Source of the DNA: Agromyces tardus | GTDB taxonomy: Bacteria > Actinomycetota > Actinomycetes > Actinomycetales > Microbacteriaceae | Direction of reading: 5' to 3' | Assembly (NCBI RefSeq): GCF_003710805.1 | Contig: NZ_RHHB01000015.1 | Coordinates: 1 to 64,000 of the forward strand | DNA: 64,000 nt | In this document: in pieces, positions 1 through 64,000 of the stretch | Numbering within the stretch: position 1 is the first letter of the stretch | Layout of the letters: each line of letters opens with the position of its first letter | The notes under the pieces: model-generated | The model's input: only the letters and a program-made list of their open reading frames with translations | The model's database searches: none | What the model was told of the DNA's origin: nothing | Translations under genes and position numbers: made by a program

Positions 1-194
1 CGGCCGACGTGCGGCGCGCCGCCGCGGCATCCGACCCGGTCGAGGCGCTCGTCGCGCTGGTGTCGCCGACGCTCGCGGCGCACCCGGCCTTCGTCGCCGC
101 CGTGCGGGAGCGGGTCGCGGCCGTCGCCGTCGCCGCAGCCGACCGCTCGACGCCCGCCGATCCCGGCACGCTCCACGAGCCCGTCCCCTCATGA
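1..194 (+). CDS. C-terminal end of a probable mannitol/fructuronate dehydrogenase-family oxidoreductase (partial)
   Basis: The reading frame is open from the left edge, so only about the last 63 residues are present. The segment around APTLAAHPAFVAAV-like residues (SPTLAAHPAFVAAVRERV) resembles the C-terminal helices of polyol-specific long-chain dehydrogenases such as fructuronate reductase UxuB. The position directly before beta-glucuronidase and mannonate dehydratase supports that role, which would convert fructuronate to mannonate. Its TGA stop lies at 192-194. The fragment is too short to prove the family, so the call rests mainly on context. Confidence 0.45.
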   Translation, partial: ADVRRAAAASDPVEALVALVSPTLAAHPAFVAAVRERVAAVAVAAADRSTPADPGTLHEPVPS

Positions 195-253
195 CCGACC
201 ACACGACGAGCACCACCGAACCGTCCCGCGCGACGCCGCGCAGAAAGGCCACC

Positions 254-2035
254 ATGCTCAAGCCCCAGACCTCCGCCACCCGCGAACTCGTGCGCCTCGA
301 CGGGCTCTGGCGGTTCGCACTCGATTCGGCCGACGTGCCCGAGCCGTGGGCGGCGCCGCTCGACACCCCCCTCGAGGCGCCCGTGCCCGCGAGCTACAAC
401 GACCTCTTCACCGATCCGCGCATCCGCGAGCACGTCGGCTGGGCCTGGTACCAGCGCTCCGTGCGCGTGCCGCGCGGCTGGGCCGGCGACCGCGTGATCG
501 TGCGCGTCGATGCCGCGACCCACGAGGGCGTCGTGTACGTCGACGACGTGAAGGTCGCCGAGCACGTCGGCGGGTACCTGCCGTTCGAGGCCGACATCAC
601 CGAGCACGTCACCCCGGGAGCGGAGTTCCGCCTCACGATCGGGGTGGACAACGAGCTCACGATGGAGACGATCCCGCCCGGCACCATCGAGGTCGCGGCC
701 GACGGCCGGCGCGTGCAGCGGTACTTCCACGACTTCTACAACTACGCCGGACTCGCGCGCTCGGTGTGGCTCGCGAGCCGCCCGGCGGTGCACGTCGACG
801 ACGTCACCGTGGTCACCGAGCTGGAGGGAACGACCGGCATCGTGCGCGTCGACACGGTCGTCTCGGCGGATGCCGCGGTGCGCGCCACGCTGCGCGATGC
901 ATCCGGAACCGTCGTGGGCACCGCCGACGGCGCATCGGCGACGATCCGGGTGGCGGACGCGACCCTCTGGCAGCCCGGCGCCGCCTACCTCTACCAGCTC
1001 ACGCTCGAGGCGCTCGTCGACGGCGAGGTCGTCGACGAGTACGCGCTCCCGGTCGGCATCCGCACGATCGAGGTGCGCGGCGCCGAGTTCCTCATCAACG
1101 GCGAGCCGTTCTACTTCACGGGCTTCGGCAAGCACGAGGACACGGCCGTGCGCGGCAAGGGCCACGACGACGCCTACCTCGTGCACGACTTCCAGCTCAT
1201 GGACTGGATCGGCGCGAACTCGTTCCGCACCGCCCACTACCCCTACGCCGAGGAGGTCATGGAGTTCGCCGACCGCCACGGCATCGTCGTCATCGACGAG
1301 ACCCCGGCCGTGGGCCTCAACCTCGGCCTCATCGGCGGCATCACGGGCGCGCCGAAGCTCGCCACCTGGTCGCCCGGGACCATCGGCGACGCCGCGCAGG
1401 CCGCGCACGCGCAGGTGCTGCGCGAGCTCGTCGCCCGCGACAAGAACCACCCGAGCGTCGTCATGTGGTCGATCACGAACGAACCCGCTTCGAACGAGGA
1501 GGGCGCCCGCGAGTACTTCGAGCCGCTCGTGCAACTGACCCGGGAGCTCGACCCGAGCCGGCCCGTCACGTTCGTGAACGTCATGATGGCCCCGGCGGGC
1601 ACCGACCTCGTCGCCGACCTCTTCGACGTCATCTGCCTCAACCGCTACTACGGCTGGTACGTGAACACGGGCGACCTCGCCGCCGCCGAGGCCGGCCTCG
1701 AGACCGAGCTGCGGGCCTGGGAGTCGCTCTACGGCAAGCCGCTCATCATGACCGAGTACGGCGCCGACACCATGCCCGGCGTGCACTCGGTGTGGGACCA
1801 GCCGTGGAGCGAGGAGTACCAGACCGCGGTGCTCGACATGTTCCACCGCGTGCACGACCGCGTCCCCGCGCTCGTCGGCGAGCAGGTCTGGAACTTCGCC
1901 GACTTCCAGACGAGCGCGGGCATCTTCCGCGTCGACGGGAACAAGAAGGGCGTGTTCACGCGCGACCGCAAGCCCAAGGCCGCGGCGCACGCCCTGCGCA
2001 CGCGCTGGACCGCCATGCGGGATCGCGCGAGCTGA
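254..2035 (+). CDS. uidA: Beta-glucuronidase (GH2)
   Basis: This 593-residue enzyme hydrolyses beta-D-glucuronides to release glucuronate. It is collinear with E. coli UidA (603 aa): it starts MLKPQTSATREL against MLRPVETPTREI and keeps VWYQR-, FHDFYNYAG-, FYFTGFGKHED- and NRYYGWYV-type blocks. The acid/base Glu410 sits in ITNEP and the nucleophile Glu501 in MTEYG; their spacing of 91 equals E. coli Glu413/Glu504. An upstream in-frame ATG at 191 overlaps the previous stop, but the ATG at 254 has a good AGAAAGG ribosome site (242-248) and matches the family N-terminus, so 254 is preferred. There is no signal peptide, so substrate must be imported, which fits the symporter that follows. Confidence 0.96.
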   Translation: MLKPQTSATRELVRLDGLWRFALDSADVPEPWAAPLDTPLEAPVPASYNDLFTDPRIREHVGWAWYQRSVRVPRGWAGDRVIVRVDAATHEGVVYVDDVKVAEHVGGYLPFEADITEHVTPGAEFRLTIGVDNELTMETIPPGTIEVAADGRRVQRYFHDFYNYAGLARSVWLASRPAVHVDDVTVVTELEGTTGIVRVDTVVSADAAVRATLRDASGTVVGTADGASATIRVADATLWQPGAAYLYQLTLEALVDGEVVDEYALPVGIRTIEVRGAEFLINGEPFYFTGFGKHEDTAVRGKGHDDAYLVHDFQLMDWIGANSFRTAHYPYAEEVMEFADRHGIVVIDETPAVGLNLGLIGGITGAPKLATWSPGTIGDAAQAAHAQVLRELVARDKNHPSVVMWSITNEPASNEEGAREYFEPLVQLTRELDPSRPVTFVNVMMAPAGTDLVADLFDVICLNRYYGWYVNTGDLAAAEAGLETELRAWESLYGKPLIMTEYGADTMPGVHSVWDQPWSEEYQTAVLDMFHRVHDRVPALVGEQVWNFADFQTSAGIFRVDGNKKGVFTRDRKPKAAAHALRTRWTAMRDRAS

Positions 2036-2160
2036 CGGATCCGGCGGGCCCGCGGCATCCGCACCACCGCCGTCGGTGCGACCAGCCCCACCCGCCCTGC
2101 ACCACCGCACCACCACCACCCACCCACCACTGCACCATCACCACGGCAAAGGAGCCCCCT

Positions 2161-3627
2161 GTGACCACGACCGACACCCCGACCCAGGCGACCGCCGCCG
2201 GGCCGAGCGCGCCGCGCCTGCGCCCGCTCAGCATCATCGGCTACGGCGCCGGCGATGCCGCGAACAACCTCGCCTTCACCACGGCGACCATGTTCCTGCT
2301 CGTGTACTACACGGATGTCGCGGGCATCTCCGCGGCGGCGGCCGGCACCCTGCTGCTCGTCGTGCGCATCTTCGACGCGTTCGCCGACGTGTTCGCCGGT
2401 CGCGTCGTCGACCGCACCTACAGCAAGCGGTTCGGCAAGTTCCGGCCGTTCATCCTGTTCGGCTCGGTGCCGCTGCTCGTGCTCAGCGTGCTGACGTTCT
2501 CGGTGCCGCAGATCGGCGCGACCGGCATGCTCATCTACGCCTACCTCACGTACGCGGCGCTCGGCCTCGCCTACAGCCTCGTCAACATCCCCTACGGCTC
2601 GCTCGCCGGGGCGATGACGCAGAACCCCTCCGACCGGGCGAAGCTCGGCACGGCCCGCACGATCGGCGCGGCCGTCGTCGGCGCCGGGCTCGGCATCTTC
2701 GTCGCACCGCTGCTCAAGCCCGACGCCGACCTGCAGTTCCTCTTCACGGCCATGACCCTCGGGTTCGTCGTCGTGGGCACCGCCCTCTACCTCTTCACGT
2801 TCTTCACGGCCAAGGAGGTCGTGCAGCGCGACGTGCCGCGCGTGACGATGAAGCAGAGCGTCGCGACCCTGAAGGGCAACACGCCCCTCCTGCTGCTGTG
2901 CATCTCCTCGCTCCTGCTGCTCACGGGCATGCTCTCGAGCTCGACGGCGCAGATCTACTTCCTCCGCGACGTGTTCGGCGCGCTGAACCTCTACCCGATC
3001 CTCTCCCTGCTGCAGCTCGTGCTGATCTTCGTCGTGGCGCCGTTCGTGCCCCGCATCGTGCGCCGGTTCGGCAAGCGCAACGTCTACATCGCGTCGGGAC
3101 TCGTCTCGGCGGCCGGCAGCACCGTGGCGTTCCTCGCGCCCACCGTGTGGGTCGCCTTCGCGGGCATGGTGCTCTCGATGGTGGGCCTGCTGCTCATCAA
3201 CATGCTCATCTGGGCGCTCGAGGCCGACACCGTCGAGTACGGCGAGTGGAAGACCGGCGTGCGCACCGAGGGCATCACGTACGCGCTCTTCTCGTTCACC
3301 CGCAAGACCGGGCAGGCCATCGGCGGCGCCCTCGCCGCGTATGCACTGGCGATCGGCGGCTACGTCGCGGGCGCCGAGGTGCAGACGGATGCCGCGACCT
3401 GGGGCATCCGCGCCGGCGCCGCGCTCGTCCCCGCGGTGTTCGCCCTGCTCGCCGTGCTCGTGATGCTGCTCTACCCGCTCACCGACAAGCGCCACGCGGA
3501 GATCGTCGCGGAGATCGCCGAGCGCCGCGCCGCCGCGGGATCGGCCGTGCCGATCGCGCCCGACCTCTCGACCGCGGCGTTCCGCGCCCAGGACGCGACC
3601 TCCCCCCGGCCGTCGGAAGACGACTGA
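2161..3627 (+). CDS. GPH-family glycoside-pentoside-hexuronide:cation symporter, probable glucuronide importer
   Basis: This 488-residue integral membrane protein has about 12 hydrophobic segments and GPH hallmarks: an N-terminal GYGAGDAANNLAFT block, a cytoplasmic YSKRFGKFRPF loop after helix 2, and a late EYGEWKTGVRTEGITYALF block. It probably carries glucuronides or free hexuronate into the cell for the adjacent glucuronidase, as UidB (GusB) does in E. coli. The start is a GTG at 2161 with an excellent AAAGGAG site at 2148-2154. It is cotranscribed with the glucuronidase after a 125-nt gap rich in CACC runs. A hairpin follows the stop. The substrate is inferred from context. Confidence 0.88.
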   Translation: MTTTDTPTQATAAGPSAPRLRPLSIIGYGAGDAANNLAFTTATMFLLVYYTDVAGISAAAAGTLLLVVRIFDAFADVFAGRVVDRTYSKRFGKFRPFILFGSVPLLVLSVLTFSVPQIGATGMLIYAYLTYAALGLAYSLVNIPYGSLAGAMTQNPSDRAKLGTARTIGAAVVGAGLGIFVAPLLKPDADLQFLFTAMTLGFVVVGTALYLFTFFTAKEVVQRDVPRVTMKQSVATLKGNTPLLLLCISSLLLLTGMLSSSTAQIYFLRDVFGALNLYPILSLLQLVLIFVVAPFVPRIVRRFGKRNVYIASGLVSAAGSTVAFLAPTVWVAFAGMVLSMVGLLLINMLIWALEADTVEYGEWKTGVRTEGITYALFSFTRKTGQAIGGALAAYALAIGGYVAGAEVQTDAATWGIRAGAALVPAVFALLAVLVMLLYPLTDKRHAEIVAEIAERRAAAGSAVPIAPDLSTAAFRAQDATSPRPSEDD

Positions 3628-3634
3628 CCCTCCC

Positions 3635-3662
3635 GGGAGGGGCGGCCGCGGTCGCCCCTCCC
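3635..3662 (+). terminator. Intra-operon hairpin after the GPH symporter
   Basis: GGGAGGGGCG (3635-3644) pairs perfectly with CGCCCCTCCC (3653-3662) across an 8-nt loop, 7 nt after the symporter stop. There is no T-tract. Because manD continues on the same strand 47 nt further on, it may act as a partial terminator or RNA stabiliser that lowers or protects parts of the message. Confidence 0.6.
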
Positions 3663-3708
3663 GCACCGGCACCGACCCCTCCGACGAGGGAAGAAAGCGA
3701 GCACCACC

Positions 3709-4947
3709 GTGATCATCGACAGAGCCGAGATCATCGTCACGAGCCCCGACCGCAACTTCGTGACGCTGCGACTCACGACCGACGACGGCCTCGTGGGCAT
3801 CGGCGACGCCACCCTGAACGGGCGCGAGCTGGCCGTCGTCGCCTACCTCAAGGAGCACGTCGCCCAGTTGCTCATCGGCCGCGACGCGAGCCGCATCGAG
3901 GACACGTGGCAGTTCCTCTACCGCAGCGCCTACTGGCGCCGGGGGCCCGTCACGATGGCCGCCATCGCCGCCGTCGACATGGCCCTCTGGGACATCAAGG
4001 GCAAGGCCGCCGGCATGCCGGTGTACCAGCTGCTCGGCGGCGCGAGCCGCAACGGCCTCATGGCCTACGGGCATGCCTCGGGCAAGACGAACGAGGAGCT
4101 CTTCGACTCGATCCGCGCGCACCAGGAGCAGGGCTACCGCTCGATCCGGGTGCAGACGGGCGTGCCGGGCCTGAAGTCGATCTACGGCATCGCGTCGAAC
4201 GCCACCTTCGAGGCGAACGAGGGCGTGCGCTACGACCACGAGCCCGCCCAGCGCGGCGCGTTCCCGGCCGAGGAGGACTGGGACACGCGCTCCTACCTGC
4301 GGCACATCCCGACGGTGTTCGAGGCCGTGCGCAACGAGTTCGGCCCCGAGCTGCCGCTGCTCCACGACGGCCACCACCGGATGACGCCCATCCAGGCCGC
4401 GCAGCTCGGCAAGTCGCTCGAGCCCTACGACCTGTTCTGGCTCGAGGACTGCACGCCCGCCGAGAACCAGGAGGCGCTGCGCCTCGTGCGCCAGCACACG
4501 ACCACGCCCCTCGCGATCGGCGAGATCTTCAACACCGTGTGGGACTACCAGCAGGTCATCCGCGAGCAGCTCATCGACTACGTGCGGTCGGCCGTGACCC
4601 ACACGGGCGGCATCACGCATCTCAAGAAGGTGCTCGACTACGCGGCGCAGTACCAGATCAAGTCGGGCATGCACGGGCCCACGGATGTCTCGCCCGTCGG
4701 CATGGCCGCGGCGATGCACCTGGGCCTCTCCATCCACAACTTCGGCATCCAGGAGTACATGCAGCACGGCGCCCGCACGAACGAGGTGTTCCGGCAGACG
4801 TTCTCGTGGAGCGACGGTTTCCTGCACCCGGGCGACGAGCCCGGGCTCGGTGTGACCCTCGACGTCGACGAGGCGGGCAAGTACCCGTACGAGCAGGCCT
4901 ACCTGCCGTACAACCGGCTCGCCGACGGCACGGTCCATGACTGGTGA
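3709..4947 (+). CDS. manD: D-mannonate dehydratase, enolase superfamily (ManD/RspA type)
   Basis: This 412-residue protein dehydrates D-mannonate to 2-keto-3-deoxygluconate. It belongs to the mandelate-racemase/enolase superfamily, not to the unrelated UxuA fold. Metal ligands are Asp220 (HDGHH), Glu246 (WLED) and Glu272 (IGEIF), with the 26/26 spacing of characterised ManD enzymes; His222 and a later MHGPTD His are also present. The GTG start at 3709 gives [14 protein letters not shown], the normal family N-terminus. The 3' end overlaps gntK by 11 nt. ManD-family members differ widely in efficiency; the uidA and hexuronate context favours a true catabolic dehydratase here. Confidence 0.92.
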
Positions 4948-5554
4948 CGCATCGCGCGCGCCCGTCGTCGTGATGGGCGTCGCCGCGGCGGGCAAGTCGA
5001 CGGTCGGCCAGGCGTTGGCCGCGCGGCTCGGTGTCGCCTTCATCGATGCCGACGACCTGCACTCCGACGCGAACCGGGCGAAGATGTCCGCCGGCGTGCC
5101 GCTCGACGACGACGACCGCGCGCCGTGGCTCGACGCGGTGGGCGCGGTGCTCGCCGCGCGCGGGCCGGCGGACGACGAGGGCGACGGGCCCGCGGCATCC
5201 GTCGTCGTCGCGTGCTCGGCGTTGCGGCGCCCGTACCGCGACCGGCTGCGCGCGCACGCGCCGGCGACCGTGTTCGTGCAGCTCGACGCCGCGCCCGAGG
5301 TGCTGCGGTCGCGCGCCGAGGCCCGCACGGGTCACTTCATGCCACCCGAGCTCCTCGACTCGCAGCTCGCGACCCTCGAGCCGCTCGCGGCCGACGAGCC
5401 CGGATGCCGCGTCGACGTCGGGGCCCCGGTCGCCGAGGTCGTCGCCGACGCGATCGCGGCCCTCGACGCGCTCGATGGAATCGCCGAGCTCGGCCGCGAC
5501 CCTCACGGCGAGTCCGCCGGGCCCGACCGCGACGCGCTCCCCGTCTCGGGCTGA
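4937..5554 (+). CDS. gntK: Gluconate kinase (GntK-type)
   Basis: This 205-residue P-loop kinase phosphorylates gluconate to 6-phosphogluconate. The Walker A motif GVAAAGKST is at about residues 14-22, followed by [30 protein letters not shown] and [11 protein letters not shown] blocks typical of GntK. The family is usually about 165-175 residues; the extra length is an Asp/Gly-rich insert near residue 80 and a C-terminal extension. Its ATG lies inside the end of manD, so translation is likely coupled. In this cluster a 2-keto-3-deoxygluconate kinase would be the expected partner, so the true sugar acid handled could be checked. Confidence 0.85.
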
Positions 5555-5601
5555 TCGCGCGCCGATGGCCCGGCTGACGGCCGTTGCACGGGACCGGCCA
5601 A

Positions 5602-5616
5602 TACAATCGCCCTCGA
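5602..5616 (+). promoter_or_regulatory. Probable leaderless promoter of the LacI gene
   Basis: A good -10 hexamer TACAAT (5602-5607) ends 8 nt before the ATG at 5616 and there is no ribosome site, so transcription probably starts at or next to the A of ATG. No convincing -35 at 16-18 nt was found; TTGCAC at 5584 is too close. Confidence 0.6.
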
Positions 5617-6677
5617 TGACAGAAGCGCACCCCGAGCCTCCCGCGGCGGAGGCGGCTCCGTCGCGACGGCAGCCGAGGAAGAGCGCGCCGACGATCTACG
5701 ACATCGCCGAGCTGGCCGGCGTCAACCCGTCGACGGTGTCGCGGGCGCTCGGCAAGCCCGGACGCGTGAGCGCGAAGACGGAGGCGAGGATCCGGGCGGC
5801 CGCCGCCGAGCTGAACTTCCGGGTCAACCCGATCGCGCGGGCCCTGCCCACGGGACGCACCAACACCCTCGCGCTCGTGGTCGCCGACATCACGAACCCG
5901 ATGGTGTTCGGCATGGTCCGCGGCGCCGAGCATGCCGCGACGGCCGCCGGCTTCACGCTCGTGATCGCGGAGTCGCAGGAGTCGGGCGAGACGGAGTCCG
6001 CGGCCATCGAGCAGATCATGCCGAGCGTCGACGGCATCGTGCTGGCAACGACCCGCCTGGGCGGCGAGCGCATCGCGGACATCGCGGATCGCAAGCCGGT
6101 CGTGCTCATCAACCGCGAGGTCGCGGGCGTGCCGAGCGTCGTCTCCGACGTCGAGGTGGGCGTGCGGCAGCTCGTGACGCACCTGCACGCGCTGGGGCAC
6201 CGCTCGATCGCCTACCTGTCGGGTCCGCCCGCCTCGTGGATCAGCGAGCGGCGTTGGGCGTCGCTCCTCGACATGGCCGAGGAGCTCGACCTGGCGCTCG
6301 TCGAGATCGGCCCGAGCCCGCCCACCATCGAGGGCGGTCGTGCGGCGCTGCGGCGCGTGCTCGCCTCACGAGCGACCGCGGTCGTCGCCTACAACGACCT
6401 CATGGCCATCGGCGTCATGAAGGAGGCGGCCGAGCGCGGCACCGCCGTGCCCGGAGAGCTCAGCGTCGCCGGGTTCGACGACATCTTCGGAAGCGACCTC
6501 ATCAGCCCGCCGCTCACGACCGTGCGCGCGCAGCTCGTGACCGCCGGCGAGCGCGCCGTCGCCCGGTTGCTCGCCCAGGTGGTCGACGGCGAGGTGCCGC
6601 CCCCCGATGCGCCGCTCGCGACGGAGCTCGTGGTCCGCGGGTCGACCGGCCCGGCCAGCGCACCGAACGCCGGCTGA
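5616..6677 (+). CDS. LacI-family transcriptional regulator, probable hexuronate regulator
   Basis: This 353-residue repressor has an N-terminal tail of about 25 residues, then the LacI helix-turn-helix TIYDIAELAGVNPSTVSRAL and hinge region, followed by a periplasmic-binding-protein-like effector domain with ALVVADITNPMVFGMVRGAE and a closing AGFDDIF block. Located downstream of the glucuronide genes on the same strand, it most likely senses a hexuronate or 2-keto-3-deoxygluconate and represses the cluster. No clear LacI operator is visible within the part of the cluster in this window; it probably lies before the first genes, off the left edge. Confidence 0.87.
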   Translation: MTEAHPEPPAAEAAPSRRQPRKSAPTIYDIAELAGVNPSTVSRALGKPGRVSAKTEARIRAAAAELNFRVNPIARALPTGRTNTLALVVADITNPMVFGMVRGAEHAATAAGFTLVIAESQESGETESAAIEQIMPSVDGIVLATTRLGGERIADIADRKPVVLINREVAGVPSVVSDVEVGVRQLVTHLHALGHRSIAYLSGPPASWISERRWASLLDMAEELDLALVEIGPSPPTIEGGRAALRRVLASRATAVVAYNDLMAIGVMKEAAERGTAVPGELSVAGFDDIFGSDLISPPLTTVRAQLVTAGERAVARLLAQVVDGEVPPPDAPLATELVVRGSTGPASAPNAG

Positions 6678-6720
6678 CCGGGACTCCGGACTCGCCGACC
6701 CGCCGCCGACTGCCCCGCCC

Positions 6721-7128
6721 TCAGCGCCCGGCTTCGGGCCGGAGCAGCTCGAACTCGGTGCGGGTCGGCGCCGCCGGGCACCCCTCCCACTGCAGGCGGA
6801 ACCGCTCCGCGTAGAGCAGCTCGCCGCGCGCGTCGCGCGCCGCGAGGGTCACCGACTCCGGCTGGTCGGCCGCGAGGTGCGCCGTCCACTCGCCCTCGCC
6901 TCCGGCGGGCTCGAGCTCGCGTCCTCCCGGTTCGCAGCCCGACCAGCACTGCACGGCGGAGACCCCCGGCTTCACGACGTGCACCGCGACGGCGCGCGAG
7001 TGCTCGGAGGGGCTGCAGTCGGGGGTGCCGCTGCATCCGGCCAGCGCGAGCACCGCGCACGCCGCCACCGTCGCGAGGGGGCCGAGGCTCGCGCCGAGCC
7101 CCCTGCTGCGGGCACCGCCCCGCCTCAT
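6721..7128 (-). CDS. Small lipoprotein of unknown function
   Basis: This 135-residue protein has a type II signal peptide: MRRGG..., a hydrophobic stretch, and lipobox LALAGC at about residues 22-27, so it should be lipidated and anchored outside the membrane. The mature part has three further cysteines and ends in [23 protein letters not shown]. The start is fixed by an ATGA overlap with the phosphoketolase stop (7125-7128), which predicts translational coupling. An upstream in-frame extension exists but lies wholly inside the phosphoketolase gene. I do not recognise the family. Confidence 0.7.
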
Positions 7129-9632
7129 TCCAGCGGCCCCGCCGGTCCGTCGGCGACCCCGAAGCCGGCCCCGGCTCCCGTGCCCGGGTCGAAGCGCCAC
7201 CCGGTGATCCACTCCGGGTCCTCGCCGTGCTCGTAGGCGTGGGCGCGGGCCTCAGCGCGGGCGGCGTGCCACTCGTCGGCGATCTCGGCGACTCCGGGCC
7301 GCTCGGCCAGGCCGGGCACCCGATGCACGACGTCGAGCGCGAGCCGGTACCGGTCCAGGTCGTTGAGGTGCAGCATGTCGAACGGGGTCGTCGTCGTGCC
7401 GCGCTCGTTGAACCCGCGCACGTGCAGGTTGTCGTGGTTCGTGCGGCGGTACGTGAGCTGGTGGATGAGCGTCGGGTACCCGTGGAACGCGAAGAGCAGC
7501 GGCGAGCTGCGGGTGAAGATCGCGTCGAACTCGAGGTCGGGCAGGCCGTGCGGGTGCTCGCGCGGGTCCTGCAGGCGCATCAGGTCGACCACGTTCACGA
7601 CGCGCACGGTGAGCTGCGGCATCCGCTCGCGCAGCAGTTGCGCCGCGGCGATCGCCTCGACGGTGGGCACGTCGCCCGCACACGCGATGACGACGTCGGG
7701 CACGGATGCCGCGGGGTCGGCCGGGTCGAACCCCGGCTCGTTGCCCGCCCACGGCCACACGCCCACGCCCGCCTCGACGTGGGCGACCGCCTCGTCGTGG
7801 TCGAGCCACTGCTGCTGCGGCTGCTTGCCGGCGACCACGACGTTGACCCGGTTGTGCGTGTCGAACACGTGGCGCATCGTCGCGAGCAGGGTGTTCGCAT
7901 CGGGCGGCAGGTAGACCCGCACGACCTCGGCCTTCTTGTTCACGACGACGTTGAGGAACCCGGGGTCCTGGTGCGAGAAGCCGTTGTGGTCCTGCCGCCA
8001 GACGTGCGACGAGAGCAGGTAGTTGAGCGACGGGATGTCGCCGCGCCAGTCGATGTCGCGGGCGGCGTCGAGCCACTTGGCGTGCTGGTTGAACATCGAG
8101 TCGACGATGTGGATGAACGCCTCGTAGCTCGTGAGCAGCCCGTGCCGCCCCGTGAGCAGGTAGCCCTCGAGCATGCCCTGCATGAGGTGCTCGCTGAGCG
8201 CCTCGATGACGCGTCCCTCGCGGGCGAGGTGCTCGTCGAGCGGATGCAGCTGCGCCGCCCAGGCCCGCTCGGTCACGTCGAACACCGCGCCGAGCCGGTT
8301 CGAGAGCACCTCGTCGGGGCCGAAGAGGCGCACGTCATCGGGATGCTCCCGCATGAGCGCGGCGAGCCACGAGCCCGCCACCCGGGTCGCCTCGCCGATC
8401 GCGCCGCGGCCGCCGCCCGTGCCGTCGGCGGGGGCCGGGTCGATCCCGAACTCCGCCGTGCCGGGCAGGTCGAGCGGCCGCCGGATGCCGCCGTTGGCGT
8501 GGGGACTCGCGCTCATGCGCAGCTCGCCGCGGGGTCGCAGCGCGTCGAGCTCGGCGCTAGGCCGGCCGTCGTCGCCGAAGAGTTCGTCGGGGCGGTACGA
8601 CCGCAGCCACGTGTCGAGCTGGGCGAGGTGCTCGGAGTTCTCGCGCACCTCGGCGAGCGGCACCTGGTGGGAGTGGAAGGTCCCCTCGACCTGCACGCCG
8701 TCGACGACCCGCGGGCCGGTCCAGCCCTTGGGGGTGCGCAGCACGATGCAGGGCCATCGGGGTGCGTCCTTCGCGAAGGCGCCGGCCGCGGCATCCGCCC
8801 GCATGTCGGCGAAGCGGTCGTAGGCCATGTCGAGCGCCGAGGCGAGCTGCGCGTGCACGATCATCGGGTCCTCGCCGTCGAACCCGCCGCTCACGATGGT
8901 CGGCTCGTAGCCGTTGCCGCGCAGGAACGCCACGAGCTCCGACTCGGGGATGCGCGCGAGCAGCGTCGGGTTCGCGATCTTGAAGCCGTTGAGGTGCAGG
9001 ATCGGCAGCACGGCGCCGTCCGTCGTGGGGTTGAGGAAGGTGTGCCCGCGCCAACTCGCGTTCAGCGGCCCGGTCTCGGCCTCGCCGTCGCCGATGACGC
9101 ACGCGACCACGAGCCCGGGATTGTCGAGCGCCGCGCCGTACGCGTGCATGAGCGAGTAGCCGAGCTCGCCGCCCTCGTTGATGGAGCCGGGCGTCTCGGG
9201 CGCCGCGTGCGAGGGGATGCCGCCGGGGAACGAGAACTGCCGGAACAGCCGTTCGAGCCCCTCGCCGTCGAGCGTGACCTTCGGGAAGAGCTCCGAGTAG
9301 GTGCCGTCGAGCCACGCGTTCGCGACCATCGCCGGGCCGCCGTGGCCGGGCCCGCACACGTAGATCGTGGGCGTGCCGCGCTCGACGATCACCCGGTTGA
9401 GGTGCGCGTACACGAGGTTGAGCCCCGGGGAGGTGCCCCAGTGGCCCAGCAGCCGGGGCTTGATGTCGTCGGCGCGCAGCGGCCCGTCGAGCAGGGCGTT
9501 CCGCAGCAGGTAGATCTGCCCGACGCTCAGGTAGTTCGCCGCGCGCCACCAGGTGTCGACGAGTTCGAGGGGCACGGACGCCGCGGCCGCACCGCTCGCC
9601 TCGTCGTCGTGCCGTGCGTGTGCCCCGCCCAT
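7125..9632 (-). CDS. xfp: Xylulose-5-phosphate/fructose-6-phosphate phosphoketolase
   Basis: This 835-residue thiamine-diphosphate enzyme splits xylulose-5-P or fructose-6-P with phosphate into acetyl-phosphate plus an aldose phosphate. Family blocks in order are [18 protein letters not shown], the GPGHGGPA signature, the [15 protein letters not shown] signature, the [10 protein letters not shown] cofactor site, and a C-terminal domain with LIHQLTYRR and [15 protein letters not shown]. Length is normal for the family (about 790-830). The promoter appears to be a TAGGCT about 40 nt upstream, and a GGAAC-N4-GTTCC hairpin (9634-9647) overlaps the ribosome-site region just before the ATG. The stop is coupled to a lipoprotein gene. 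Confidence 0.96.
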
Positions 9633-9742
9633 GGGAACCCCCGTTCCGCTCGCCTTCGTGCGGTTCGAGCCTAGGTGCGGGGTGCGTCCCGCTGCCAGAG
9701 GTTGGTCCCGATGGCCCGCCGTCGGCGCTCGCGGCGCGGCGG

Positions 9743-9800
9743 TAGGGTCGGGGTGATGGACGCTGCGCGACGACCCCGACGCCGGGGCGGGCGCGCGTGA
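9743..9800 (+). promoter_or_regulatory. Promoter plus possible leaderless 14-codon upstream ORF
   Basis: TAGGGT (9743-9748) lies 7 nt before an ATG at 9756. That ATG opens a 14-codon frame, [14 protein letters not shown], whose TGA (9798-9800) overlaps the GTG start of the AEC transporter as GTGA. If the mRNA is leaderless, ribosomes would translate the mini-peptide and re-initiate on the transporter, which has no ribosome site of its own. The arginine content may only reflect high GC. Confidence 0.45.
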
Positions 9801-10717
9801 TCGACATCCTCACCGGGTTCGCGGTCATCGCCCTCGCGGTGTTCCTGGGCTGGCTGGCCGGACGCACCGGGGTGCTGGGGCCCGAGGCGCGGCCGGTGCT
9901 CGTGCGCTTGACGTTCAACGTGCTCTCGCCGTTCCTGCTGTTCTCCGTGCTCGCGACGGCCGACGTGCACGCCCTGTTCTCGGCGCTGCTGCCGGTCTCG
10001 GCGATCGCCGCCGTCTCGGTCATGGCGATGTTCGCGCTCGTCTCGCTCGCGCTGCTGCGCCGCGGGATCGCCCGCACCACGATCGGCGCGCTCGCGGCCG
10101 GCTACGTCAACGGCAACAACATCGGCATCCCCATCGCGCTGTACATGCTCGGCGACGCGGCGTACTCGGCGCCCATCGTGCTGCTGCAACTGCTGCTGTT
10201 CGCGCCGCTCGCGCTCGCGATCCTCGGTGCGACGGTGGAGGGGCGCACCTCGTTCACGGGCATCCTGCGGTCGACGTTCACGAACCCGATCATCATCGGG
10301 TCGCTGCTCGGCGTGCTCGTGTCGGTCTCGGGCATCGAGTTGCCGCCGATCGTCCTCGACCCCGTGCAGCTCATCGGCCACGCGGCCGTGCCGGTCATGC
10401 TCATCGCCTACGGACTGTCGCTGCATGGCGGGCGGATGCTGGAGCCCGGCACGGGACTGCGCGACGTGATCCTCGCGAGTGCGCTCAAGCTCCTCGTGAT
10501 GCCCGTCGTCGCCTGGGCCGTCGGTTCGTTCGTGTTCGGACTCGAGGGCATCGACCTCTTCGCGGTCACCGTGCTCGCGGCGCTGCCCACCGCGCAGAAC
10601 GTGTTCACCTACGCGCAGCGGTACGAGACCGCCGAGATCGTGGCGCGCGACACGGTGTTCGTGACCACGATCGGGTCGGTGCCGGTGCTGCTCCTCGTGG
10701 CGGTGCTGCTCGGCTGA
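9797..10717 (+). CDS. AEC-family (auxin efflux carrier-like) transporter
   Basis: This 306-residue membrane protein has about 10 hydrophobic segments. It carries the AEC fold features: an N-terminal half ending in [19 protein letters not shown] (the Asn/Gly/Pro crossing region), a central soluble loop, and a second half with [10 protein letters not shown] and [14 protein letters not shown] crossing motifs. Bacterial members export or import small organic anions such as malate or malonate; the substrate here is unknown. The GTG start has no ribosome site and overlaps a short upstream frame, so expression may rely on coupling. Confidence 0.88.
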
Positions 10718-10782
10718 GCCGCGCCGGCCGTGCCGGCGCCGGTCGGCACCGGCATGATGGGGGGCGAGCCGAAGGAGACCCG

Positions 10783-11526
10783 ATGCCGTTCCGCACCGAC
10801 GACGACCAGCCGCTCGAGGAACTCCTCCTCGCCCAGCGGCCCGCGACCGGCTACCGCTTCGAGCTGCGCGCGCCCGTGGTGTACGTCGACCCCGTCGCGG
10901 GGCACCGCTATCGGGCGCCGGCCCGCGACGAGGCATCCGGATCGCACGGGTTCACCGACCTCGCGTCGGTGCCGACGCCGTTGTGGGGCTTCATCGCGAG
11001 CTACGGGCGGCAGTCGGCACCCGCGGTACTGCACGACGAGCAGTCGCTGCGTGCCGACGAGCTCGGCGACCGGCGGGCGGCCCTCGCCGCGCGACGGGAG
11101 GACGACCGCGTGTTCCGCACCGCGTTGCGCGAGCAGGGCGTGCCTCGGCTGCGCGCGCTCCTCATGTGGGCCTGGGTCTCGGCCGACCGCGAGCGCACCT
11201 TCGCGGGAGCAGCGGGGTGGCTGCTGCTCGCGCAGGTCGCACTCGGCGTGGTCGCGCTCGTCGCGGCGGTGGTGTTCGCCGTCGTGCCGTCGTGGTGGCT
11301 CGCGCTCGCGCTCCTCGTCGCGCCGGCGCTCGCCGCGCTCTGGTGGCGTGGCCTCGCGCGGCTCGTGATCGTGCTCACGTACTCGCTCGCGGCGTTCGGC
11401 CCGCTGTTCGTCGTGTCGCTCGCGGCGATCGGGGTGTTCCGCGTGGTGGAGGGGGTCGTCGAGCTCGTGGCAGGCGGAGACCCGCGCGACGTGGTGCGGC
11501 CGACGCTGCGGCCCGATCACGGCTGA
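10783..11526 (+). CDS. DUF1353-domain membrane protein
   Basis: This 247-residue protein has an N-terminal DUF1353-like domain (residues about 15-145) with the characteristic order FTDLASVPTPLWGFIASYGRQSAPAVLHD, then a basic/acidic stretch and FRTALREQGVPRLRALLMWAWV. Residues about 145-235 contain three or four hydrophobic helices, so the DUF1353 part is membrane-tethered. DUF1353 proteins are otherwise known from phages and bacteria without an assigned activity. A strong GAAGGAG site (10771-10777) supports the ATG. The 3' end overlaps the convergent hydrolase gene by 10 nt. Confidence 0.75.
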   Translation: MPFRTDDDQPLEELLLAQRPATGYRFELRAPVVYVDPVAGHRYRAPARDEASGSHGFTDLASVPTPLWGFIASYGRQSAPAVLHDEQSLRADELGDRRAALAARREDDRVFRTALREQGVPRLRALLMWAWVSADRERTFAGAAGWLLLAQVALGVVALVAAVVFAVVPSWWLALALLVAPALAALWWRGLARLVIVLTYSLAAFGPLFVVSLAAIGVFRVVEGVVELVAGGDPRDVVRPTLRPDHG

Positions 11527-13778
11527 GGCGAGGCGCCCGGCGTCGCGCCGGCCGCCGAATCCGGCGTCGAATGCGACGGCCACTTCGGGGGGTGGAAGAA
11601 CCAGTCCTCGATCCGGCGGAGGAGGCGGCGTCGCACCCGGAGACGCAGCCGCCAGAACCAGCTCTCCCGGCGGGCGCGAAGGTCGTCTGCCTCGTCCTGT
11701 GCGTCGTACGCGCTCCTGCGCTGCTGCATGCGCGTGGTGAACTCGTTCCGGAACGCGTCGCTGCGCACCGAGTCACCGAGGGTGAGCCGGGACGGCTCGG
11801 GCGCGACGGGCGCCGGCGGCACGGCTCCCTCGGGCGCGGGCCTGCGCGCGGGGACCCGCACGGGCGCCGGCGCCACCAAGGGGGCGACGAACGCGAAGAT
11901 CGCGGCCACGATCACGACCACCGCCACGAGTGGAAGCCAGGGTTGTCCTGCGTTCAGGCTCGAGCTGAGGAACCACAACGCGAGTGCGGCGATGAGCGTG
12001 TACATCGCGCGACCGACCGACGAGACGACGAGCCACCGCCAGGGATTCGGGGAGCACCGGTTCCAGAGGAGCGCTCGGGTCGTGCGCCCCGCCAGCAGCT
12101 GGTTGAGCCAGACGAGCAGCGCGAGGAGCAGGGCCGACGCGAACGCCCAGCCCCAGTCGCTCAACTGGGTGCCCTCGTCTCCCGGAGCGGTCAGGAACGA
12201 GATGGACCAACCCGGGAGGGCGTCCTCGGAATCGACGAAGGGCAGAATGCCCAGGAGCGCTGCGATCCACCCGCCCACCGTTCCGACCAGGCCCGCGAGG
12301 AATCGTGACACGGCCGGGATGCCGGGCACGCAGGCGGCGATCACCACGGCGAGCAGGATGTTGATGCCGAGCGATTCCCTGTCGATGACCATGAGGCGGT
12401 TCGCGACGTAGGCGACCTCGGGGGCGGGCTTCGGGAAGCGCTCGGGCAGCAGCGCGCGGGCCGCCGGCTCGACGACCTGCAACGTGTTGGCGTAGTACAT
12501 CGCGTGATCGAGGAACGGCTGGCTCGTGTTGTGCACCGCCTGTTCGGCGGGCCCGTCGGGCGGTGCGTCGGCCCCCTGCTCGGGCACCCCCGGGAAGTAG
12601 CTGGCTCGCCAGCGCTCGCGCGCCGACCGGGTGTCGTCGGCGATGGGACCTGCGGCGAACGGATCCCAGACCGCCCACTGGTTCTCCCAGATCACGTCGC
12701 GGCTGTGATCGATCCACGCCTGCACGGGGTGGTACTCGTCCGGGCGGCCCTTCCACTTGTCGCGGCCGAGCAGCACCACGGCTGCGCCGACGGTCGTGAG
12801 GCGCAGCACCCGGTAGTCGCTCGGCACGAGGGTGTCGCTGAAGAGCGCGTAGGCCGCGACCGCTGCGCCCTGCGAATGGGCGAGCACCTGCACATGCGGC
12901 TCGGCCGGGCTGGGCGGCGCGCCGTCGCGGGGCCCGCCCCCAGCGACGCGCGCCTCCCGCGCAGCAGCCTCGGCATCGGGGTCCACGCCGACGAGCCGGG
13001 CGGCGTGGTCGAGGGCATCGCGGAAGACGAGGCGCATCGCAGCGGCCCGGAGCGGACGCTCCTTCCACGTCGCGACATCGCCGATGGACTCGATGATCCC
13101 GTCGATCACCTCCTGCGCCCGCTCCTTCACCCAGGGGATGAGCAGCAGCGGGCTGAGCAGCGGCATGACGATCGTCGCCACGGCGCCGAGCGCGACGATG
13201 ACGACGTCGAGCGCGATCACCACGATCGCACCGGCGAGGAACCGGAGGGCATCGAGCAGGACGACGACGATCTTCCGCATGAGCGGCAGCGCAGCGCGTG
13301 CGTGCGCACGTGCCCTGAGCAGTGGAATGAGTGCGACCGTCCGGCCGTATTGCACGAGCATTCGCGAGATCGCCCGCCAGAGGAAGGTGACCGCCCAGCG
13401 GAACACCTGCCGGCGCGTCATCGGAGCGAAGGATTCGGACCACCTCGCCTCGACGATCGCGATCCGGCGCTCGACGATGCCGTCGGGCGCGTCGGCGTCG
13501 GGAACCCCGACCGTCGCCGTCACGATGGGGACCGGTCCGGACAGGTCGGACCTGGCGACCGTGACCCCGAAGCGCGGATCATCCTTCCTCGCGCCGGCCG
13601 CGAGGTCGCGGGTCATCCAGTCGATGCGCTCGAGCAGGGGCTCCGCCCATTCGAGCAGGATCTGGCTCTTGTACGCATTGCCCATCCCGTGCACGACCAC
13701 GAGGGCGACGTCGAACGGATCCGCAGCGACTCCCTCGGGGGTGAAGTCGGCCGGCTTCGGCTTGGGTGCGATGAGCAT
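11517..13778 (-). CDS. Large membrane protein with alpha/beta-hydrolase-like motifs
   Basis: This 753-residue protein begins with a hydrolase-like strand and oxyanion motif VVVHGMGNA (residues 27-35) and has a nucleophile-elbow-like VLAHSQGAAVA with Ser302. Between them lie several hydrophobic helices (about 145-215), and the second half (about 450-640) holds further membrane segments and a Pro/Ala-rich linker. The C-terminus is basic (RLRVRRRLLRRIEDWFF). It may act on a lipid or a membrane-delivered ester, but no activity can be assigned. AGGAGG stands a few nt before the ATG. An inverted repeat lies about 70 nt upstream. Confidence 0.65.
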   Translation of the reverse strand: MLIAPKPKPADFTPEGVAADPFDVALVVVHGMGNAYKSQILLEWAEPLLERIDWMTRDLAAGARKDDPRFGVTVARSDLSGPVPIVTATVGVPDADAPDGIVERRIAIVEARWSESFAPMTRRQVFRWAVTFLWRAISRMLVQYGRTVALIPLLRARAHARAALPLMRKIVVVLLDALRFLAGAIVVIALDVVIVALGAVATIVMPLLSPLLLIPWVKERAQEVIDGIIESIGDVATWKERPLRAAAMRLVFRDALDHAARLVGVDPDAEAAAREARVAGGGPRDGAPPSPAEPHVQVLAHSQGAAVAAYALFSDTLVPSDYRVLRLTTVGAAVVLLGRDKWKGRPDEYHPVQAWIDHSRDVIWENQWAVWDPFAAGPIADDTRSARERWRASYFPGVPEQGADAPPDGPAEQAVHNTSQPFLDHAMYYANTLQVVEPAARALLPERFPKPAPEVAYVANRLMVIDRESLGINILLAVVIAACVPGIPAVSRFLAGLVGTVGGWIAALLGILPFVDSEDALPGWSISFLTAPGDEGTQLSDWGWAFASALLLALLVWLNQLLAGRTTRALLWNRCSPNPWRWLVVSSVGRAMYTLIAALALWFLSSSLNAGQPWLPLVAVVVIVAAIFAFVAPLVAPAPVRVPARRPAPEGAVPPAPVAPEPSRLTLGDSVRSDAFRNEFTTRMQQRRSAYDAQDEADDLRARRESWFWRLRLRVRRRLLRRIEDWFFHPPKWPSHSTPDSAAGATPGASPQP

Positions 13779-14090
13779 GACGTCCTCCTGCTGGGCCGCA
13801 TGATGGGAGGTCCTGTCCGCACGCTAGACCCGGCGCGGCGACGCGACAATCAGTGGTAGCACTGATCCCGCGTCGGCCCGAGGCTCGTAACGTTGGGTTC
13901 GGTCGAGCACCGCGGACTGCAGGGGGAACTGTCCCCGCGGACGCCGACCGGAGAGCCGGCCCCGCACGCCAACCCGAAACTGGCGGCGGAGGGCCGGCTC
14001 CCCCCTTTCCTCCGGCGGCGACTCGCTCAGGCGCCGACTTGCTCAGGCGCCGACGCGCTCGGGGGCCGACGCGCTCAGGGGCCGACGCGC
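13779..14090. other. 312-nt gap between two minus-strand genes: promoter region, inverted repeat and tandem repeats
   Basis: This stretch carries the upstream region of the membrane hydrolase gene and the downstream region of the small membrane protein gene. It contains the inverted repeat at 13849-13866 and most of the 16-bp tandem array at 14019-14098. The open frames through it on the + strand have no start signals and look like GC-rich background. Confidence 0.6.
13849..13866. promoter_or_regulatory. Possible operator upstream of the membrane hydrolase
   Basis: ATCAGTG (13849-13855) and CACTGAT (13860-13866) form a perfect 7-bp inverted repeat with a 4-nt spacer, about 70 nt upstream of the hydrolase ATG. 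It is AT-richer than its surroundings. No regulator gene is adjacent. Confidence 0.35.
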
Positions 14091-14098
14091 TCAGGCGC
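14019..14098. repeat. Five tandem copies of a 16-bp unit
   Basis: Five exactly phased 16-bp copies run from 14019 to 14098; the consensus is CGACGCGCTCAGGCGC. Copies 1 and 5 differ at one base and copies 2-4 carry one to three changes. On the minus strand the last copy holds the stop codon of the small membrane protein gene, so copy number would alter only its 3' untranslated region. Confidence 0.85.
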
Positions 14099-14456
14099 CC
14101 GTGCGCCTCGCCGCCCGCGCAGCGCGCATCGCGCCGTGCGCCCGCAGGAGCCGCGGCACCACGACGTAGACCGCGAGCGGCACGACGACGAGGGTGAGCA
14201 CGAACGCGCGAAGCACGGGGTGCCAGTGCTCGGAGAGGCGACCGAGCAGCATCATGCCCACGGCGACCATCGGGAAGATCGCGATCCAGGTGATCACGGC
14301 GCGCACGTGCACCGAGGGCGGCGCCGGTGCGACGGGGGCGACGGCGGATGCGGCCGCCTCGCCGGACGCGGTGGCGTCGACCGCCTCGACGGGGTCGAGG
14401 CGGTCGGAGGCTGCGTCGCCGGTGCGGACGACGGGGGTGGATGCGGTGGCGGTCAT
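14091..14456 (-). CDS. Small two-helix membrane protein, divergent partner of TetR
   Basis: This 121-residue protein has an Ala/Pro-rich N-terminal half (about 1-55) and two membrane helices (about 57-100) reading VITWIAIFPMVAVGMMLL and AFVLTLVVVPLAVYVVVPRLL. The helices resemble the membrane tail seen after some antibiotic-biosynthesis-monooxygenase domains, but no such domain is present. AAAGGGA stands 6-8 nt before the ATG at 14456. Transcription diverges from the TetR gene across two operator-like sites, so it is the likely regulated target. The gene ends inside the 16-bp tandem array. Confidence 0.7.
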   Translation of the reverse strand: MTATASTPVVRTGDAASDRLDPVEAVDATASGEAAASAVAPVAPAPPSVHVRAVITWIAIFPMVAVGMMLLGRLSEHWHPVLRAFVLTLVVVPLAVYVVVPRLLRAHGAMRAARAARRTGA

Positions 14457-14486
14457 GGCGACGTCCCTTTCGCTCGAATCAATCTC

Positions 14487-14500
14487 CAACTGAATGGTTG
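14487..14500. promoter_or_regulatory. TetR-type operator half of a pair (site A)
   Basis: CAACTGAATGGTTG has CAAC...GTTG symmetry. Extended by one base it is the inverse complement of site B with a single mismatch over 15 bp. It lies 31-44 nt before the small membrane protein ATG, where that gene's promoter should be. Confidence 0.6.
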
Positions 14501-14528
14501 TAATCGAATCACGCGCTCGGATATTCCG

Positions 14529-14542
14529 CAACCATCCAGTTG
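14529..14542. promoter_or_regulatory. TetR-type operator half of a pair (site B)
   Basis: CAACCATCCAGTTG matches site A in reverse complement. It lies 8 nt upstream of the TetR -10 box TACACT (14551-14556), covering the -35/spacer region, so bound TetR would block its own promoter. Confidence 0.6.
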
Positions 14543-14550
14543 GGAATTGG

Positions 14551-14563
14551 TACACTCGCCCCA
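14551..14563 (+). promoter_or_regulatory. Leaderless promoter of TetR
   Basis: TACACT (14551-14556) ends 6 nt before the ATG at 14563. There is no ribosome site. Confidence 0.65.
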
Positions 14564-15237
14564 TGGCCTGGGACACGGAACGCACGAAGCGCCTGCTCCT
14601 CGACGCGGCGACCGAGGAGTTCAGCCGCCACGGCCTCGCCGGCGCGCGCGTCGATCGCATCGCGGCATCCGCCGGCGTCAACAAGGAGCGCATCTACCAG
14701 TACTTCGGCAAGAAGGACGAGCTCTTCGAGATCGTGCTCACCACGCGCCTGCAGGAGCTCATCGACGCGGTGCCCATGCACGGCACCGGCCCCGAGGCGG
14801 TCGGCGACTACGCGGGCCGCCTGTTCGAGCACCACCTCCGCGACGAGATCATCCCGCGCCTCATCTTCTGGGAGGGGCTCGAGCTCGGCACGGCATCGCT
14901 TCCGCGGTCGCGCGCCGAGTACCACGCGGCCAAGATCGCGAGCTTCCAGGCGATGCTCCCCGGCATCGATCGGGTCATGGCGGGGGAGCTGCTGCTCACG
15001 ATCGTGAGCCTCGTGAACGCCTGGCCTGTGCTCGCGCAGCTCGACCGGCAGCTCGTCGCCGACGAGCAGGGCGTGCGCCCCGACCGCGTCGCGCGGGTCG
15101 CCGCGCGCCGCGCCTACCTCGTCGCCGTCGCGGTCGCGCTCGCCGAGGCCGCACTGCGCTCCGAGGGCGCGCTCGCGGGGGCCGGCCGCACCGGCGGGCC
15201 CGCGGATGCCGCGCATGCGGCAGACTCGAACGGATGA
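14563..15237 (+). CDS. TetR/AcrR-family transcriptional regulator
   Basis: This 224-residue regulator has an N-terminal TetR domain (about 8-55): TKRLLLDAATEEFSRHG, then the helix-turn-helix VDRIAASAGVNKERIYQYFGKKDELFEIVL. The remaining helical domain (about 60-205) would bind an unknown ligand. Two matching pseudo-palindromes in the divergent promoter are its probable operators, implying autorepression and control of the small membrane protein. Its stop overlaps the helicase start as ATGA, so regulator and helicase form one translationally coupled unit, which is an unusual pairing. Confidence 0.88.
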   Translation: MAWDTERTKRLLLDAATEEFSRHGLAGARVDRIAASAGVNKERIYQYFGKKDELFEIVLTTRLQELIDAVPMHGTGPEAVGDYAGRLFEHHLRDEIIPRLIFWEGLELGTASLPRSRAEYHAAKIASFQAMLPGIDRVMAGELLLTIVSLVNAWPVLAQLDRQLVADEQGVRPDRVARVAARRAYLVAVAVALAEAALRSEGALAGAGRTGGPADAAHAADSNG

Positions 15238-17771
15238 CCCAGCCGCTGCTCGACCGCGCCCCGCGCCCCTACGACGCCGACGCGATGTACGACGCCTTCG
15301 TCGACTGGGCCGGCGACCGCGGCCTCTCGCTGTATCCCGCGCAAGACGAAGCCGTGATCGAGATCGTCTCGGGCGCCAACGTGATCCTCTCGACGCCCAC
15401 GGGCACGGGCAAGTCGCTCGTCGCGGTGGCCGCGCACGCGGCATCCGTCGCCCGTGGCGGCCGCAGCTACTACACGGCGCCCATCAAGGCGCTCGTGAGT
15501 GAGAAGTTCTTCCAGCTCGTCGACATCTTCGGCGCCCAGAACGTGGGCATGGTCACGGGCGACAGCTCGGTGAACCCCGACGCGCCCATCATCTGCTGCA
15601 CGGCCGAGATCCTCGCCAACCTCGCGTTGCGACAGGGTCCGGATGCCGCGGTCGACCAGGTCGTCATGGACGAGTTCCACTACTACGGCGACCCCGACCG
15701 TGGCTGGGCGTGGCAGGTGCCCCTCATCACGCTGCACCGCGCGCAGTTCATCCTCATGTCGGCGACGCTCGGCGACGTCACGGCGATCGCCGACGACCTG
15801 AGCCGCCGGACCGGCCGCGAGACCGCCCGCGTGACGGGCGTCGACCGCCCGGTGCCGCTGCACTTCTCGTACGCGAAGACGCCCGTGCAGGAGACCGTCG
15901 AGGAACTCATCGAGACCCGGCAGGCGCCCGTGTACATCGTGCACTTCTCCCAGGCCGCCGCGATGGAGCGCGCGCAGGCGCTCTCGTCGATCCGCGTGGT
16001 CACGCGCGAGCAGCGCGACGAGATCGCGGATGCCATCGGCGGGTTCCGCTTCACCACGTCGTTCGGCAAGACCCTCTCCCGGCTCGTGCGCGCGGGCATC
16101 GGGGTGCACCACGCCGGCATGCTGCCGCGCTACCGCCGGCTCGTCGAGACGCTCGCGCAGCGCGGACTCCTGCGCGTGATCTGCGGCACCGACACGCTCG
16201 GCGTCGGCATCAACGTGCCCATCCGCACGGTCCTCATTACGGCGCTCGCGAAGTTCGACGGGCAGCGCATGCGACAGGTGAGCGCACGCGAGTTCCACCA
16301 GATCGCGGGGCGCGCGGGGCGCGCGGGCTACGACACCGCCGGCACCGTCGTGGTGCTCGCGCCCGAGCACGAGATCGAGAACGAGGCCGCCGTCCGCAAG
16401 GCGGGCGACGACCCGAAGAAGCTCAAGAAAGTCGTGCGCAAGAAGGCGCCCGCCGGCCAGATCACGTGGGGCGAGGGCTCATACGAGCGACTGGCGGCCG
16501 CCGAGCCCGAGCCGCTCCAGCCGCACCTGCAGCTGAGTGCCGCGATGCTCATCAACGTGATCGCCCGCGGGGGCGACGTGATCGGCGACATCCGCTCGCT
16601 CGTGCTCGACAACCACGAGCCGCGGGCTCGCCGGTACGAGCTCGCCCGCCGCGCGCTCGAGATCTTCCGCACGCTGCGCGACGCGGGGGTCGTCGAGATC
16701 CTGCCTGCCCCGGATGCCGCGAGCCCGCCGGTCGTGCGCCTCACCGTCGACCTGCAGCCCAACTTCGCCCTCAACCAGCCGCTGTCGCCGTTCGCGCTCG
16801 CGGCGATCGAGCTGCTCGATCAGGAGGCCGAGGCCGGGACCGGCATTGCGACCGGGCACTACGCACTCGATGTCGTCTCGATCATCGAGTCGACCCTGGA
16901 CGACCCGCGACCGATCCTCTCCCAGCAGCAGTACAAGGCGCGCGGCGAGGCCGTCGCGGCGATGAAGCAGGAGGGCATCGAGTACGACCAGCGCATGGAG
17001 CTGCTCGAGCAGGTCACCTGGCCGAAGCCGCTCGACGAACTGCTCTCGCAGGCGTTCGAGACCTTCGCGTCGAGCCAGCCGTGGGTGCGCGACTTCGAGC
17101 TGTCGCCCAAGTCGGTGGTGCGCGACATGTTCGAGCGATCGATGTCGTTCGGCGAGTACGTGTCCTTCTACCAGCTCGCCCGCAGCGAGGGGCTCGTGCT
17201 GCGCTACCTCTCCGACGCGTTCCGCGCGATCCGGCAGACGGTGCCCACCGAGGCGAAGGACGAGGAACTGCTCGACATCATCGAGTGGCTCGGCGAGCTC
17301 GTGCGGCAGGTCGACTCGAGCCTCGTCGACGAGTGGAACGAGCTCGTCGATCCCACCTCGCACCTCCCCGAGGACGACGTGCCCGTCGTGCCGCCGGCAC
17401 CGCCGTCGGTCGTGACCAACCGCCGCGCCTTCACGGTGCTCGTGCGCAACGAGCTGTTCCGCCGCGTGCAGCTCGCGGCCCTCGAGCGCGACGACGAGCT
17501 CGCCGAGCTCGATCCGGATGCCGGGTGGCCCGACGCGCTCGACCGCTACTACGCCGAGCACGACGACATCCTCACGGGCGGGGCGGCGCGCTCGCCGCGA
17601 CTCGTCACGATCGACGAGTCGGATGCCGCGGCCGGCCGGTGGCGGGTGGAGCAGACCATCGACGACCCCGCCGGGGACCACGACTGGCGGATCCGCGCCG
17701 AGGTCGACCTCGAGGCCTCGGCCGAGGAGGGCGCCGCAGTCGTGCGCGTGACGGAGGTCGTGCGGCTGTAG
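15234..17771 (+). CDS. DEAD/DEAH-box helicase with DUF3516 C-terminal region
   Basis: This 845-residue Ski2-like helicase has Walker A STPTGTGKS (about residue 55), a DEFH box (MDEFHYYGDPDRG), SATLGD (motif III), a second RecA domain with GVHHAGMLPRYRRLVE and CGTDTLGVGINVPIR, and motif VI HQIAGRAGRAG. From about residue 410 the sequence follows the actinobacterial DUF3516 region (YDQRMELLEQVTWPKPL, FGEYVSFYQLARSEGLVLRYLSDAFRAI). It probably remodels RNA or RNA-protein complexes; the precise substrate is not established. It overlaps the upstream TetR stop by 4 nt. Confidence 0.9.
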   Translation: MTQPLLDRAPRPYDADAMYDAFVDWAGDRGLSLYPAQDEAVIEIVSGANVILSTPTGTGKSLVAVAAHAASVARGGRSYYTAPIKALVSEKFFQLVDIFGAQNVGMVTGDSSVNPDAPIICCTAEILANLALRQGPDAAVDQVVMDEFHYYGDPDRGWAWQVPLITLHRAQFILMSATLGDVTAIADDLSRRTGRETARVTGVDRPVPLHFSYAKTPVQETVEELIETRQAPVYIVHFSQAAAMERAQALSSIRVVTREQRDEIADAIGGFRFTTSFGKTLSRLVRAGIGVHHAGMLPRYRRLVETLAQRGLLRVICGTDTLGVGINVPIRTVLITALAKFDGQRMRQVSAREFHQIAGRAGRAGYDTAGTVVVLAPEHEIENEAAVRKAGDDPKKLKKVVRKKAPAGQITWGEGSYERLAAAEPEPLQPHLQLSAAMLINVIARGGDVIGDIRSLVLDNHEPRARRYELARRALEIFRTLRDAGVVEILPAPDAASPPVVRLTVDLQPNFALNQPLSPFALAAIELLDQEAEAGTGIATGHYALDVVSIIESTLDDPRPILSQQQYKARGEAVAAMKQEGIEYDQRMELLEQVTWPKPLDELLSQAFETFASSQPWVRDFELSPKSVVRDMFERSMSFGEYVSFYQLARSEGLVLRYLSDAFRAIRQTVPTEAKDEELLDIIEWLGELVRQVDSSLVDEWNELVDPTSHLPEDDVPVVPPAPPSVVTNRRAFTVLVRNELFRRVQLAALERDDELAELDPDAGWPDALDRYYAEHDDILTGGAARSPRLVTIDESDAAAGRWRVEQTIDDPAGDHDWRIRAEVDLEASAEEGAAVVRVTEVVRL

Positions 17772-17788
17772 GGGTGGACCCGCAGGCG

Positions 17789-18781
17789 TCAGGCGAGGGC
17801 GAGCATGCCCGCCGCCGTGAGCGCGAGCACGAGGCCCGCCCACTGCACCGGGGCGATCCGCTCCTTCAGCACGATGGCGGCCAGTAGGATCGTGCCCGCG
17901 GGATACATCGCACCCAGCACGGCCGCGACCGAGAGGTCGCCGGCCCGGATCCCGAGCAGCAGCAGCACGTTCGCCACGACGTCGACGACGCCGCACGCGA
18001 TCGCCAGGCGGATGCCCGCCGCGAGGTCCGACGGCGCGGGGCGCGCGAGCGTCCTCGCCGGACCCGCGGTCCGCGTGATCGGGGATGCGGGCGGATCCGT
18101 CGGGTCGACGCCGACCACCGACGGGGCGGCGGAGCGCGGCATCCACTCGCCCATCACCGCGCCCGGACGGCGGTGGCGCACGAGCGCGACGAGCGCGAGC
18201 ACCCCGATGACCGCGAACATGATCGCCGCGTTGACGAGCCGGTTGAGCAGGAGCGGCACGACCCCGCTCGCGTCGGAGGTCTGTGCGATCGTGATGTAGA
18301 ACGCGCCGATCGCGATGCCCGAGCCGATCGCCATGAGGATGCCGCGCAGGCTCGGGCGCACGGCGCCGCGCTCGGGCACGAAGCCGACGAGCACCACGGC
18401 GACGAGGGCGATGCCGAGGGCCCAATAGCCGATGGCGGCGAGCCGCTCGGCGCTGACGAGGAGTCCCCAGGCCAGGGGCACGATCGCCGAGACGAGCGCG
18501 GTGAGCGGCGAGAGGATGCTCATCGGGCCGATCGCGAGCGACGCGTAGAGCAGCGAGATCGCCACGGCCCCGGTGACGCCGGACACGACGCCCCACATGA
18601 CGTCCTCCGCGCGCCATTCGCCCCCGAGCACCGGGTACGCCGCCACGAGCACCACGAGGCCCGAGAGCGCACCGACGGCCGTCACGAGGATCGCGCTGAC
18701 GCGCTTCGAGGCGAGGCCGCCGAGGAAGTCGGCCGCGCCGTAGACGAGGGCGCCGGTGAGTGCGAAGACGGCGGTGAGCAT
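17789..18781 (-). CDS. DMT-superfamily (EamA) transporter
   Basis: This 330-residue membrane protein has 10 predicted helices in two EamA repeats, the first from LTAVFALTGALVYGAADFLGG to about residue 140 and the second ending VQWAGLVLALTAAGMLALA. Between helices 7 and 8 a loop of about 65 residues rich in Pro, Arg and Ala (about 190-255) is longer than usual for the family. The substrate is unknown. A TAGGCT box (18796-18791) lies 9 nt before the ATG, suggesting a leaderless or very short leader. It converges on the helicase gene with a 17-nt gap. Confidence 0.83.
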   Translation of the reverse strand: MLTAVFALTGALVYGAADFLGGLASKRVSAILVTAVGALSGLVVLVAAYPVLGGEWRAEDVMWGVVSGVTGAVAISLLYASLAIGPMSILSPLTALVSAIVPLAWGLLVSAERLAAIGYWALGIALVAVVLVGFVPERGAVRPSLRGILMAIGSGIAIGAFYITIAQTSDASGVVPLLLNRLVNAAIMFAVIGVLALVALVRHRRPGAVMGEWMPRSAAPSVVGVDPTDPPASPITRTAGPARTLARPAPSDLAAGIRLAIACGVVDVVANVLLLLGIRAGDLSVAAVLGAMYPAGTILLAAIVLKERIAPVQWAGLVLALTAAGMLALA

Positions 18782-19026
18782 GGTCGCTCCAGCCTAGGGC
18801 GGAGCGTGACATCCGCTCATTCGCGCGCTCGTTCGCCTACTCGCTGCTCATGTGAGCGGCCTATGTAAACGATTGGTGTCGGGTGTGGGATGAATGGCTT
18901 GTGGGGCCTTCCCCCGCCCTGTGCCGCGTCGTAGGCTGCGAGGGCTTCCCCCCTCTCGGGGGAGCACTCGTCGGGGGGCGTCGGATCCGTCGCACCCTCG
19001 CCGCGACTCGCAGAGGAGACAACGGA

Positions 19027-22000
19027 ATGCACGAACGTTCCATCGGCGCCGAGGCCCCAGCAGCCCGGCGCCCGCGTCGCAGCAGGGGCCGGGTCGGCGC
19101 CCTCGCGGCGCTCGCCACCGCATCGGCCGTCGGCCTGTCGCTGCTCGGAGGCGCCCCTGCCTTCGCCGCCGACGTGACGAACACCATCGCGCAGGTGCAG
19201 GGCACCTCGGCGAACCAGGGCCCGAACGCGGCCTCGCCGCTCGCCGGCTCCGTCGTCACGGTCGAGGGCATCGTCACGGGCGACCACCGCACGGGCGGCT
19301 ACCGGGGCCTGTACGTGCAGACTGCCGGCTCAGGCGGGTCGACGGATGCGACGCCCGGTGCCTCCGACGGCATCTTCGTGTTCCTCAGCGGCAACCCCGC
19401 CGCCGGCGTCGCGATCGGCGACAAGGTCAAGGTCACCGGCCGCGTCAGCGAGTTCAACACCGTGACGCAGATCAGCGCCACCGCAGCAGGATCGGTCGAG
19501 CTCGTCCAGGCCGGCGTCGGCGTTCCGGCCGTGACACCGCTCGCGAACACCGTGCTCGGCAGTTCGCGCGAGCAGTTCGAGGGCATGCTCGTGCGCCCCA
19601 GCGGCACCTACAAGCTCGTCTCGAGCCACAACCTGCAGAGCTTCGGCGAGCTCTGGACGAGCGCTGGCAGCACGATGCCGGTCGAGGCGTTCGAAAGCCA
19701 GACGCCGAACACCAAGGCGGCGAACGACATCACCGCGGCGAACAACAATGCGCGGCTGCTCCTCGACGACGGCTACAGCATCCGTGTCGACAACGCGGGG
19801 CACCCCGGCGACCAGCCCTACTTCACGAAGGACGCCGTCGTCCGCAACGGCGATGTGGTGAATTTCCCGGCGGGCGGCTCGCTGCTCAGCTACGACTTCG
19901 GCAACTGGCGCCTCCAGCCGCCGACGCCGATCAACGACGCGAGCGATCCGGCCCTCAAGCCGACGTTCTCCACGGTCGACGAGGACGGAAAGGTCATCGG
20001 CAACCCGCGTCCGGCCGACCCGCCGGTCGTCGCGGGCGACATCCAGGTCGCGTCCTTCAACGTGCTGAACTACTTCACGACCCTCGGCGAGGACAACCCC
20101 GACGCCCGCGGCGCCGAGACGGCCGAGGAGTTCGCGATCCAGGAGTCGAAGATCGTCACGGCGATCAACAAGCTCGACGCCGACGTGGTCGCACTGCAGG
20201 AGATCGAGAACTCGGTCAAGCTCGGCGAGGCACCTGACGAGGCGCTCTCGACGCTCGTGAAGGCGCTCAACAAGGCCGCCGGATCGAAGGTGTGGGACTA
20301 CGTCCGCACGCCCGCGGCACTGCACGACGCCGCGATCACCGACTACATCACGAACGCGATCATCTACAAGCCGTCGGTCGTGAAGCCCTCCGGCGAGGCG
20401 CAGACCGTCATCGACGAGTCCGTGTGGGACATCGCGCGCGAGCCGATCGCCCAGACCTTCAAGTACGGCAACCAGTTCGCAACGGTCATCGCCAACCACT
20501 TCAAGTCGAAGGGCGGCACCGACCCGACGCCCGAGACCGGGCAGGATGCCTTCAACGGCGAGCGCACGAAGCAGGCACAGTCGCTCCTGACGTTCGCGAC
20601 CGCGCTCTCCGAGGGCAAGAAGAACGCCGTCTACCTGGTCGGCGACTTCAACTCCTACGCCAAGGAGGACCCGATCCAGGTCTTCGTCAAGGCAGGCTGG
20701 ACCGACGTCCTCTTCAGCAAGGCGCGTGGGCAGTACACGTACACGTTCGACGGCGAGCTCGGCTCGCTCGACCACGTGATCGCCTCCCCCGCCGCGAACG
20801 ACCGGATCACCAAGGCGGGCGTGTGGTCGATCAACTCCCCCGAGTGGTCGCAGCGCGAGTACTGGGGCAGCGCCGCCGAGGCGGGCACGCCGTTCCGCTC
20901 GAGCGACCACGACCCGATCCTCGTCGGCGTCGGCTCACCCGTCGTCTCCTCCACGGTCGACATCGACCTCGTGACGGTGAACGACTTCCACGGGCGCATC
21001 GAGCAGTCCGCGCCGTCGGGCGGCATCGCCGCGCTCTCATCCGCGGTCAAGCAGATCCGCGCGGCGAACCCGAACACGATCTTCGCCGCAGCGGGCGACA
21101 TGATCGGCGCGTCGACGTTCACGTCCTTCATCCAGCAGGACAAGCCGACGATCGAGGCGTTGAACGCGGCCGGACTCGACGTGAGCGCCGTCGGCAACCA
21201 CGAGTTCGACCAGGGCTTCGCCGACCTCACCGACCGCGTGATGCCGCTCGCCCTCTGGGAGTACCTCGGTGCCAACGTCTACGAGAAGGGCACGACGCAG
21301 CCGGCGCTTCCCGAGTACTGGGTCCAGGAGTTCCAGGGCGTCCGGGTCGGCTTCGTGGGTGCGGTGACCGACGAGCTGCCGTCGCTGGTGAGCCCCGACG
21401 GGATCAAGGACATCGAGGTGGGCGACCCCGCCGAGGCCGCGAACCGCGTCGCCGCGCAGCTCAGTGACGGCGACGATGGCAACGGCGAGGCCGACATCGT
21501 GGTGCTCCTCGTGCACGAGGGCGCGGCCACCACGAAGATCGAGGACGCGACCGACCCGAACTCGAGGTTCGGCGAGATCGTCAACGAGACCGTGATGCAG
21601 CCGAACTCGCTGATCGACGCGATCGTGTCGGGCCACACCCACCTCGCGTACAACCACGTGATCAACGGCCACCCCGTGATCTCGAGCGGCCAGTATGGCG
21701 AGCGGTTCTCGCGCATGGACATCCAGTTCGACAAGAAGACCAAGACCTTCACCATGAAGAACGAGATCTTCAACCTCATGGATGGCAGCACGGCGCTCTA
21801 CCCCGACGACCCCGCGGTCGTGCCGATCGTCGCTGACGCGGTAGCCAAGGCCAGTGTGCTCGGCAGCGTGGTGCTCGGCCAGACCACCGGTGACTTCGGA
21901 CGCGCGGTCTCGGCGAACCCCGTGGGCGCCTCGTCGTTCCCGGAGAACCGCGGCGGCGAGTCGACGCTCGGCAACTTCGTCGCCGACGTGCAGCGATGGG

Positions 22001-22794
22001 CCCTGAACGAGGACGGCACCCGTGACGTGGACATCACGTTCATGAACCCGGGCGGCCTCCGCGCGGACATCGACACGGGCGACGTCACGTACAAGGAGGC
22101 GGCGAACGTCCAGCCGTTCGCCAACACCCTGGTCACGCTGAACCTCACGGGAGCCCAGGTCAAGTCCGTGCTCGAGGAGCAGTGGCAGCCCACCGGGGCG
22201 ACGCGTCCGTTCCTCAAGCTCGGCGTCAACAAGGAGCTCACGTACACGTACGACCCGGCTGCGGCCAAGGGCTCGCACATCACCGAGATCCGGCTCGGCG
22301 GCCAGCCGCTCGACCTTGCGGCCACGTATAGCGTCGGCGCCAACTCGTTCCTCGCGGCGGGTGGAGACAACTTCTTCACGCTCGCGCAGGGTACGGGCAA
22401 GGCCGACAGCGGCAAGATCGACCTCGAGTCGATGGTGGACTACTTCGACGCTTTCGGCACGGCAACGCCCGATCCGAAGCAGCGCGCCGTCGGCGTGGTC
22501 GTGCAGGGCGACGGAACGTACGCCCCGAACGAGTCGGTGACGGTGAACCTGTCCTCGCTCGACTTCACGCGCACCGAGATCGACGCCGACGAGGCGCGGA
22601 TCACTCGTGCGGGTGGTGACGGCACGGTGCTCGGCAGTGCGCCGATCAACACCGCGTACACGCCCACCACCGACGAGGTCGGCAAGGCGAGCGTGACGTT
22701 CACCATCCCCGCCGACGCGAGCGGAGTGACGCGGTTCGACGTGACAGTGCCCAGCACCGGAACGACGAGCTCGTTCACGCTGAACATCGGCTGA
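19027..22794 (+). CDS. Secreted ExeM/NucH-type nuclease fused to 5'-nucleotidase
   Basis: This 1255-residue exported protein has a long twin-arginine-free signal peptide ending APAFA (cleavage about residue 47), an OB-fold-like region (about 55-330), and an endonuclease/exonuclease/phosphatase domain (about 338-630; ASFNVLNYF, LQEIEN, VGDFNSY, SSDHDP). A metallophosphoesterase domain follows (about 645-930; VNDFHGRI, GNHEFDQGF, SGHTHLAYN), then a 5'-nucleotidase C-terminal domain (about 955-1130) and an Ig-like tail. It should degrade extracellular DNA and strip phosphate from the nucleotides. There is no sorting signal, so it is probably released. AGGAG precedes the ATG. Confidence 0.93.
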   Translation: MHERSIGAEAPAARRPRRSRGRVGALAALATASAVGLSLLGGAPAFAADVTNTIAQVQGTSANQGPNAASPLAGSVVTVEGIVTGDHRTGGYRGLYVQTAGSGGSTDATPGASDGIFVFLSGNPAAGVAIGDKVKVTGRVSEFNTVTQISATAAGSVELVQAGVGVPAVTPLANTVLGSSREQFEGMLVRPSGTYKLVSSHNLQSFGELWTSAGSTMPVEAFESQTPNTKAANDITAANNNARLLLDDGYSIRVDNAGHPGDQPYFTKDAVVRNGDVVNFPAGGSLLSYDFGNWRLQPPTPINDASDPALKPTFSTVDEDGKVIGNPRPADPPVVAGDIQVASFNVLNYFTTLGEDNPDARGAETAEEFAIQESKIVTAINKLDADVVALQEIENSVKLGEAPDEALSTLVKALNKAAGSKVWDYVRTPAALHDAAITDYITNAIIYKPSVVKPSGEAQTVIDESVWDIAREPIAQTFKYGNQFATVIANHFKSKGGTDPTPETGQDAFNGERTKQAQSLLTFATALSEGKKNAVYLVGDFNSYAKEDPIQVFVKAGWTDVLFSKARGQYTYTFDGELGSLDHVIASPAANDRITKAGVWSINSPEWSQREYWGSAAEAGTPFRSSDHDPILVGVGSPVVSSTVDIDLVTVNDFHGRIEQSAPSGGIAALSSAVKQIRAANPNTIFAAAGDMIGASTFTSFIQQDKPTIEALNAAGLDVSAVGNHEFDQGFADLTDRVMPLALWEYLGANVYEKGTTQPALPEYWVQEFQGVRVGFVGAVTDELPSLVSPDGIKDIEVGDPAEAANRVAAQLSDGDDGNGEADIVVLLVHEGAATTKIEDATDPNSRFGEIVNETVMQPNSLIDAIVSGHTHLAYNHVINGHPVISSGQYGERFSRMDIQFDKKTKTFTMKNEIFNLMDGSTALYPDDPAVVPIVADAVAKASVLGSVVLGQTTGDFGRAVSANPVGASSFPENRGGESTLGNFVADVQRWALNEDGTRDVDITFMNPGGLRADIDTGDVTYKEAANVQPFANTLVTLNLTGAQVKSVLEEQWQPTGATRPFLKLGVNKELTYTYDPAAAKGSHITEIRLGGQPLDLAATYSVGANSFLAAGGDNFFTLAQGTGKADSGKIDLESMVDYFDAFGTATPDPKQRAVGVVVQGDGTYAPNESVTVNLSSLDFTRTEIDADEARITRAGGDGTVLGSAPINTAYTPTTDEVGKASVTFTIPADASGVTRFDVTVPSTGTTSSFTLNIG

Positions 22795-22809
22795 CCCGCC
22801 CCCAGCGGA

Positions 22810-22843
22810 CGAACGGCCCCGGGCGCGAGCCCGGGGCCGTTCG
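22810..22843 (+). terminator. Strong hairpin after the nuclease gene
   Basis: CGAACGGCCCCGGGC (22810-22824) pairs perfectly with GCCCGGGGCCGTTCG (22829-22843) over the loop GCGA, starting 15 nt after the stop. There is no T-tract, as is common in high-GC actinobacteria. Confidence 0.88.
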
Positions 22844-22871
22844 GCGTCGGCGGGCCGTGAGGCCGGCCGGT

Positions 22872-22884
22872 TAGGCTGGACGGG
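22872..22884 (+). promoter_or_regulatory. Leaderless promoter
   Basis: TAGGCT (22872-22877) ends 6 nt before the GTG at 22884, which is itself followed directly by ATG. Confidence 0.65.
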
Positions 22885-23510
22885 TGATGTCCCGGGGAGC
22901 GCGCGCAGCCCGCGGAGCGGCAGTCGCCGTCTTCGCGACCTTCGTGGCCTCGCTCGCGCACACGATCGGCGGTGGAGCCCTGCCCGGCCCGGTCGCGGTG
23001 CTCGTCGCCCTCGCGTTCTCGACGCCGCTCGCGGTGCTCCTCACGGGCGCACGGATGCGGCTGCTCCGCACCTCGGTCGCCGCGCTCCTCGCGCAGGCCG
23101 CCCTCCACCTGCTGTACGCCATGGGCGGCAGCTGGACGGCCGTGCCGGTGAGCGATGGAATGACCGGCCACGCGGCGCACGCGGCATCCGCTGTGCACCT
23201 CTCGGCGGGCGGCCCGGCGCTCGACCACGGCCACGCCGCGATCATGCCGCTCGCCCACGTCGTCGCGGCGGCGCTCACCGTGGCGTTCCTCGCAGCGGCC
23301 GATCGCGCGATCGCCGCGATCGCCGTCGCCTTCGGCACCGTCGTGCGCGGCATCCGACTGCTGATCGCCGTGCTCGCCGGCTTGCCGGTGCCCACTCGGC
23401 CGGGCACGCTCGCGGCGACCATCGTTCCCGACGTCTCGCCCAACCGCGAGGCGCTCCTCCTCTCGTCACTGCGGCACCGCGGTCCGCCGGTCGCGACGCT
23501 CGCCGCCTGA
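22884..23510 (+). CDS. Integral membrane protein upstream of YcnI/CopC
   Basis: This 208-residue protein has about four hydrophobic segments: AAVAVFATFVASLAHTIGGG, PVAVLVALAFSTPLAVLL, SVAALLAQAALHLLYAMGG and VVAAALTVAFLAAAD. A His-rich loop between helices 3 and 4 (GMTGHAAHAASAVHLSAGGPALDHGHAA) could bind metal. Being first in line before YcnI and CopC homologues on the same strand, it is probably part of the same copper-handling group. I do not recognise a named family. GTG or the following ATG could be the start of the leaderless message. Confidence 0.75.
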   Translation: MMSRGARAARGAAVAVFATFVASLAHTIGGGALPGPVAVLVALAFSTPLAVLLTGARMRLLRTSVAALLAQAALHLLYAMGGSWTAVPVSDGMTGHAAHAASAVHLSAGGPALDHGHAAIMPLAHVVAAALTVAFLAAADRAIAAIAVAFGTVVRGIRLLIAVLAGLPVPTRPGTLAATIVPDVSPNREALLLSSLRHRGPPVATLAA

Positions 23511-23631
23511 GCGGCGCACTCGCACCCACCTCCGCAGAATCCGCACGCGCGGGCGCACCGACCCCCTCGGACCGACCGGCCACGTCACGCCCGGCACGCC
23601 CGCGCACCCGACGAAGAGAGACCCTCCCCGA

Positions 23632-24420
23632 ATGCGTACCACCACCCGCACCACCCGCACCACCCGCACCACCCGCACCACCCGCACCACCCGCACTGCC
23701 CTGGCCGCCGCGACCGCCCTCGGCGGCGGCGCCCTGCTCGCCCTCGCGGCCCCGCTCGCCGCGCAGGCGCACGTCAGCGTCGCCCCGACCTCGACCGCGG
23801 CTGGCGCCTCCACCGTGCTGACGTTCTCGTCGGCGCACGGCTGCGAGGGCTCGCCCACGACGGCCTTCACCGTCGACATCCCCGAGGGCGTCGAGTCCGT
23901 CGCACCGACCCTGAAGTCCGGGTGGACGGTCGAGAAGGTCATGGTCGACCTCGACGAACCCATCGACGACGGCCACGGCAACACCATCACCGAGCGCGTC
24001 GGCCAGGTCGTGTACACGGCGGCCACGCCGGTTCCCGACGGGTTCCGCGACACCCTCGAGATCCAGCTGCGGCTCCCCGAGGACGCCGCGGGCGAGCGGC
24101 TCGAGTTCCCCGTGCTGCAGGAGTGCGAGGTCGGCGAGACCGCCTGGAACGAGTCGCCCAGCGCAGACGGCGCCGAGCCCGAGCACCCGGCGCCGGCGAT
24201 CGAGGTGACGGACGCGGCCGCCGAGGGCGACGGCCACGGGCACGACGACGCCGCCGGATCGGCCGACCACGCGGCATCCGACACCATGGCCGACGCCGAG
24301 TCGACCGCCGTGACGAGCGACGACGACGTGCTCGCGCGGGTGCTGGGCGTCGCCGGCCTCACGGTCGGCGTCGTGGGCATCGTACTCGCCGTGAACGCCC
24401 GACGCTCCGGGAAGGCCTGA
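23632..24420 (+). CDS. ycnI: YcnI-family copper-binding protein (DUF1775)
   Basis: This 262-residue exported protein has a signal peptide (about 1-46) whose n-region is a Thr-Thr-Arg repeat. Cleavage at AQA|HVSV would expose His47 as the N-terminal residue; YcnI proteins use an N-terminal His with a conserved Glu and Trp (here in KSGWTVEKV) to bind Cu(II). The DUF1775 domain spans about 47-190. A linker rich in Asp, His and Glu (EGDGHGHDDAAG) follows, then a C-terminal membrane helix (about 232-252), so the protein is membrane-anchored outside the cell. One nt separates it from copC. Confidence 0.9.
   Translation: MRTTTRTTRTTRTTRTTRTTRTALAAATALGGGALLALAAPLAAQAHVSVAPTSTAAGASTVLTFSSAHGCEGSPTTAFTVDIPEGVESVAPTLKSGWTVEKVMVDLDEPIDDGHGNTITERVGQVVYTAATPVPDGFRDTLEIQLRLPEDAAGERLEFPVLQECEVGETAWNESPSADGAEPEHPAPAIEVTDAAAEGDGHGHDDAAGSADHAASDTMADAESTAVTSDDDVLARVLGVAGLTVGVVGIVLAVNARRSGKA
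23641..23694 (+). repeat. Six tandem 9-bp repeats in the YcnI signal peptide
   Basis: Six perfect copies of ACCACCCGC encode (Thr-Thr-Arg)x6 in the positively charged n-region. Unit gain or loss is in frame and would add or remove one Arg at a time. Confidence 0.95.
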
Positions 24421-24421
24421 C

Positions 24422-25132
24422 ATGCGTCGCGTGACCGCGATGCTCGGACTCGTGCTCGGCGCGGCGGTGCTCGCCGTCGCCCCGAGCGCGCCCGCCTTCG
24501 CGCACAACTACCCGGTCGCCGAGTCGCCCGACGAGGGCTCGACGATCGACACGCAGCCCGAGGTGGTGTCGCTCACGACGAACGACGCACTGCTCGACTT
24601 CGAGGACACCGCCGTCATGGACGTGCTCGGGCCCGACGGCCGGCACTACGCGACGGCGTGCGCGACCGTCTCCGGCGCCACCGTCGAGGTGCCGGCGACG
24701 CTCGGCACGCCGGGCGACTACACGGTCGAATGGCAGGCGGTCTCGACCGACGGCCACCCGATCTCGGGCGAGTTCGGGTTCACGTGGGCGCCCGCCGATG
24801 GGGTCGAACTGGCCGAGGGCGCAGCCACGGCCGTCTGCCCGGCCGCGGCGGGTGAGCCCACGGATGCCGCGACCGACGATGCCGGCACCGGGGTCGACTC
24901 CGAGGGCGTCGCCTCGAGCGACCTCTTCTGGGTGCTCGGCGCGTTCGGCGTCGTCATCGTCGCGGGGATCGTGACCTGGCTCCTCGTGCGCCCGCGCGGC
25001 GCCGGTCGGCACGAACCCGAGCCGCACGCACCGGACCCGCACGAACCAGACCCGCACGAACCGGACCCGCACGTACCAGACCCGCACGTACCAGACCCGC
25101 ACGAACCGGACCCGCACCGCCCGCTGGAGTGA
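24422..25132 (+). CDS. copC: CopC-family copper-resistance protein with His-rich tail
   Basis: This 236-residue exported protein has a signal peptide ending APAFA|HNYPV, so mature His28 is N-terminal. With Asp110 and His112 (STDGHPISGEFGF) it completes the usual CopC Cu(II) site. The CopC domain covers about 28-125, a membrane helix about 167-188, and the remaining tail, predicted cytoplasmic, is a Pro-Asp-Pro-His repeat with about eight His at five-residue spacing. CopC delivers or holds copper outside the membrane. It follows YcnI after one nt; no CopD membrane partner is present here. Confidence 0.9.
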   Translation: MRRVTAMLGLVLGAAVLAVAPSAPAFAHNYPVAESPDEGSTIDTQPEVVSLTTNDALLDFEDTAVMDVLGPDGRHYATACATVSGATVEVPATLGTPGDYTVEWQAVSTDGHPISGEFGFTWAPADGVELAEGAATAVCPAAAGEPTDAATDDAGTGVDSEGVASSDLFWVLGAFGVVIVAGIVTWLLVRPRGAGRHEPEPHAPDPHEPDPHEPDPHVPDPHVPDPHEPDPHRPLE

Positions 25133-25200
25133 GGTTTCCGCGCCGGAGTGATCGTTGCTCGATCACTCCGGCGCAGAAAACGGCCTCCGGCGCGGAAACC
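25133..25200. terminator. Nested inverted repeats between convergent copC and SDR
   Basis: Hairpin 1: GCGCCGGAGTGATCG (25140-25154) pairs with CGATCACTCCGGCGC (25160-25174) over a 5-nt loop. Hairpin 2: GGTTTCCGCGCCGGAG (25133-25148) pairs perfectly with CTCCGGCGCGGAAACC (25185-25200). The two share the left arm and are mutually exclusive. It starts directly after the copC TGA and should terminate from both sides. Confidence 0.8.
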
Positions 25201-25241
25201 GACTCCTGCGTGGCAACCGGCCCCCGGGGCGGCCGTTGCCG

Positions 25242-25949
25242 TCAGGCGTCCGTGAACGCGCTCGCGGGCAGCGAGGTCTCGCCCTCGACGATCGCGCGCA
25301 CGACCCGATCCGCGACGGCGGCCGGGTCGTGTCCGGCGGGGAAGGCGGGCGCCGTTCCGAAGAGCGGTCGTCCGGCGAGGCCCGTCTCGGTGTGGCCCGG
25401 GTGGGCGTCGAGCAGTCGGATGCCGCTGCGCCGCAGTTCGCGTCCCGCCGCCGTCAGGTACGCCGCCAGGGCGGCCTTCGAGGCGGAGTAACTCGCCAGC
25501 CCCGCGGTGGGCAGTTCGGCGACGATTCCCGTGAGCGCCAGGACCACGGGCTTGCGGCCCGCGCCCGCCGATTCCGCGAGGGCGGGGATCGCCGCCGAGA
25601 TGATGCGCATGGGTGCGAGCGCGTTCACGGTGAACAACGTCTCGAGGTCCTGGGCAGCGGTCTCGGCGGCCGTGTCGAACCCCACGACTCCCGCCGCGAG
25701 CACGATGACGTCGAGCCCGCCGAGCGCGTCGACGGCGCGCGAGACGATCGTCTCCGGCGCATCCTCGTCGGTGAGGTCGACGGCGATGACGAGCGTGTCG
25801 CCCCCGCCCGCCCGCTCGGCGAGGCGCGCCTCGTCGCGTCCGCTCAGCGCGAGGCGGGCGCCGGCGTCGCCGAGACGTTGCGCGATGAGCGTGCCGAGCA
25901 CGCCGGTCGCGCCGACGATGAGGGCGCGCGAGCCATCGAGATCCGTCAT
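25242..25949 (-). CDS. Short-chain dehydrogenase/reductase
   Basis: This 235-residue Rossmann-fold protein has the cofactor motif GATGVLG (about 13-19), NAG-like AAGVV, NAL in place of NAx, and the catalytic YxxxK as SYSASK. The Ser normally 13 residues before the Tyr is Gly here, with a Thr one position earlier (ALTGIVAEL), so the catalytic triad is altered and activity is uncertain. The substrate is unknown. TAGGCT (25961-25956) ends 6 nt before the ATG, indicating a leaderless message. It diverges from recQ and converges on copC. Confidence 0.82.
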   Translation of the reverse strand: MTDLDGSRALIVGATGVLGTLIAQRLGDAGARLALSGRDEARLAERAGGGDTLVIAVDLTDEDAPETIVSRAVDALGGLDVIVLAAGVVGFDTAAETAAQDLETLFTVNALAPMRIISAAIPALAESAGAGRKPVVLALTGIVAELPTAGLASYSASKAALAAYLTAAGRELRRSGIRLLDAHPGHTETGLAGRPLFGTAPAFPAGHDPAAVADRVVRAIVEGETSLPASAFTDA

Positions 25950-26051
25950 GGCGCGAGCCTACGTCGGGGCACCCGTCCTCCCCATGGCTTCACAGCAAGC
26001 TCGCACGCTCATCGCACCTGATCGACCGGCGACGGTGTCGTCGACTGCGGG

Positions 26052-26064
26052 TATGGTCATCGGG
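26052..26064 (+). promoter_or_regulatory. Leaderless promoter of recQ
   Basis: TATGGT (26052-26057) ends 6 nt before the GTG at 26064. No ribosome site is present. Confidence 0.6.
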
Positions 26065-28109
26065 TGAGTTGGAACGAGAACGGAGCCGCGCGCGAGTCCG
26101 GCGCACCGTCGTGGGCCGACGATGCCCCGTGGGATCCCGACGAGCTCGTTCCGCCCGACGACGAGTGGGGTGCGCCGCCGCCGCCGGCCGACCCCGTGTT
26201 CGGCGGGGGCGCGGGCACGCGCGGGGGAAGCCCGGCCGCCGGCGGCGCGCCCGCGGCATCCGCTCGCATCGCGGTCGCGCCTGCGCGGTTCGACTCGGCG
26301 CTCGAGGCGCTGCACACGGTCTACGGCTACGACGCGTTCCGCGGCGAGCAGGCCGAGATCATCGACCAGCTCGCCCGCGGCGGCGACGCGGTCGTGCTCA
26401 TGCCCACCGGCGGCGGCAAGAGCCTGTGCTACCAGATCCCGTCGCTCCTGCGCGAGGGCACGGGGGTCGTCGTCTCGCCGCTCATCGCGCTCATGCACGA
26501 CCAGGTCGACGCGCTCATCCGCAACGGCGTGCGGGCCGCCTACCTCAACTCGAGCCAGACCGCGTTCGAGCGTGCCGAGGTCGAGCGGGCCTACCTCGCG
26601 GGCGAGCTCGACCTGCTCTACGTCGCGCCCGAGCGCCTCGGCTCCGAGGCGACGAAACGGTTCCTCGAGCGCGGCACCGTGGCCCTCTTCGCGATCGACG
26701 AGGCGCACTGCGTGGCGCAGTGGGGCCACGACTTCCGTCCCGACTACCTCGCGCTCTCCGAACTCGCCGAGCGCTGGCCCGGGGTGCCGCGCGTGGCCCT
26801 CACGGCCACGGCCACCGAGGCCACCCACCAGGAGATCACCGAGCGGCTCTCGTTGCAGGGCGCACGGCACTTCGTCTCGAGCTTCGACCGGCCCAACATC
26901 CAGTACCGCATCGCACCGAAGCTCGAGGTGCGCAAGCAGCTGCTCGACTTCATCCGCACCGAGGGCCGGGATGCCGCGGGCAATGCGGTCGCGGGCATCG
27001 TCTACGCGCTCTCCCGCGCGAGCACCGAGAAGATCGCGGCGTTCCTCGCGCAGAACGGCATCGACGCGATGCCGTACCACGCGGGCCTCGACGCGGCCAC
27101 GCGCCGCCGCACGCAGGAGCGCTTCCTGCGCGACGACGGCGTGGTGGTCGTCGCCACGATCGCCTTCGGAATGGGCATCGACAAGCCCGACGTGCGCTTC
27201 GTGGCGCACATCGACCTGCCGAAGTCGGTCGAGGGCTACTACCAGGAGACCGGTCGTGCCGGCCGCGACGGCCTTCCCGCCACCGCCTGGCTCGCCTACG
27301 GGCTCAACGACGTCGTGCAGCAGCGCCGCATGATCGACGAGAGTCCGGGCGACCTCGCCCATCGTCGGCGTCTCGCGAGCCACCTCGACGCCATGCTCGC
27401 GCTCTGCGAGACGGTGTCGTGCCGCCGCCAGAACCTGCTCGGCTACTTCGGCCAGCAGAGCGAGCCCTGCGGCAACTGCGACACCTGCCTCGAGCCGCCG
27501 GCTTCGTGGGACGGCACGGTCGCCGCGCAGAAGTTCCTCTCCACGGTCGTGCGCCTCCAGCGCGAGCGCAACCAGCGCTTCGGCGCCGGACACCTCATCG
27601 ACATCGTGCGCGGCAAGCGCACCCCGCGCGTCGACCAGTACGGTCACGATGCGCTCGCCACGTGGGGCATCGGCCAGGATCTGAGCGAACAGCAGTGGCG
27701 CGGTGTCGTGCGGCAGCTGCTCGCACAGGGCCTGCTGCAGGCCACCGGCGAGTACGGGGTGCTGACGCTCACCGACGAGTCCGCCGCGGTGCTGTCGGGG
27801 TCGCGCACCGTCGCGTTCCGCACCGAGCCCGAGCGCGCGGTGCGCTCGACGCGACGCGCGGCACCTGCGGCAGCCGATCTCGATCCGGTCGCCGCCGAAC
27901 TCTTCGAGGCGCTGCGAAGCTGGCGGGCGGGGGAGGCGCGCGAGCAGGGCGTCCCCGCGTACATCGTCTTCGGCGACGCGACGTTGCGCGCCGTCGCGGA
28001 GGCCCGCCCGGCGACGGCGCGCGAGCTCGACGGCATCACCGGCATCGGCGCGAAGAAGCTCGCGTCCTACGGCGAGAAGCTGCTCGCGGTGGTCGCCGAG
28101 CACGGCTGA
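26064..28109 (+). CDS. recQ: ATP-dependent DNA helicase RecQ
   Basis: This 681-residue 3'-5' DNA helicase has an actinobacterial acidic/Gly-rich N-terminal extension (about 1-75), then the RecA-like core: MPTGGGKS Walker A, IDEAHC box, the aromatic loop VAQWGHDFRPDY, TATAT, and motif VI QETGRAGRDG. The zinc-binding RQC region carries CRRQNLLGYF and CGNCDTC, and an HRDC domain closes the protein (about 600-680; LDGITGIGAKKLASYGEKLL). It acts in recombination repair and replication-fork rescue. The GTG start fits a leaderless promoter; no better internal ATG exists before the core. Confidence 0.96.
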   Translation: MSWNENGAARESGAPSWADDAPWDPDELVPPDDEWGAPPPPADPVFGGGAGTRGGSPAAGGAPAASARIAVAPARFDSALEALHTVYGYDAFRGEQAEIIDQLARGGDAVVLMPTGGGKSLCYQIPSLLREGTGVVVSPLIALMHDQVDALIRNGVRAAYLNSSQTAFERAEVERAYLAGELDLLYVAPERLGSEATKRFLERGTVALFAIDEAHCVAQWGHDFRPDYLALSELAERWPGVPRVALTATATEATHQEITERLSLQGARHFVSSFDRPNIQYRIAPKLEVRKQLLDFIRTEGRDAAGNAVAGIVYALSRASTEKIAAFLAQNGIDAMPYHAGLDAATRRRTQERFLRDDGVVVVATIAFGMGIDKPDVRFVAHIDLPKSVEGYYQETGRAGRDGLPATAWLAYGLNDVVQQRRMIDESPGDLAHRRRLASHLDAMLALCETVSCRRQNLLGYFGQQSEPCGNCDTCLEPPASWDGTVAAQKFLSTVVRLQRERNQRFGAGHLIDIVRGKRTPRVDQYGHDALATWGIGQDLSEQQWRGVVRQLLAQGLLQATGEYGVLTLTDESAAVLSGSRTVAFRTEPERAVRSTRRAAPAAADLDPVAAELFEALRSWRAGEAREQGVPAYIVFGDATLRAVAEARPATARELDGITGIGAKKLASYGEKLLAVVAEHG

Positions 28110-28225
28110 GCGAGGGAGAGCGCCGCCGCCGGAGCAGCCAGGCCGGAGCCCGTCGCCGTGCCCGGCTGCCGGTTGCGATCGACGACACCTCGGGAGCGCC
28201 CTCCCGGGCGAGCGCACCCGCCCGC

Positions 28226-28237
28226 TAGGATCGCCGC
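28226..28237 (+). promoter_or_regulatory. Promoter upstream of small membrane paralogue 1
   Basis: TAGGAT (28226-28231) lies 6 nt before an ATG at 28238, but the frame opened there runs out of phase through the membrane gene. The real start at 28299 has its own GAGGGA site, so a leader of about 60 nt is more likely. Confidence 0.4.
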
Positions 28238-28298
28238 ATGCAGGCCGGGCCCGCGGCATCCGGGCGGCACCGTCTCCGCACGATCCCGAGGGAGCACC

Positions 28299-28727
28299 AT
28301 GGCAGATCAGTTCGGACCGAAGCGTCCCCTCGGCGTCACGATCGTGGCGGCGCTCGCGATCGTGTCGGGAGTGTTCGACGTGATCGGCGGCGTCTCGCTG
28401 CTGGTGGCCGGCGATGCCGAGGCCGCCGATCGATTCGGCGGGGCGGGCGTGCTCACCACGGTCGCGATCGTCTCGATCGCCACCGGCGTCCTGATGCTCG
28501 TCATCGCCGTCGGCCTCCTGCGCGGCAACGCCGTGGCGCGTGTCGCCGCGACGATCGTGCAGGCCTTCTCGCTCGCCTCCTCGATCTGGATCGGCATCGC
28601 GGAGCCGTCGCAGCTCGCGACCGAGATCGTGAGTGCGCTCATCGCGCTCGCGATCCTCCTGCTGTTGTGGTCGGGGGAGTCGTCGCGCTACTTCCGAGGC
28701 CTCGCGCCCGACCAGCCGACTGCCTGA
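28299..28727 (+). CDS. Small four-helix membrane protein, paralogue 1
   Basis: This 142-residue protein has four hydrophobic helices, starting RPLGVTIVAALAIVSGVFDVIGG and ending LALAILLLLWSGESSRYFRG. It is a paralogue of the proteins at 30920 and 31354: all share a GVT(I/L)VA start, a GLLRGN- or GLWRGN-like cytoplasmic loop after helix 2, and a terminal LWS-x(5)-F block. Function is unknown. GAGGGA precedes the ATG and a strong hairpin follows the stop. Confidence 0.78.
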   Translation: MADQFGPKRPLGVTIVAALAIVSGVFDVIGGVSLLVAGDAEAADRFGGAGVLTTVAIVSIATGVLMLVIAVGLLRGNAVARVAATIVQAFSLASSIWIGIAEPSQLATEIVSALIALAILLLLWSGESSRYFRGLAPDQPTA

Positions 28728-28741
28728 GTCGCACGACCAGC

Positions 28742-28778
28742 GAGCGCCGACCCGCACGATGACGCGGGGTCGGCGCTC
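28742..28778 (+). terminator. Hairpin after membrane paralogue 1
   Basis: GAGCGCCGACCC (28742-28753) pairs perfectly with GGGTCGGCGCTC (28767-28778) over a 13-nt loop, 15 nt after the stop. Confidence 0.8.
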
Positions 28779-28857
28779 TCGTCGTCTGCGCCCGCAGCCG
28801 GATGCGGCGGCCGCGCGCACCACGCGGCGCAGCGGCGTTCGTCCACATCGCAGTCAA

Positions 28858-28883
28858 AAACCTAGCGATATTCGGTTTATGAT
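28858..28883 (+). promoter_or_regulatory. GH3 promoter with possible operator
   Basis: TATGAT (28878-28883) is a near-consensus -10 for the GH3 gene. AAACC (28858-28862) and GGTTT (28874-28878) form inverted arms directly upstream and touching it, in an AT-rich patch, suggesting repressor control. Confidence 0.4.
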
Positions 28884-28936
28884 GGACCGCGATGCCGGTG
28901 CCACCCCGCCGGCACGAGCATGAAGGAGTGCTGCGG

Positions 28937-30766
28937 ATGACCGACACGACCACCACGACCCACTCGACGAACGGCGCGCAGGTCGATTCCCGCTACCTCG
29001 ACCCGAGCCTCCCCGTCGCCGAGCGCGTCGAGATCCTCCTCGGCCAGATGACGCTCGAGGAGAAGGCCGGCCTCTTCTTCCAGACGATGATCACGATCGG
29101 CGAGGGCGGCGAGCTCGCGGGGACGAACCCGATGTTCGGCACGCCGTCGACCGACGAGTACGTGCTCGGCCGCGGACTGACGCACTTCAACGTGCTCGGC
29201 GCCGCCCCGACCGCGCGCCAGATGGCGGAGTGGCACAACCGCCTGCAGGAGTTGGCGGCATCCACCCGTCTCGGCATCCCCGTCACGATCTCGACGGATC
29301 CCCGCCACTCGTTCAGCGACAACCCCGGTGCCGCGATCATGGCCGGCCCGTTCTCCCAGTGGCCCGAGTCGGTCGGCCTCGCCGCGATCGGCGACGAGGC
29401 GCTCGTCGAGCGCTTCGGCGACATCGCACGTCAGGAGTACACGGCCGTCGGCATCCGCGTGGCCCTGCATCCGCAGGTCGACCTCGCCACCGAGCCGCGC
29501 TGGGCGCGCCAGGTCGCGACGTTCGGAGAGGACGCCGAGCTCACGTCGAGGCTCGGAGCCGCCTACATCCGCGGATTCCAGGGCCCCGAGCTCGGCCCCG
29601 ACTCGGTCGCCACCATGACGAAGCACTTCCCGGGCGGCGGCCCGCAGCAGGACGGCGAGGACCCGCACTTCCCGTACGGGCGCGAGCAGGTCTACCCGGG
29701 CGGGCAGTTCGAGCTGCACCTCACGCCCTTCGAGGCGGCGTTCGAGGCCGGCACGAGCCAGATCATGCCGTACTACGGCATGCCCGTCGGAACCGAGTAC
29801 GAGGAGGTCGGCTTCGGCTTCAACAAGTCGGTCATCACGGGCCTGCTGCGCGAGCACTACGGCTTCGACGGCATCGTGTGCACCGACTGGGGCCTGCTCT
29901 CCGACGCCGAGATCATGGGGCAGCCGTTCCCGGCCCGTGCTTGGGGCGTCGAGCACCTCTCCACCCGCGAGCGCATGCTGAAGGTGCTCGAGGCGGGCGT
30001 CGACCAGTTCGGCGGCGAGGCGATCCCCGAACTCCTCGTCGAGCTCGTGCGGTCGGGCGAGGTGAGCGAGGCCCGCCTCGACGTCTCCGCCCGGCGCCTG
30101 CTGCGCGAGAAGTTCGTGCTCGGCCTGTTCGACCGCCGCCTCGTCGACGTCGACGCCGCCGAGCGCATCGTCGGCGCGCCCGAGTTCCGCGCGGCGGGCG
30201 AGGCGGCGCAGCGCGCGTCGATCACGCTGCTCACGAACGTCGAGCGAGCGGATGCCTCCGGCGAGCGCCGGCCGACGCTCCCGTTCACGCGCGGCATCCG
30301 CCTGTACGTCGAGAGCGTCGCGCCCGAGCTCGCCGCCGAGTACGGCGAGGTCGTGGCGACCCCGGAGGAAGCCGACCTCGCGATCCTGCGCCTGCAGGCG
30401 CCGTACGAGCAGCGCACCACCGTGTTCGAGAACTTCTTCCACGCGGGCTCGCTCGACTTCCCCGACGAGACGGTCGCGCACGTGCGCGAGGTCGCGGCAT
30501 CCGTGCCCACCGTCGTCGACGTGTTCCTCGACCGACCGGCGATCCTCACCCCGTTCGCGGGCGAGGCGGCGGCCCTCGTGGGTGACTTCGGCGCGAACCC
30601 CCGCGCGCTGCTCGACGTGCTGTCGGGCGCGGCGCGTCCAGAAGGGCGCCTTCCGTTCGACCTGCCGAGCAGCATGGCGGCGGTCGAGGCGAGCCGCCCC
30701 GACGTGCCGTTCGACACGGCAGGTCCGCTCTTCCGCTTCGGCCACGGGCTCGCCTACGGCGAGTGA
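28937..30766 (+). CDS. Glycoside hydrolase family 3 (beta-glucosidase-like)
   Basis: This 609-residue enzyme has the GH3 N-terminal barrel (about 30-390) with LGIPVTISTDPRHSF, KHFPGGG and the nucleophile block GIVCTDWG (Asp317), then a GH3 C-terminal alpha/beta domain (about 400-605) ending GPLFRFGHGLAYGE. No signal peptide is seen, so it acts on imported oligosaccharides, probably beta-linked glucosides or xylosides; the specificity cannot be read. GAAGGAG stands 8 nt before ATG 28937; a GTG nine bases earlier lies inside that site. It sits between paralogous small membrane proteins. Confidence 0.9.
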   Translation: MTDTTTTTHSTNGAQVDSRYLDPSLPVAERVEILLGQMTLEEKAGLFFQTMITIGEGGELAGTNPMFGTPSTDEYVLGRGLTHFNVLGAAPTARQMAEWHNRLQELAASTRLGIPVTISTDPRHSFSDNPGAAIMAGPFSQWPESVGLAAIGDEALVERFGDIARQEYTAVGIRVALHPQVDLATEPRWARQVATFGEDAELTSRLGAAYIRGFQGPELGPDSVATMTKHFPGGGPQQDGEDPHFPYGREQVYPGGQFELHLTPFEAAFEAGTSQIMPYYGMPVGTEYEEVGFGFNKSVITGLLREHYGFDGIVCTDWGLLSDAEIMGQPFPARAWGVEHLSTRERMLKVLEAGVDQFGGEAIPELLVELVRSGEVSEARLDVSARRLLREKFVLGLFDRRLVDVDAAERIVGAPEFRAAGEAAQRASITLLTNVERADASGERRPTLPFTRGIRLYVESVAPELAAEYGEVVATPEEADLAILRLQAPYEQRTTVFENFFHAGSLDFPDETVAHVREVAASVPTVVDVFLDRPAILTPFAGEAAALVGDFGANPRALLDVLSGAARPEGRLPFDLPSSMAAVEASRPDVPFDTAGPLFRFGHGLAYGE

Positions 30767-30797
30767 ATCCCGGGCCGCTCGGGCGCGGGACCGATGG

Positions 30798-30830
30798 GCG
30801 GATGCCGCGACGCATCGTCGCGGCATCCGC
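30798..30830 (+). terminator. Terminator hairpin built from inverted GGATGCCGCG copies
   Basis: GCGGATGCCGCGACG (30798-30812) pairs perfectly with CGTCGCGGCATCCGC (30816-30830) over the loop CAT. Both arms contain the window-wide 10-mer GGATGCCGCG. Confidence 0.85.
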
Positions 30831-30919
30831 CAGTGCCGTTCGGCCCTGTCGTGGGCATCGTCGCTGCCGATACGCTCGGGCGAACCGACCGCGCGGACGC
30901 GGCGGAGGAGGAGGAACCC

Positions 30920-31273
30920 ATGGCTGGAACCCGGCCCGGCGGCGTGACGCTCGTCGCGGTGCTCACGTGGATCTCGGGAGCGATCAACATCATCGCCGGC
31001 GTGTTCGGGCTGTTCCCGGGCGGCACCGACTTCTGGTACGCGGTGGGGCTGATCATCCTCGGCCTCGTCATCGCGGCGGTCGCGAGCGGACTCCTGCGCG
31101 GCAGCAGGCTCTCGCGCACGCTCGTCACGATCGTGCAGGTCATCTCGCTGATCAGCGGGGTGTTCGCGATCGTCAACGGCCCGCTGTGGTCGGGGCTCGG
31201 CACGGTGCTCATCGCGATCATCGTGCTCGTGATCCTCTGGTCGCGACGCGCGAACGAGTTCTTCCAGGGCTGA
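30920..31273 (+). CDS. Small four-helix membrane protein, paralogue 2
   Basis: This 117-residue protein has four hydrophobic segments, beginning GGVTLVAVLTWISGAINIIAG and ending VLVILWSRRANEFFQG. It shares the GVTLVAVL-WISGA start and the LWSR-x(3)-EFF end with its neighbour at 31354 and more loosely with 28299. The loop SGLLRGSRLSRTL matches the family's GLLRGN block. A GAGGAGGAGG run precedes the ATG. It is the shortest of the three, having lost part of the loop between helices 1 and 2. Function is unknown. Confidence 0.75.
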   Translation: MAGTRPGGVTLVAVLTWISGAINIIAGVFGLFPGGTDFWYAVGLIILGLVIAAVASGLLRGSRLSRTLVTIVQVISLISGVFAIVNGPLWSGLGTVLIAIIVLVILWSRRANEFFQG

Positions 31274-31285
31274 CGTCCATGCGGG

Positions 31286-31314
31286 ACCCTGGGGCGATAG
31301 CATCGCCCCAGGGT
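31286..31314 (+). terminator. Hairpin between membrane paralogues 2 and 3
   Basis: ACCCTGGGGCGAT (31286-31298) pairs perfectly with ATCGCCCCAGGGT (31302-31314) over the loop AGC, 12 nt after the stop of paralogue 2. Confidence 0.85.
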
Positions 31315-31353
31315 CGCCGCGACGACGTGGCGCCGGAGCCGTGGGGGGAAATC

Positions 31354-31758
31354 ATGGCGGAGTCAGCGGTTCGTCGGCCGGCGGGGGTCACCCTCGTCGC
31401 GGTGCTCATCTGGATCTCGGGGGCGCTCGACATCATCTCGGGCATCATCCTCTTGACGCAGTCGGGCGATCCCGAGATGAACGTGCGGTTCGCGGGTCAG
31501 ACCGGCTTCTTCAGCGTGGGCGTCACCTCGATCGTGCTCGGCGCGATCGCCATCATCGTCGCGATCGGCCTCTGGCGTGGCAACACCGCGGCGCGCATGA
31601 TCATCACCGTCATCGAGGTGCTGTCGATCATCGGGTCGCTGTTCCTCGCGATCGCCTACATCGGCGAGCCCATCGGCGAGTGGATCGGCATCGTGGTGTC
31701 CCTCGTCGCCGTGATCCTGCTCTGGTCGCGCAAGGCGAGCGAATTCTTCAACGCCTGA
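31354..31758 (+). CDS. Small four-helix membrane protein, paralogue 3
   Basis: This 134-residue protein has four hydrophobic segments with a GVTLVAVLIWISGALDIISG start, a GLWRGNTAARMIITVIEVL middle and a VAVILLWSRKASEFFNA end. Its length and the acidic loop after helix 1 (QSGDPEMNVRFAG) match paralogue 1 (AGDAEAADRFGG), while its ends match paralogue 2, so the three arose by local duplication. A GGGGGGA run precedes the ATG. Function is unknown. Confidence 0.77.
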   Translation: MAESAVRRPAGVTLVAVLIWISGALDIISGIILLTQSGDPEMNVRFAGQTGFFSVGVTSIVLGAIAIIVAIGLWRGNTAARMIITVIEVLSIIGSLFLAIAYIGEPIGEWIGIVVSLVAVILLWSRKASEFFNA

Positions 31759-31766
31759 ACCGAGGT

Positions 31767-31804
31767 CGGATGCCGCGGCGCGCGGCCGTCCGTCGCGGCA
31801 TCCG
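31767..31804 (+). terminator. Terminator hairpin from inverted GGATGCCGCG copies
   Basis: CGGATGCCGCG (31767-31777) and CGCGGCATCCG (31794-31804) are perfect inverse complements around a 16-nt GC-rich loop, 8 nt after the stop of paralogue 3. Confidence 0.75.
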
Positions 31805-31831
31805 CTTGTCGATACCCCAATGGCTGTGTGC

Positions 31832-31889
31832 GCGCCGTTTGTAGGTTCGATACACACGCCATGCGAGCCGCGGCGCGCCGCTTTGTAGG
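31832..31889 (+). repeat. Direct repeat upstream of the acyl-CoA oxidase
   Basis: GCGCCGTTTGTAGG (31832-31845) and GCGCCGCTTTGTAGG (31875-31889) are near-identical and about 43 bp apart. They are AT-richer than their surroundings and could be two binding sites or a duplicated promoter element. Confidence 0.5.
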
Positions 31890-31976
31890 CCGGGAACGCA
31901 CCGTTTCCGGCCCGCCGAGGTCCGTCCTACCGTGGAAAGCGGCCCATGATCCGCGTATGAAGGACGAGAACCGACG

Positions 31977-34091
31977 ATGGTCGACACGGCATCCCGCACT
32001 GCACCTACCGCTTCCGCGCACGCCACTCCCGAACCGCCCCGGCCCTCGACGGTCGACACCGTCACGCCGACCGCGATCGAGCCGAGCGATGCGCCCGTCG
32101 TCGACGTGGCGGCCCTCGGCCGCCAGCTGCTCGGCACCTGGCCCGACATCCGCATCGCCGCGCGCGAGCGCTCCGCCCGCCCCGACCTGCAGCGCATCGA
32201 GGGCCAGACGATGGCCGAGCACCGCGAGCGCGTGCTCGCGCAGCTGAAGCTCCTCGTGGAGGACGGTGCCGTGCACCGCGCCTTCCCGAAGTCGGTCGGC
32301 GGCGAGGACGACCACGGCGGCAACATCGCCGCGTTCGAGGAGCTCGTCATCGCCGACCCGAGCCTGCAGATCAAGTCGGGCGTGCAGTGGGGCCTCTTCG
32401 GCGCCGCGGTGCTGCACCTCGGCACCGAGCGCCACCACGAGAAGTACCTGCCGGGCATCATGTCGCTCGAGGTCCCCGGCGCCTTCGCGATGACCGAGAC
32501 CGGCCACGGGTCGGATGTCGCATCGATCGGCACGACGGCGACCTACGACGAGTCGACCGAGGAATTCGTGCTGCACACGCCGTTCCGCGGCGCCTGGAAG
32601 GACTACCTCGGCAACGCGGCGCTCCACGGGATCGCCGCCGTCGTGTTCGCCCAGCTCGTCACGAAGGGCGTGAACCACGGGGTCCACGCCTTCTACGTGC
32701 CCCTCCGCGACGAGCACGGCGACTTCCTCCCCGGCATCGGCGGTGAGGACGACGGCCTCAAGGGCGGCCTGAACGGCATCGACAACGGCCGCCTGCACTT
32801 CACGAACGTGCGCGTCCCGCGTGAGAACCTGCTCAACCGCTACGGCGACGTCGCGGCCGACGGCACGTACTCGAGCCCCATCGCGAGCTCCGGCCGCCGG
32901 TTCTTCACGATGCTCGGCACCCTCGTGCAGGGCCGCGTCTCGCTCGACGGCGCCGCCACCTCCGCGTCGGCCATGGCGCTCGCGATCGCGATCACCTACG
33001 GAACGCAGCGCCGCCAGTTCAACGCGACGAGCGAGACCGACGAGGAGGTGCTGCTCGACTACCAGCGCCACCAGCGCCGCCTGCTGCCGAAGCTCGCCAC
33101 CACGTACGCGCAGATCTTCGCGCACGACGAGTTCCTGCAGAAGTTCGACGCCGTGTTCTCGGGCAAGGCCGACACCGACGACGACCGCCAGGACCTCGAG
33201 ACGATCGCCGCTGCGCTCAAGCCGCTGTCGACGTGGCACGCACTCGAGACGCTGCAGGAGGCGCGCGAGGCGTGCGGCGGCGCCGGCTTCCTCGCCGAGA
33301 ACCGCCTCGTGGGCCTGCGGCAGGACCTCGACGTCTACGTCACCTTCGAGGGCGACAACAACGTGCTGCTCCAGCTCGTGGCCAAGCGCCTGCTCACCGA
33401 CTACTCGAAGCAGTTCGCGAAGTCGGGCGTCGGCGTCATGGCGCGCTACGTCGTCGGCCACGCGGCCGACCGCGCCGTGCACGGCACGGGCCTGCGGAGC
33501 CTCGCGCAGACCGTGGCCGACTTCGGCTCGACCGCCCGCTCGGTCACCGAGCTCCGCGACGAGCGCACGCAGCGCGAGCTGCTCACCGATCGCGTCGAGG
33601 CGATGATCGCCGAGATCGCCGGCCGGCTGCGCGACGCGCGCAAGCTGTCGAAGGCGGATGCCGCGGCCGCGTTCAACCGCAACCAGAACGAGCTCATCGA
33701 GGCCGCCAGGGCGCACGCCGAGCTGCTGCAGTGGGAGGCGTTCACCCGCGCGCTCGCGCGCACCGAGGACCCGGGCACCAAGCAGGTGCTCACCTGGGTG
33801 CGCGACCTCTTCGGGCTCGGCCTCCTCGAGAAGCACCTCGCGTGGTACCTCATCCACGGGCGGCTCTCGCCGCAGCGCGCCCAGGCGGTCTCGGCGTACA
33901 TCGACCGGCTCATCGAGCGCCTGCGGCCCTACGCGCTCGACCTCGTCGACGCGTTCGGCTACTCGCCCGAGCACCTGCGCGCGAAGATCGCGTCGGGCGC
34001 CGAGCAGGAGCGCCAGGACGAGGCCCGCGCCTACTACGCCGCGCAGCGCGAGGCCGGCACGCTCCCGGCTCCGGAGAAGCACAAGCGGTAG
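31977..34091 (+). CDS. Acyl-CoA oxidase/dehydrogenase family flavoprotein
   Basis: This 704-residue protein has the layout of acyl-CoA oxidases: an N-terminal helical region (about 40-160), a beta domain with FAMTETGHGSDVASIGTTATYD, then C-terminal helices with GRVSLDGAATSASAMALAIAITYGTQRRQF, EACGGAGFLAENRL and the catalytic Glu458 in FEGDNNVLLQ. An extra helical ACOX-type domain fills about 500-690. It would oxidise acyl-CoA to trans-2-enoyl-CoA with FAD, passing electrons to oxygen. A Thr/Ala/Pro-rich stretch of about 35 residues precedes the domain. No other beta-oxidation gene is adjacent. Confidence 0.9.
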   Translation: MVDTASRTAPTASAHATPEPPRPSTVDTVTPTAIEPSDAPVVDVAALGRQLLGTWPDIRIAARERSARPDLQRIEGQTMAEHRERVLAQLKLLVEDGAVHRAFPKSVGGEDDHGGNIAAFEELVIADPSLQIKSGVQWGLFGAAVLHLGTERHHEKYLPGIMSLEVPGAFAMTETGHGSDVASIGTTATYDESTEEFVLHTPFRGAWKDYLGNAALHGIAAVVFAQLVTKGVNHGVHAFYVPLRDEHGDFLPGIGGEDDGLKGGLNGIDNGRLHFTNVRVPRENLLNRYGDVAADGTYSSPIASSGRRFFTMLGTLVQGRVSLDGAATSASAMALAIAITYGTQRRQFNATSETDEEVLLDYQRHQRRLLPKLATTYAQIFAHDEFLQKFDAVFSGKADTDDDRQDLETIAAALKPLSTWHALETLQEAREACGGAGFLAENRLVGLRQDLDVYVTFEGDNNVLLQLVAKRLLTDYSKQFAKSGVGVMARYVVGHAADRAVHGTGLRSLAQTVADFGSTARSVTELRDERTQRELLTDRVEAMIAEIAGRLRDARKLSKADAAAAFNRNQNELIEAARAHAELLQWEAFTRALARTEDPGTKQVLTWVRDLFGLGLLEKHLAWYLIHGRLSPQRAQAVSAYIDRLIERLRPYALDLVDAFGYSPEHLRAKIASGAEQERQDEARAYYAAQREAGTLPAPEKHKR

Positions 34092-34118
34092 TCGGCGCCG
34101 GTGGCGCAGTTCCGCCGG

Positions 34119-34249
34119 TCGAGTAGCGCCCGCCGGAGGCGGCCGCGTATCGAGACCCGCTCACCGTGATCTCGATACGCGTCGTGCTTCGCGCGTCGCT
34201 ACTCGATCGGCGGGAGACGCGTCGTGCTTCGCGCGTCGCTACTCGATCG
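34119..34249. repeat. REP-like cluster: inverted modules and a 33-bp direct repeat
   Basis: Module 1 (about 34119-34157) reads GGTCGAGTAGCG ... GCGTATCGAGACC. Module 2 (about 34170-34209) is its inverse, CTCGATACGC ... GCTACTCGATC. The interval 34177-34209 is then repeated exactly at 34217-34249 (33 bp, period 40). This matches the dispersed intergenic palindromes common in Microbacteriaceae genomes. No transposase gene is nearby. Confidence 0.8.
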
Positions 34250-34267
34250 CCGTCGTCGCGCCGACGG

Positions 34268-34444
34268 TCAGTCCTCGCCCGGCGGCCGCATGATCGCGCC
34301 GGCGGCGAGGCCGACGATGGCGCCCGTCACGACCCAGAGCCAGAACCCCGTCCAGAGGCTGATGCCCACGCCGACGAGGAGTCCGACGACCAGGCCGACG
34401 ATGAGCTGGCGGCGTCGGGCGGGCGAGAACGGTTGGGAGGCCAT
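34268..34444 (-). CDS. 58-residue small membrane protein
   Basis: This short frame encodes MASQPFSPARRRQL, two hydrophobic helices (IVGLVVGLLVGVGISLW and LWVVTGAIVGLAAGAIM), and the tail RPPGED. TAGGCT (34456-34451) ends 6 nt before the ATG, which strongly supports a leaderless gene despite its small size. The Gly-rich helices resemble small glycine-zipper-like membrane proteins. Function is unknown. Confidence 0.72.
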   Translation of the reverse strand: MASQPFSPARRRQLIVGLVVGLLVGVGISLWTGFWLWVVTGAIVGLAAGAIMRPPGED

Positions 34445-34456
34445 GCCACCAGCCTA

Positions 34457-34490
34457 CGAGCGAGCGGATGCCGCGGCATCCGCTCGCTCG
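34457..34490. terminator. Perfect 34-bp palindrome centred on GGATGCCGCGGCATCC
   Basis: Each 17-nt half, ending GCGGATGCCG at the centre, is the exact inverse complement of the other. It lies 22 nt after the stop of the DUF2892 gene and directly abuts the TAGGCT promoter box of the 58-residue gene, so it can terminate one transcript and extrude at the next promoter. Confidence 0.8.
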
Positions 34491-34512
34491 TCGTGAAGCC
34501 CGTGGCGTCGGT

Positions 34513-34776
34513 TCAGTCGGCCTGCGCCGCCCGCCGCGCGTCGGCGAAGCCGAGGGTGTTCTCGGCGGGCTCGGACGGGCCCCGGGGAGCGAGGGGCCCG
34601 CCGGGGCACCAGCCGGTCACTGCCGCGACGGCGAGCAGTGCCGCGCAGATCCCCGCGGGGATCGCGACGAGGGGAGTGTCGAGCATCGACACCGCGACGG
34701 CCGCGACGAAGAGCGCAGCGATGCCGCGCACGATCCGCTCGCCGCGGGTGGCGGCGCAGCTCGCGGCTCGCGTCAT
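34513..34776 (-). CDS. DUF2892 (YgaP-type) membrane protein
   Basis: This 87-residue protein matches the DUF2892 pattern: ERIVRGIAALFVAAVAVSML as helix 1, a short turn, IPAGICAALLAVAAVTGWCPG as helix 2 with its conserved Cys-Pro. DUF2892 domains occur as the membrane part of YgaP-like rhodaneses and in sulfur-stress operons. The ATG is coupled to the thioredoxin stop by an ATGA overlap, so both act together, probably in sulfide or persulfide handling (inference). A 34-bp palindrome follows. Confidence 0.8.
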   Translation of the reverse strand: MTRAASCAATRGERIVRGIAALFVAAVAVSMLDTPLVAIPAGICAALLAVAAVTGWCPGGPLAPRGPSEPAENTLGFADARRAAQAD

Positions 34777-35168
34777 CGCGCGGCGGACTCGCTCTCGACG
34801 GCCCCGGACTCCTCCTGCTCGGCCATGCGTCGGCGGATGTCCTCCATGTCGAGGCCGCGAACGCCGCTGATGAGCTGGTCGAGCTGGGCGGAGCCGAGCG
34901 CGCCGGGCTGCGCATAGACGATCATGCCCTCGCGGAAGGCGACGAGGGTGGGGATCGAGGTGATGCCGAAGCCGGCGGCGAGCTGGCGCTCGGCCTCGGT
35001 GTCGATCTTGCCGAACACGATGTCGGGGTTCGCCTCGGAGGCGCGCTCGAACACGGGGCCGAACTGACGGCACGGTCCGCACCACTCGGCCCAGAAGTCG
35101 AGCAGCACGATGTCGTTGTCGGTCACCGTGGAATTGATGGTGTCGAGGGTGATGGCACGCGAAGTCAT
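34773..35168 (-). CDS. trxA: Thioredoxin
   Basis: This 131-residue thioredoxin has the active site WAEWCGPC (Cys30, Cys33), IDTEAERQLAAGFGITSIPTL with the cis-Pro, and a C-terminal extension of about 25 residues (MEDIRRRMAEQEESGAVESESAAR) that is longer than usual and strongly charged. It is cytoplasmic and reduces disulfides or persulfides. The promoter TATACT (35180-35175) ends 6 nt before the ATG, a leaderless arrangement, and overlaps a CsoR/CstR-type inverted repeat. It is coupled to a DUF2892 membrane protein. Confidence 0.94.
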   Translation of the reverse strand: MTSRAITLDTINSTVTDNDIVLLDFWAEWCGPCRQFGPVFERASEANPDIVFGKIDTEAERQLAAGFGITSIPTLVAFREGMIVYAQPGALGSAQLDQLISGVRGLDMEDIRRRMAEQEESGAVESESAAR

Positions 35169-35177
35169 GGCTCGAGT

Positions 35178-35193
35178 ATACCCCCCGGGGTGT
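35178..35193. promoter_or_regulatory. Putative CsoR/CstR-type operator over the thioredoxin promoter
   Basis: ATACCCCCCGGGGTGT is a near-palindrome (ATACCCC-CC-GGGGTGT) overlapping the TATACT -10 box. It resembles operators of the CsoR/CstR copper and persulfide sensors and the better copy at 48520-48536. No CsoR-family gene is in the window. Confidence 0.45.
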
Positions 35194-35214
35194 TTTGCAT
35201 TCCTGAGAGCCGAC

Positions 35215-36240
<1,026 letters not shown>

Positions 36241-36283
36241 CTACGCCCGCCGCCGGGTCGCGGCATCCGCTCGGTGGGGGCCG

Positions 36284-36778
36284 TCACCAGCCCATCGTGC
36301 CGGGCTCGCCCTTGAACGGGCCGACGACGTCGGAGGTGACCCAGCCGCCGTAGAACCCGCCGGCCTGCGGCACCACGACCTCGCCGTCGACGGTGCACGC
36401 GTCCATCGGGCCGGCGTACACGGCGACCCGGTCGGCGAGCTCCTCGAAGCCGGGCGACGGCGTGGGATAGTTCCACGCGGCGCGGTCGACCTCGACGTCG
36501 CCGCCCCGCACCGCGAGGTAACGGGCGCCGCCTTTGAACTCGCAGAACGACGAGCCGCGGGTCGGTCGCAGGGCGCCCGGCGCGAAGGCGGCGATCGGCA
36601 GGTAGTACACCGGCGGATGACTCGTCTCGAGCACGCGCACGACATCCGTCGTGTCGACGATGCGCTCGCCGCCGAGGTCGATCGTGACGCGCGCATCGAC
36701 GTGCTCGAGTCGCGGGGGACGCGGGTAGTCCCAGACGGACTCCTGTCCGGGGCCTGCGGGAAGGGGTGCCGGTCGCAT
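36284..36778 (-). CDS. DUF427-domain protein
   Basis: This 164-residue soluble protein carries a DUF427 domain (about 20-150): SVWDYPRPPRLE, VLETSHPPVYYLP, the signature SFCEFKGGARYLAV, and a terminal GGWVTSDVVGPFKG. DUF427 proteins are small beta-rich proteins without a settled activity. TAGCCT (36790-36785) ends 6 nt before the ATG, indicating a leaderless gene. It is transcribed away from the proline iminopeptidase gene. Confidence 0.88.
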   Translation of the reverse strand: MRPAPLPAGPGQESVWDYPRPPRLEHVDARVTIDLGGERIVDTTDVVRVLETSHPPVYYLPIAAFAPGALRPTRGSSFCEFKGGARYLAVRGGDVEVDRAAWNYPTPSPGFEELADRVAVYAGPMDACTVDGEVVVPQAGGFYGGWVTSDVVGPFKGEPGTMGW

Positions 36779-36804
36779 GACGGGAGGCTACGGCGCGAGC
36801 CTGA

Positions 36805-38322
<1,518 letters not shown>

Positions 38323-38325
<3 letters not shown>

Positions 38326-38335
38326 CGTCGTGGCA
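38323..38335 (+). promoter_or_regulatory. Promoter whose -10 contains the upstream stop codon
   Basis: TAGCGT (38323-38328) ends 6 nt before the ATG at 38335; its first three bases are the TAG stop of the iminopeptidase gene. Confidence 0.6.
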
Positions 38336-39213
38336 TGACGTTCAACCCGAATTCCGACATCGGGGGCGGCAAGACCTCTCGACGTGGTCGCACGACCGGG
38401 ATCGCGGTCGGCGGCGGCCTCGGGGTACTGGCGCTCTTCCTCCTCTCGCAGTTCCTCGGCGTGGACCTGACCGGGCTGGCCGGCGGCGGAGGCGGCGAAC
38501 CCGCGGCGAGCGACTCGGCGCTCGAGGAGTGCCAGACGGGCCAGGACGCGAACGAGCGCGTCGACTGCCGCATGAAGGGCGCCGCGGCATCCCTCGAGGC
38601 CTACTGGCAGCAGGAAGCCCCGGCCATCGGGGTCGACTACGTGAGCCCGCAGGACTTCGTGCTGTTCAGCCAGGCGGTGTCCACCGGATGCGGCCAGGCC
38701 TCGTCGGCCACCGGGCCGTTCTACTGCCCGCCCGACCAGACGCTGTACGTCGACACGAGCTTCTTCGACCAGCTCGAGCAGCAGTTCGGCGCGAACGACA
38801 GCCCGCTCGCCGAGATGTACGTCGTCGCACATGAGTGGGGTCACCACGTGCAGAACCTGGCCGGGATCCTCGCGCAGACGCAGGACGGCCAGACCGGCCC
38901 CACCTCCAACAGCGTGCGTGCCGAGTTGCAGGCCGACTGCTTCGCCGGTGCATGGGCGGGTGCGGCATCGCAGACGCCCGACCAGAACGGCGTGCCGTTC
39001 CTGCAGCCGATCACCCAGCAGCAGTACTCCGACGCGATCGGCGCCGCCGCAGCAGTCGGGGACGACCGCATCCAGGAGGCCACGCAGGGCCAGGTGACGC
39101 CGCACTCGTTCACGCACGGCACGAGCGAGCAGCGCGTGCGCTGGTTCCAGACCGGCTACGAGCAGGGCGCAGGAGCCTGCGACACGTTCGGCGTCGACGG
39201 CGGCAGCCTCTGA
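38335..39213 (+). CDS. ypfJ: YpfJ-family neutral zinc metallopeptidase
   Basis: This 292-residue membrane-anchored protein has a polar N-terminus (MTFNPNSDIGGGKTSRRG, typical of the family), one helix (about 22-42), a Gly/Ala linker, and a peptidase domain with YWQQEAPAIGVDYVSPQDFVLFS, the zinc site HEWGHH (His166, Glu167, His170), and AELQADCFAGAW supplying the third ligand region. The catalytic domain should face outside. Substrates of this family are not established. It is leaderless and its stop overlaps the next start as TGATG. Confidence 0.92.
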   Translation: MTFNPNSDIGGGKTSRRGRTTGIAVGGGLGVLALFLLSQFLGVDLTGLAGGGGGEPAASDSALEECQTGQDANERVDCRMKGAAASLEAYWQQEAPAIGVDYVSPQDFVLFSQAVSTGCGQASSATGPFYCPPDQTLYVDTSFFDQLEQQFGANDSPLAEMYVVAHEWGHHVQNLAGILAQTQDGQTGPTSNSVRAELQADCFAGAWAGAASQTPDQNGVPFLQPITQQQYSDAIGAAAAVGDDRIQEATQGQVTPHSFTHGTSEQRVRWFQTGYEQGAGACDTFGVDGGSL

Positions 39214-39968
39214 TGCGTCGCGTCCTCGCGATCGTCGTCGCCGTCGTGGGGGTGCACGCACTGTCGGTGGTGGCGTTCCTCGTGTGGGCGAACATCGTGT
39301 TCCAGGGCGAACGCGGCCCGTCGCTCGAGGCGTGGCGATCGGACGCGGTGGAGATCTCGACCACCGACGACGGCTCGTTCGTGATCGCCCCGACGAGCGG
39401 CGCCACCGACGTGGGTCTCGTGTTCATCCCGGGCGCCCGGGTGCATCCGTCGGCCTACCTGTACAAGCTGAGCGGCATCGTCGAGGAGACGGGGATGACG
39501 GTCGTCATCACGCATCCGACCCTGAACCTCGCGTTCTTCGACACGCGCCCGCTGTCGACGTTCACCGACGATGTGCCCGGGGTCGACCGCTGGTTCGTGG
39601 GCGGCCATTCCCTCGGCGGCGTGCGTGCGTGCCAGCTCGCCGACCAGGGTGTTTCGGATGCCGGGCCCGACGTCGTGGGCCTCATGCTGTTCGGCAGCTA
39701 CTGCGCGAACGACCTGTCGGGCGCCGACCTCGCGGTGCTCTCGTTCGTGGGCAGCGACGACGGGCTCAGCACGCCCGACAAGGTCGACGAGGCGGCGCAC
39801 CTGCTTCCCGCCGACGCCGAGACGGTGCTGCTCGAGGGCGCCAACCATGCGTCGTTCGGCGACTACGGCCCGCAGCCGGGCGATGGCGTCGCCACGATCG
39901 ACAGCGCCGAGGTGCGCGAACTCATCGCGTCGGCGACGGCCGGATTCCTCGCCGATCGCGAGCCCTGA
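39213..39968 (+). CDS. Membrane-anchored alpha/beta hydrolase
   Basis: This 251-residue protein has an N-terminal membrane helix (about 4-28) followed by an alpha/beta-hydrolase fold: VGLVFIPGARVHPSAYLYKL, VVITHPTLNLAFFD, the nucleophile elbow GGHSLGGVRA, an acid in SFVGSDDGLST and a catalytic His in EGANHASFGDYG. The order matches the small hydrolase-5 type, probably an esterase or lipase acting outside the membrane. TGATG coupling to the metallopeptidase suggests coexpression at the cell surface. The substrate is unknown. Confidence 0.82.
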   Translation: MRRVLAIVVAVVGVHALSVVAFLVWANIVFQGERGPSLEAWRSDAVEISTTDDGSFVIAPTSGATDVGLVFIPGARVHPSAYLYKLSGIVEETGMTVVITHPTLNLAFFDTRPLSTFTDDVPGVDRWFVGGHSLGGVRACQLADQGVSDAGPDVVGLMLFGSYCANDLSGADLAVLSFVGSDDGLSTPDKVDEAAHLLPADAETVLLEGANHASFGDYGPQPGDGVATIDSAEVRELIASATAGFLADREP

Positions 39969-39971
39969 TCG

Positions 39972-39992
39972 CCGCGCAGTCGCCCTGCGCGG
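39972..39992. terminator. Hairpin between convergent hydrolase genes
   Basis: CCGCGCAG (39972-39979) pairs with CTGCGCGG (39985-39992) over a 5-nt loop, 3 nt after the stop. Confidence 0.65.
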
Positions 39993-40041
39993 TGACCGCC
40001 GAGCCCCGGGCGCGCTGCACCGGCGCGTCGCCTCCCCGTGA

Positions 40042-40740
40042 TCAGCGCGCCAGGGCCTCGACGAGCGCCCGCCCGAGCTCGGCGGGCCGCGTGAACTGGG
40101 GCCAATGCCCCGTGGGCAGATCGAGGTAGTCGACGTGCTTCGCCTGGGCGAGCTCGCGCACCCACGGCTTGCCGGCGGCGAGCCACTCGCCGATCAGCGA
40201 CGATGGGAACTCGCACGCGATGATCGTGACCGGCACGTCGTGACGTCGGTCGTTCGAGAGTCGGAGCGGATCGCTCGCGACGCGCGCCGGCTCGGGCACG
40301 GCCCGCTCGCGGAACCGCGACCGCAGCTCGTCGTCGAGGTCGGTGAGGTCGGCGTCTTCGAAGACCGACCAGTCGGGCAGGGGGATCTCGTCGCCGACGA
40401 CGGGGAGTTCGTCGTTGACGCAGTCGCCGTCGGCGACCGGGCCGGCGTCGACGAACACGACCCGCGCGATGCGCTCGGGCAGGCGGTCGGCCACGCCCTG
40501 GGCGATCGCGCCGCCGCCGGAGTGCCCGACGAGCGCGACGGGACCCGGGAGGGCCTCGACCTGCCGGACGACCGCATCGACGTGGTCGGCGAGGCCGATG
40601 CCCGTGCGGTCGGCGTCGACCGACTCGAGGCCGGGGAGGGTGACGGGATGCGGCCGGTGTCCGGCCTGATCGAGCGCGGGGGTGACCGCCTGCCAGGAGC
40701 TCGCGTCGAGCCAGAATCCGGGGATGAGGATGACGTCCAT
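40042..40740 (-). CDS. Alpha/beta hydrolase
   Basis: This 232-residue cytoplasmic hydrolase begins MDVILIPGFWLDASSW (oxyanion region), has the nucleophile elbow LVGHSGGGAIA, an Asp-rich middle, and a closing GHWPQFTRPAELGRALVEAL with the catalytic His. An upstream in-frame ATG at 40770 exists, but TAGCGT (40753-40748) ends 7 nt before ATG 40740, fitting a leaderless start there. It is likely an esterase or similar; the substrate is unknown. Confidence 0.85.
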   Translation of the reverse strand: MDVILIPGFWLDASSWQAVTPALDQAGHRPHPVTLPGLESVDADRTGIGLADHVDAVVRQVEALPGPVALVGHSGGGAIAQGVADRLPERIARVVFVDAGPVADGDCVNDELPVVGDEIPLPDWSVFEDADLTDLDDELRSRFRERAVPEPARVASDPLRLSNDRRHDVPVTIIACEFPSSLIGEWLAAGKPWVRELAQAKHVDYLDLPTGHWPQFTRPAELGRALVEALAR

Positions 40741-40750
40741 GGCGGCGACG

Positions 40751-41734
40751 CTACGCCGCGCCGCCGACATCCGCCGCGGTCGCGGACAGGGTGCGCCGCG
40801 GCATCCGCGCCCCGCCCGCCGCGAGCACGGCGATGCCGGCCGCGAGCACCAGCAGCCCCGCCACGGCGCCGGGCGGCAGGGTCTCGCCGAGCACCGCGAC
40901 GCCGAGGATGCCCGCGGTGAGCGGCTCGGCGAGCGTGAGGGTCGACACGGTGGCGGGAGCGAGGGTGCGCAGCCCGATTCCGAAGAGCACGTAGGCGAGG
41001 GTGGTCGTGACGAGGCCGAGCCACAGCGCCATCGCGAGGCCCGAGGGCGTCGCGAGCCAGCCCGTGTCGGTCGTGAGCAGCAGGGGAACGCTCACCGCTC
41101 CCGCGACGCCGAACATGGCGCCCATGCTGTTCGTCGACGACCAGCGCCGGTCGATGAGGGCCTTGCCCGCGAGCGTGTACACCGCATACGAGGCGCCGGC
41201 GCCGACGGAGGCCGCGAGCCCGAGCGGCTCGAGGGGGGCGCCGCCGCCGCCGTCGGAGGCGAGGGCGAGGATCGCGACCCCCGCGGTCGCGATGACGGTC
41301 GCGACCAGCCAGCGGGCGCCGGGGAAGCGCCGGTGGAGCGTCCAGTCGAGCGCGCCCGTGAGCACGGGGGCGGACCCGAGCGCCACGACCGTGCCGACGG
41401 CGACGCCGTTGGCCGCCGTCCCCGCGAAGAAGGCGGGCTGGTAGGCGAGCACGCCCGTGGCGCCGACCGCCACGAGCAGCCACGCGGGTGCGCGGAGACC
41501 GCGCCCGCCCACATCGAGGGCATCGCCGGGCGCGCGGGCGACGGATGTCCCGGTCGCGTCGCCCGGGCGCCCGGCGAAGTGGAGGGCGAGCGCCACGAGC
41601 CCGAGGGCGCCCCCGCCGATGAGGATGCGTGCGAAGCCCACCGACGCCGGGTCGGCATCGGGGCCGAGCGCCTGCGCCGTGCCGGTGGTGCCGAAGCACA
41701 CGGCGGCGAGCAGCACGGCGAACACGGAACGCAT
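40751..41734 (-). CDS. EamA/DMT-family transporter
   Basis: This 327-residue membrane protein has 10 predicted helices in two EamA repeats. The start SVFAVLLAAVCFGTTGTAQALG and the second-repeat end LAEPLTAGILGVAVLGETLPPGAVAGLLVLAAGI are typical of RhaT/EamA metabolite exporters. A 25-residue Ala/Gly/Asp loop separates helices 2 and 3. The substrate is unknown. An AT-rich inverted repeat lies immediately before the ATG. The hydrolase gene follows 10 nt after the stop. Confidence 0.85.
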   Translation of the reverse strand: MRSVFAVLLAAVCFGTTGTAQALGPDADPASVGFARILIGGGALGLVALALHFAGRPGDATGTSVARAPGDALDVGGRGLRAPAWLLVAVGATGVLAYQPAFFAGTAANGVAVGTVVALGSAPVLTGALDWTLHRRFPGARWLVATVIATAGVAILALASDGGGGAPLEPLGLAASVGAGASYAVYTLAGKALIDRRWSSTNSMGAMFGVAGAVSVPLLLTTDTGWLATPSGLAMALWLGLVTTTLAYVLFGIGLRTLAPATVSTLTLAEPLTAGILGVAVLGETLPPGAVAGLLVLAAGIAVLAAGGARMPRRTLSATAADVGGAA

Positions 41735-41739
41735 CCCAT

Positions 41740-41752
41740 ATTGTTACACAAT
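41740..41752. promoter_or_regulatory. Possible operator over the EamA promoter
   Basis: ATTGTTACACAAT has 5-bp inverted arms (ATTGT, ACAAT) and lies 6-18 nt before the EamA ATG. On the minus strand it provides TAACAAT-like -10 sequence. It is conspicuously AT-rich in this genome. Confidence 0.4.
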
Positions 41753-41812
41753 CCTGTCGCGGCCGACAGTTCGCCGCCGACGGTGCGGCGCGGCGCGGGG
41801 TCGCGCGACGGA

Positions 41813-41895
41813 TAGGATTCCGGATGTCGCGTCGCCGCGGCATCCGTCATGTGACACGCCGGGGGGCGCGGCCGGCGCACGCGGATCCTCCCTGA
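41813..41895 (+). promoter_or_regulatory. Promoter with possible leaderless 23-codon upstream ORF before the alcohol dehydrogenase
   Basis: TAGGAT (41813-41818) lies 5 nt before an ATG at 41824 that opens a 23-codon frame beginning MSRRRGIRHVTRRGAR and ending at 41895, 33 nt before the dehydrogenase start. Seven of 23 residues are Arg. It could be a leader peptide, but Arg codons are common in random GC-rich sequence. Confidence 0.35.
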
Positions 41896-41928
41896 GGGCG
41901 ACGCGGTGGACACCCCCGAGGAGGACCT

Positions 41929-42972
41929 GTGCGCGCCATCATGTACCGCAGCTTCGGTGACGAGCCACGCGTCGTCGAGGTCGACGCCCCGGCCTGCCCG
42001 CCGCGCGGCGCCGTCATCCGCGTGCGCGCCACGGGGCTCTGCCGCAGCGACTGGCACGGCTGGATGGGCCACGACGGCACCATCGCCCTGCCGCACGTGC
42101 CGGGGCACGAGTTCGCGGGCGAGATCGCCGAACTCGGCACCGAGGTGCCCGAGTCGGCCGGCTGGGCGATCGGCGACCGCGTGACCGCTCCCTTCATCTG
42201 CGCGTGCGGCCGCTGCCCCGAGTGCCGCTCGGGCAACGAGCAGGTCTGCGACGCGCAGTCGCAGCCCGGTTTCACGCACTGGGGCTCCTTCGCCGAGTAC
42301 GTCGTGGTCGACGAGGCCGCGCTCAACCTCATCCGGCTGCCCGACGCCCTCGGCTTCGTCGAGGCCGCATCGCTCGGATGCCGCTTCGCCACCGCGTACC
42401 GCGCCGTGGTGACCCGTGGCCGGCTCCATCCAGGTGAGCAGATCGCGGTGCACGGATGCGGCGGCGTCGGCCTCTCGGCGATCATGATCGCCGTCGCGGC
42501 GGGCGTGACCGTCTACGGCGTCGACGTGTCGGACGGCGCGCTCCAGGCGGCCACCCTGCTCGGGGCGGTCCCCGTCCGCGGCGGCGACGGCGCGGCGGAG
42601 CGCGTGCGGCAGGCGAGCGGCGGCGGCGTCGACCTCTCCGTCGACGCCTTCGGCAGCCCCGAGACCTCGTTCGCCTCGGTGCGGAGCCTCAGGAAGCGCG
42701 GGCGTCACGTGCAGATCGGCCTCATGCTCGCCGAGAACGCGACCGCGCCCATGCCCATGGATGCGGTGATCGCGGGCGAGCTCGAGATCCTCGGCAGTCA
42801 CGGCATGGCGGCGCACGAGTACCCGTCGATGCTCGGTGCGGTCGCGTCGGGGGCGTTCCGCCCCATCGAGCTCGTGGGGCGCACGATCGCCCTCGACGAG
42901 GTGCCGGGCGCGCTCGCGTCGATGGGCCACGCGGGCGGCGCGGGTTCGGGCATGACCGTCGTGGAGCTGTAG
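41929..42972 (+). CDS. Zinc-dependent alcohol dehydrogenase (MDR family)
   Basis: This 347-residue enzyme has catalytic zinc ligands Cys38 (GLCRSDWH) and His60/Glu61 (PGHEFAGE), a four-Cys structural zinc lobe (CACGRCPECRSGNEQVC, about 91-107), and a nucleotide-binding GCGGVGLSAIMIA with an acidic VDVSD end suggesting NAD preference. It oxidises an alcohol to an aldehyde or ketone; the substrate is unknown. The GTG start at 41929 has a GAGGAGGA site. A hairpin containing 8-bp tandem repeats follows the stop. Confidence 0.92.
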   Translation: MRAIMYRSFGDEPRVVEVDAPACPPRGAVIRVRATGLCRSDWHGWMGHDGTIALPHVPGHEFAGEIAELGTEVPESAGWAIGDRVTAPFICACGRCPECRSGNEQVCDAQSQPGFTHWGSFAEYVVVDEAALNLIRLPDALGFVEAASLGCRFATAYRAVVTRGRLHPGEQIAVHGCGGVGLSAIMIAVAAGVTVYGVDVSDGALQAATLLGAVPVRGGDGAAERVRQASGGGVDLSVDAFGSPETSFASVRSLRKRGRHVQIGLMLAENATAPMPMDAVIAGELEILGSHGMAAHEYPSMLGAVASGAFRPIELVGRTIALDEVPGALASMGHAGGAGSGMTVVEL

Positions 42973-43014
42973 CCGGCATGCGCGGCGGGGCGGCCCGCCA
43001 TCACCCGACGCGCC

Positions 43015-43046
43015 GACGCGGTGACGCGGTGACGCGGTGACGCGGT
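43015..43046. repeat. Four tandem 8-bp repeats in the dehydrogenase 3' hairpin
   Basis: GACGCGGT is repeated four times and then broken as GACGCGAC. The array lies in the loop of an imperfect hairpin whose arms read CACCCGACGCG and CGCGACGGGTG (one mismatch), so repeat number would set loop length of a probable terminator. Confidence 0.75.
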
Positions 43047-43109
43047 GACGCGACGGGTGGCGGGCGGGCGGGGAGCTCTAGCATGGCCTCGACCCCACAG
43101 GAGGAACGG

Positions 43110-43790
43110 ATGAGCAACCCCCACGTCGCGCCCGCCGGCTGGTACCCCGCACCCGACGGCACCGGCGGCCAGCGCTGGTGGGATGGGACGCAGTGGACCG
43201 AGTACGCCTCGCCGCTGGCTCCGCCGCCGGCGCCGCAGCATCAACAGCAGTACGCGGCGCAGCAGTACGCGGTGCAGCCGTACGCGCCGTACGGTGAGGT
43301 GGCGAGGCCGCGCGTCCCCGAGGGCACGCCGGTCGACACGGCCTGGATCTGGCTCATCGTGGTGCTGCCGTTCCTCTCGCTCGTGCCCCTCCTGTTCTGG
43401 GACTTCGAGGGGTACCTCCTGCGGTCGATGAACGAACCGAACGACCCGATGGCGCAGCTGGCCCTCTACACCGACCCGGCCTACCTCAGCGCGATCGGGC
43501 TCGGTTGGGTGGCCTACGGCCTGTCGGCGTGGTTCGCCCACCTCGACGTGGTCGCGCTGCGCAGGCTCGGATACCAGCGGCAGTTCCATTGGGCGTGGGC
43601 GTTCCTGAATTCGCTCGTCTACGTGATCGGGCGATCGGTCGTGGTGAAGCGCCAGGCAGGGCGCGGATCGGCGCCCATGTGGGCCGCGATCGCGCTCACC
43701 GTCGCGTTGTTCGTCGGCTCGATCGTGTGGGTCGTCTCGGTGGTCGTGACCGTGGTGAACGACACGATCTCGATGTATCCGTCCGCCTAG
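43110..43790 (+). CDS. DUF2510-domain membrane protein
   Basis: This 226-residue protein starts with a DUF2510 motif (APAGWYPAPDGTGGQRWWDGTQWTEY, about 7-32), a Gln/Tyr/Pro-rich linker with QQQYAAQQYAVQPYAPYG, then about four membrane helices (about 78-98, 130-150, 170-190, 198-220). DUF2510 is a small Trp-rich domain attached to many actinobacterial membrane proteins; its role is unknown. AGGAGG stands 6 nt before ATG 43110, so this start is preferred to the ATG at 43083, which lies on the TAGCAT -10-like box. Confidence 0.82.
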   Translation: MSNPHVAPAGWYPAPDGTGGQRWWDGTQWTEYASPLAPPPAPQHQQQYAAQQYAVQPYAPYGEVARPRVPEGTPVDTAWIWLIVVLPFLSLVPLLFWDFEGYLLRSMNEPNDPMAQLALYTDPAYLSAIGLGWVAYGLSAWFAHLDVVALRRLGYQRQFHWAWAFLNSLVYVIGRSVVVKRQAGRGSAPMWAAIALTVALFVGSIVWVVSVVVTVVNDTISMYPSA

Positions 43791-43867
43791 GGCGCGGCCG
43801 CGGCATCCGCTCGTCGACTCGCCCTTGTGCGATGCGACGGCGTTGCCTAAGGTGGGCGCTACGCCGT

Positions 43868-43883
43868 AGTGACACGAGTCACT
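43868..43883. promoter_or_regulatory. Possible operator upstream of the secreted beta-helix protein
   Basis: AGTGAC (43868-43873) and GTCACT (43878-43883) form a perfect inverted repeat with a 4-nt spacer, about 70 nt before the beta-helix gene ATG. The LacI gene at 45964-46920 is the nearest candidate regulator. Confidence 0.4.
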
Positions 43884-43950
43884 GCGCGCGCTCGTGCGGG
43901 CCCCCTCGCCCGGAACGAGCGCGCCGGCCCTCGACGAGGAGGACACGACC

Positions 43951-45846
43951 ATGAGCACCCCCACCAAGCCGAGGCGCACGCTGCGCCGATCGGCACCCGC
44001 CCTGGCCGCCGTGGCGGCCGTGATCGCCGTGGCGAGCGCCGCGGGCCCGGCACAGGCCCTCACGACGCAGCAGGTCGATCCGTTCGCGCCCGACTTCGGG
44101 CCCAATGTCACCGTCGTCGATCCGGCGATGCCCGTCGGTGACGTGCAGGCCCTGCTCGACGGGCTCGCCGCGGCCCAGACCGACGCCGAGATGGGCTCCG
44201 CGCGGCAGAGCGTGCTGTTCCTGCCCGGCGCCTACGGCTCGGCCGAGCAGCCGCTGCAGGCGAAGGTCGGCTACTACACCGAGCTCGCCGGACTCGGCGC
44301 GTCGCCCGACGGCGTCGACATCACCGGCAAGATCGAGGTGTACAACCGGTGCCTCGACGGCGGCGGCACGACCAACTGCATCGCGCTCAACAACTTCTGG
44401 CGCACGATCTCGAACCTGAAGCTCGAGATCAACGGCGCCGGCCAGGACGGATGCCGCGCCTCGGCCAACTTCTGGGCCGTGTCGCAGGCGGTGTCGATGC
44501 GCCGCCTCGACATCTCGGGCGCCAACCTCTCGCTCATGGACTACTGCACCGCGGGGCCGCAGTACGCGAGCGGCGGCTTCATCGCCGACTCGCGCCTGCC
44601 GTTCACGATCAACGGCTCGCAGCAGCAGTGGCTGACGCGCAACAGCGACGTGGCCGGCTGGTCGAACGGTGTCTGGAACCAGGTGTTCTCGGGCGTCGAG
44701 GGCGCACCGGATGACGCGGCGTTCCCGAACCCGCCCTACACGACGCTCGACGAGACGCCGGTGAGCCGCGAGAAGCCGTACCTGTTCGTCGACGCTGACG
44801 GACGCTACGCCGTGCGGGTGCCCTCGGCGCACGAGGGGACGCGCGGCATCAGCTGGGCCGACGGCGAGACCCCCGGTCGCACCATCCCGATCACCGACTT
44901 CTACATCGCCCACCCGGGCGACGCGATCGGCACGATCAACTCGGCGCTGCAGCGCGGCAAGCACCTCCTGCTCACCCCGGGCGTGTACGACGTCGACAGC
45001 AGCATCCAGCTGAAGCGCGCCGGCACCGTCGTGCTCGGCATGGGCCACGCGACGCTCACCGCCGTCGGCGGTGCGGTGCCGATCAAGGTCGCCGACGCGC
45101 CGGGCATCGTCGTCGCGGGCGTCACCATCGACGCCGGCACGGTCGAGTCGCCCGTACTGATGCAGGTCGGCAAGCCGGGCGCAGGGCAGGCGGCGAAGGT
45201 CGATCCGGCCGACCCGATCACCCTCTCCGACGTGTACTTCCGAGTCGGCGGCCCGCACGTCGGCAAGGCCGACACGGCGCTCGTCGTGAACAGCGACCAC
45301 GTGCTCATCGACCACACCTGGGTGTGGCGGGCCGACCACGGCATCGAGGGCTTCACGCAGGGCGTGAACGGCGACACCGACCGCTGGAACACCAACATCG
45401 GGCGCACCGGCGTCGTGGTGAACGGAGATGACGTGACTGCGACGGGCCTGTTCGTCGAGCACTTCCAGCAGTACAACACCATCTGGAACGGCGAGCGGGG
45501 CACCACGGTGCTGTACCAGAACGAGCTGCCCTACGACCCGCCCACCCAGGCCGACTGGACGCGCCCCGACGGCACGCTCGGCTACCCGGGCTACCTCGTC
45601 GCCGATGGCGTCGCCGAGCACCACCTGTACGGCGGCGGCGTCTACGTGTTCAACCAGAACAATCCGTCGATCGTGACCGAGAACGGGTTCGAGGCGCCCG
45701 ACGGCGCGGGCATCTCGCTCGAGCACATCATGACCGTGAACCTCAGCGCCGGCACGATCTCGCACATCGTGAACGGCATCGGCGACGCAGCCGATACGAC
45801 GGTCATCGGCCTGCCGAGGTACCTGACGCACTACCCGCTCCCCTGA
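43951..45846 (+). CDS. Secreted beta-helix protein, GH55-like; family often mislabelled adenylyl cyclase
   Basis: This 631-residue exported protein has a signal peptide (about 1-36, ending GPAQA). The mature part contains blocks shared with a large Streptomyces family: VLFLPGAYGSAEQPLQAKVGYY, CIALNNFWRTISNL, FWAVSQAVSMRRLDISG, LMDYCTAGPQYASGGFIAD, GSQQQWLTRNS and GVWNQVFSGV. Repetitive short strands and Gly/Asn turns indicate a double right-handed beta-helix as in GH55 glucanases. It probably acts on an extracellular polysaccharide. Nothing in it resembles a nucleotide cyclase. GAGGAGG precedes the ATG. Confidence 0.82.
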   Translation: MSTPTKPRRTLRRSAPALAAVAAVIAVASAAGPAQALTTQQVDPFAPDFGPNVTVVDPAMPVGDVQALLDGLAAAQTDAEMGSARQSVLFLPGAYGSAEQPLQAKVGYYTELAGLGASPDGVDITGKIEVYNRCLDGGGTTNCIALNNFWRTISNLKLEINGAGQDGCRASANFWAVSQAVSMRRLDISGANLSLMDYCTAGPQYASGGFIADSRLPFTINGSQQQWLTRNSDVAGWSNGVWNQVFSGVEGAPDDAAFPNPPYTTLDETPVSREKPYLFVDADGRYAVRVPSAHEGTRGISWADGETPGRTIPITDFYIAHPGDAIGTINSALQRGKHLLLTPGVYDVDSSIQLKRAGTVVLGMGHATLTAVGGAVPIKVADAPGIVVAGVTIDAGTVESPVLMQVGKPGAGQAAKVDPADPITLSDVYFRVGGPHVGKADTALVVNSDHVLIDHTWVWRADHGIEGFTQGVNGDTDRWNTNIGRTGVVVNGDDVTATGLFVEHFQQYNTIWNGERGTTVLYQNELPYDPPTQADWTRPDGTLGYPGYLVADGVAEHHLYGGGVYVFNQNNPSIVTENGFEAPDGAGISLEHIMTVNLSAGTISHIVNGIGDAADTTVIGLPRYLTHYPLP

Positions 45847-45876
45847 GCGGACGGCGGCCGCTCCCGTGAGCGGACG

Positions 45877-45906
45877 GCGGGGTGGCGGCGTGGGCCGCCA
45901 CCCCGC
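45877..45906. terminator. Hairpin after the beta-helix gene
   Basis: GCGGGGTGGCGGC (45877-45889) pairs perfectly with GCCGCCACCCCGC (45894-45906) over the loop GTGG. It is preceded by a direct repeat GAGCGGACGGCGG (45845-45857, 45868-45880). Confidence 0.85.
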
Positions 45907-45963
45907 TTCGCGCGCGCGGCGGGCGATGCGACGACGGATGCCGCGTCGTCGCGCCCCCGGTGA

Positions 45964-46920
45964 TCAGGCCGACTCGCGAGGCACGAGCTTCGGCGCATCG
46001 TGCGGATGCGGCGGCGGTTCCACGCCGTCGAGCGCCGCGAGCACGCGTGCCGCGAGATGCTCGGCCTCCCGGTCGATCGACTGCGTGACGGTCGTGAGCG
46101 GCGGCGAGGCGAGGGCGGCGAGCGGGACGTCGTCGACCCCGATGACCGCGAGGTCTTCCGGCACGGCGAGGCCGGCGATCCGCGCCCCCGCGAGCACGGC
46201 GAACGCGACCTCGTCGTTGTATGCGGCGACGCCGCCGACGCCCGCGGCGCGCCATGCGTCGACGGCGGCCGTGCCCGACGCGGCATCCACGTCGACCGCG
46301 ATCACGAGGGGGTCGGCGAGCCCCAGTTCGGCGCACGCCGCGCGGACGCCGGCGAGACGCGCGTCGGCGAACTCGGCGACGCGCCGGTCGGACGTGGTCG
46401 CGTAGCCGATGCGGGTGCGGCCGCCCGCGACGAGCCGTTCCGCCTGGATCCGCCCGATGCGCGGTTGCGGGTCCTCGACGTCGGGGTCACCGGCATCCGT
46501 GTCGACCACCTGGATGCCGGCCCGGCGCATCGCCTGCACCTCGTCGGGCGCGAACGGCGTGAGTCCGACCACGGTGCGCGGGGTGACGGTTCGCCACAGC
46601 TCGGTGAGCGGTCGCTCGCCGCGCACGTGGTGCACGAGCACCGACAGGCCCCGCCCGGCGAGCTCGTCGGCGAGGTGGTCGAGCATGGTCTCGACGACGG
46701 GCCCGACCGGCCAGTCGGGCAGCACGCACAGCACGAGATCGCTGCGTCCGCTCCGCAGGGTGCGGGCGGCGGCCGACGGGGCGTACCCCAGCCTCGCCGC
46801 GGTCTCGAGCACGCGACGTCGCGTCGCGTCGGAGATCGACGTGTTGGGCGTGCCGTTGAGCACGTAGCTGACCGTCGTGCGCGACACCCCGCTCTCGCGC
46901 GCGACATCCGCGCTCGTCAC
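45964..46920 (-). CDS. LacI-family transcriptional regulator
   Basis: This 318-residue regulator begins TSADVARESGVSRTTVSYVLNG (helix-turn-helix at the very N-terminus), has the hinge region SAAARTLRSGRSDLVLCVLPD, and a sugar-binding-like effector domain ending VPLAALASPPLTTVTQSIDREAE. The GTG at 46920 has AGGAGG at a suitable distance; an in-frame GTG at 46929 is too close to that site. A TAAGGT box lies about 40 nt upstream. It converges on the beta-helix gene and may regulate it in response to a sugar. Confidence 0.87.
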   Translation of the reverse strand: MTSADVARESGVSRTTVSYVLNGTPNTSISDATRRRVLETAARLGYAPSAAARTLRSGRSDLVLCVLPDWPVGPVVETMLDHLADELAGRGLSVLVHHVRGERPLTELWRTVTPRTVVGLTPFAPDEVQAMRRAGIQVVDTDAGDPDVEDPQPRIGRIQAERLVAGGRTRIGYATTSDRRVAEFADARLAGVRAACAELGLADPLVIAVDVDAASGTAAVDAWRAAGVGGVAAYNDEVAFAVLAGARIAGLAVPEDLAVIGVDDVPLAALASPPLTTVTQSIDREAEHLAARVLAALDGVEPPPHPHDAPKLVPRESA

Positions 46921-47009
46921 TCCCGCCACGCGCCCTCCTGAAACTTCCGTCGAGTGCACCTTAGCCGCAGGGCGCACCCGCAGTGCCCGGCCATGGGGCA
47001 CACGAACGA

Positions 47010-47045
47010 GCGCCCGCGCGAACCCGCAGGGGTTCGCGCGGGCGC
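47010..47045. terminator. Terminator of the MFS gene
   Basis: GCGCCCGCGCGAACCC (47010-47025) pairs perfectly with GGGTTCGCGCGGGCGC (47030-47045) over a 4-nt loop, 21 nt after the MFS stop on the minus strand. Confidence 0.88.
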
Positions 47046-47066
47046 CGTGGCCGGCGACGCGGTCGG

Positions 47067-48497
47067 TCAGGCGTCGACGGTCTCGCGCGCGGCCTCCGGC
47101 TGCGCGGCGCGGTTCGTCCGCAGGAATGCGGCGGCGGCCACGAGGCCGAGGACCGCGATCACGGCGGCCCCGAGGAACGCGGCCGAGTAGCCGTCCGTGA
47201 GCACCGCGACATCCGTGCCGCTCGCCGTGACGCCGGCGGCGACGGCCGTCAACGCGGCGAGGCCGACCGCGGAGCCGATCTGGTAGCTCGTGTTGACGAG
47301 CCCGGCGGCCACGCCCGTCTCGGCCATGGGCGCCGCGCCGATCGCGGTGCCGAGGCTCGGCACGAACGCGAGCGCCATGCCCGCCGCCGCGACGAGCGAC
47401 GCCGGGAGCACGTCGAGCACGTACGAGCCGTCGGGGCGCACGAGCGCGAGCCAGCCGAGGCCGGCCGCGAGCAGCGCGAAGCCGGTCACGATGAGCGGCT
47501 TGGCGCCGAAGCGGGCCTGCAGTCGGGGTGCCACGGCGACCATCCCGACGACGATGAGGGTCGTCATCGGCAGCAGGGCGGCTCCCGAGGCGAACGCCCC
47601 GGCGCCGAGCACCTGCTGCAGGTAGAGGTTCAGGAAGAACCACATCGGTACCCAGGCGGCGCCGAGGAGGAGCTGGGCGAGGTTCGCGGCGCCGAGCTGG
47701 GGCGCCCGGAAGATGCCCAACCGCAGCAGGGGGTCGCGCCGGCGGGCCTGGATCGCGAAGAACGCCACGAGCAGGAGGCCGCCGACGGCGAGCGCGACGA
47801 GCGTCTCGGCGCTCGCCCAGCCCACCTCGGGCGCACGCACGATGCCGTAGACGAGGCTCGCCAGGCCGAGCGTGCCCGTGAGGGCGCCCGCGACGTCGAC
47901 CCGGCCGCGACCACCGGAGACGCGGGGGAGTGCGAGCGGAGTGAGTGCGATGACGACGGCCGCGATGGGCACCGTGATGTAGAAGACCCACGGCCAGCTG
48001 GCGTACTCGGTGAGCACTCCGCCGAGGAACACGCCTGCGGTGCCGCCGATCGGTGCGGCGGCGCCGTAGACCGCGAAGGCCCGGGGGAGCTCCGGCGTGC
48101 CGCCGAAGAGCGTCATGAGCAGGGTCAGCGCCGCGGGGGCGATGAGGGCCGCACCCGCGCCTTGGACGGCGCGGCCCGCGATCTCGACGCCGACCGTTCC
48201 GGCCGCTCCAGCGAGCACGGAGCCGGCCAGGAGCAGCGCCCAACCGCCGACGAAGACCCGGCGAGCGCCCCACAGGTCGGAGAGCCGGCCGCCGAGGAGC
48301 AGGAGGCCGCCGAACGCGACCACGTACGCGTTGAACACCCACGAGAGCGACTCCGGCGTGAAGCCGAGGTCGGCCTGGATGTCGGGCAGGGCCACCCCGA
48401 TGATCGAGGTGTCCATGATGACGACGAACTGCGCCGCCGCGATGAGTGCGAGCCCGAGCCAGCGACGGGATGCCGGCCGGGCGGAGGTCGATTCCAT
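47067..48497 (-). CDS. MFS drug/metabolite exporter (DHA2-like)
   Basis: This 476-residue membrane protein has about 14 helices, with the family's first-helix motif FVVIMDTSIIGVALPDIQADLG, the loop GRLSDLWGARRVF after helix 2, and GAGAALIAPAALTLL in helix 4/5. Such proteins expel drugs or toxic metabolites with proton antiport. ATG 48497 is preferred over longer in-frame options because a promoter and an ATACCCC/GGGGTAT operator lie directly upstream. The CsoR-type site suggests induction by copper or reactive sulfur rather than by an antibiotic. Confidence 0.88.
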   Translation of the reverse strand: MESTSARPASRRWLGLALIAAAQFVVIMDTSIIGVALPDIQADLGFTPESLSWVFNAYVVAFGGLLLLGGRLSDLWGARRVFVGGWALLLAGSVLAGAAGTVGVEIAGRAVQGAGAALIAPAALTLLMTLFGGTPELPRAFAVYGAAAPIGGTAGVFLGGVLTEYASWPWVFYITVPIAAVVIALTPLALPRVSGGRGRVDVAGALTGTLGLASLVYGIVRAPEVGWASAETLVALAVGGLLLVAFFAIQARRRDPLLRLGIFRAPQLGAANLAQLLLGAAWVPMWFFLNLYLQQVLGAGAFASGAALLPMTTLIVVGMVAVAPRLQARFGAKPLIVTGFALLAAGLGWLALVRPDGSYVLDVLPASLVAAAGMALAFVPSLGTAIGAAPMAETGVAAGLVNTSYQIGSAVGLAALTAVAAGVTASGTDVAVLTDGYSAAFLGAAVIAVLGLVAAAAFLRTNRAAQPEAARETVDA

Positions 48498-48519
48498 ATG
48501 GGGACTCCATTCCGTGTAA

Positions 48520-48536
48520 ATACCCCTAGGGGGTAT
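48520..48536. promoter_or_regulatory. CsoR/CstR-type operator upstream of the MFS exporter
   Basis: ATACCCCTAGGGGGTAT is a 17-bp palindrome with perfect 7-bp arms around TAG. It overlaps a TATTTAC -10-like box 23-39 nt before the MFS ATG. The form is typical for CsoR-family sensors of Cu(I) or persulfide. Confidence 0.6.
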
Positions 48537-48731
48537 AGATATAGCAGTCAACCGACCGAGCCGCAAGGTTGTTCCCGATTGCGCTGATCCACCGGATGAC
48601 GCGGTCGGCTGCCCCACTCGGAGCGCGCCGCAGCGCGGCGCGTCGCGTCACGTCGCGCCAATCCGCGCGGCCCACGGCGCCGAACCCCCATCGACGGGCG
48701 ACTCGCAGGCCCGCGGATGCGGAGGCGCCCC

Positions 48732-50306
48732 ATGGAGGCGATGACGAACGTCGTGCCGAGCCAGAAGCGGTTCCGATGGTGGGCGTGGGCGGCCCTGGCG
48801 GGTGTCGTGAGCGCGGGGGTGTTCCTCGCCGCTGCGGAGCTGGCCGCGCTGCTCGTCGCACGCGACGGGAGTCCGATCCTCGCCGTGGGCTCGTTCGTGA
48901 TCGACATCGTGCCGCAGCCCGTCAAGGAGTTCGCGATCGCGACCTTCGGCGAGCTCGACAAGGTCGCGCTCCTCGCGGGGCTCGGTCTGGCAGTGCTCGT
49001 CGCGTCGGCGGTCGCCGGCGTGCTGCAGCTCGTGCGTCCTCCGCTCGGGTCCGTGGCCCTCGGTGTCGCGGGCGCGCTCTCCGTCGCGGCGATCGTGACC
49101 CGCGCGGCCGCGACGCCCCTCGCGTTCGTGCCGCCCGTCGTGGGCACTGCGGCGGGCATCGTGGCGCTGACGTTGCTCGTGCGGCGGCTCCGGCGCTGGC
49201 GCGACGGCGCGCAGGGGGCGGATGCCGCGGCGGCCGGGCTCGGTCGGCGGGGCTTCCTCCGGTTCGCCGGCGTGGCCGCGGCATCCGCCCTGCTCGTGGG
49301 GGTGGGTTCCCGCATCGTCGCCGCGGCGGGGTCGTCGATCGCCGCGATCCGGGACGCCGTGAAGCTGCCCGCGCCCCGCACGACGGTGGCGATTCCCGAG
49401 GGGGCGGAGCTCGACATCCCCGGCCTCTCGCCGCTGTACACCCCGAACGCCGACTTCTATCGCGTCGACACGGCGCTCACCGTGCCGGAGATCGACCCCG
49501 CGAGCTGGCGCCTCACGATCGACGGCATGGTCGATCGACCCGCCGAGCTCACGTTCGACGACCTCGTGGGCATGGGCCTCGACGAGTACTCGGTCACGCT
49601 CACGTGCGTGTCGAACGAGGTCGGGGGCGAACTCCTCGGCACGGCGAGGTGGCTCGGCATCCCGGTGCGCGAGGTGCTGCGGCGAGCCGGCCCGCAGGCG
49701 GGCGCCGACATGGTGCTCTCGCGGAGCGTCGACGGCTTCACCGCGAGCACGCCGCTCGCGTCGCTCACCGACGACGGGCTCGACGCGATCCTCGCCGTGG
49801 GCATGAACGGCGAGCCGCTGCCGCTCGAGCACGGGTTCCCGGTGCGCATGGTGGTGCCCGGGCTCTACGGCTACGTCTCGGCGACGAAGTGGCTCACCGC
49901 ACTGAGGGTCACCACGTTCGCCGCCGACGAGGGGTACTGGACCCCGCGCGGCTACAGCGCGACCGCCCCGATCAAGCTGTCGAGCCGCATCGACACCCCG
50001 CGCCTCGATCGGGCGATCCCGGCCGGCCCGACCAAGATCGCGGGCGTCGCGTGGGCGCAGCCCGTGGGCGTGGAGCGCGTCGAGGTGCAGCTCGACGACG
50101 GCGAGTGGCGGGCCGCTCGGCTCTCGACTCCCATCAACGGCGCGACCTGGGTGCAGTGGGTCGTCGACTGGGACGCGACGCCCGGCACGCACTACGTCGC
50201 TGTGCGTGCGACCGACCGCGACGGGCGGCTGCAGGCGGAGGAGCGCGCGCCGATCGCGCCCGACGGGTCCACCGGCTGGCAGCGCACCCTGCTTCGCGTG
50301 CGCTGA
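48732..50306 (+). CDS. Membrane-anchored molybdopterin-dependent oxidoreductase (sulfite oxidase/YedY family)
   Basis: This 524-residue protein has four N-terminal membrane helices (about 15-45, 78-100, 106-128, 132-150), then a twin-arginine-like GRRGFLRFAGVAAASALLVG (about 171-190), and an extracytoplasmic sulfite-oxidase-type Moco domain (about 240-430) with the molybdenum-ligand Cys292 in LTCVSNEVGG and GLYGYVSATKWL. A Mo-co dimerisation-like beta domain closes it. It probably oxidises or reduces a small sulfur or nitrogen compound. GGAGG stands 6 nt before ATG 48732. No dedicated haem partner is adjacent. Confidence 0.9.
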   Translation: MEAMTNVVPSQKRFRWWAWAALAGVVSAGVFLAAAELAALLVARDGSPILAVGSFVIDIVPQPVKEFAIATFGELDKVALLAGLGLAVLVASAVAGVLQLVRPPLGSVALGVAGALSVAAIVTRAAATPLAFVPPVVGTAAGIVALTLLVRRLRRWRDGAQGADAAAAGLGRRGFLRFAGVAAASALLVGVGSRIVAAAGSSIAAIRDAVKLPAPRTTVAIPEGAELDIPGLSPLYTPNADFYRVDTALTVPEIDPASWRLTIDGMVDRPAELTFDDLVGMGLDEYSVTLTCVSNEVGGELLGTARWLGIPVREVLRRAGPQAGADMVLSRSVDGFTASTPLASLTDDGLDAILAVGMNGEPLPLEHGFPVRMVVPGLYGYVSATKWLTALRVTTFAADEGYWTPRGYSATAPIKLSSRIDTPRLDRAIPAGPTKIAGVAWAQPVGVERVEVQLDDGEWRAARLSTPINGATWVQWVVDWDATPGTHYVAVRATDRDGRLQAEERAPIAPDGSTGWQRTLLRVR

Positions 50307-50346
50307 TCCGTCAAGCCCCTGTTCGCGATTCCGGCCGCGACGGGCC

Positions 50347-50367
50347 ATCTGCTTACACTGTGCAGAT
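50347..50367. promoter_or_regulatory. AraC gene promoter with possible operator
   Basis: TACACT (50354-50359) is a good -10. It lies between ATCTGC (50347-50352) and GCAGAT (50362-50367), a perfect 6-bp inverted repeat, so a bound protein would cover the promoter. Confidence 0.5.
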
Positions 50368-50407
50368 CTCGCGCCCCGTGCCGTCCGCGCGGGCCGTAAG
50401 GAACGTC

Positions 50408-51349
50408 ATGCCAGGTCTCGATCGCTCATCCCTCACCACGGACGATCCCGAGGTGGCCCGGCGTGCGTTCGGCCCCATGGTTCCCCGGCTCTCGTTCGGA
50501 CGGGTCGATCCTGCGGCGTTCCGGGTGCGGCTGGGCTTCGACGTGGCGCCGAGCTTCACCATCATCGAGTACGCCTTCGCGGCGCCGGCGGCGACCGTCG
50601 CCGGCTCCGACGACCTCGTCGTCATCTCCGCGAAGGGCCGCGGGTTCGAGCTCTGGCACGGCCGGACCATGGTCGATCCTCGCCTGCCGTACCTGCAGGC
50701 CGCGGAGGGACTCTCCGCGAAGTGGGACACCGTCGCAGCCCGTGCGACGATGCTCGATCGTTCCCGCGTCGCAGAGGTCGCGCGATCGGCGACGGGCGAC
50801 GCGGGCGCGCGGCTCGAGGACATCGGGCTCGCACCCGTCAGCGCCGCACTCGGCCGCTCCTGGGAGGTCGCGGTGCACCGCGTGCGCGGCGCGATGTGGA
50901 GCGCGCCCGAGGCGTTCGCCGAGCCGATCGTCGAGCAGGCCGCATTCCACCGGCTCGCGATGGCGTACCTCGCCGCATTCCGGCCCGACTGGGTCGACGC
51001 GGCAGGCAGACGGGCGCCGGTCGGCGCCCGCTCGCGGGTCGTGCGCGTCGCCCTCGAGTTCATGCGGGCCCACGCGGCGGAGCCGATCACCGTGCAGCAC
51101 GTCGCGGATGCCGTGCACATCACGACGCGCGGCCTGCACGCCGCGTTCGTGGCCGAGCTCGGCTCCCCGCCCTCGGACGTCCTGCGCGGCATCCGCCTCG
51201 AGGGGGCGCGCGACGAGCTGCGATTCTCGGAGCCCGGGGTCGCGGTGTCGACGGTCGCCCGGCGCTGGGGCTTCGTGCACCTGTCGAGGTTCGCCGAGAC
51301 CTACGGCCGCACGTTCGGCGAGAAGCCCTCGGAGACGCTCAGGCGCTGA
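50408..51349 (+). CDS. AraC-family transcriptional regulator
   Basis: This 313-residue regulator has an N-terminal sensing domain (about 1-200) resembling the AraC-binding-like type and a C-terminal AraC DNA-binding domain (about 208-312). The first helix-turn-helix is ITVQHVADAVHITTRGLHAAFVAELGSPPSDVLRGIRLEGAR and the second VSTVARRWGFVHLSRFAETYGRTFGEKPSETL. AAGGA precedes the ATG. An inverted repeat overlapping its -10 suggests autoregulation. The target is unknown; neighbours include a Moco oxidoreductase and a DUF7882 protein. Its 3' end overlaps the convergent DUF7882 gene by 11 nt. Confidence 0.88.
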   Translation: MPGLDRSSLTTDDPEVARRAFGPMVPRLSFGRVDPAAFRVRLGFDVAPSFTIIEYAFAAPAATVAGSDDLVVISAKGRGFELWHGRTMVDPRLPYLQAAEGLSAKWDTVAARATMLDRSRVAEVARSATGDAGARLEDIGLAPVSAALGRSWEVAVHRVRGAMWSAPEAFAEPIVEQAAFHRLAMAYLAAFRPDWVDAAGRRAPVGARSRVVRVALEFMRAHAAEPITVQHVADAVHITTRGLHAAFVAELGSPPSDVLRGIRLEGARDELRFSEPGVAVSTVARRWGFVHLSRFAETYGRTFGEKPSETLRR

Positions 51350-51686
51350 TGGGTTCGCGGCGGCGGCGGGCGGGCGCTGGCGGGGCGGCCGGAGCCGACT
51401 GCTCGCGCGGCTCCGGCACGATGAAGAGCCCCTCGGTCGATGCGGCGGCCTGGGCGAGCAACTCGAGCCAGTCGCGGTTGAGGATCGGGTGCCGGCTGCC
51501 CGAGTAGACGAACTCGAGCGCCACCGACGGTCCCATCCACGCGACGATCTGGCGTCCGTCGACCGTCGCCGTGAACGCGAAGCTCTCGCGTCGACGCAGC
51601 TTGCTGATGACGACCACCTGCAGGTGGGCGAGGGTGCGGTCGTCGAGGGGGATCGAGGTACGACCGTTGTAGATGAGGGTTCCCAT
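51339..51686 (-). CDS. DUF7882-family protein
   Basis: This 115-residue soluble protein starts MGTLIYNGRTSIPLDDRTLAHLQVVVISKLRRRESFAF, the characteristic opening of a small actinobacterial family (DUF7882) abundant in Microbacteriaceae. It continues VYSGSRHPILNRDWLELLAQAA and ends in a Pro/Ala/Arg tail. GGAGG stands 5 nt before the ATG; a longer in-frame ORF upstream lacks support. Function is unknown. Confidence 0.82.
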   Translation of the reverse strand: MGTLIYNGRTSIPLDDRTLAHLQVVVISKLRRRESFAFTATVDGRQIVAWMGPSVALEFVYSGSRHPILNRDWLELLAQAAASTEGLFIVPEPREQSAPAAPPAPARRRREPISA

Positions 51687-51938
51687 CGCGCCTCCGAATG
51701 CGTCGACCGTCGTGGTCGATCCAGTGAACGTGATCACGGCATCGAGGCCGCGCGGCGAAGTTCCCCCCTGGCTCCGTCGCGCGGCCTCGGCCGCAGTTCC
51801 CACGCTACGGCCGAGGGGCGTTCGGCGCGCACGGATGCCGCGAGGTGTTCCGTTCGCGGATAGTGCGAGGTGCCGACCCGGGGCACGCGTTCGCCCCCCA
51901 GCGGGTCGCGGCGGGCATCGCCTGGGTCGCGTCGACGT

Positions 51939-52895
51939 CTACCGTTGCCTGACCGGCGGATGATGCGTGCCCCGGTGGATCTCGTACAGGCGGGCGTGGC
52001 CCGGCGAATCGGGGTCGTCGACGATCGGCTGGTCGGCCATGAACAGGCGGATCAGGTGGGCGAGCTCGCCCGGGTGACTGAAGTTGATGGCGTGCGCCGC
52101 TCCCTCGATCTTGACGACGAGCAGGTGGTTGTCGGTCATGCGCGCGATCTCCTGCACGCGTTCGGGGCTCGGCATCAGCGGGTCCCGGTCGCCCAGCACC
52201 ACGAGCGTCGGGATGTTCAGGGCGAGCAGCCGTTCGAGCGACGGGTACTGCGTCAGCGCCCGGAACATCCGCACGGTGCTGGGCACGCCGAAGCGCAGGT
52301 AGTCCGGTGTCGCCACGGTGACCATCTTGGGCGGCTCGCGGCGGCCGTCGCGAGCGAGCTGCCCGATCGCCCGACGCAGCGGCTGGTTGTACTTGCCGCC
52401 CGCGGGCGAGACGAGCACCGCGCGGTCGAGGCGGTCGGCGTGGTGGTGCGCGAACTCCAGGATGACCGGGCAGCCCATCGAGTTGCCCACGAGCGTGGCC
52501 TTCTCGACCCCGCGGTCGTCGAGGAACCTCGCGGCGGCGTGCGCCAGGTCGGGCACGTCGAGGGTGTTCACCGCCTTGCCGCTCCGCCCGAACCCGGGGA
52601 GGTCGGGGACGAACGTGTGGAACTCGTCGGCCAGCAGCTCCGCCGTCGGCAGGAGGTACCGGCCCGACAGCCCGAAGCCGTGCAGGTGCATCATCACGGG
52701 GGCGCCGGGCGGCGGCACGGGCGATTCGCGGTAGAAGACGTCGATGCCGTCGACGGTCGTCCAGCGTTCGGCGAGGCTCGAGGCCGGATGCCGCGGCTGG
52801 TGGCGGTGCCGACGGCGGGTCTCGTTCGACTCGGACGATCCGCTCGACCCGGTCGGTCTGCTCGATCCGCTCGACTGGCTGGTGCTCGGGGGCAT
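51939..52895 (-). CDS. Alpha/beta hydrolase
   Basis: This 318-residue protein has a Ser/Arg-rich N-terminal stretch of about 40 residues, then an alpha/beta-hydrolase fold: MMHLHGFGLSGRYLLPTAELLADEFHTFVPDLPGFGRSGK, nucleophile LVGNSMGCPVILEFA, acid LGDRDPLM and catalytic His in EGAAHAINFSHPGEL. The order resembles meta-cleavage hydrolases and haloperoxidase-like esterases. The ATG at 52895 has only a weak GGGA site; the true start could be near residue 43. Substrate is unknown. Confidence 0.83.
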   Translation of the reverse strand: MPPSTSQSSGSSRPTGSSGSSESNETRRRHRHQPRHPASSLAERWTTVDGIDVFYRESPVPPPGAPVMMHLHGFGLSGRYLLPTAELLADEFHTFVPDLPGFGRSGKAVNTLDVPDLAHAAARFLDDRGVEKATLVGNSMGCPVILEFAHHHADRLDRAVLVSPAGGKYNQPLRRAIGQLARDGRREPPKMVTVATPDYLRFGVPSTVRMFRALTQYPSLERLLALNIPTLVVLGDRDPLMPSPERVQEIARMTDNHLLVVKIEGAAHAINFSHPGELAHLIRLFMADQPIVDDPDSPGHARLYEIHRGTHHPPVRQR

Positions 52896-53064
52896 CGTCG
52901 ACTCCCATCCGTCAGGGCGATTCCCGACGCTTGGGACGGTCGCAGAGCCTCGAGGCGAAGTCAAGGGTCCTCCGACCCATCGCGCGCCGTCCGCTCCACC
53001 CCTCGGGACCTGCCCGACCGGACGTAGGATCGGGACACCACAGCGCTCGCGGGAGATGAGACCG

Positions 53065-53571
53065 ATGCCGAACCACGACCCGGAACGCCTCGCCGAGCTC
53101 GAGGCCGAGCAGCACGAGCTCGTCTTCCCCGCGTTCGATCACGCCGACGCCTGGCGCCTGGGCTGCCGCATCACCGAGACCGCGCTCGAGGCCGAGCACC
53201 CGGTGGTCATCGACATCCGCCGGCCCGGTCTCGTGCTGTTCCGGGCAGCGCTCGCCGGATCGGCCCCCGACCAGGAGGAATGGGTCCGCGGGAAGTCCGC
53301 CGTCGTGTTCCGCATGGACGCGAGCACCGCGCTCGTCGCCGAGCGGCTGGCCGCCCGCGGGATGGACCCGACGCGGGGCTGGCTCCCGTTCCCCGAGTAC
53401 GCCGTCGCGGGCGGGTCGGTGCCCGTGCGGGTCGCGGGTGTCGGCGTCGTGGCCGCCGTGACCGTCTCGGGCCTCGCCTCCGACGATGATCATCGCCTGG
53501 TCGTCGACGGCATGCGCGCGTACCTCGACGAGGTCGCGGGGGCGGATGCCGCGGGCGACGACGGTCGGTGA
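53065..53571 (+). CDS. UPF0303/HbpS-like heme-degrading-domain protein
   Basis: This 168-residue soluble protein matches the UPF0303 group of the GlcG/HbpS fold: LVFPAFDHADAWRLGCRITETALEAEHPVVIDIRRPGLVLFRAALAGSAPDQEEWVRGKSAVV, then GMDPTRGWLPFPEYAVAGGSVPVRVAGVGVVAAVTVSGL. Relatives bind haem or small molecules, but an activity is not established. ATG 53065 follows a GGGAG site; TAGGAT (53025-53030) is the likely -10. It stands 9 nt before the phosphopantetheinyl transferase gene and is cotranscribed with it. Confidence 0.85.
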   Translation: MPNHDPERLAELEAEQHELVFPAFDHADAWRLGCRITETALEAEHPVVIDIRRPGLVLFRAALAGSAPDQEEWVRGKSAVVFRMDASTALVAERLAARGMDPTRGWLPFPEYAVAGGSVPVRVAGVGVVAAVTVSGLASDDDHRLVVDGMRAYLDEVAGADAAGDDGR

Positions 53572-53580
53572 CCCGCGCGC

Positions 53581-54288
53581 GTGACGGGCGTGCGGCTCCG
53601 GTGGGCCCGGCCGACGCCGACCGGCCGTTGGCGCGAGCCCGCGCTGCGGCTGCTCACGACCGACGAGCGGAGGCGCTGGGAGGCGATCCCGTTGCCGGAG
53701 CGGCGTGACCGGTTCCTGCTCGGACGGCTCCTCCTCCGGCAGGCGGCGGCGGAGCTGTGCGGCGTTCCGATCGACGCCGTGCGGGTGCGGGCGGAGTGCC
53801 CTCGCTGCGGGGGGCCGCACGGGCGGCCGACCATCGAGGGCGTGGGCGGCCGCGCGCCGCATGCGAGCCTGTCGTCCACGTCGGGCCTCGTGGTCGCCGC
53901 CGTGCTCCCCGCGGAGCTCGGCACCGCCCTCGGAGTCGATGTGGAGCGGGCATGGCCGGGTCGCGAGCGGCGTGCCGCCATCGACGCACTCCTGCCGCCC
54001 ACTCGGTGGCCGGATGCGGGCGGCGTCTCGCCGCTCCGCCGCTGGACGCGCGCCGAGGCCGTGCTCAAGGCGGACGGACGCGGACTGCGCGTCGAGCCAC
54101 GGCTGGTGTCGGTGCACCGCGTGCGCGGCCGGCTCGTGGCATCCGTCGGCGACGAGCCCGTGCGCTACGACCTCGTCGATCGCCGCATCGGCGGCACCGG
54201 GCGCCTCGGCGGTCTCGGCGGCGGCGCCCGCCGGAGCAACGGAACCGGCGCGATCCTCAGCGTCGCCGTCGCGCGCACCGAGCGGTGA
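53581..54288 (+). CDS. 4'-phosphopantetheinyl transferase (Sfp type)
   Basis: This 235-residue enzyme attaches the phosphopantetheine arm of CoA to carrier-protein serines. It shows the early RDRFLLGRLLLRQAAAEL helix, the CPRCGGPHGRPTI block typical of Sfp-like enzymes, the Mg-binding GVDVER and the WTRAEAVLKADGRGL motif. The GTG start at 53581 is close behind the UPF0303 stop. It converges on the M1 peptidase/Pls-like synthetase pair, whose carrier domain (Ser552) is the obvious substrate. Confidence 0.92.
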   Translation: MTGVRLRWARPTPTGRWREPALRLLTTDERRRWEAIPLPERRDRFLLGRLLLRQAAAELCGVPIDAVRVRAECPRCGGPHGRPTIEGVGGRAPHASLSSTSGLVVAAVLPAELGTALGVDVERAWPGRERRAAIDALLPPTRWPDAGGVSPLRRWTRAEAVLKADGRGLRVEPRLVSVHRVRGRLVASVGDEPVRYDLVDRRIGGTGRLGGLGGGARRSNGTGAILSVAVARTER

Positions 54289-54310
54289 CGCCGGCGCCGC
54301 CGCAGTGACG

Positions 54311-55642
54311 TCAGCGGGGCCCGGCGTGCGGCAGGGCCGGGAGCGCCTTCGCGTGCAGCCAGGCGTCGAAGAGCGGATGCAACGACATCCCGGTGCGCGC
54401 CTCGGCGAGCTCGACGAACTGCGCCGTCGACGCGGTGCCGTGCCGGTGCCGCGTCGTCCAGTCGTGCAGCAGGTCGAAGAACGGGGTGTCGCCGATCGTG
54501 AGCCGCAGCGCGTGCAGCGTGAGCGCGCCGCGCTTGTAGACGCGGTCGTCGAACATGCGAGCCGGGCCGGGGTCGCCGATGACGAGGTCGGCGGGCAGGT
54601 GCGAGAGCGCGACGCGGAACTGGTGCGCGAGGGCGTCGGCGCTCACCGACCCGGATGCCTCCGACCAGATCCACTCCGCGTAGCAGGCGAAGCCCTCGTT
54701 CAGCCAGATGTCGCGCCACGCCCCGATGCCGACGCTGTTGCCGAACCACTGGTGCGCGAGCTCGTGGGCGACGAGCCGCTCCGATCCGCCGCGCCCGTCG
54801 GCGTGGTTCGAGCCGAACACCGCCAGTCCCTGGGCCTCGAGGGGGATCTCGAGCTCGTCGTCGGTCACGACGATCGCGTAGGAGGCCATCGGGTAGGGCC
54901 CGAACGCGCGCTCGAAGACCGCGATCATGCGCGGCACGTCGCCGAAGTCGGCGCGGACCTCGCGCTCGATGCGGCGGGGGAAGGAGACCGTCGTGGGCAC
55001 GTCGGCGGGTGAGAGGTCGAGCGAGGCGTACCGGCCGATCTGCACGGTGACGAGGTAGGTGGAGGTGGGTTCCGGCTGCTCGTAGAGCCAGTGGCCGCGC
55101 CCGCCGGCCGCGTGGTGGCGCGCCAGTCGCCCATTGCAGACCACCCGATACGCGGCATCCGTCTCGACGCGGATGCGGTACGCGGCCTTGTCGCCGGGCG
55201 TGTCGTTGCAGGGGAACCACGTGGGCGCGCCCGACGGCTGCGAGGCCACGAGGAGTCCGTCGTCGAGCTCCTCCCAGCCGAGCTTCCCCCAACGGGTGCG
55301 GCGCGGCTGCGGCGCCCCCGCGTAGTCGACGACGACCTCGAAGGCGTCGCCCTCCGCGAGCGGCGCCTCGGGAGTGACGCGGAGCTTCGTGGCGGTCTGC
55401 CGGAAGGCGGCCCGGCGCCCGCCCACGAGCACCCGTGAGACACGGAGCCCGAGCAGGTCGAGGCTGAAGCGGGCGAGCGGCGCGGTCGCCGTGGCCGCGA
55501 TCGTCGCCGTCGCCGTGAGGCGGTTCGTGGCGATGCGGTACCGCAGGTCGAGGTCGTACGAGCGCGTGCGGTAGCCGCCGTTGCCGCTCGCGGGGAGGTA
55601 GGGGTCGCCCGCGCTCTCCGCGCCGAGGCCGGTCGTCGGCAT
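54311..55642 (-). CDS. M1-family zinc metallopeptidase coupled to the Pls-like synthetase
   Basis: This 443-residue peptidase has an N-terminal beta domain (about 25-225) and a thermolysin-like catalytic domain with VAHELAHQWFGNS (zinc ligands His293, His297, and Glu294) and WLNEGFACYAEW (Glu316). The usual M1 exopeptidase motif GAMEN is replaced by EIPLEAQG, so N-terminal recognition is atypical. There is no signal peptide. Its ATG (55642) overlaps the synthetase TGA as TGATG, so the two are translated together. M1-type enzymes degrade epsilon-poly-lysine in Streptomyces (recalled, not checked here), suggesting this one trims the neighbour's product. Confidence 0.9.
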   Translation of the reverse strand: MPTTGLGAESAGDPYLPASGNGGYRTRSYDLDLRYRIATNRLTATATIAATATAPLARFSLDLLGLRVSRVLVGGRRAAFRQTATKLRVTPEAPLAEGDAFEVVVDYAGAPQPRRTRWGKLGWEELDDGLLVASQPSGAPTWFPCNDTPGDKAAYRIRVETDAAYRVVCNGRLARHHAAGGRGHWLYEQPEPTSTYLVTVQIGRYASLDLSPADVPTTVSFPRRIEREVRADFGDVPRMIAVFERAFGPYPMASYAIVVTDDELEIPLEAQGLAVFGSNHADGRGGSERLVAHELAHQWFGNSVGIGAWRDIWLNEGFACYAEWIWSEASGSVSADALAHQFRVALSHLPADLVIGDPGPARMFDDRVYKRGALTLHALRLTIGDTPFFDLLHDWTTRHRHGTASTAQFVELAEARTGMSLHPLFDAWLHAKALPALPHAGPR

Positions 55643-58600
55643 CAACGGACCCGCACGTGGTAGTCCGCGGTGGACACGACCCGCCACGGCCCGATCGGGT
55701 TGCCGCTCCACCTGCTGCCCACGGGCACCTCCTCGCCGCGCATCACGAGCGACGCGGGTCCGACGGTGGCGTGGGCGCCGATGCGCGCGGCCGGCAGGAT
55801 GACGCTGTGCGGCCCGAGCGTGGCCCCGGCTTCGAGGGTGACGACATCCATGCTCATGATTCGATCATGGAAGAGGTGCGTCTGCACGACGCATCCGCGA
55901 TTCACGGTGGACCCGTCGCCGAGGCGCACGAGATCGGCCTCGGGCAGCCAGTAGCTGTCGCACCACACGCCCCGCCCGATCGAGGCGCCGAGCGTGCGCA
56001 GCCACAGGGCGAGCGCCGGGGTGCCGGCCGCCGACTGCGCGAACCACGGCGCCGCGACCATCTCGGTGAAGGTGTCCGACACCTCGGTGCGCCACACGAA
56101 GCTCGACCACAGCGGGTGCTCGGCGACGCGGATGCGGCCCACGAAGACCCACTTGGCGAGCGACGTGACGGCGGCGGCGACCGCGCCGGCCAGGAGCATG
56201 ACGACGCCGCTGAGCAGGATCGTGGCGATCGGTCCCACCCACGACAACAGCGCCGCGAACGTGAAGAACACGGCGAGCCCGATCCCGCAGGTGACGATGA
56301 CGGGCAGGATGCGGCAGAGCTCCCACAGCCCGCGGGCGACGCGCAGGCCCGGGGTCGGCCGGTACGTGCGGGACTGGTCGCCGGCGACGTTCGCCCGGCG
56401 CAGGCGCATCGGCGGCGACCCGAGCCACGACGACCCCGGCTTGGACTTCACGGGCGCCGCCGAGAGCACCGCGACGAGGGCGTCCCGCGCCACGCGGTGC
56501 CACGGGGCGGCCATCCCCGAGTTGCCCAGGAACGCCCGCTTGCCGATCCGCGCCGGTCCGATGACCATCCACCCGTCCTGCAGCTCGTACGAGGCGACCA
56601 TGGTGTCGTCGGCGAGGAACGCGTGGTCGTCGATCGTGGTCATCGACGGGATCAGCAGCACCGTCGACGCCTCGACGTCGCGGCCGACCTTCGCTCCCAG
56701 CATCCGCAGCCAGATCGGCGTGAAGAGACTCGAGTAGAGCGGGAAGAGCAGGGTGCGCGACGCGTCGAGCAGCCGTTCGGTCGTCCACGCCTGCCAGCCG
56801 ATCCGGCTGCGAACCGGGTGGCGTCCTTCGCGGAGGCCGATCGCGAGCAGGCGCACGAGCACGACGACGCTGCCCGCGAACACGACGCCGGCGAGCAGGG
56901 TGGCGGGCACGAGCCACGCCGCTGCACGCAGCGCCGCCTCGCCGAGGTCGGCGGCGCCCCGCATCCCGAGCGCGATGAGGGCGCCGCCCGCTCCGAAGGC
57001 GACGATCGGCAGCAGGCCGAGGCCGAGGGATGCCGCGGCGTACGCCCACACCCAGCGGGTGCGGCGCGGCGGCTGCACGCGGTCGCGACGCGGCGACGCG
57101 GCCCCGACCCGCTCGGCAGGGGAGCCCGCCCAGTACTGCCCCGACGGCACTCGGCCGAACACGGCGGATCCCGGGCCGATCTCGGCGTACTTGCCGATGC
57201 GGGCTCCGGGCAGGAGCGTGCTGCGAGCGCCCACCGTGCTGTGCGCCCCGATGCGCATGCGTCCGATCCGCACGACGTCGCCGTCGATCCAGTAGCCGGC
57301 GAGGTCGACCTCGGGTTCGACTGCGGCGCCCTCGCCGATGGTGAGCATCCCCGTGACCGGCGGCAGCGTGTGCAGGTCGACGTCGCGGCCGATCGTCGCG
57401 CCGAGCGCGCGGGCGTAGTAGCTCACCCACGGCGCCCCGGCGAGTCCCACGGCGCCGATCTGGTGGGCGATCTGGTCGGCGAGCCACATGCGCATGTGCA
57501 CGGAGCCGCCGCGCGGGTGGTCGCCGGGCTCGACGCCGGCGAGCAGCATCCGCGCGCCGGCGACGGCGATGGCCATCCGCCCGAACGGGGTCACGAACAC
57601 GAGGAGGCCGATGACGAGCAGCCAGAGCGGGATGACGGGGAGGAACGCGAACACGTCGCCGAACCAGGAGAGGACCTGGGTGGCCGTGAGCAGGTAGAGC
57701 AGCCAGCGGACTCCGCTCAGGATGAAGAGCGGCACGCCCGCGAGCGTCTGCAGCCACTGCGTCGAGCGGGGAGTGGGGGCCGCCCGGCTGAACTCGGCGG
57801 CGTCGTGATCGGCCGCCGTCGTGCCGACCCGGGCGTCGAGCTCGGCTGCCATCGCGGCGAGGCGCGGGTAGTCGTAGATGTCGGCGACCGTGAACTCGGG
57901 ATCGCGGACCCGGATGCGGCTCACGAGCTGCGCCGCGGCGAGCGAGCCGCCGCCGAGGTCGAAGAAGCTCGCGTCCGGCCCCGACGCCGGCAACCCGAGC
58001 ACCGCCTGCCACTGCTCGGCGAGCCAGGCGGCTGTCGTGCCGCCCTCGTCGACGATCGGTGCGGCGGATGCCAGTGGCCACGGCAGTGCCGCACGGTCGA
58101 CCTTGCCCGAGGTGCGGGTGGGCAGTTCGTCGACGACGGCGAGGACCGGCACGATCGCCGCCGGCAGCTCCTCGACGAGTCGCGCCCGGGCAGCCGCGGT
58201 GTCGAAGCCCGCCCGGTCGGCGACCGAGAGGTACCCGACGAGCACCTGGTTGCCGGCCTCCGTCCGGCGCACGGCCGCGGCCGCCCCCGTGACGCCGGGA
58301 AGCGCTTGGAGCGCCGCCTCGACCTCGCCGAGCTCGATGCGTCGGCCGCCCACCTTCACCTGGTCGTCGGCCCGGCCCTGGAAGACGAGGCCCGCCGGGT
58401 CGAGCAGCACGAGGTCGCCGCTGCGGTACGCGCGGTCCCACTGCAGTGACGGCAGGGGCGCGTACTTCTCGGCGTCCTTCGCCGGGTCGAGGTACCGGGC
58501 GAGGCCGACGCCGCCGATGATGAGCTCGCCCACCTCGCCGTGCGCCACGGGGTCGCCGGCGCCGTCGACGACGGCGAGGTCCCACCCGTCGAGGGGCAGG

Positions 58601-59598
58601 CCGATGCGCACGGGAGCCGAGCCGTCGAGCAGGGCGGCGCACGCGACGACGGTCGCCTCGGTGGGCCCGTAGGTGTTCCACACCTCGCGGTCGGGCGAGG
58701 CGAGCCGCTCCGCGAGCTCGGGCGGGCAGGCCTCGCCGCCGAAGATGAGCAGGCGCACGTTCTCGAGGGACTCGCCCGGCCAGAGCGCGGCGAGCGTCGG
58801 CACGGTCGAGACGACGGTGATGCCGTGGGTGATGAGCCACGGACCGAGGTCCATGCCCGACCGCACGAGCGAACGCGGGGCCGGCACGAGGCAGGCGCCG
58901 TGGCGCCACGCGAGCCACATCTCCTCGCAGGAGGCGTCGAACGCCACCGACAGGCCGGCGAGCACGCGGTCGCCGGGGCCGAGCGGCGCGCCTTGCAGGA
59001 ACAGGCGGGCCTCCGCGTCGACGAAGGCCGCCGCCGAGCGGTGCGTGACCGCGACGCCCTTGGGGGTGCCCGTCGAGCCCGACGTGAAGATGATCCACGC
59101 GTCGTGCCCGATGTCGGGCGAGGTGACGATCGGCGAGGCGTGGGTGCTCGGGTGGGCGGGCTCGCCGTCGAAGAGGGCGACCGTGCGCGTCGGCGCCGGG
59201 TGCTCGGTGCGCCCGACGAACTCGCCGCTGCCGCCCACCACGCCGACGACGTCGGCCTCGCCGAAGACGAGGTCCGCCCGCTCCTGCGGGTCGTCGGCGT
59301 CCACGGGAACGTACGCCGCGCCGGCCGCCATGATGCCGAGGATCGCGACGTAGAGCTGGCGCGAGCCCGACGGCATCCGCACACCGACGCGATCGCCCGG
59401 GCGCACGCCGGCGGCCGAGAGACGGGCTGCCGACCGCACGACGGCCGCCATGAGCTCCCGGTAGCTCAGCCCGCCCGAGGGGTCCTCGATCGCCGACGAA
59501 TCCGGATGCTCCGCGGCGGTCTGCCGCAGGATGTCGAGGAGCGTGCGCGGCGGCGGGGCAAGCGCCGACCGGTCGAACACCCCGTGGGTCGGATCCAT
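55642..59598 (-). CDS. Pls/PosA-type single-module poly-amino-acid synthetase (NRPS-like)
   Basis: This 1318-residue membrane enzyme is almost the length of Streptomyces epsilon-poly-lysine synthetase. Residues about 20-505 are an adenylation domain (IIFTSGSTGTPKG, NTYGPTEATV, Lys499 in TRTSGK). About 522-590 are a carrier domain (LGGGS, Ser552). Three pairs of membrane helices (about 617-672, 850-920, 1095-1155) alternate with three soluble domains (about 690-840, 925-1075, 1155-1318) that contain hexapeptide-like IGxxA repeats and lack the condensation motif HHxxxDG. Pocket residues read by eye are D221 A222 E225 S264 L284 F286 T309 V317 V318 K499, close to codes for Lys-type residues. GGAG precedes the ATG. 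Confidence 0.9.
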   Translation of the reverse strand: MDPTHGVFDRSALAPPPRTLLDILRQTAAEHPDSSAIEDPSGGLSYRELMAAVVRSAARLSAAGVRPGDRVGVRMPSGSRQLYVAILGIMAAGAAYVPVDADDPQERADLVFGEADVVGVVGGSGEFVGRTEHPAPTRTVALFDGEPAHPSTHASPIVTSPDIGHDAWIIFTSGSTGTPKGVAVTHRSAAAFVDAEARLFLQGAPLGPGDRVLAGLSVAFDASCEEMWLAWRHGACLVPAPRSLVRSGMDLGPWLITHGITVVSTVPTLAALWPGESLENVRLLIFGGEACPPELAERLASPDREVWNTYGPTEATVVACAALLDGSAPVRIGLPLDGWDLAVVDGAGDPVAHGEVGELIIGGVGLARYLDPAKDAEKYAPLPSLQWDRAYRSGDLVLLDPAGLVFQGRADDQVKVGGRRIELGEVEAALQALPGVTGAAAAVRRTEAGNQVLVGYLSVADRAGFDTAAARARLVEELPAAIVPVLAVVDELPTRTSGKVDRAALPWPLASAAPIVDEGGTTAAWLAEQWQAVLGLPASGPDASFFDLGGGSLAAAQLVSRIRVRDPEFTVADIYDYPRLAAMAAELDARVGTTAADHDAAEFSRAAPTPRSTQWLQTLAGVPLFILSGVRWLLYLLTATQVLSWFGDVFAFLPVIPLWLLVIGLLVFVTPFGRMAIAVAGARMLLAGVEPGDHPRGGSVHMRMWLADQIAHQIGAVGLAGAPWVSYYARALGATIGRDVDLHTLPPVTGMLTIGEGAAVEPEVDLAGYWIDGDVVRIGRMRIGAHSTVGARSTLLPGARIGKYAEIGPGSAVFGRVPSGQYWAGSPAERVGAASPRRDRVQPPRRTRWVWAYAAASLGLGLLPIVAFGAGGALIALGMRGAADLGEAALRAAAWLVPATLLAGVVFAGSVVVLVRLLAIGLREGRHPVRSRIGWQAWTTERLLDASRTLLFPLYSSLFTPIWLRMLGAKVGRDVEASTVLLIPSMTTIDDHAFLADDTMVASYELQDGWMVIGPARIGKRAFLGNSGMAAPWHRVARDALVAVLSAAPVKSKPGSSWLGSPPMRLRRANVAGDQSRTYRPTPGLRVARGLWELCRILPVIVTCGIGLAVFFTFAALLSWVGPIATILLSGVVMLLAGAVAAAVTSLAKWVFVGRIRVAEHPLWSSFVWRTEVSDTFTEMVAAPWFAQSAAGTPALALWLRTLGASIGRGVWCDSYWLPEADLVRLGDGSTVNRGCVVQTHLFHDRIMSMDVVTLEAGATLGPHSVILPAARIGAHATVGPASLVMRGEEVPVGSRWSGNPIGPWRVVSTADYHVRVR

Positions 59599-59664
59599 CC
59601 GGTCACTCCAAGCAGCCGCTGCGGCTCATGGCGCGCCACCGGATGCGCCGCGCCGGGCCTCGAG

Positions 59665-59685
59665 GCGAGCGTAGCCCGCGCTCGC
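59665..59685. promoter_or_regulatory. Pls-like gene promoter with possible operator
   Basis: GCGAGCG (59665-59671) and CGCTCGC (59679-59685) form a perfect inverted repeat with 7-nt spacer. On the minus strand TACGCT (complement of 59667-59672) inside it could be the -10, giving a leader of about 60 nt. Confidence 0.35.
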
Positions 59686-59740
59686 GACCGGCACGGGGAG
59701 CCGGACGTTGCGCGTCGGAGAACCCTTGGGTCGCCGGTGC

Positions 59741-60529
59741 CTACTGCGAGGGGTTCGGCCCCCGGCCGATGCTCAACCACTCATCGGCCCCGCCATCCTG
59801 ATCGTCGGAGCCGCGGCGGCCGGCTGCGGCATCCGCCTGCTTCATCGCCTCGAGCTGGCGGTCGACCTCCGACTGCGCGCTGAGCGCCGACAGCTGGCGT
59901 TCGATGTCGGCGTCGGGGGCGGCGGTGAGATCCTGCAGCGCGCCGCTGGAGAGCAGCTCGTCGGTCGCGGCGGCACGGGCCTGCATCTGGGCGACGCGGT
60001 CGCGCGCGCGGTCGAGGCTGGTGCCGATGTCGTTCATCGTCGAGCCGATGCCGGCGACGGCCTCGTTGGCGCGCACCTGCGCCTCGGACGCCGTGTACGT
60101 CGCCTTGATCGTCTCCTTCTCGATGCGGAACGCGGCGACCTGCTCGGCGAGCTGGCGCTCGCGCGTCTCCAGCTGCGCCGTCTGGTTCTGCAGCGCCGTG
60201 TACTGCTGCTGCAGGGCCGCGACCTGGCGCTCGATCAGGGAGCGGCGCTCGAGTGCGGCGCGCGCGAGGTCCTCGCGACCGTGGCCGAGCGCCTCGTGGG
60301 CCTGGCCGGCCAGCCGCTGGTAGCGGGCGCCCAACTCCTGCCCCTGCAGGTCGATCCGCTTCTTCGCGGTCGCGACCTCGGAGAGCGCTTGGCGCACCTG
60401 CTGCAGCAGCTTCAGCTGCTGCTCGTAGCTGTCGTCGAGCGTCTCCCGGGGGTCCTCCATCTTGTCGAGGGCCTTCGAGGTCTTGCTCCGGAAGATGGTG
60501 CGCATCCGGGAGGAGTTGCTGTTGCTCAT
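59741..60529 (-). CDS. pspA: PspA/IM30-family envelope-stress protein
   Basis: This 262-residue protein is nearly all coiled-coil helix, with the PspA N-terminus (MRTIFRSKTSKALDKMEDPRETLDDSYEQQLKLLQQVRQAL) and long helices with periodic Gln/Ala/Arg to about residue 200. It assembles on the inner face of the membrane and stabilises it under envelope stress. The C-terminal 60 residues are a disordered Asp/Gly-rich tail (SDDQDGGADEWLSIG) found in actinobacterial members. Its ATG overlaps the previous stop as ATGA. No PspF-type activator occurs here. Confidence 0.93.
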   Translation of the reverse strand: MSNSNSSRMRTIFRSKTSKALDKMEDPRETLDDSYEQQLKLLQQVRQALSEVATAKKRIDLQGQELGARYQRLAGQAHEALGHGREDLARAALERRSLIERQVAALQQQYTALQNQTAQLETRERQLAEQVAAFRIEKETIKATYTASEAQVRANEAVAGIGSTMNDIGTSLDRARDRVAQMQARAAATDELLSSGALQDLTAAPDADIERQLSALSAQSEVDRQLEAMKQADAAAGRRGSDDQDGGADEWLSIGRGPNPSQ

Positions 60530-61149
60530 GATCGGGTCCCCTTGTCTCGAACGATGGATGCCGCCGTCGTCGACGGCGGGGTCGGCGCGAATCGGTCGTC
60601 GCCTCGGTTGAGTCGTTGCAGCTCGAGCACTCCCGCGTGCAGCGCGGCGACCTCGCGGTCGACGTCCGCGTGCAGCGCGGTGAGCGTGTCGTCGGTGGGT
60701 GCCGTGAGCCCGGAGGCGACGGCCGCGCGAAGCCGGCGCACGAGCCCGACGACCTGGTCGACGCGGTGGCCGGCCGCGGGAAGCTCGTCGGCGAGGACGG
60801 TGGCGTCCGTCTCGCTCTCCATGAGCCGCAGCTGCAGGTCGAGGGCGGTGCCCTCTTCGCGGATGCGGCGGAAGAGCCGGGGAAGCTCGCCGCGCGCGCC
60901 GTTGGACTGGGCGGTGAGGTCGACAGCGGCCTGCCCGCTGTCGAGCGCCTCCCCGAGGCGCACGCGGAGCGCGAGGACCTTGCGCTGGGGACCGGAGGCG
61001 AACCGGGCCCGGGTTCGCAGCATCGCGCCCGCGAGGTTGCGGTTGCGGCGGATGCGTCGCACCACCCACCGCACGAGCAGGACGACCGTCGTGACCGAGA
61101 CGGCGACGATGACGAGCAGGCTGACCAGGATCCAGAGGAGGACGTCCAT
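60526..61149 (-). CDS. PspM-like membrane partner of PspA
   Basis: This 207-residue protein has one N-terminal membrane helix (MDVLLWILVSLLVIVAVSVTTVVLLVRWVVRRI) followed by a long soluble helical region with heptad-like leucines and many Arg/Glu residues. In mycobacteria the gene beside pspA encodes a membrane protein (PspM) that binds PspA; the position and layout match, though sequence identity cannot be judged here. ATGA coupling to pspA supports a joint role. ATG 61149 is preferred to the GTGs 6-9 nt upstream. Confidence 0.7.
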   Translation of the reverse strand: MDVLLWILVSLLVIVAVSVTTVVLLVRWVVRRIRRNRNLAGAMLRTRARFASGPQRKVLALRVRLGEALDSGQAAVDLTAQSNGARGELPRLFRRIREEGTALDLQLRLMESETDATVLADELPAAGHRVDQVVGLVRRLRAAVASGLTAPTDDTLTALHADVDREVAALHAGVLELQRLNRGDDRFAPTPPSTTAASIVRDKGTRS

Positions 61150-61151
61150 GC

Positions 61152-61283
61152 TCACCACCCCCGCGGTGTCATGGCGGAACTGCTGGCTGTGGTGATGGAC
61201 ACCGATGCGGCGTCGAGGACTGCGCGACTGGCGCGCATGCGCCCGCCGCCTGAGACGCGCCGACGTTCGAAAATCGGGTCCAT
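61152..61283 (-). CDS. Possible 43-residue leader gene of the psp operon
   Basis: A strong GGAGG site 6 nt upstream and tight packing (stop 2 nt before the pspM-like ATG) support translation of this short frame, which begins MDPIFERRRVSGGGRMRAS and ends SSAMTPRGW. It has no membrane helix. It may be a leader whose translation keeps the following genes accessible, or a spurious ORF. A TATA-rich patch (complement of 61335-61342) about 55 nt upstream is the only promoter-like sequence for the operon. Confidence 0.4.
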   Translation of the reverse strand: MDPIFERRRVSGGGRMRASRAVLDAASVSITTASSSAMTPRGW

Positions 61284-61434
61284 GTGTCCGCCTCCATCCA
61301 GCAGCGCCGTCGCTGAGCCGTCGCCTCGAAACGCGATATAACGCAAATGTACGCCCGCTCTCGCCCGACCGTGAGGGGGCGGAGGAAATTCGGAGGGAAG
61401 CCGGCGGCGGCCGAGTCGGTCGGTGGCGGCGCAG

Positions 61435-61465
61435 CGAAGGCCCCCTGCAGGGCAGGAGGCCTTCG
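61435..61465. terminator. Hairpin between the psp operon promoter and the small gene at 61504
   Basis: CGAAGGCC (61435-61442) pairs with GGCCTTCG (61458-61465), and inside, CCTGC (61444-61448) pairs with GCAGG (61452-61456), with one mismatch and a 3-nt loop. It follows the stop of the minus-strand gene ending at 61504. Confidence 0.8.
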
Positions 61466-61503
61466 TGTGGTGGGCGAGTGCGTCGCCGGTCGGTGTCCCG
61501 AGA

Positions 61504-61788
61504 TCAGCGACGGTCGCCGCGGTCGTCACGGTCGTCGCGGTCGTAGAACTCGCGGCTGCCGGCCTTGGCCAGGCCCCGGCTGATCATGTATCCGATGGTG
61601 AGCAGCGTGGCGAAGAACCAGACCTGCTCGGCCCCGAATCCCTGTCCGTCTTCGTTGCTGTCGACGAGAGCGGAGGCGATGAACATGCCGACGAGGATGA
61701 CGACGTAGGCGATGAACTCGGTGGTCTTGAACGCGGCCTTGGTCTCGGTCGAGAGCCTGGTGACGGCGTTGCGGGTGGTGGTGCTCAT
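61504..61788 (-). CDS. Small membrane protein with Asp-Arg-rich tail
   Basis: This 94-residue protein begins STTTRNAVTRLSTETKAAFKTTEFIAYVVILVGMFIASALVD, has a second helix (VWFFATLLTIGYMISRGLA) and ends in a cytoplasmic-looking YDRDDRDDRGDRR. The N-terminal block is shared by many actinobacterial small proteins of unknown function. The tail is encoded by imperfect 9-bp repeats of a GGTCGTCGC type. It stands alone, with its own promoter region (61790-61880) and a downstream hairpin. Confidence 0.8.
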   Translation of the reverse strand: MSTTTRNAVTRLSTETKAAFKTTEFIAYVVILVGMFIASALVDSNEDGQGFGAEQVWFFATLLTIGYMISRGLAKAGSREFYDRDDRDDRGDRR

Positions 61789-61943
61789 GTGATTCGTCCT
61801 TGCTGCATCAGTGGTGCTCGTCAGTGCGAATTGCACCGAGGACAATGCAAGCAGGCGGGCCCGGATCCGACGAACTTGCCCCGACCCCTTGCTTTCAGGC
61901 CCGATCAACGGGAGAAACCGGCACGGCCGGATCGGGCGCCGGA

Positions 61944-62717
61944 TCAGCGATCGAGCTGCAGGCGTCTCCAGGAAAGCGCGCAGAGCGCGCCGAAGACGAG
62001 CGGCACCGTCGGCACCAGGAGCAGCGCCTCCGTCGGCACGGATCCCGGCGAGATGGCCCACAACGCGGGAGCGACGATCGGCAGCCACGTGCCGAAGTCG
62101 GCGACCGCGAGCACCTGGGCGACGACCATGATGACGATGGTCGCGCCGATCCCGGGCAGCAGTCCGCGCCCGATCGTCGCCGCCCAGGCCGCCGGCACCG
62201 CGATGAGTGCCGTGAGCGCGGCGAGCACGGGCACGCGTGCGATCTCGCCGAGGCCCGCGGCATCCGTCGCCCCGAAGCCCATGGCGAAGCCCAGCACGGC
62301 GATCGCCGCCGTGAGGAGGACGGCGACGCCTGCCGCCCAGATTCCGAAGACGGTGAGCTTCGCGAGGGCGATCGTGGCGCGGGAGACGGGAAGGGCGAAG
62401 AGCGCCGAGACCGTGCCGTCGGCGAACTCACGGCCGAACATCCAGCTCAGCGCGATGCCGAACGCGCCGAGTCCGCCCGCGGCGGTGACCTGCACGACGA
62501 CGCCGACCAGGCGCGCCCAGCCGTCGAGCTCGGCGAGTGGGCCGAGCTTGGCGAGCACCTGCTCCTGGCCGGATGCCGCGGCGAGCAGCATCCCGACGGC
62601 GATCGCGGTCACTCCTGCAAGGAACAGGACCGTGATCGACAGCATCACCCGGGACGCGGCGGCCTTGCGCGCTTCGAAGGCGAGCGCGACGCCGAATCCG
62701 TGGAACGCCCCGTTCAT
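61944..62717 (-). CDS. ABC transporter permease
   Basis: This 257-residue membrane protein has six helices typical of an ABC-2-type permease, including VLFLAGVTAIAVGMLLAA, the GREFADGTVSALFALPVSRATIALAKL coupling block after helix 2, and TWLPIVAPALWAISPG. It overlaps the ATPase stop as ATGA, so a homodimer with two ATPase subunits is expected. Its role (export of a drug, peptide or lipid, or bacteriocin-type immunity) cannot be read from the sequence. Confidence 0.87.
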   Translation of the reverse strand: MNGAFHGFGVALAFEARKAAASRVMLSITVLFLAGVTAIAVGMLLAAASGQEQVLAKLGPLAELDGWARLVGVVVQVTAAGGLGAFGIALSWMFGREFADGTVSALFALPVSRATIALAKLTVFGIWAAGVAVLLTAAIAVLGFAMGFGATDAAGLGEIARVPVLAALTALIAVPAAWAATIGRGLLPGIGATIVIMVVAQVLAVADFGTWLPIVAPALWAISPGSVPTEALLLVPTVPLVFGALCALSWRRLQLDR

Positions 62718-63451
62718 GCCGCGCTCCGGGCGCGGTCGTCGGCGTGCACCGCGGCGAAGAACGCGCGCTCGAGGTCGACGCCGGCCGGGTCGAGCGCGCC
62801 GATCGCGCGCCCGTCGTTGATGACCGTGATGCGATCGGCGATGCGCGCGACCTCGTCGAGGTGGTGGCTCGAGACGAGCACCCCGGCTCCCGCCTCGACC
62901 CGCCGCAGGAGCGATTCGCGCAACAGGATGACGCCCGCCGGGTCGAGCGCACTCGTGGGCTCGTCGAGCACGATGACCTGCGGGTCGTGCGCGAGCGCGG
63001 CGGCGAGCCCCACCCGTTGGCGGTTGCCGAGCGACAGCCGGCTCGTGCGCACGTCGGTGTATCGGGCGAGGTCGAACTCGGCGATGACCGCGGCGACGGC
63101 GGCGGTGGCCTCCTGGCGGCCGAGACCGTGCAGCCGTGCGGCCGCGAGCAGGTTCGCGCGCGCGTCGAGCTCGGCGTAGGCCAGGGGAGTGTCCACGAGG
63201 TGCCCGACCCGCCGCCACGTCGCGGGGCCCGCCTTCCGCACGTCGACGCCATCGACGCGCACGTCGCCGGCGTCGGGGCGCAGCATCCCGAGCAGCAGGC
63301 GCATGAGCGTGGTCTTCCCTGCGCCGTTGAGGCCGACGATCGCGTGCACCTCGCCCGGCGCGACCACCAGGTCGATGCCGTGGACGCCCGCGCCGCCGCG
63401 GAACTCGCGCGCGAGGGCGCGCGCCTCGATCCGTGCCACGGGCCCGCTCAC
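62714..63451 (-). CDS. ABC transporter ATP-binding protein
   Basis: This 245-residue ATPase has Walker A GLNGAGKTT, a Q-loop-like region (VGHLVDTPLAYAELDARANL), signature SLGNRQRVGLA, Walker B VIVLDEPTSALDP and switch His in VLVSSHHLDE. It is of the one-domain exporter type that pairs with ABC-2 permeases. The signature LSLGN departs from LSGGQ, as is common in this subfamily. The GTG start overlaps the TetR stop as GTGA, and the permease follows by ATGA, so three genes form one coupled unit. Confidence 0.92.
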   Translation of the reverse strand: MSGPVARIEARALAREFRGGAGVHGIDLVVAPGEVHAIVGLNGAGKTTLMRLLLGMLRPDAGDVRVDGVDVRKAGPATWRRVGHLVDTPLAYAELDARANLLAAARLHGLGRQEATAAVAAVIAEFDLARYTDVRTSRLSLGNRQRVGLAAALAHDPQVIVLDEPTSALDPAGVILLRESLLRRVEAGAGVLVSSHHLDEVARIADRITVINDGRAIGALDPAGVDLERAFFAAVHADDRARSAA

Positions 63452-64000
63452 GACGCCACCTCGATCACGTCGAGGGCTCGCTCGATCGCGTCGGCCAGCG
63501 TGCCGCGCTCGGACTCCGCCCACGAGAACAGCCCGGCGACGAGCGCCGCGAGCACGGACGCCGCGGCGACCCGTGCGACTTCGGGTGTCGCGCCGTCGGC
63601 GACGAGCTGCTCGACCACGGCCTGCTCGGTGTTGCCGGTCGAGCGCCACACGGCGCCCCGGAGCGAGGGCGTTCCCGCGGCGATGCGCACCTTCCTCCTG
63701 ATGATGGGCGTCTCGGGTTCGGGCAGCGCCCGCCACGCCGAGCGGATGCCGCGGGCGGCCCGCAGGAACGGAGGCGACTCACGCGGCTCCGCGGCGATGG
63801 CGGCGGTGAGGATCGGGTCGTAGGGGTCGTCGAGCACCAGGTGCTCCTTGGCGGGGAAGTAGCGGAAGAAGGTCATCTCGGTCACCCCCGCTGCTCGCGC
63901 GATCTGGGCGACCGTGGTCTGTTCGTAGCCCTGCCGTTCGAACATGTCGAGGCCGTGTTCGACCAATGCGGCGAGGGTGCGCTCGCGCTTGGACGGGGGC
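63448..64000 (-). CDS. TetR-family regulator of the ABC transporter (5' end beyond the window)
   Basis: At least 184 residues are present; the frame stays open to the right edge (PPSKRERTLAAL...), so the start lies outside. The TetR helix-turn-helix reads TTVAQIARAAGVTEMTFFRYFPAKEHLVL, followed by a helical ligand domain ending TLADAIERALDVIEVAS. FRYF with Pro-Ala-Lys is typical of the AcrR-like subgroup. It is first in the operon with the ABC ATPase and permease and probably represses them until an inducer binds. Confidence 0.88.
   Translation of the reverse strand, partial: PPSKRERTLAALVEHGLDMFERQGYEQTTVAQIARAAGVTEMTFFRYFPAKEHLVLDDPYDPILTAAIAAEPRESPPFLRAARGIRSAWRALPEPETPIIRRKVRIAAGTPSLRGAVWRSTGNTEQAVVEQLVADGATPEVARVAAASVLAALVAGLFSWAESERGTLADAIERALDVIEVAS

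Follow-up and report, generated by a model that had tools for sequence, protein, structure and literature searches.

Does the locus at 53059-59598 of the window (the whole stretch of 64,000 nucleotides of Agromyces tardus DNA analyzed here) encode a synthetase of a cationic isopeptide polymer, which monomer would it join, and do the peptidase and transferase genes beside it belong to the same unit? Based on the family, clade, pocket, gene order, co-inheritance and predicted fold seen here, we put the probability that the locus is an epsilon-poly-L-lysine synthetase unit at about 0.87, with a predicted substrate and product and with putative roles for the transferase and the peptidase. The genes and domains are arranged as follows:

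53059..53571, + strand: HbpS/UPF0303-like protein (PF03928), a neighbor only and not a conserved member
53581..54288, + strand: Sfp-type phosphopantetheinyl transferase, 235 aa, convergent
54311..55642, - strand: M1 metallopeptidase in the PldII position, 443 aa, with TGATG translational overlap; HELAH at 54752-54766
55642..59598, - strand: Pls-type synthetase, 1318 aa, A-T-(TM pair, beta-helix) x3
58063..59574, - strand: adenylation domain, residues 9-512; pocket D221 A222 E225 S264 L284 F286 T309 V317 V318 K499
57841..58026, - strand: thiolation domain, residues 525-586; candidate phosphopantetheine site Ser552
57094..57531, - strand: C1 domain, residues 690-835, of the left-handed beta-helix type; His701 and His743 conserved solely within the Pls clade
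56389..56832, - strand: C2 domain, residues 923-1070; D997 in 18/18 divergent members
55675..56127, - strand: C3 domain, residues 1158-1308; Q1239-x-H1241 in 18/18 divergent members

The original prediction had placed these four genes correctly and had read them as a Pls/PosA-type synthetase with a coupled M1 peptidase and an Sfp-type activator, a reading that is supported here. The synthetase and peptidase genes meet in the letters TGATG, and 22 bases separate the stops of the convergent transferase and peptidase genes, near which neither a terminator nor a promoter was found. The synthetase scores 712.6 bits with the Pls/PosA family model TIGR02353 (NCBIfam; cut-off 423.1), whose terminal domain spans about residues 616-1302 of a query lacking residue 1. 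Pfam recognizes AMP-binding (25-368), PP-binding (525-586, GGGS552) and a hexapeptide stretch, with no match to a condensation or thioesterase domain at E ≤ 0.001, which confirms the proposed 1318-residue A-T protein devoid of both. Among PDB sequences, 7wew (Epsilon-poly-L-lysine synthase) scores highest with the synthetase at 630 bits, the next best reaching 393, and the alignment to S. albulus Pls suggested with the original prediction gives an A domain identity to 7wew of 65.4% (seven divergent Pls/PosA proteins, 37-42%). In a tree of 25 sequences, which includes these seven divergent proteins with complete A domains and leaves other proven homopolymer enzymes outside, the window protein and 7wew belong to one clade of 18 sequences (bootstrap 98). 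The family score and the gene arrangement are far beyond chance, and none of the in silico comparisons named beforehand as able to overturn the prediction spoke against it.

The pocket, formerly aligned by eye, had been read correctly: DAESLFTVVK differs from the DAESLVTVVK of 7wew in one residue of ten, Phe replacing Val at GrsA position 301. An alignment of 111 sequences, comprising the window, 80 named loci and 30 further loci, contains this code 98 times, DAESVFTVVK 12 times and DAESFFTVVK once. According to the available part of a study of PosA (PMC10522769), the acidic third pocket position binds the side-chain amine and the second code position tracks the chain length of the substrate, being Ala in Pls, Met in the ornithine enzyme and Phe in the diaminopropionate/diaminobutyrate enzymes. 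Lysine would thus be the expected monomer, since nine of ten pocket residues are those of 7wew and the code is the commonest of the relatives; the Ala at the second position, as in Pls, also makes it our best guess, in preference to diaminobutyrate. It is very unlikely that the same machine instead takes another diamino acid (ornithine, diaminobutyrate or beta-lysine) through a pocket reshaped by Phe301. This residue does depart from 7wew, no tested enzyme with the Phe301 variant was identified in a comparison that left the code of the C. variabile enzyme outside, and the excerpted literature lists ornithine, diaminopropionate, diaminobutyrate and beta-lysine as substrates known in the family; however, the position held responsible for chain length carries the Ala of Pls, the pockets quoted for the ornithine enzyme (DMEHNGTVSK) and the beta-lysine enzyme (DGESISVVNK) differ, as do those of the seven divergent members whose A domain is complete (DMEHIMTVTK, DLEDIVTVVK and others), and the clade groups with Pls. 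The cationic product first envisaged is therefore retained in its epsilon-poly-lysine-like form, on the strength of the A domain identity and the pocket Ala, whereas its poly-diaminobutyrate-like form is not favored.

In the genus of the window organism, two of six genomes hold an over-cut-off synthetase, and three Microbacteriaceae genomes of one genus (G071, G134, G187) have two apiece. The Pls/PosA family was also observed on 70 plasmid records (E ≤ 1e-5). Mycobacterium avium plasmids (H7-H10) carry an annotated Pls/PosA synthetase with ~57% identity to the C-terminal part of the window protein, and on a Skermanella rosea plasmid (L134, 917-6447) the diaminobutyrate transaminase gene ectB directly precedes a Pls/PosA synthetase with the pocket DFECIVVVTK, an arrangement that suggests a poly-diaminobutyrate locus.

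An epsilon-poly-lysine type locus may also be silent, because no product was detectable in cultures of C. variabile, where the Pls protein also went undetected (PMC8117764, in the part available). That the window locus is such a silent or decayed one, giving no product in this organism, has a very slight chance in our estimate: the synthetase frame is open throughout and every motif examined is intact. Judged by its sequence, the locus appears to be a genuine, intact and ordinary one of the epsilon-poly-lysine type.

The second gene of the unit was predicted to encode a TGATG-coupled M1 peptidase without GAMEN, and it does. The window protein scores 89.2 bits with PF01433 and contains HELAH (293-297) and a distal E316, with H293, E294, H297 and E316 present in 81/81 sequences; in place of GAMEN stand EIP[LIV]EA-type letters (window EIPLEAQG), whose Glu, E269 in the window, is likewise kept in 81/81. 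An M1 gene follows the synthetase gene in the same orientation in all 80 named loci and stands beside it in all 40 sampled Microbacteriaceae, a sample picked by hand down a ranking from 117 synthetase genomes (G052, whose contig ends within 2 kb, was dropped). It also adjoins the Pls gene of a Kitasatospora plasmid, by the record's own annotation. The peptidase frame begins 271-2071 bases past the synthetase stop in five named loci, those of Tsukamurella and Williamsia (L058, L059, L067, L068, L085), which for that reason lack coupling; in the rest it begins within 100 bases or overlaps. In S. albulus, the sources as far as available describe pldII as translationally coupled to pls and PldII as a polymer-degrading enzyme located outside the membrane. 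The window peptidase agrees with PldII in position and family only, and no signal peptide was evident by eye in it or in the N-termini of ten relatives. A peptidase of the PldII type would cut the polymer for self-protection and perhaps for trimming. The peptidase-controlled chain length of the original prediction is disputed in print: reviews and introductions, in the passages available, state that chains stayed in the 25-35 range after Pld and PldII were inactivated, whereas CRISPRi repression of pldII shifted the length distribution, with chains over 40 (PMC9223678, likewise in part).

The convergent gene was proposed to encode a phosphopantetheinyl transferase. Although the window protein falls just short of the Pfam ACPS cut-off (24.3 bits against 25), four of the five same-place relatives scanned exceed it (41-55 bits; the fifth, 22.4), and the window protein contains GVDVE and WTRAEAVLK, which we take to be the Sfp-type motifs GVDxE and WxxxEAxxK; D120, W155, E159, A160 and K163 are found in 39/39 sequences. 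The proposal is upheld by these motifs and relatives. The transferases also share a CxxC...HG stretch in their N-terminal half (window 53581-53823; C73 in 39/39, C76 in 38, H80 and G81 in 39), which looks like a metal site.

Does this transferase belong to the synthetase? Of the 80 named loci, 38 have a related Sfp-type gene close to the synthetase gene (37 convergent, one upstream), and the 42 others comprise 36 from genera that we assign to the Nocardia-Rhodococcus-Mycobacterium group and six more, one of which (L071) ends soon after the peptidase. In the sampled Microbacteriaceae the transferase adjoins the peptidase in 34/40, and in some synthetase genomes without a neighboring copy (e.g. 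G286, G007, G191) it is located elsewhere. Co-occurrence across the family, a check suggested with the original prediction, was scored in 299 Microbacteriaceae genomes with a profile of 14 synthetase-linked transferases (presence at E ≤ 1e-8, at most ten candidates scored per genome). Both genes were found in 115 genomes, the synthetase only in two, the transferase only in 15 and neither in 167, so that the transferase is present in 115/117 synthetase-bearing genomes (four of which, G076, G219, G250 and G285, have only broken or partial synthetase genes) and in 15/182 others.

The same dependence holds within genera. Across the 22 genera containing both kinds of genome, 47 genomes have both genes, none the synthetase only, nine the transferase only and 49 neither, the match being perfect in 16 genera (stratified exact p 4.5e-15); this per-genus table may lack up to seven synthetase-free genomes, as seven genomes without a TIGR02353 match are unlisted. 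An accidental position beside the peptidase, with the transferase acting on other carrier proteins, is unlikely. It would account for the 15 of 182 genomes that have the transferase but no over-cut-off synthetase and for the 42 named loci without one nearby, but not easily for its presence in all 47 synthetase genomes of the mixed genera and its absence from 49 of their 58 others, nor for an independent pairing with Pls/PosA in three of ten plasmid regions (Sphingomonas, Rhizobium, Shinella). In Microbacteriaceae, then, the transferase is inherited with the synthetase. The neighboring transferase need not be the sole activator, because another Sfp-like candidate, of weaker score (C24, E 5.6e-21), is encoded in the window genome.

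The fourth member once considered, the UPF0303/HbpS gene, is real (PF03928) but was rejected as part of the cassette: phmmer gave no match at E ≤ 1e-3 among open frames of at least 80 aa beside any of the 80 named loci, some of which stop before 6 kb. In the window (53059-53580), 9 bases separate the HbpS-like gene from the transferase gene on the same strand, so the two may be co-transcribed here even though they are not a conserved pair. No clean empty site was seen in three same-genus genomes with a strong match to both flanking neighbors (G142, G240, G280); as the alpha/beta hydrolase on the left and PspA on the right are non-adjacent there, insertion limits cannot be drawn for the cassette.

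The three hexapeptide-like domains noticed between the membrane helices are real and homologous by profile comparison (probability 99.9 for C3/C1 and 99.6 for C3/C2). An AlphaFold2 model of residues 600-1318 built from 64 aligned sequences has a pLDDT of 83.1 and a pTM of 0.88. The first match listed for C3 is to the maltose/galactoside O-acetyltransferases (Z 7.0, rmsd 3.3, 144 aligned), below the tool's clear level and in the range where it warns of common arrangements. H1241 lies in the loop of the acetyltransferase catalytic His, yet the alignment with galactoside acetyltransferase has a gap there. A set of 18 divergent sequences, drawn from both actinobacteria and alphaproteobacteria, was compared. 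All 18 have Q1239, H1241 and M1286 in C3 as well as D997 in C2, and 17 have D1245 of C3; the sole family-wide histidine of the three domains is thus in C3, and the positions aligned to it in C1 and C2 are Tyr in the window protein. The C1 histidines were also considered as the family-wide base. H743 (111/111) and H701 (110/111) are near-invariant in the Pls clade, but the divergent set keeps them in only 10/18 and 9/18, and they were ruled out because of this; they may matter for Pls.

A pseudo-threefold beta-helix model of the C-terminal part is already in print for PosA (PMC10522769, as far as available). With the arrangement seen here, the unit might work as follows. The transferase would place phosphopantetheine on Ser552 of the T domain, and the A domain would adenylate L-lysine and pass it to the carrier arm. 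The three membrane-anchored beta-helix domains would fold as one pseudo-threefold acyltransferase, in which a free lysine, or an oligomer, attacks the thioester with its side-chain amine, once per residue added, and the product would be released after each round. The free acceptor and the release after each round follow one review's account of S. albulus Pls, in the part available.

We further propose, at about even odds, that Pls-type synthetases are one-chain fused acetyltransferase-like trimers in which the carrier-arm aminoacyl thioester replaces acyl-CoA, that a single centre survives, His1241 with Gln1239, facing Asp997 of C2, and that in Micrococcales the synthetase, peptidase and transferase travel as a self-sufficient polycation cassette. 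A mutational study of these synthetase domains, cited by several papers, was reportedly published by Kito in 2013, and the C3 histidine may therefore already be known. A figure legend in one later paper, of which part was available, marks conserved residues from that mutational study. The single family-wide C3 histidine would nevertheless offer a one-residue handle on isopeptide bond formation, possibly one already known.

The closest known system is S. albulus Pls (7wew for the A domain), which shares the A-T organization, the three membrane-anchored tandem domains, the A domain and pocket likeness noted above and, in the available sources, a directly downstream, overlapping peptidase gene. 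It differs in having Val where the window protein has Phe at position 301 and in the convergent Sfp-type transferase, which the same sources do not mention for S. albulus. C. variabile Pls, of the same architecture and with a peptidase operon, makes epsilon-poly-lysine in S. coelicolor; this enzyme is proven, whereas those of Brevibacterium, Arthrobacter, Microbacterium and others are assigned by sequence. These coryneform systems resemble the window locus in architecture, peptidase operon and host group, again with no mention of the transferase in the part available (all PMC8117764). Epsilon-poly-lysine clusters of Agrococcus, Microbacterium and Leifsonia, reported on bioinformatic grounds, share the host family and synthetase architecture with the window, but the available text leaves a transferase undiscussed (PMC12067966). 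The delta-poly-L-ornithine synthetase PosA has the TIGR02353 architecture and the modeled beta-helix in common with the window protein, but uses ornithine, reads the DMEHNGTVSK pocket and is encoded in a single-gene operon (PMC10522769, in part).

Pls loci in Microbacteriaceae (Microbacterium, Agrococcus, Leifsonia) are thus already in print (PMC8117764, PMC12067966, each seen in part), and the synthetase with its coupled peptidase is already known. A synthetase-transferase linkage was not found in a literature search to which most subscription papers were out of reach, and the activator inherited with the synthetase adds modestly to this picture, in a way open to test. As epsilon-poly-lysine is used commercially as an antimicrobial, a further intact locus of this type, in bacteria that are easy to grow, is of practical use. 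If expression in a foreign host fails, the lack of the co-inherited transferase would be a concrete explanation, and one with a simple remedy.
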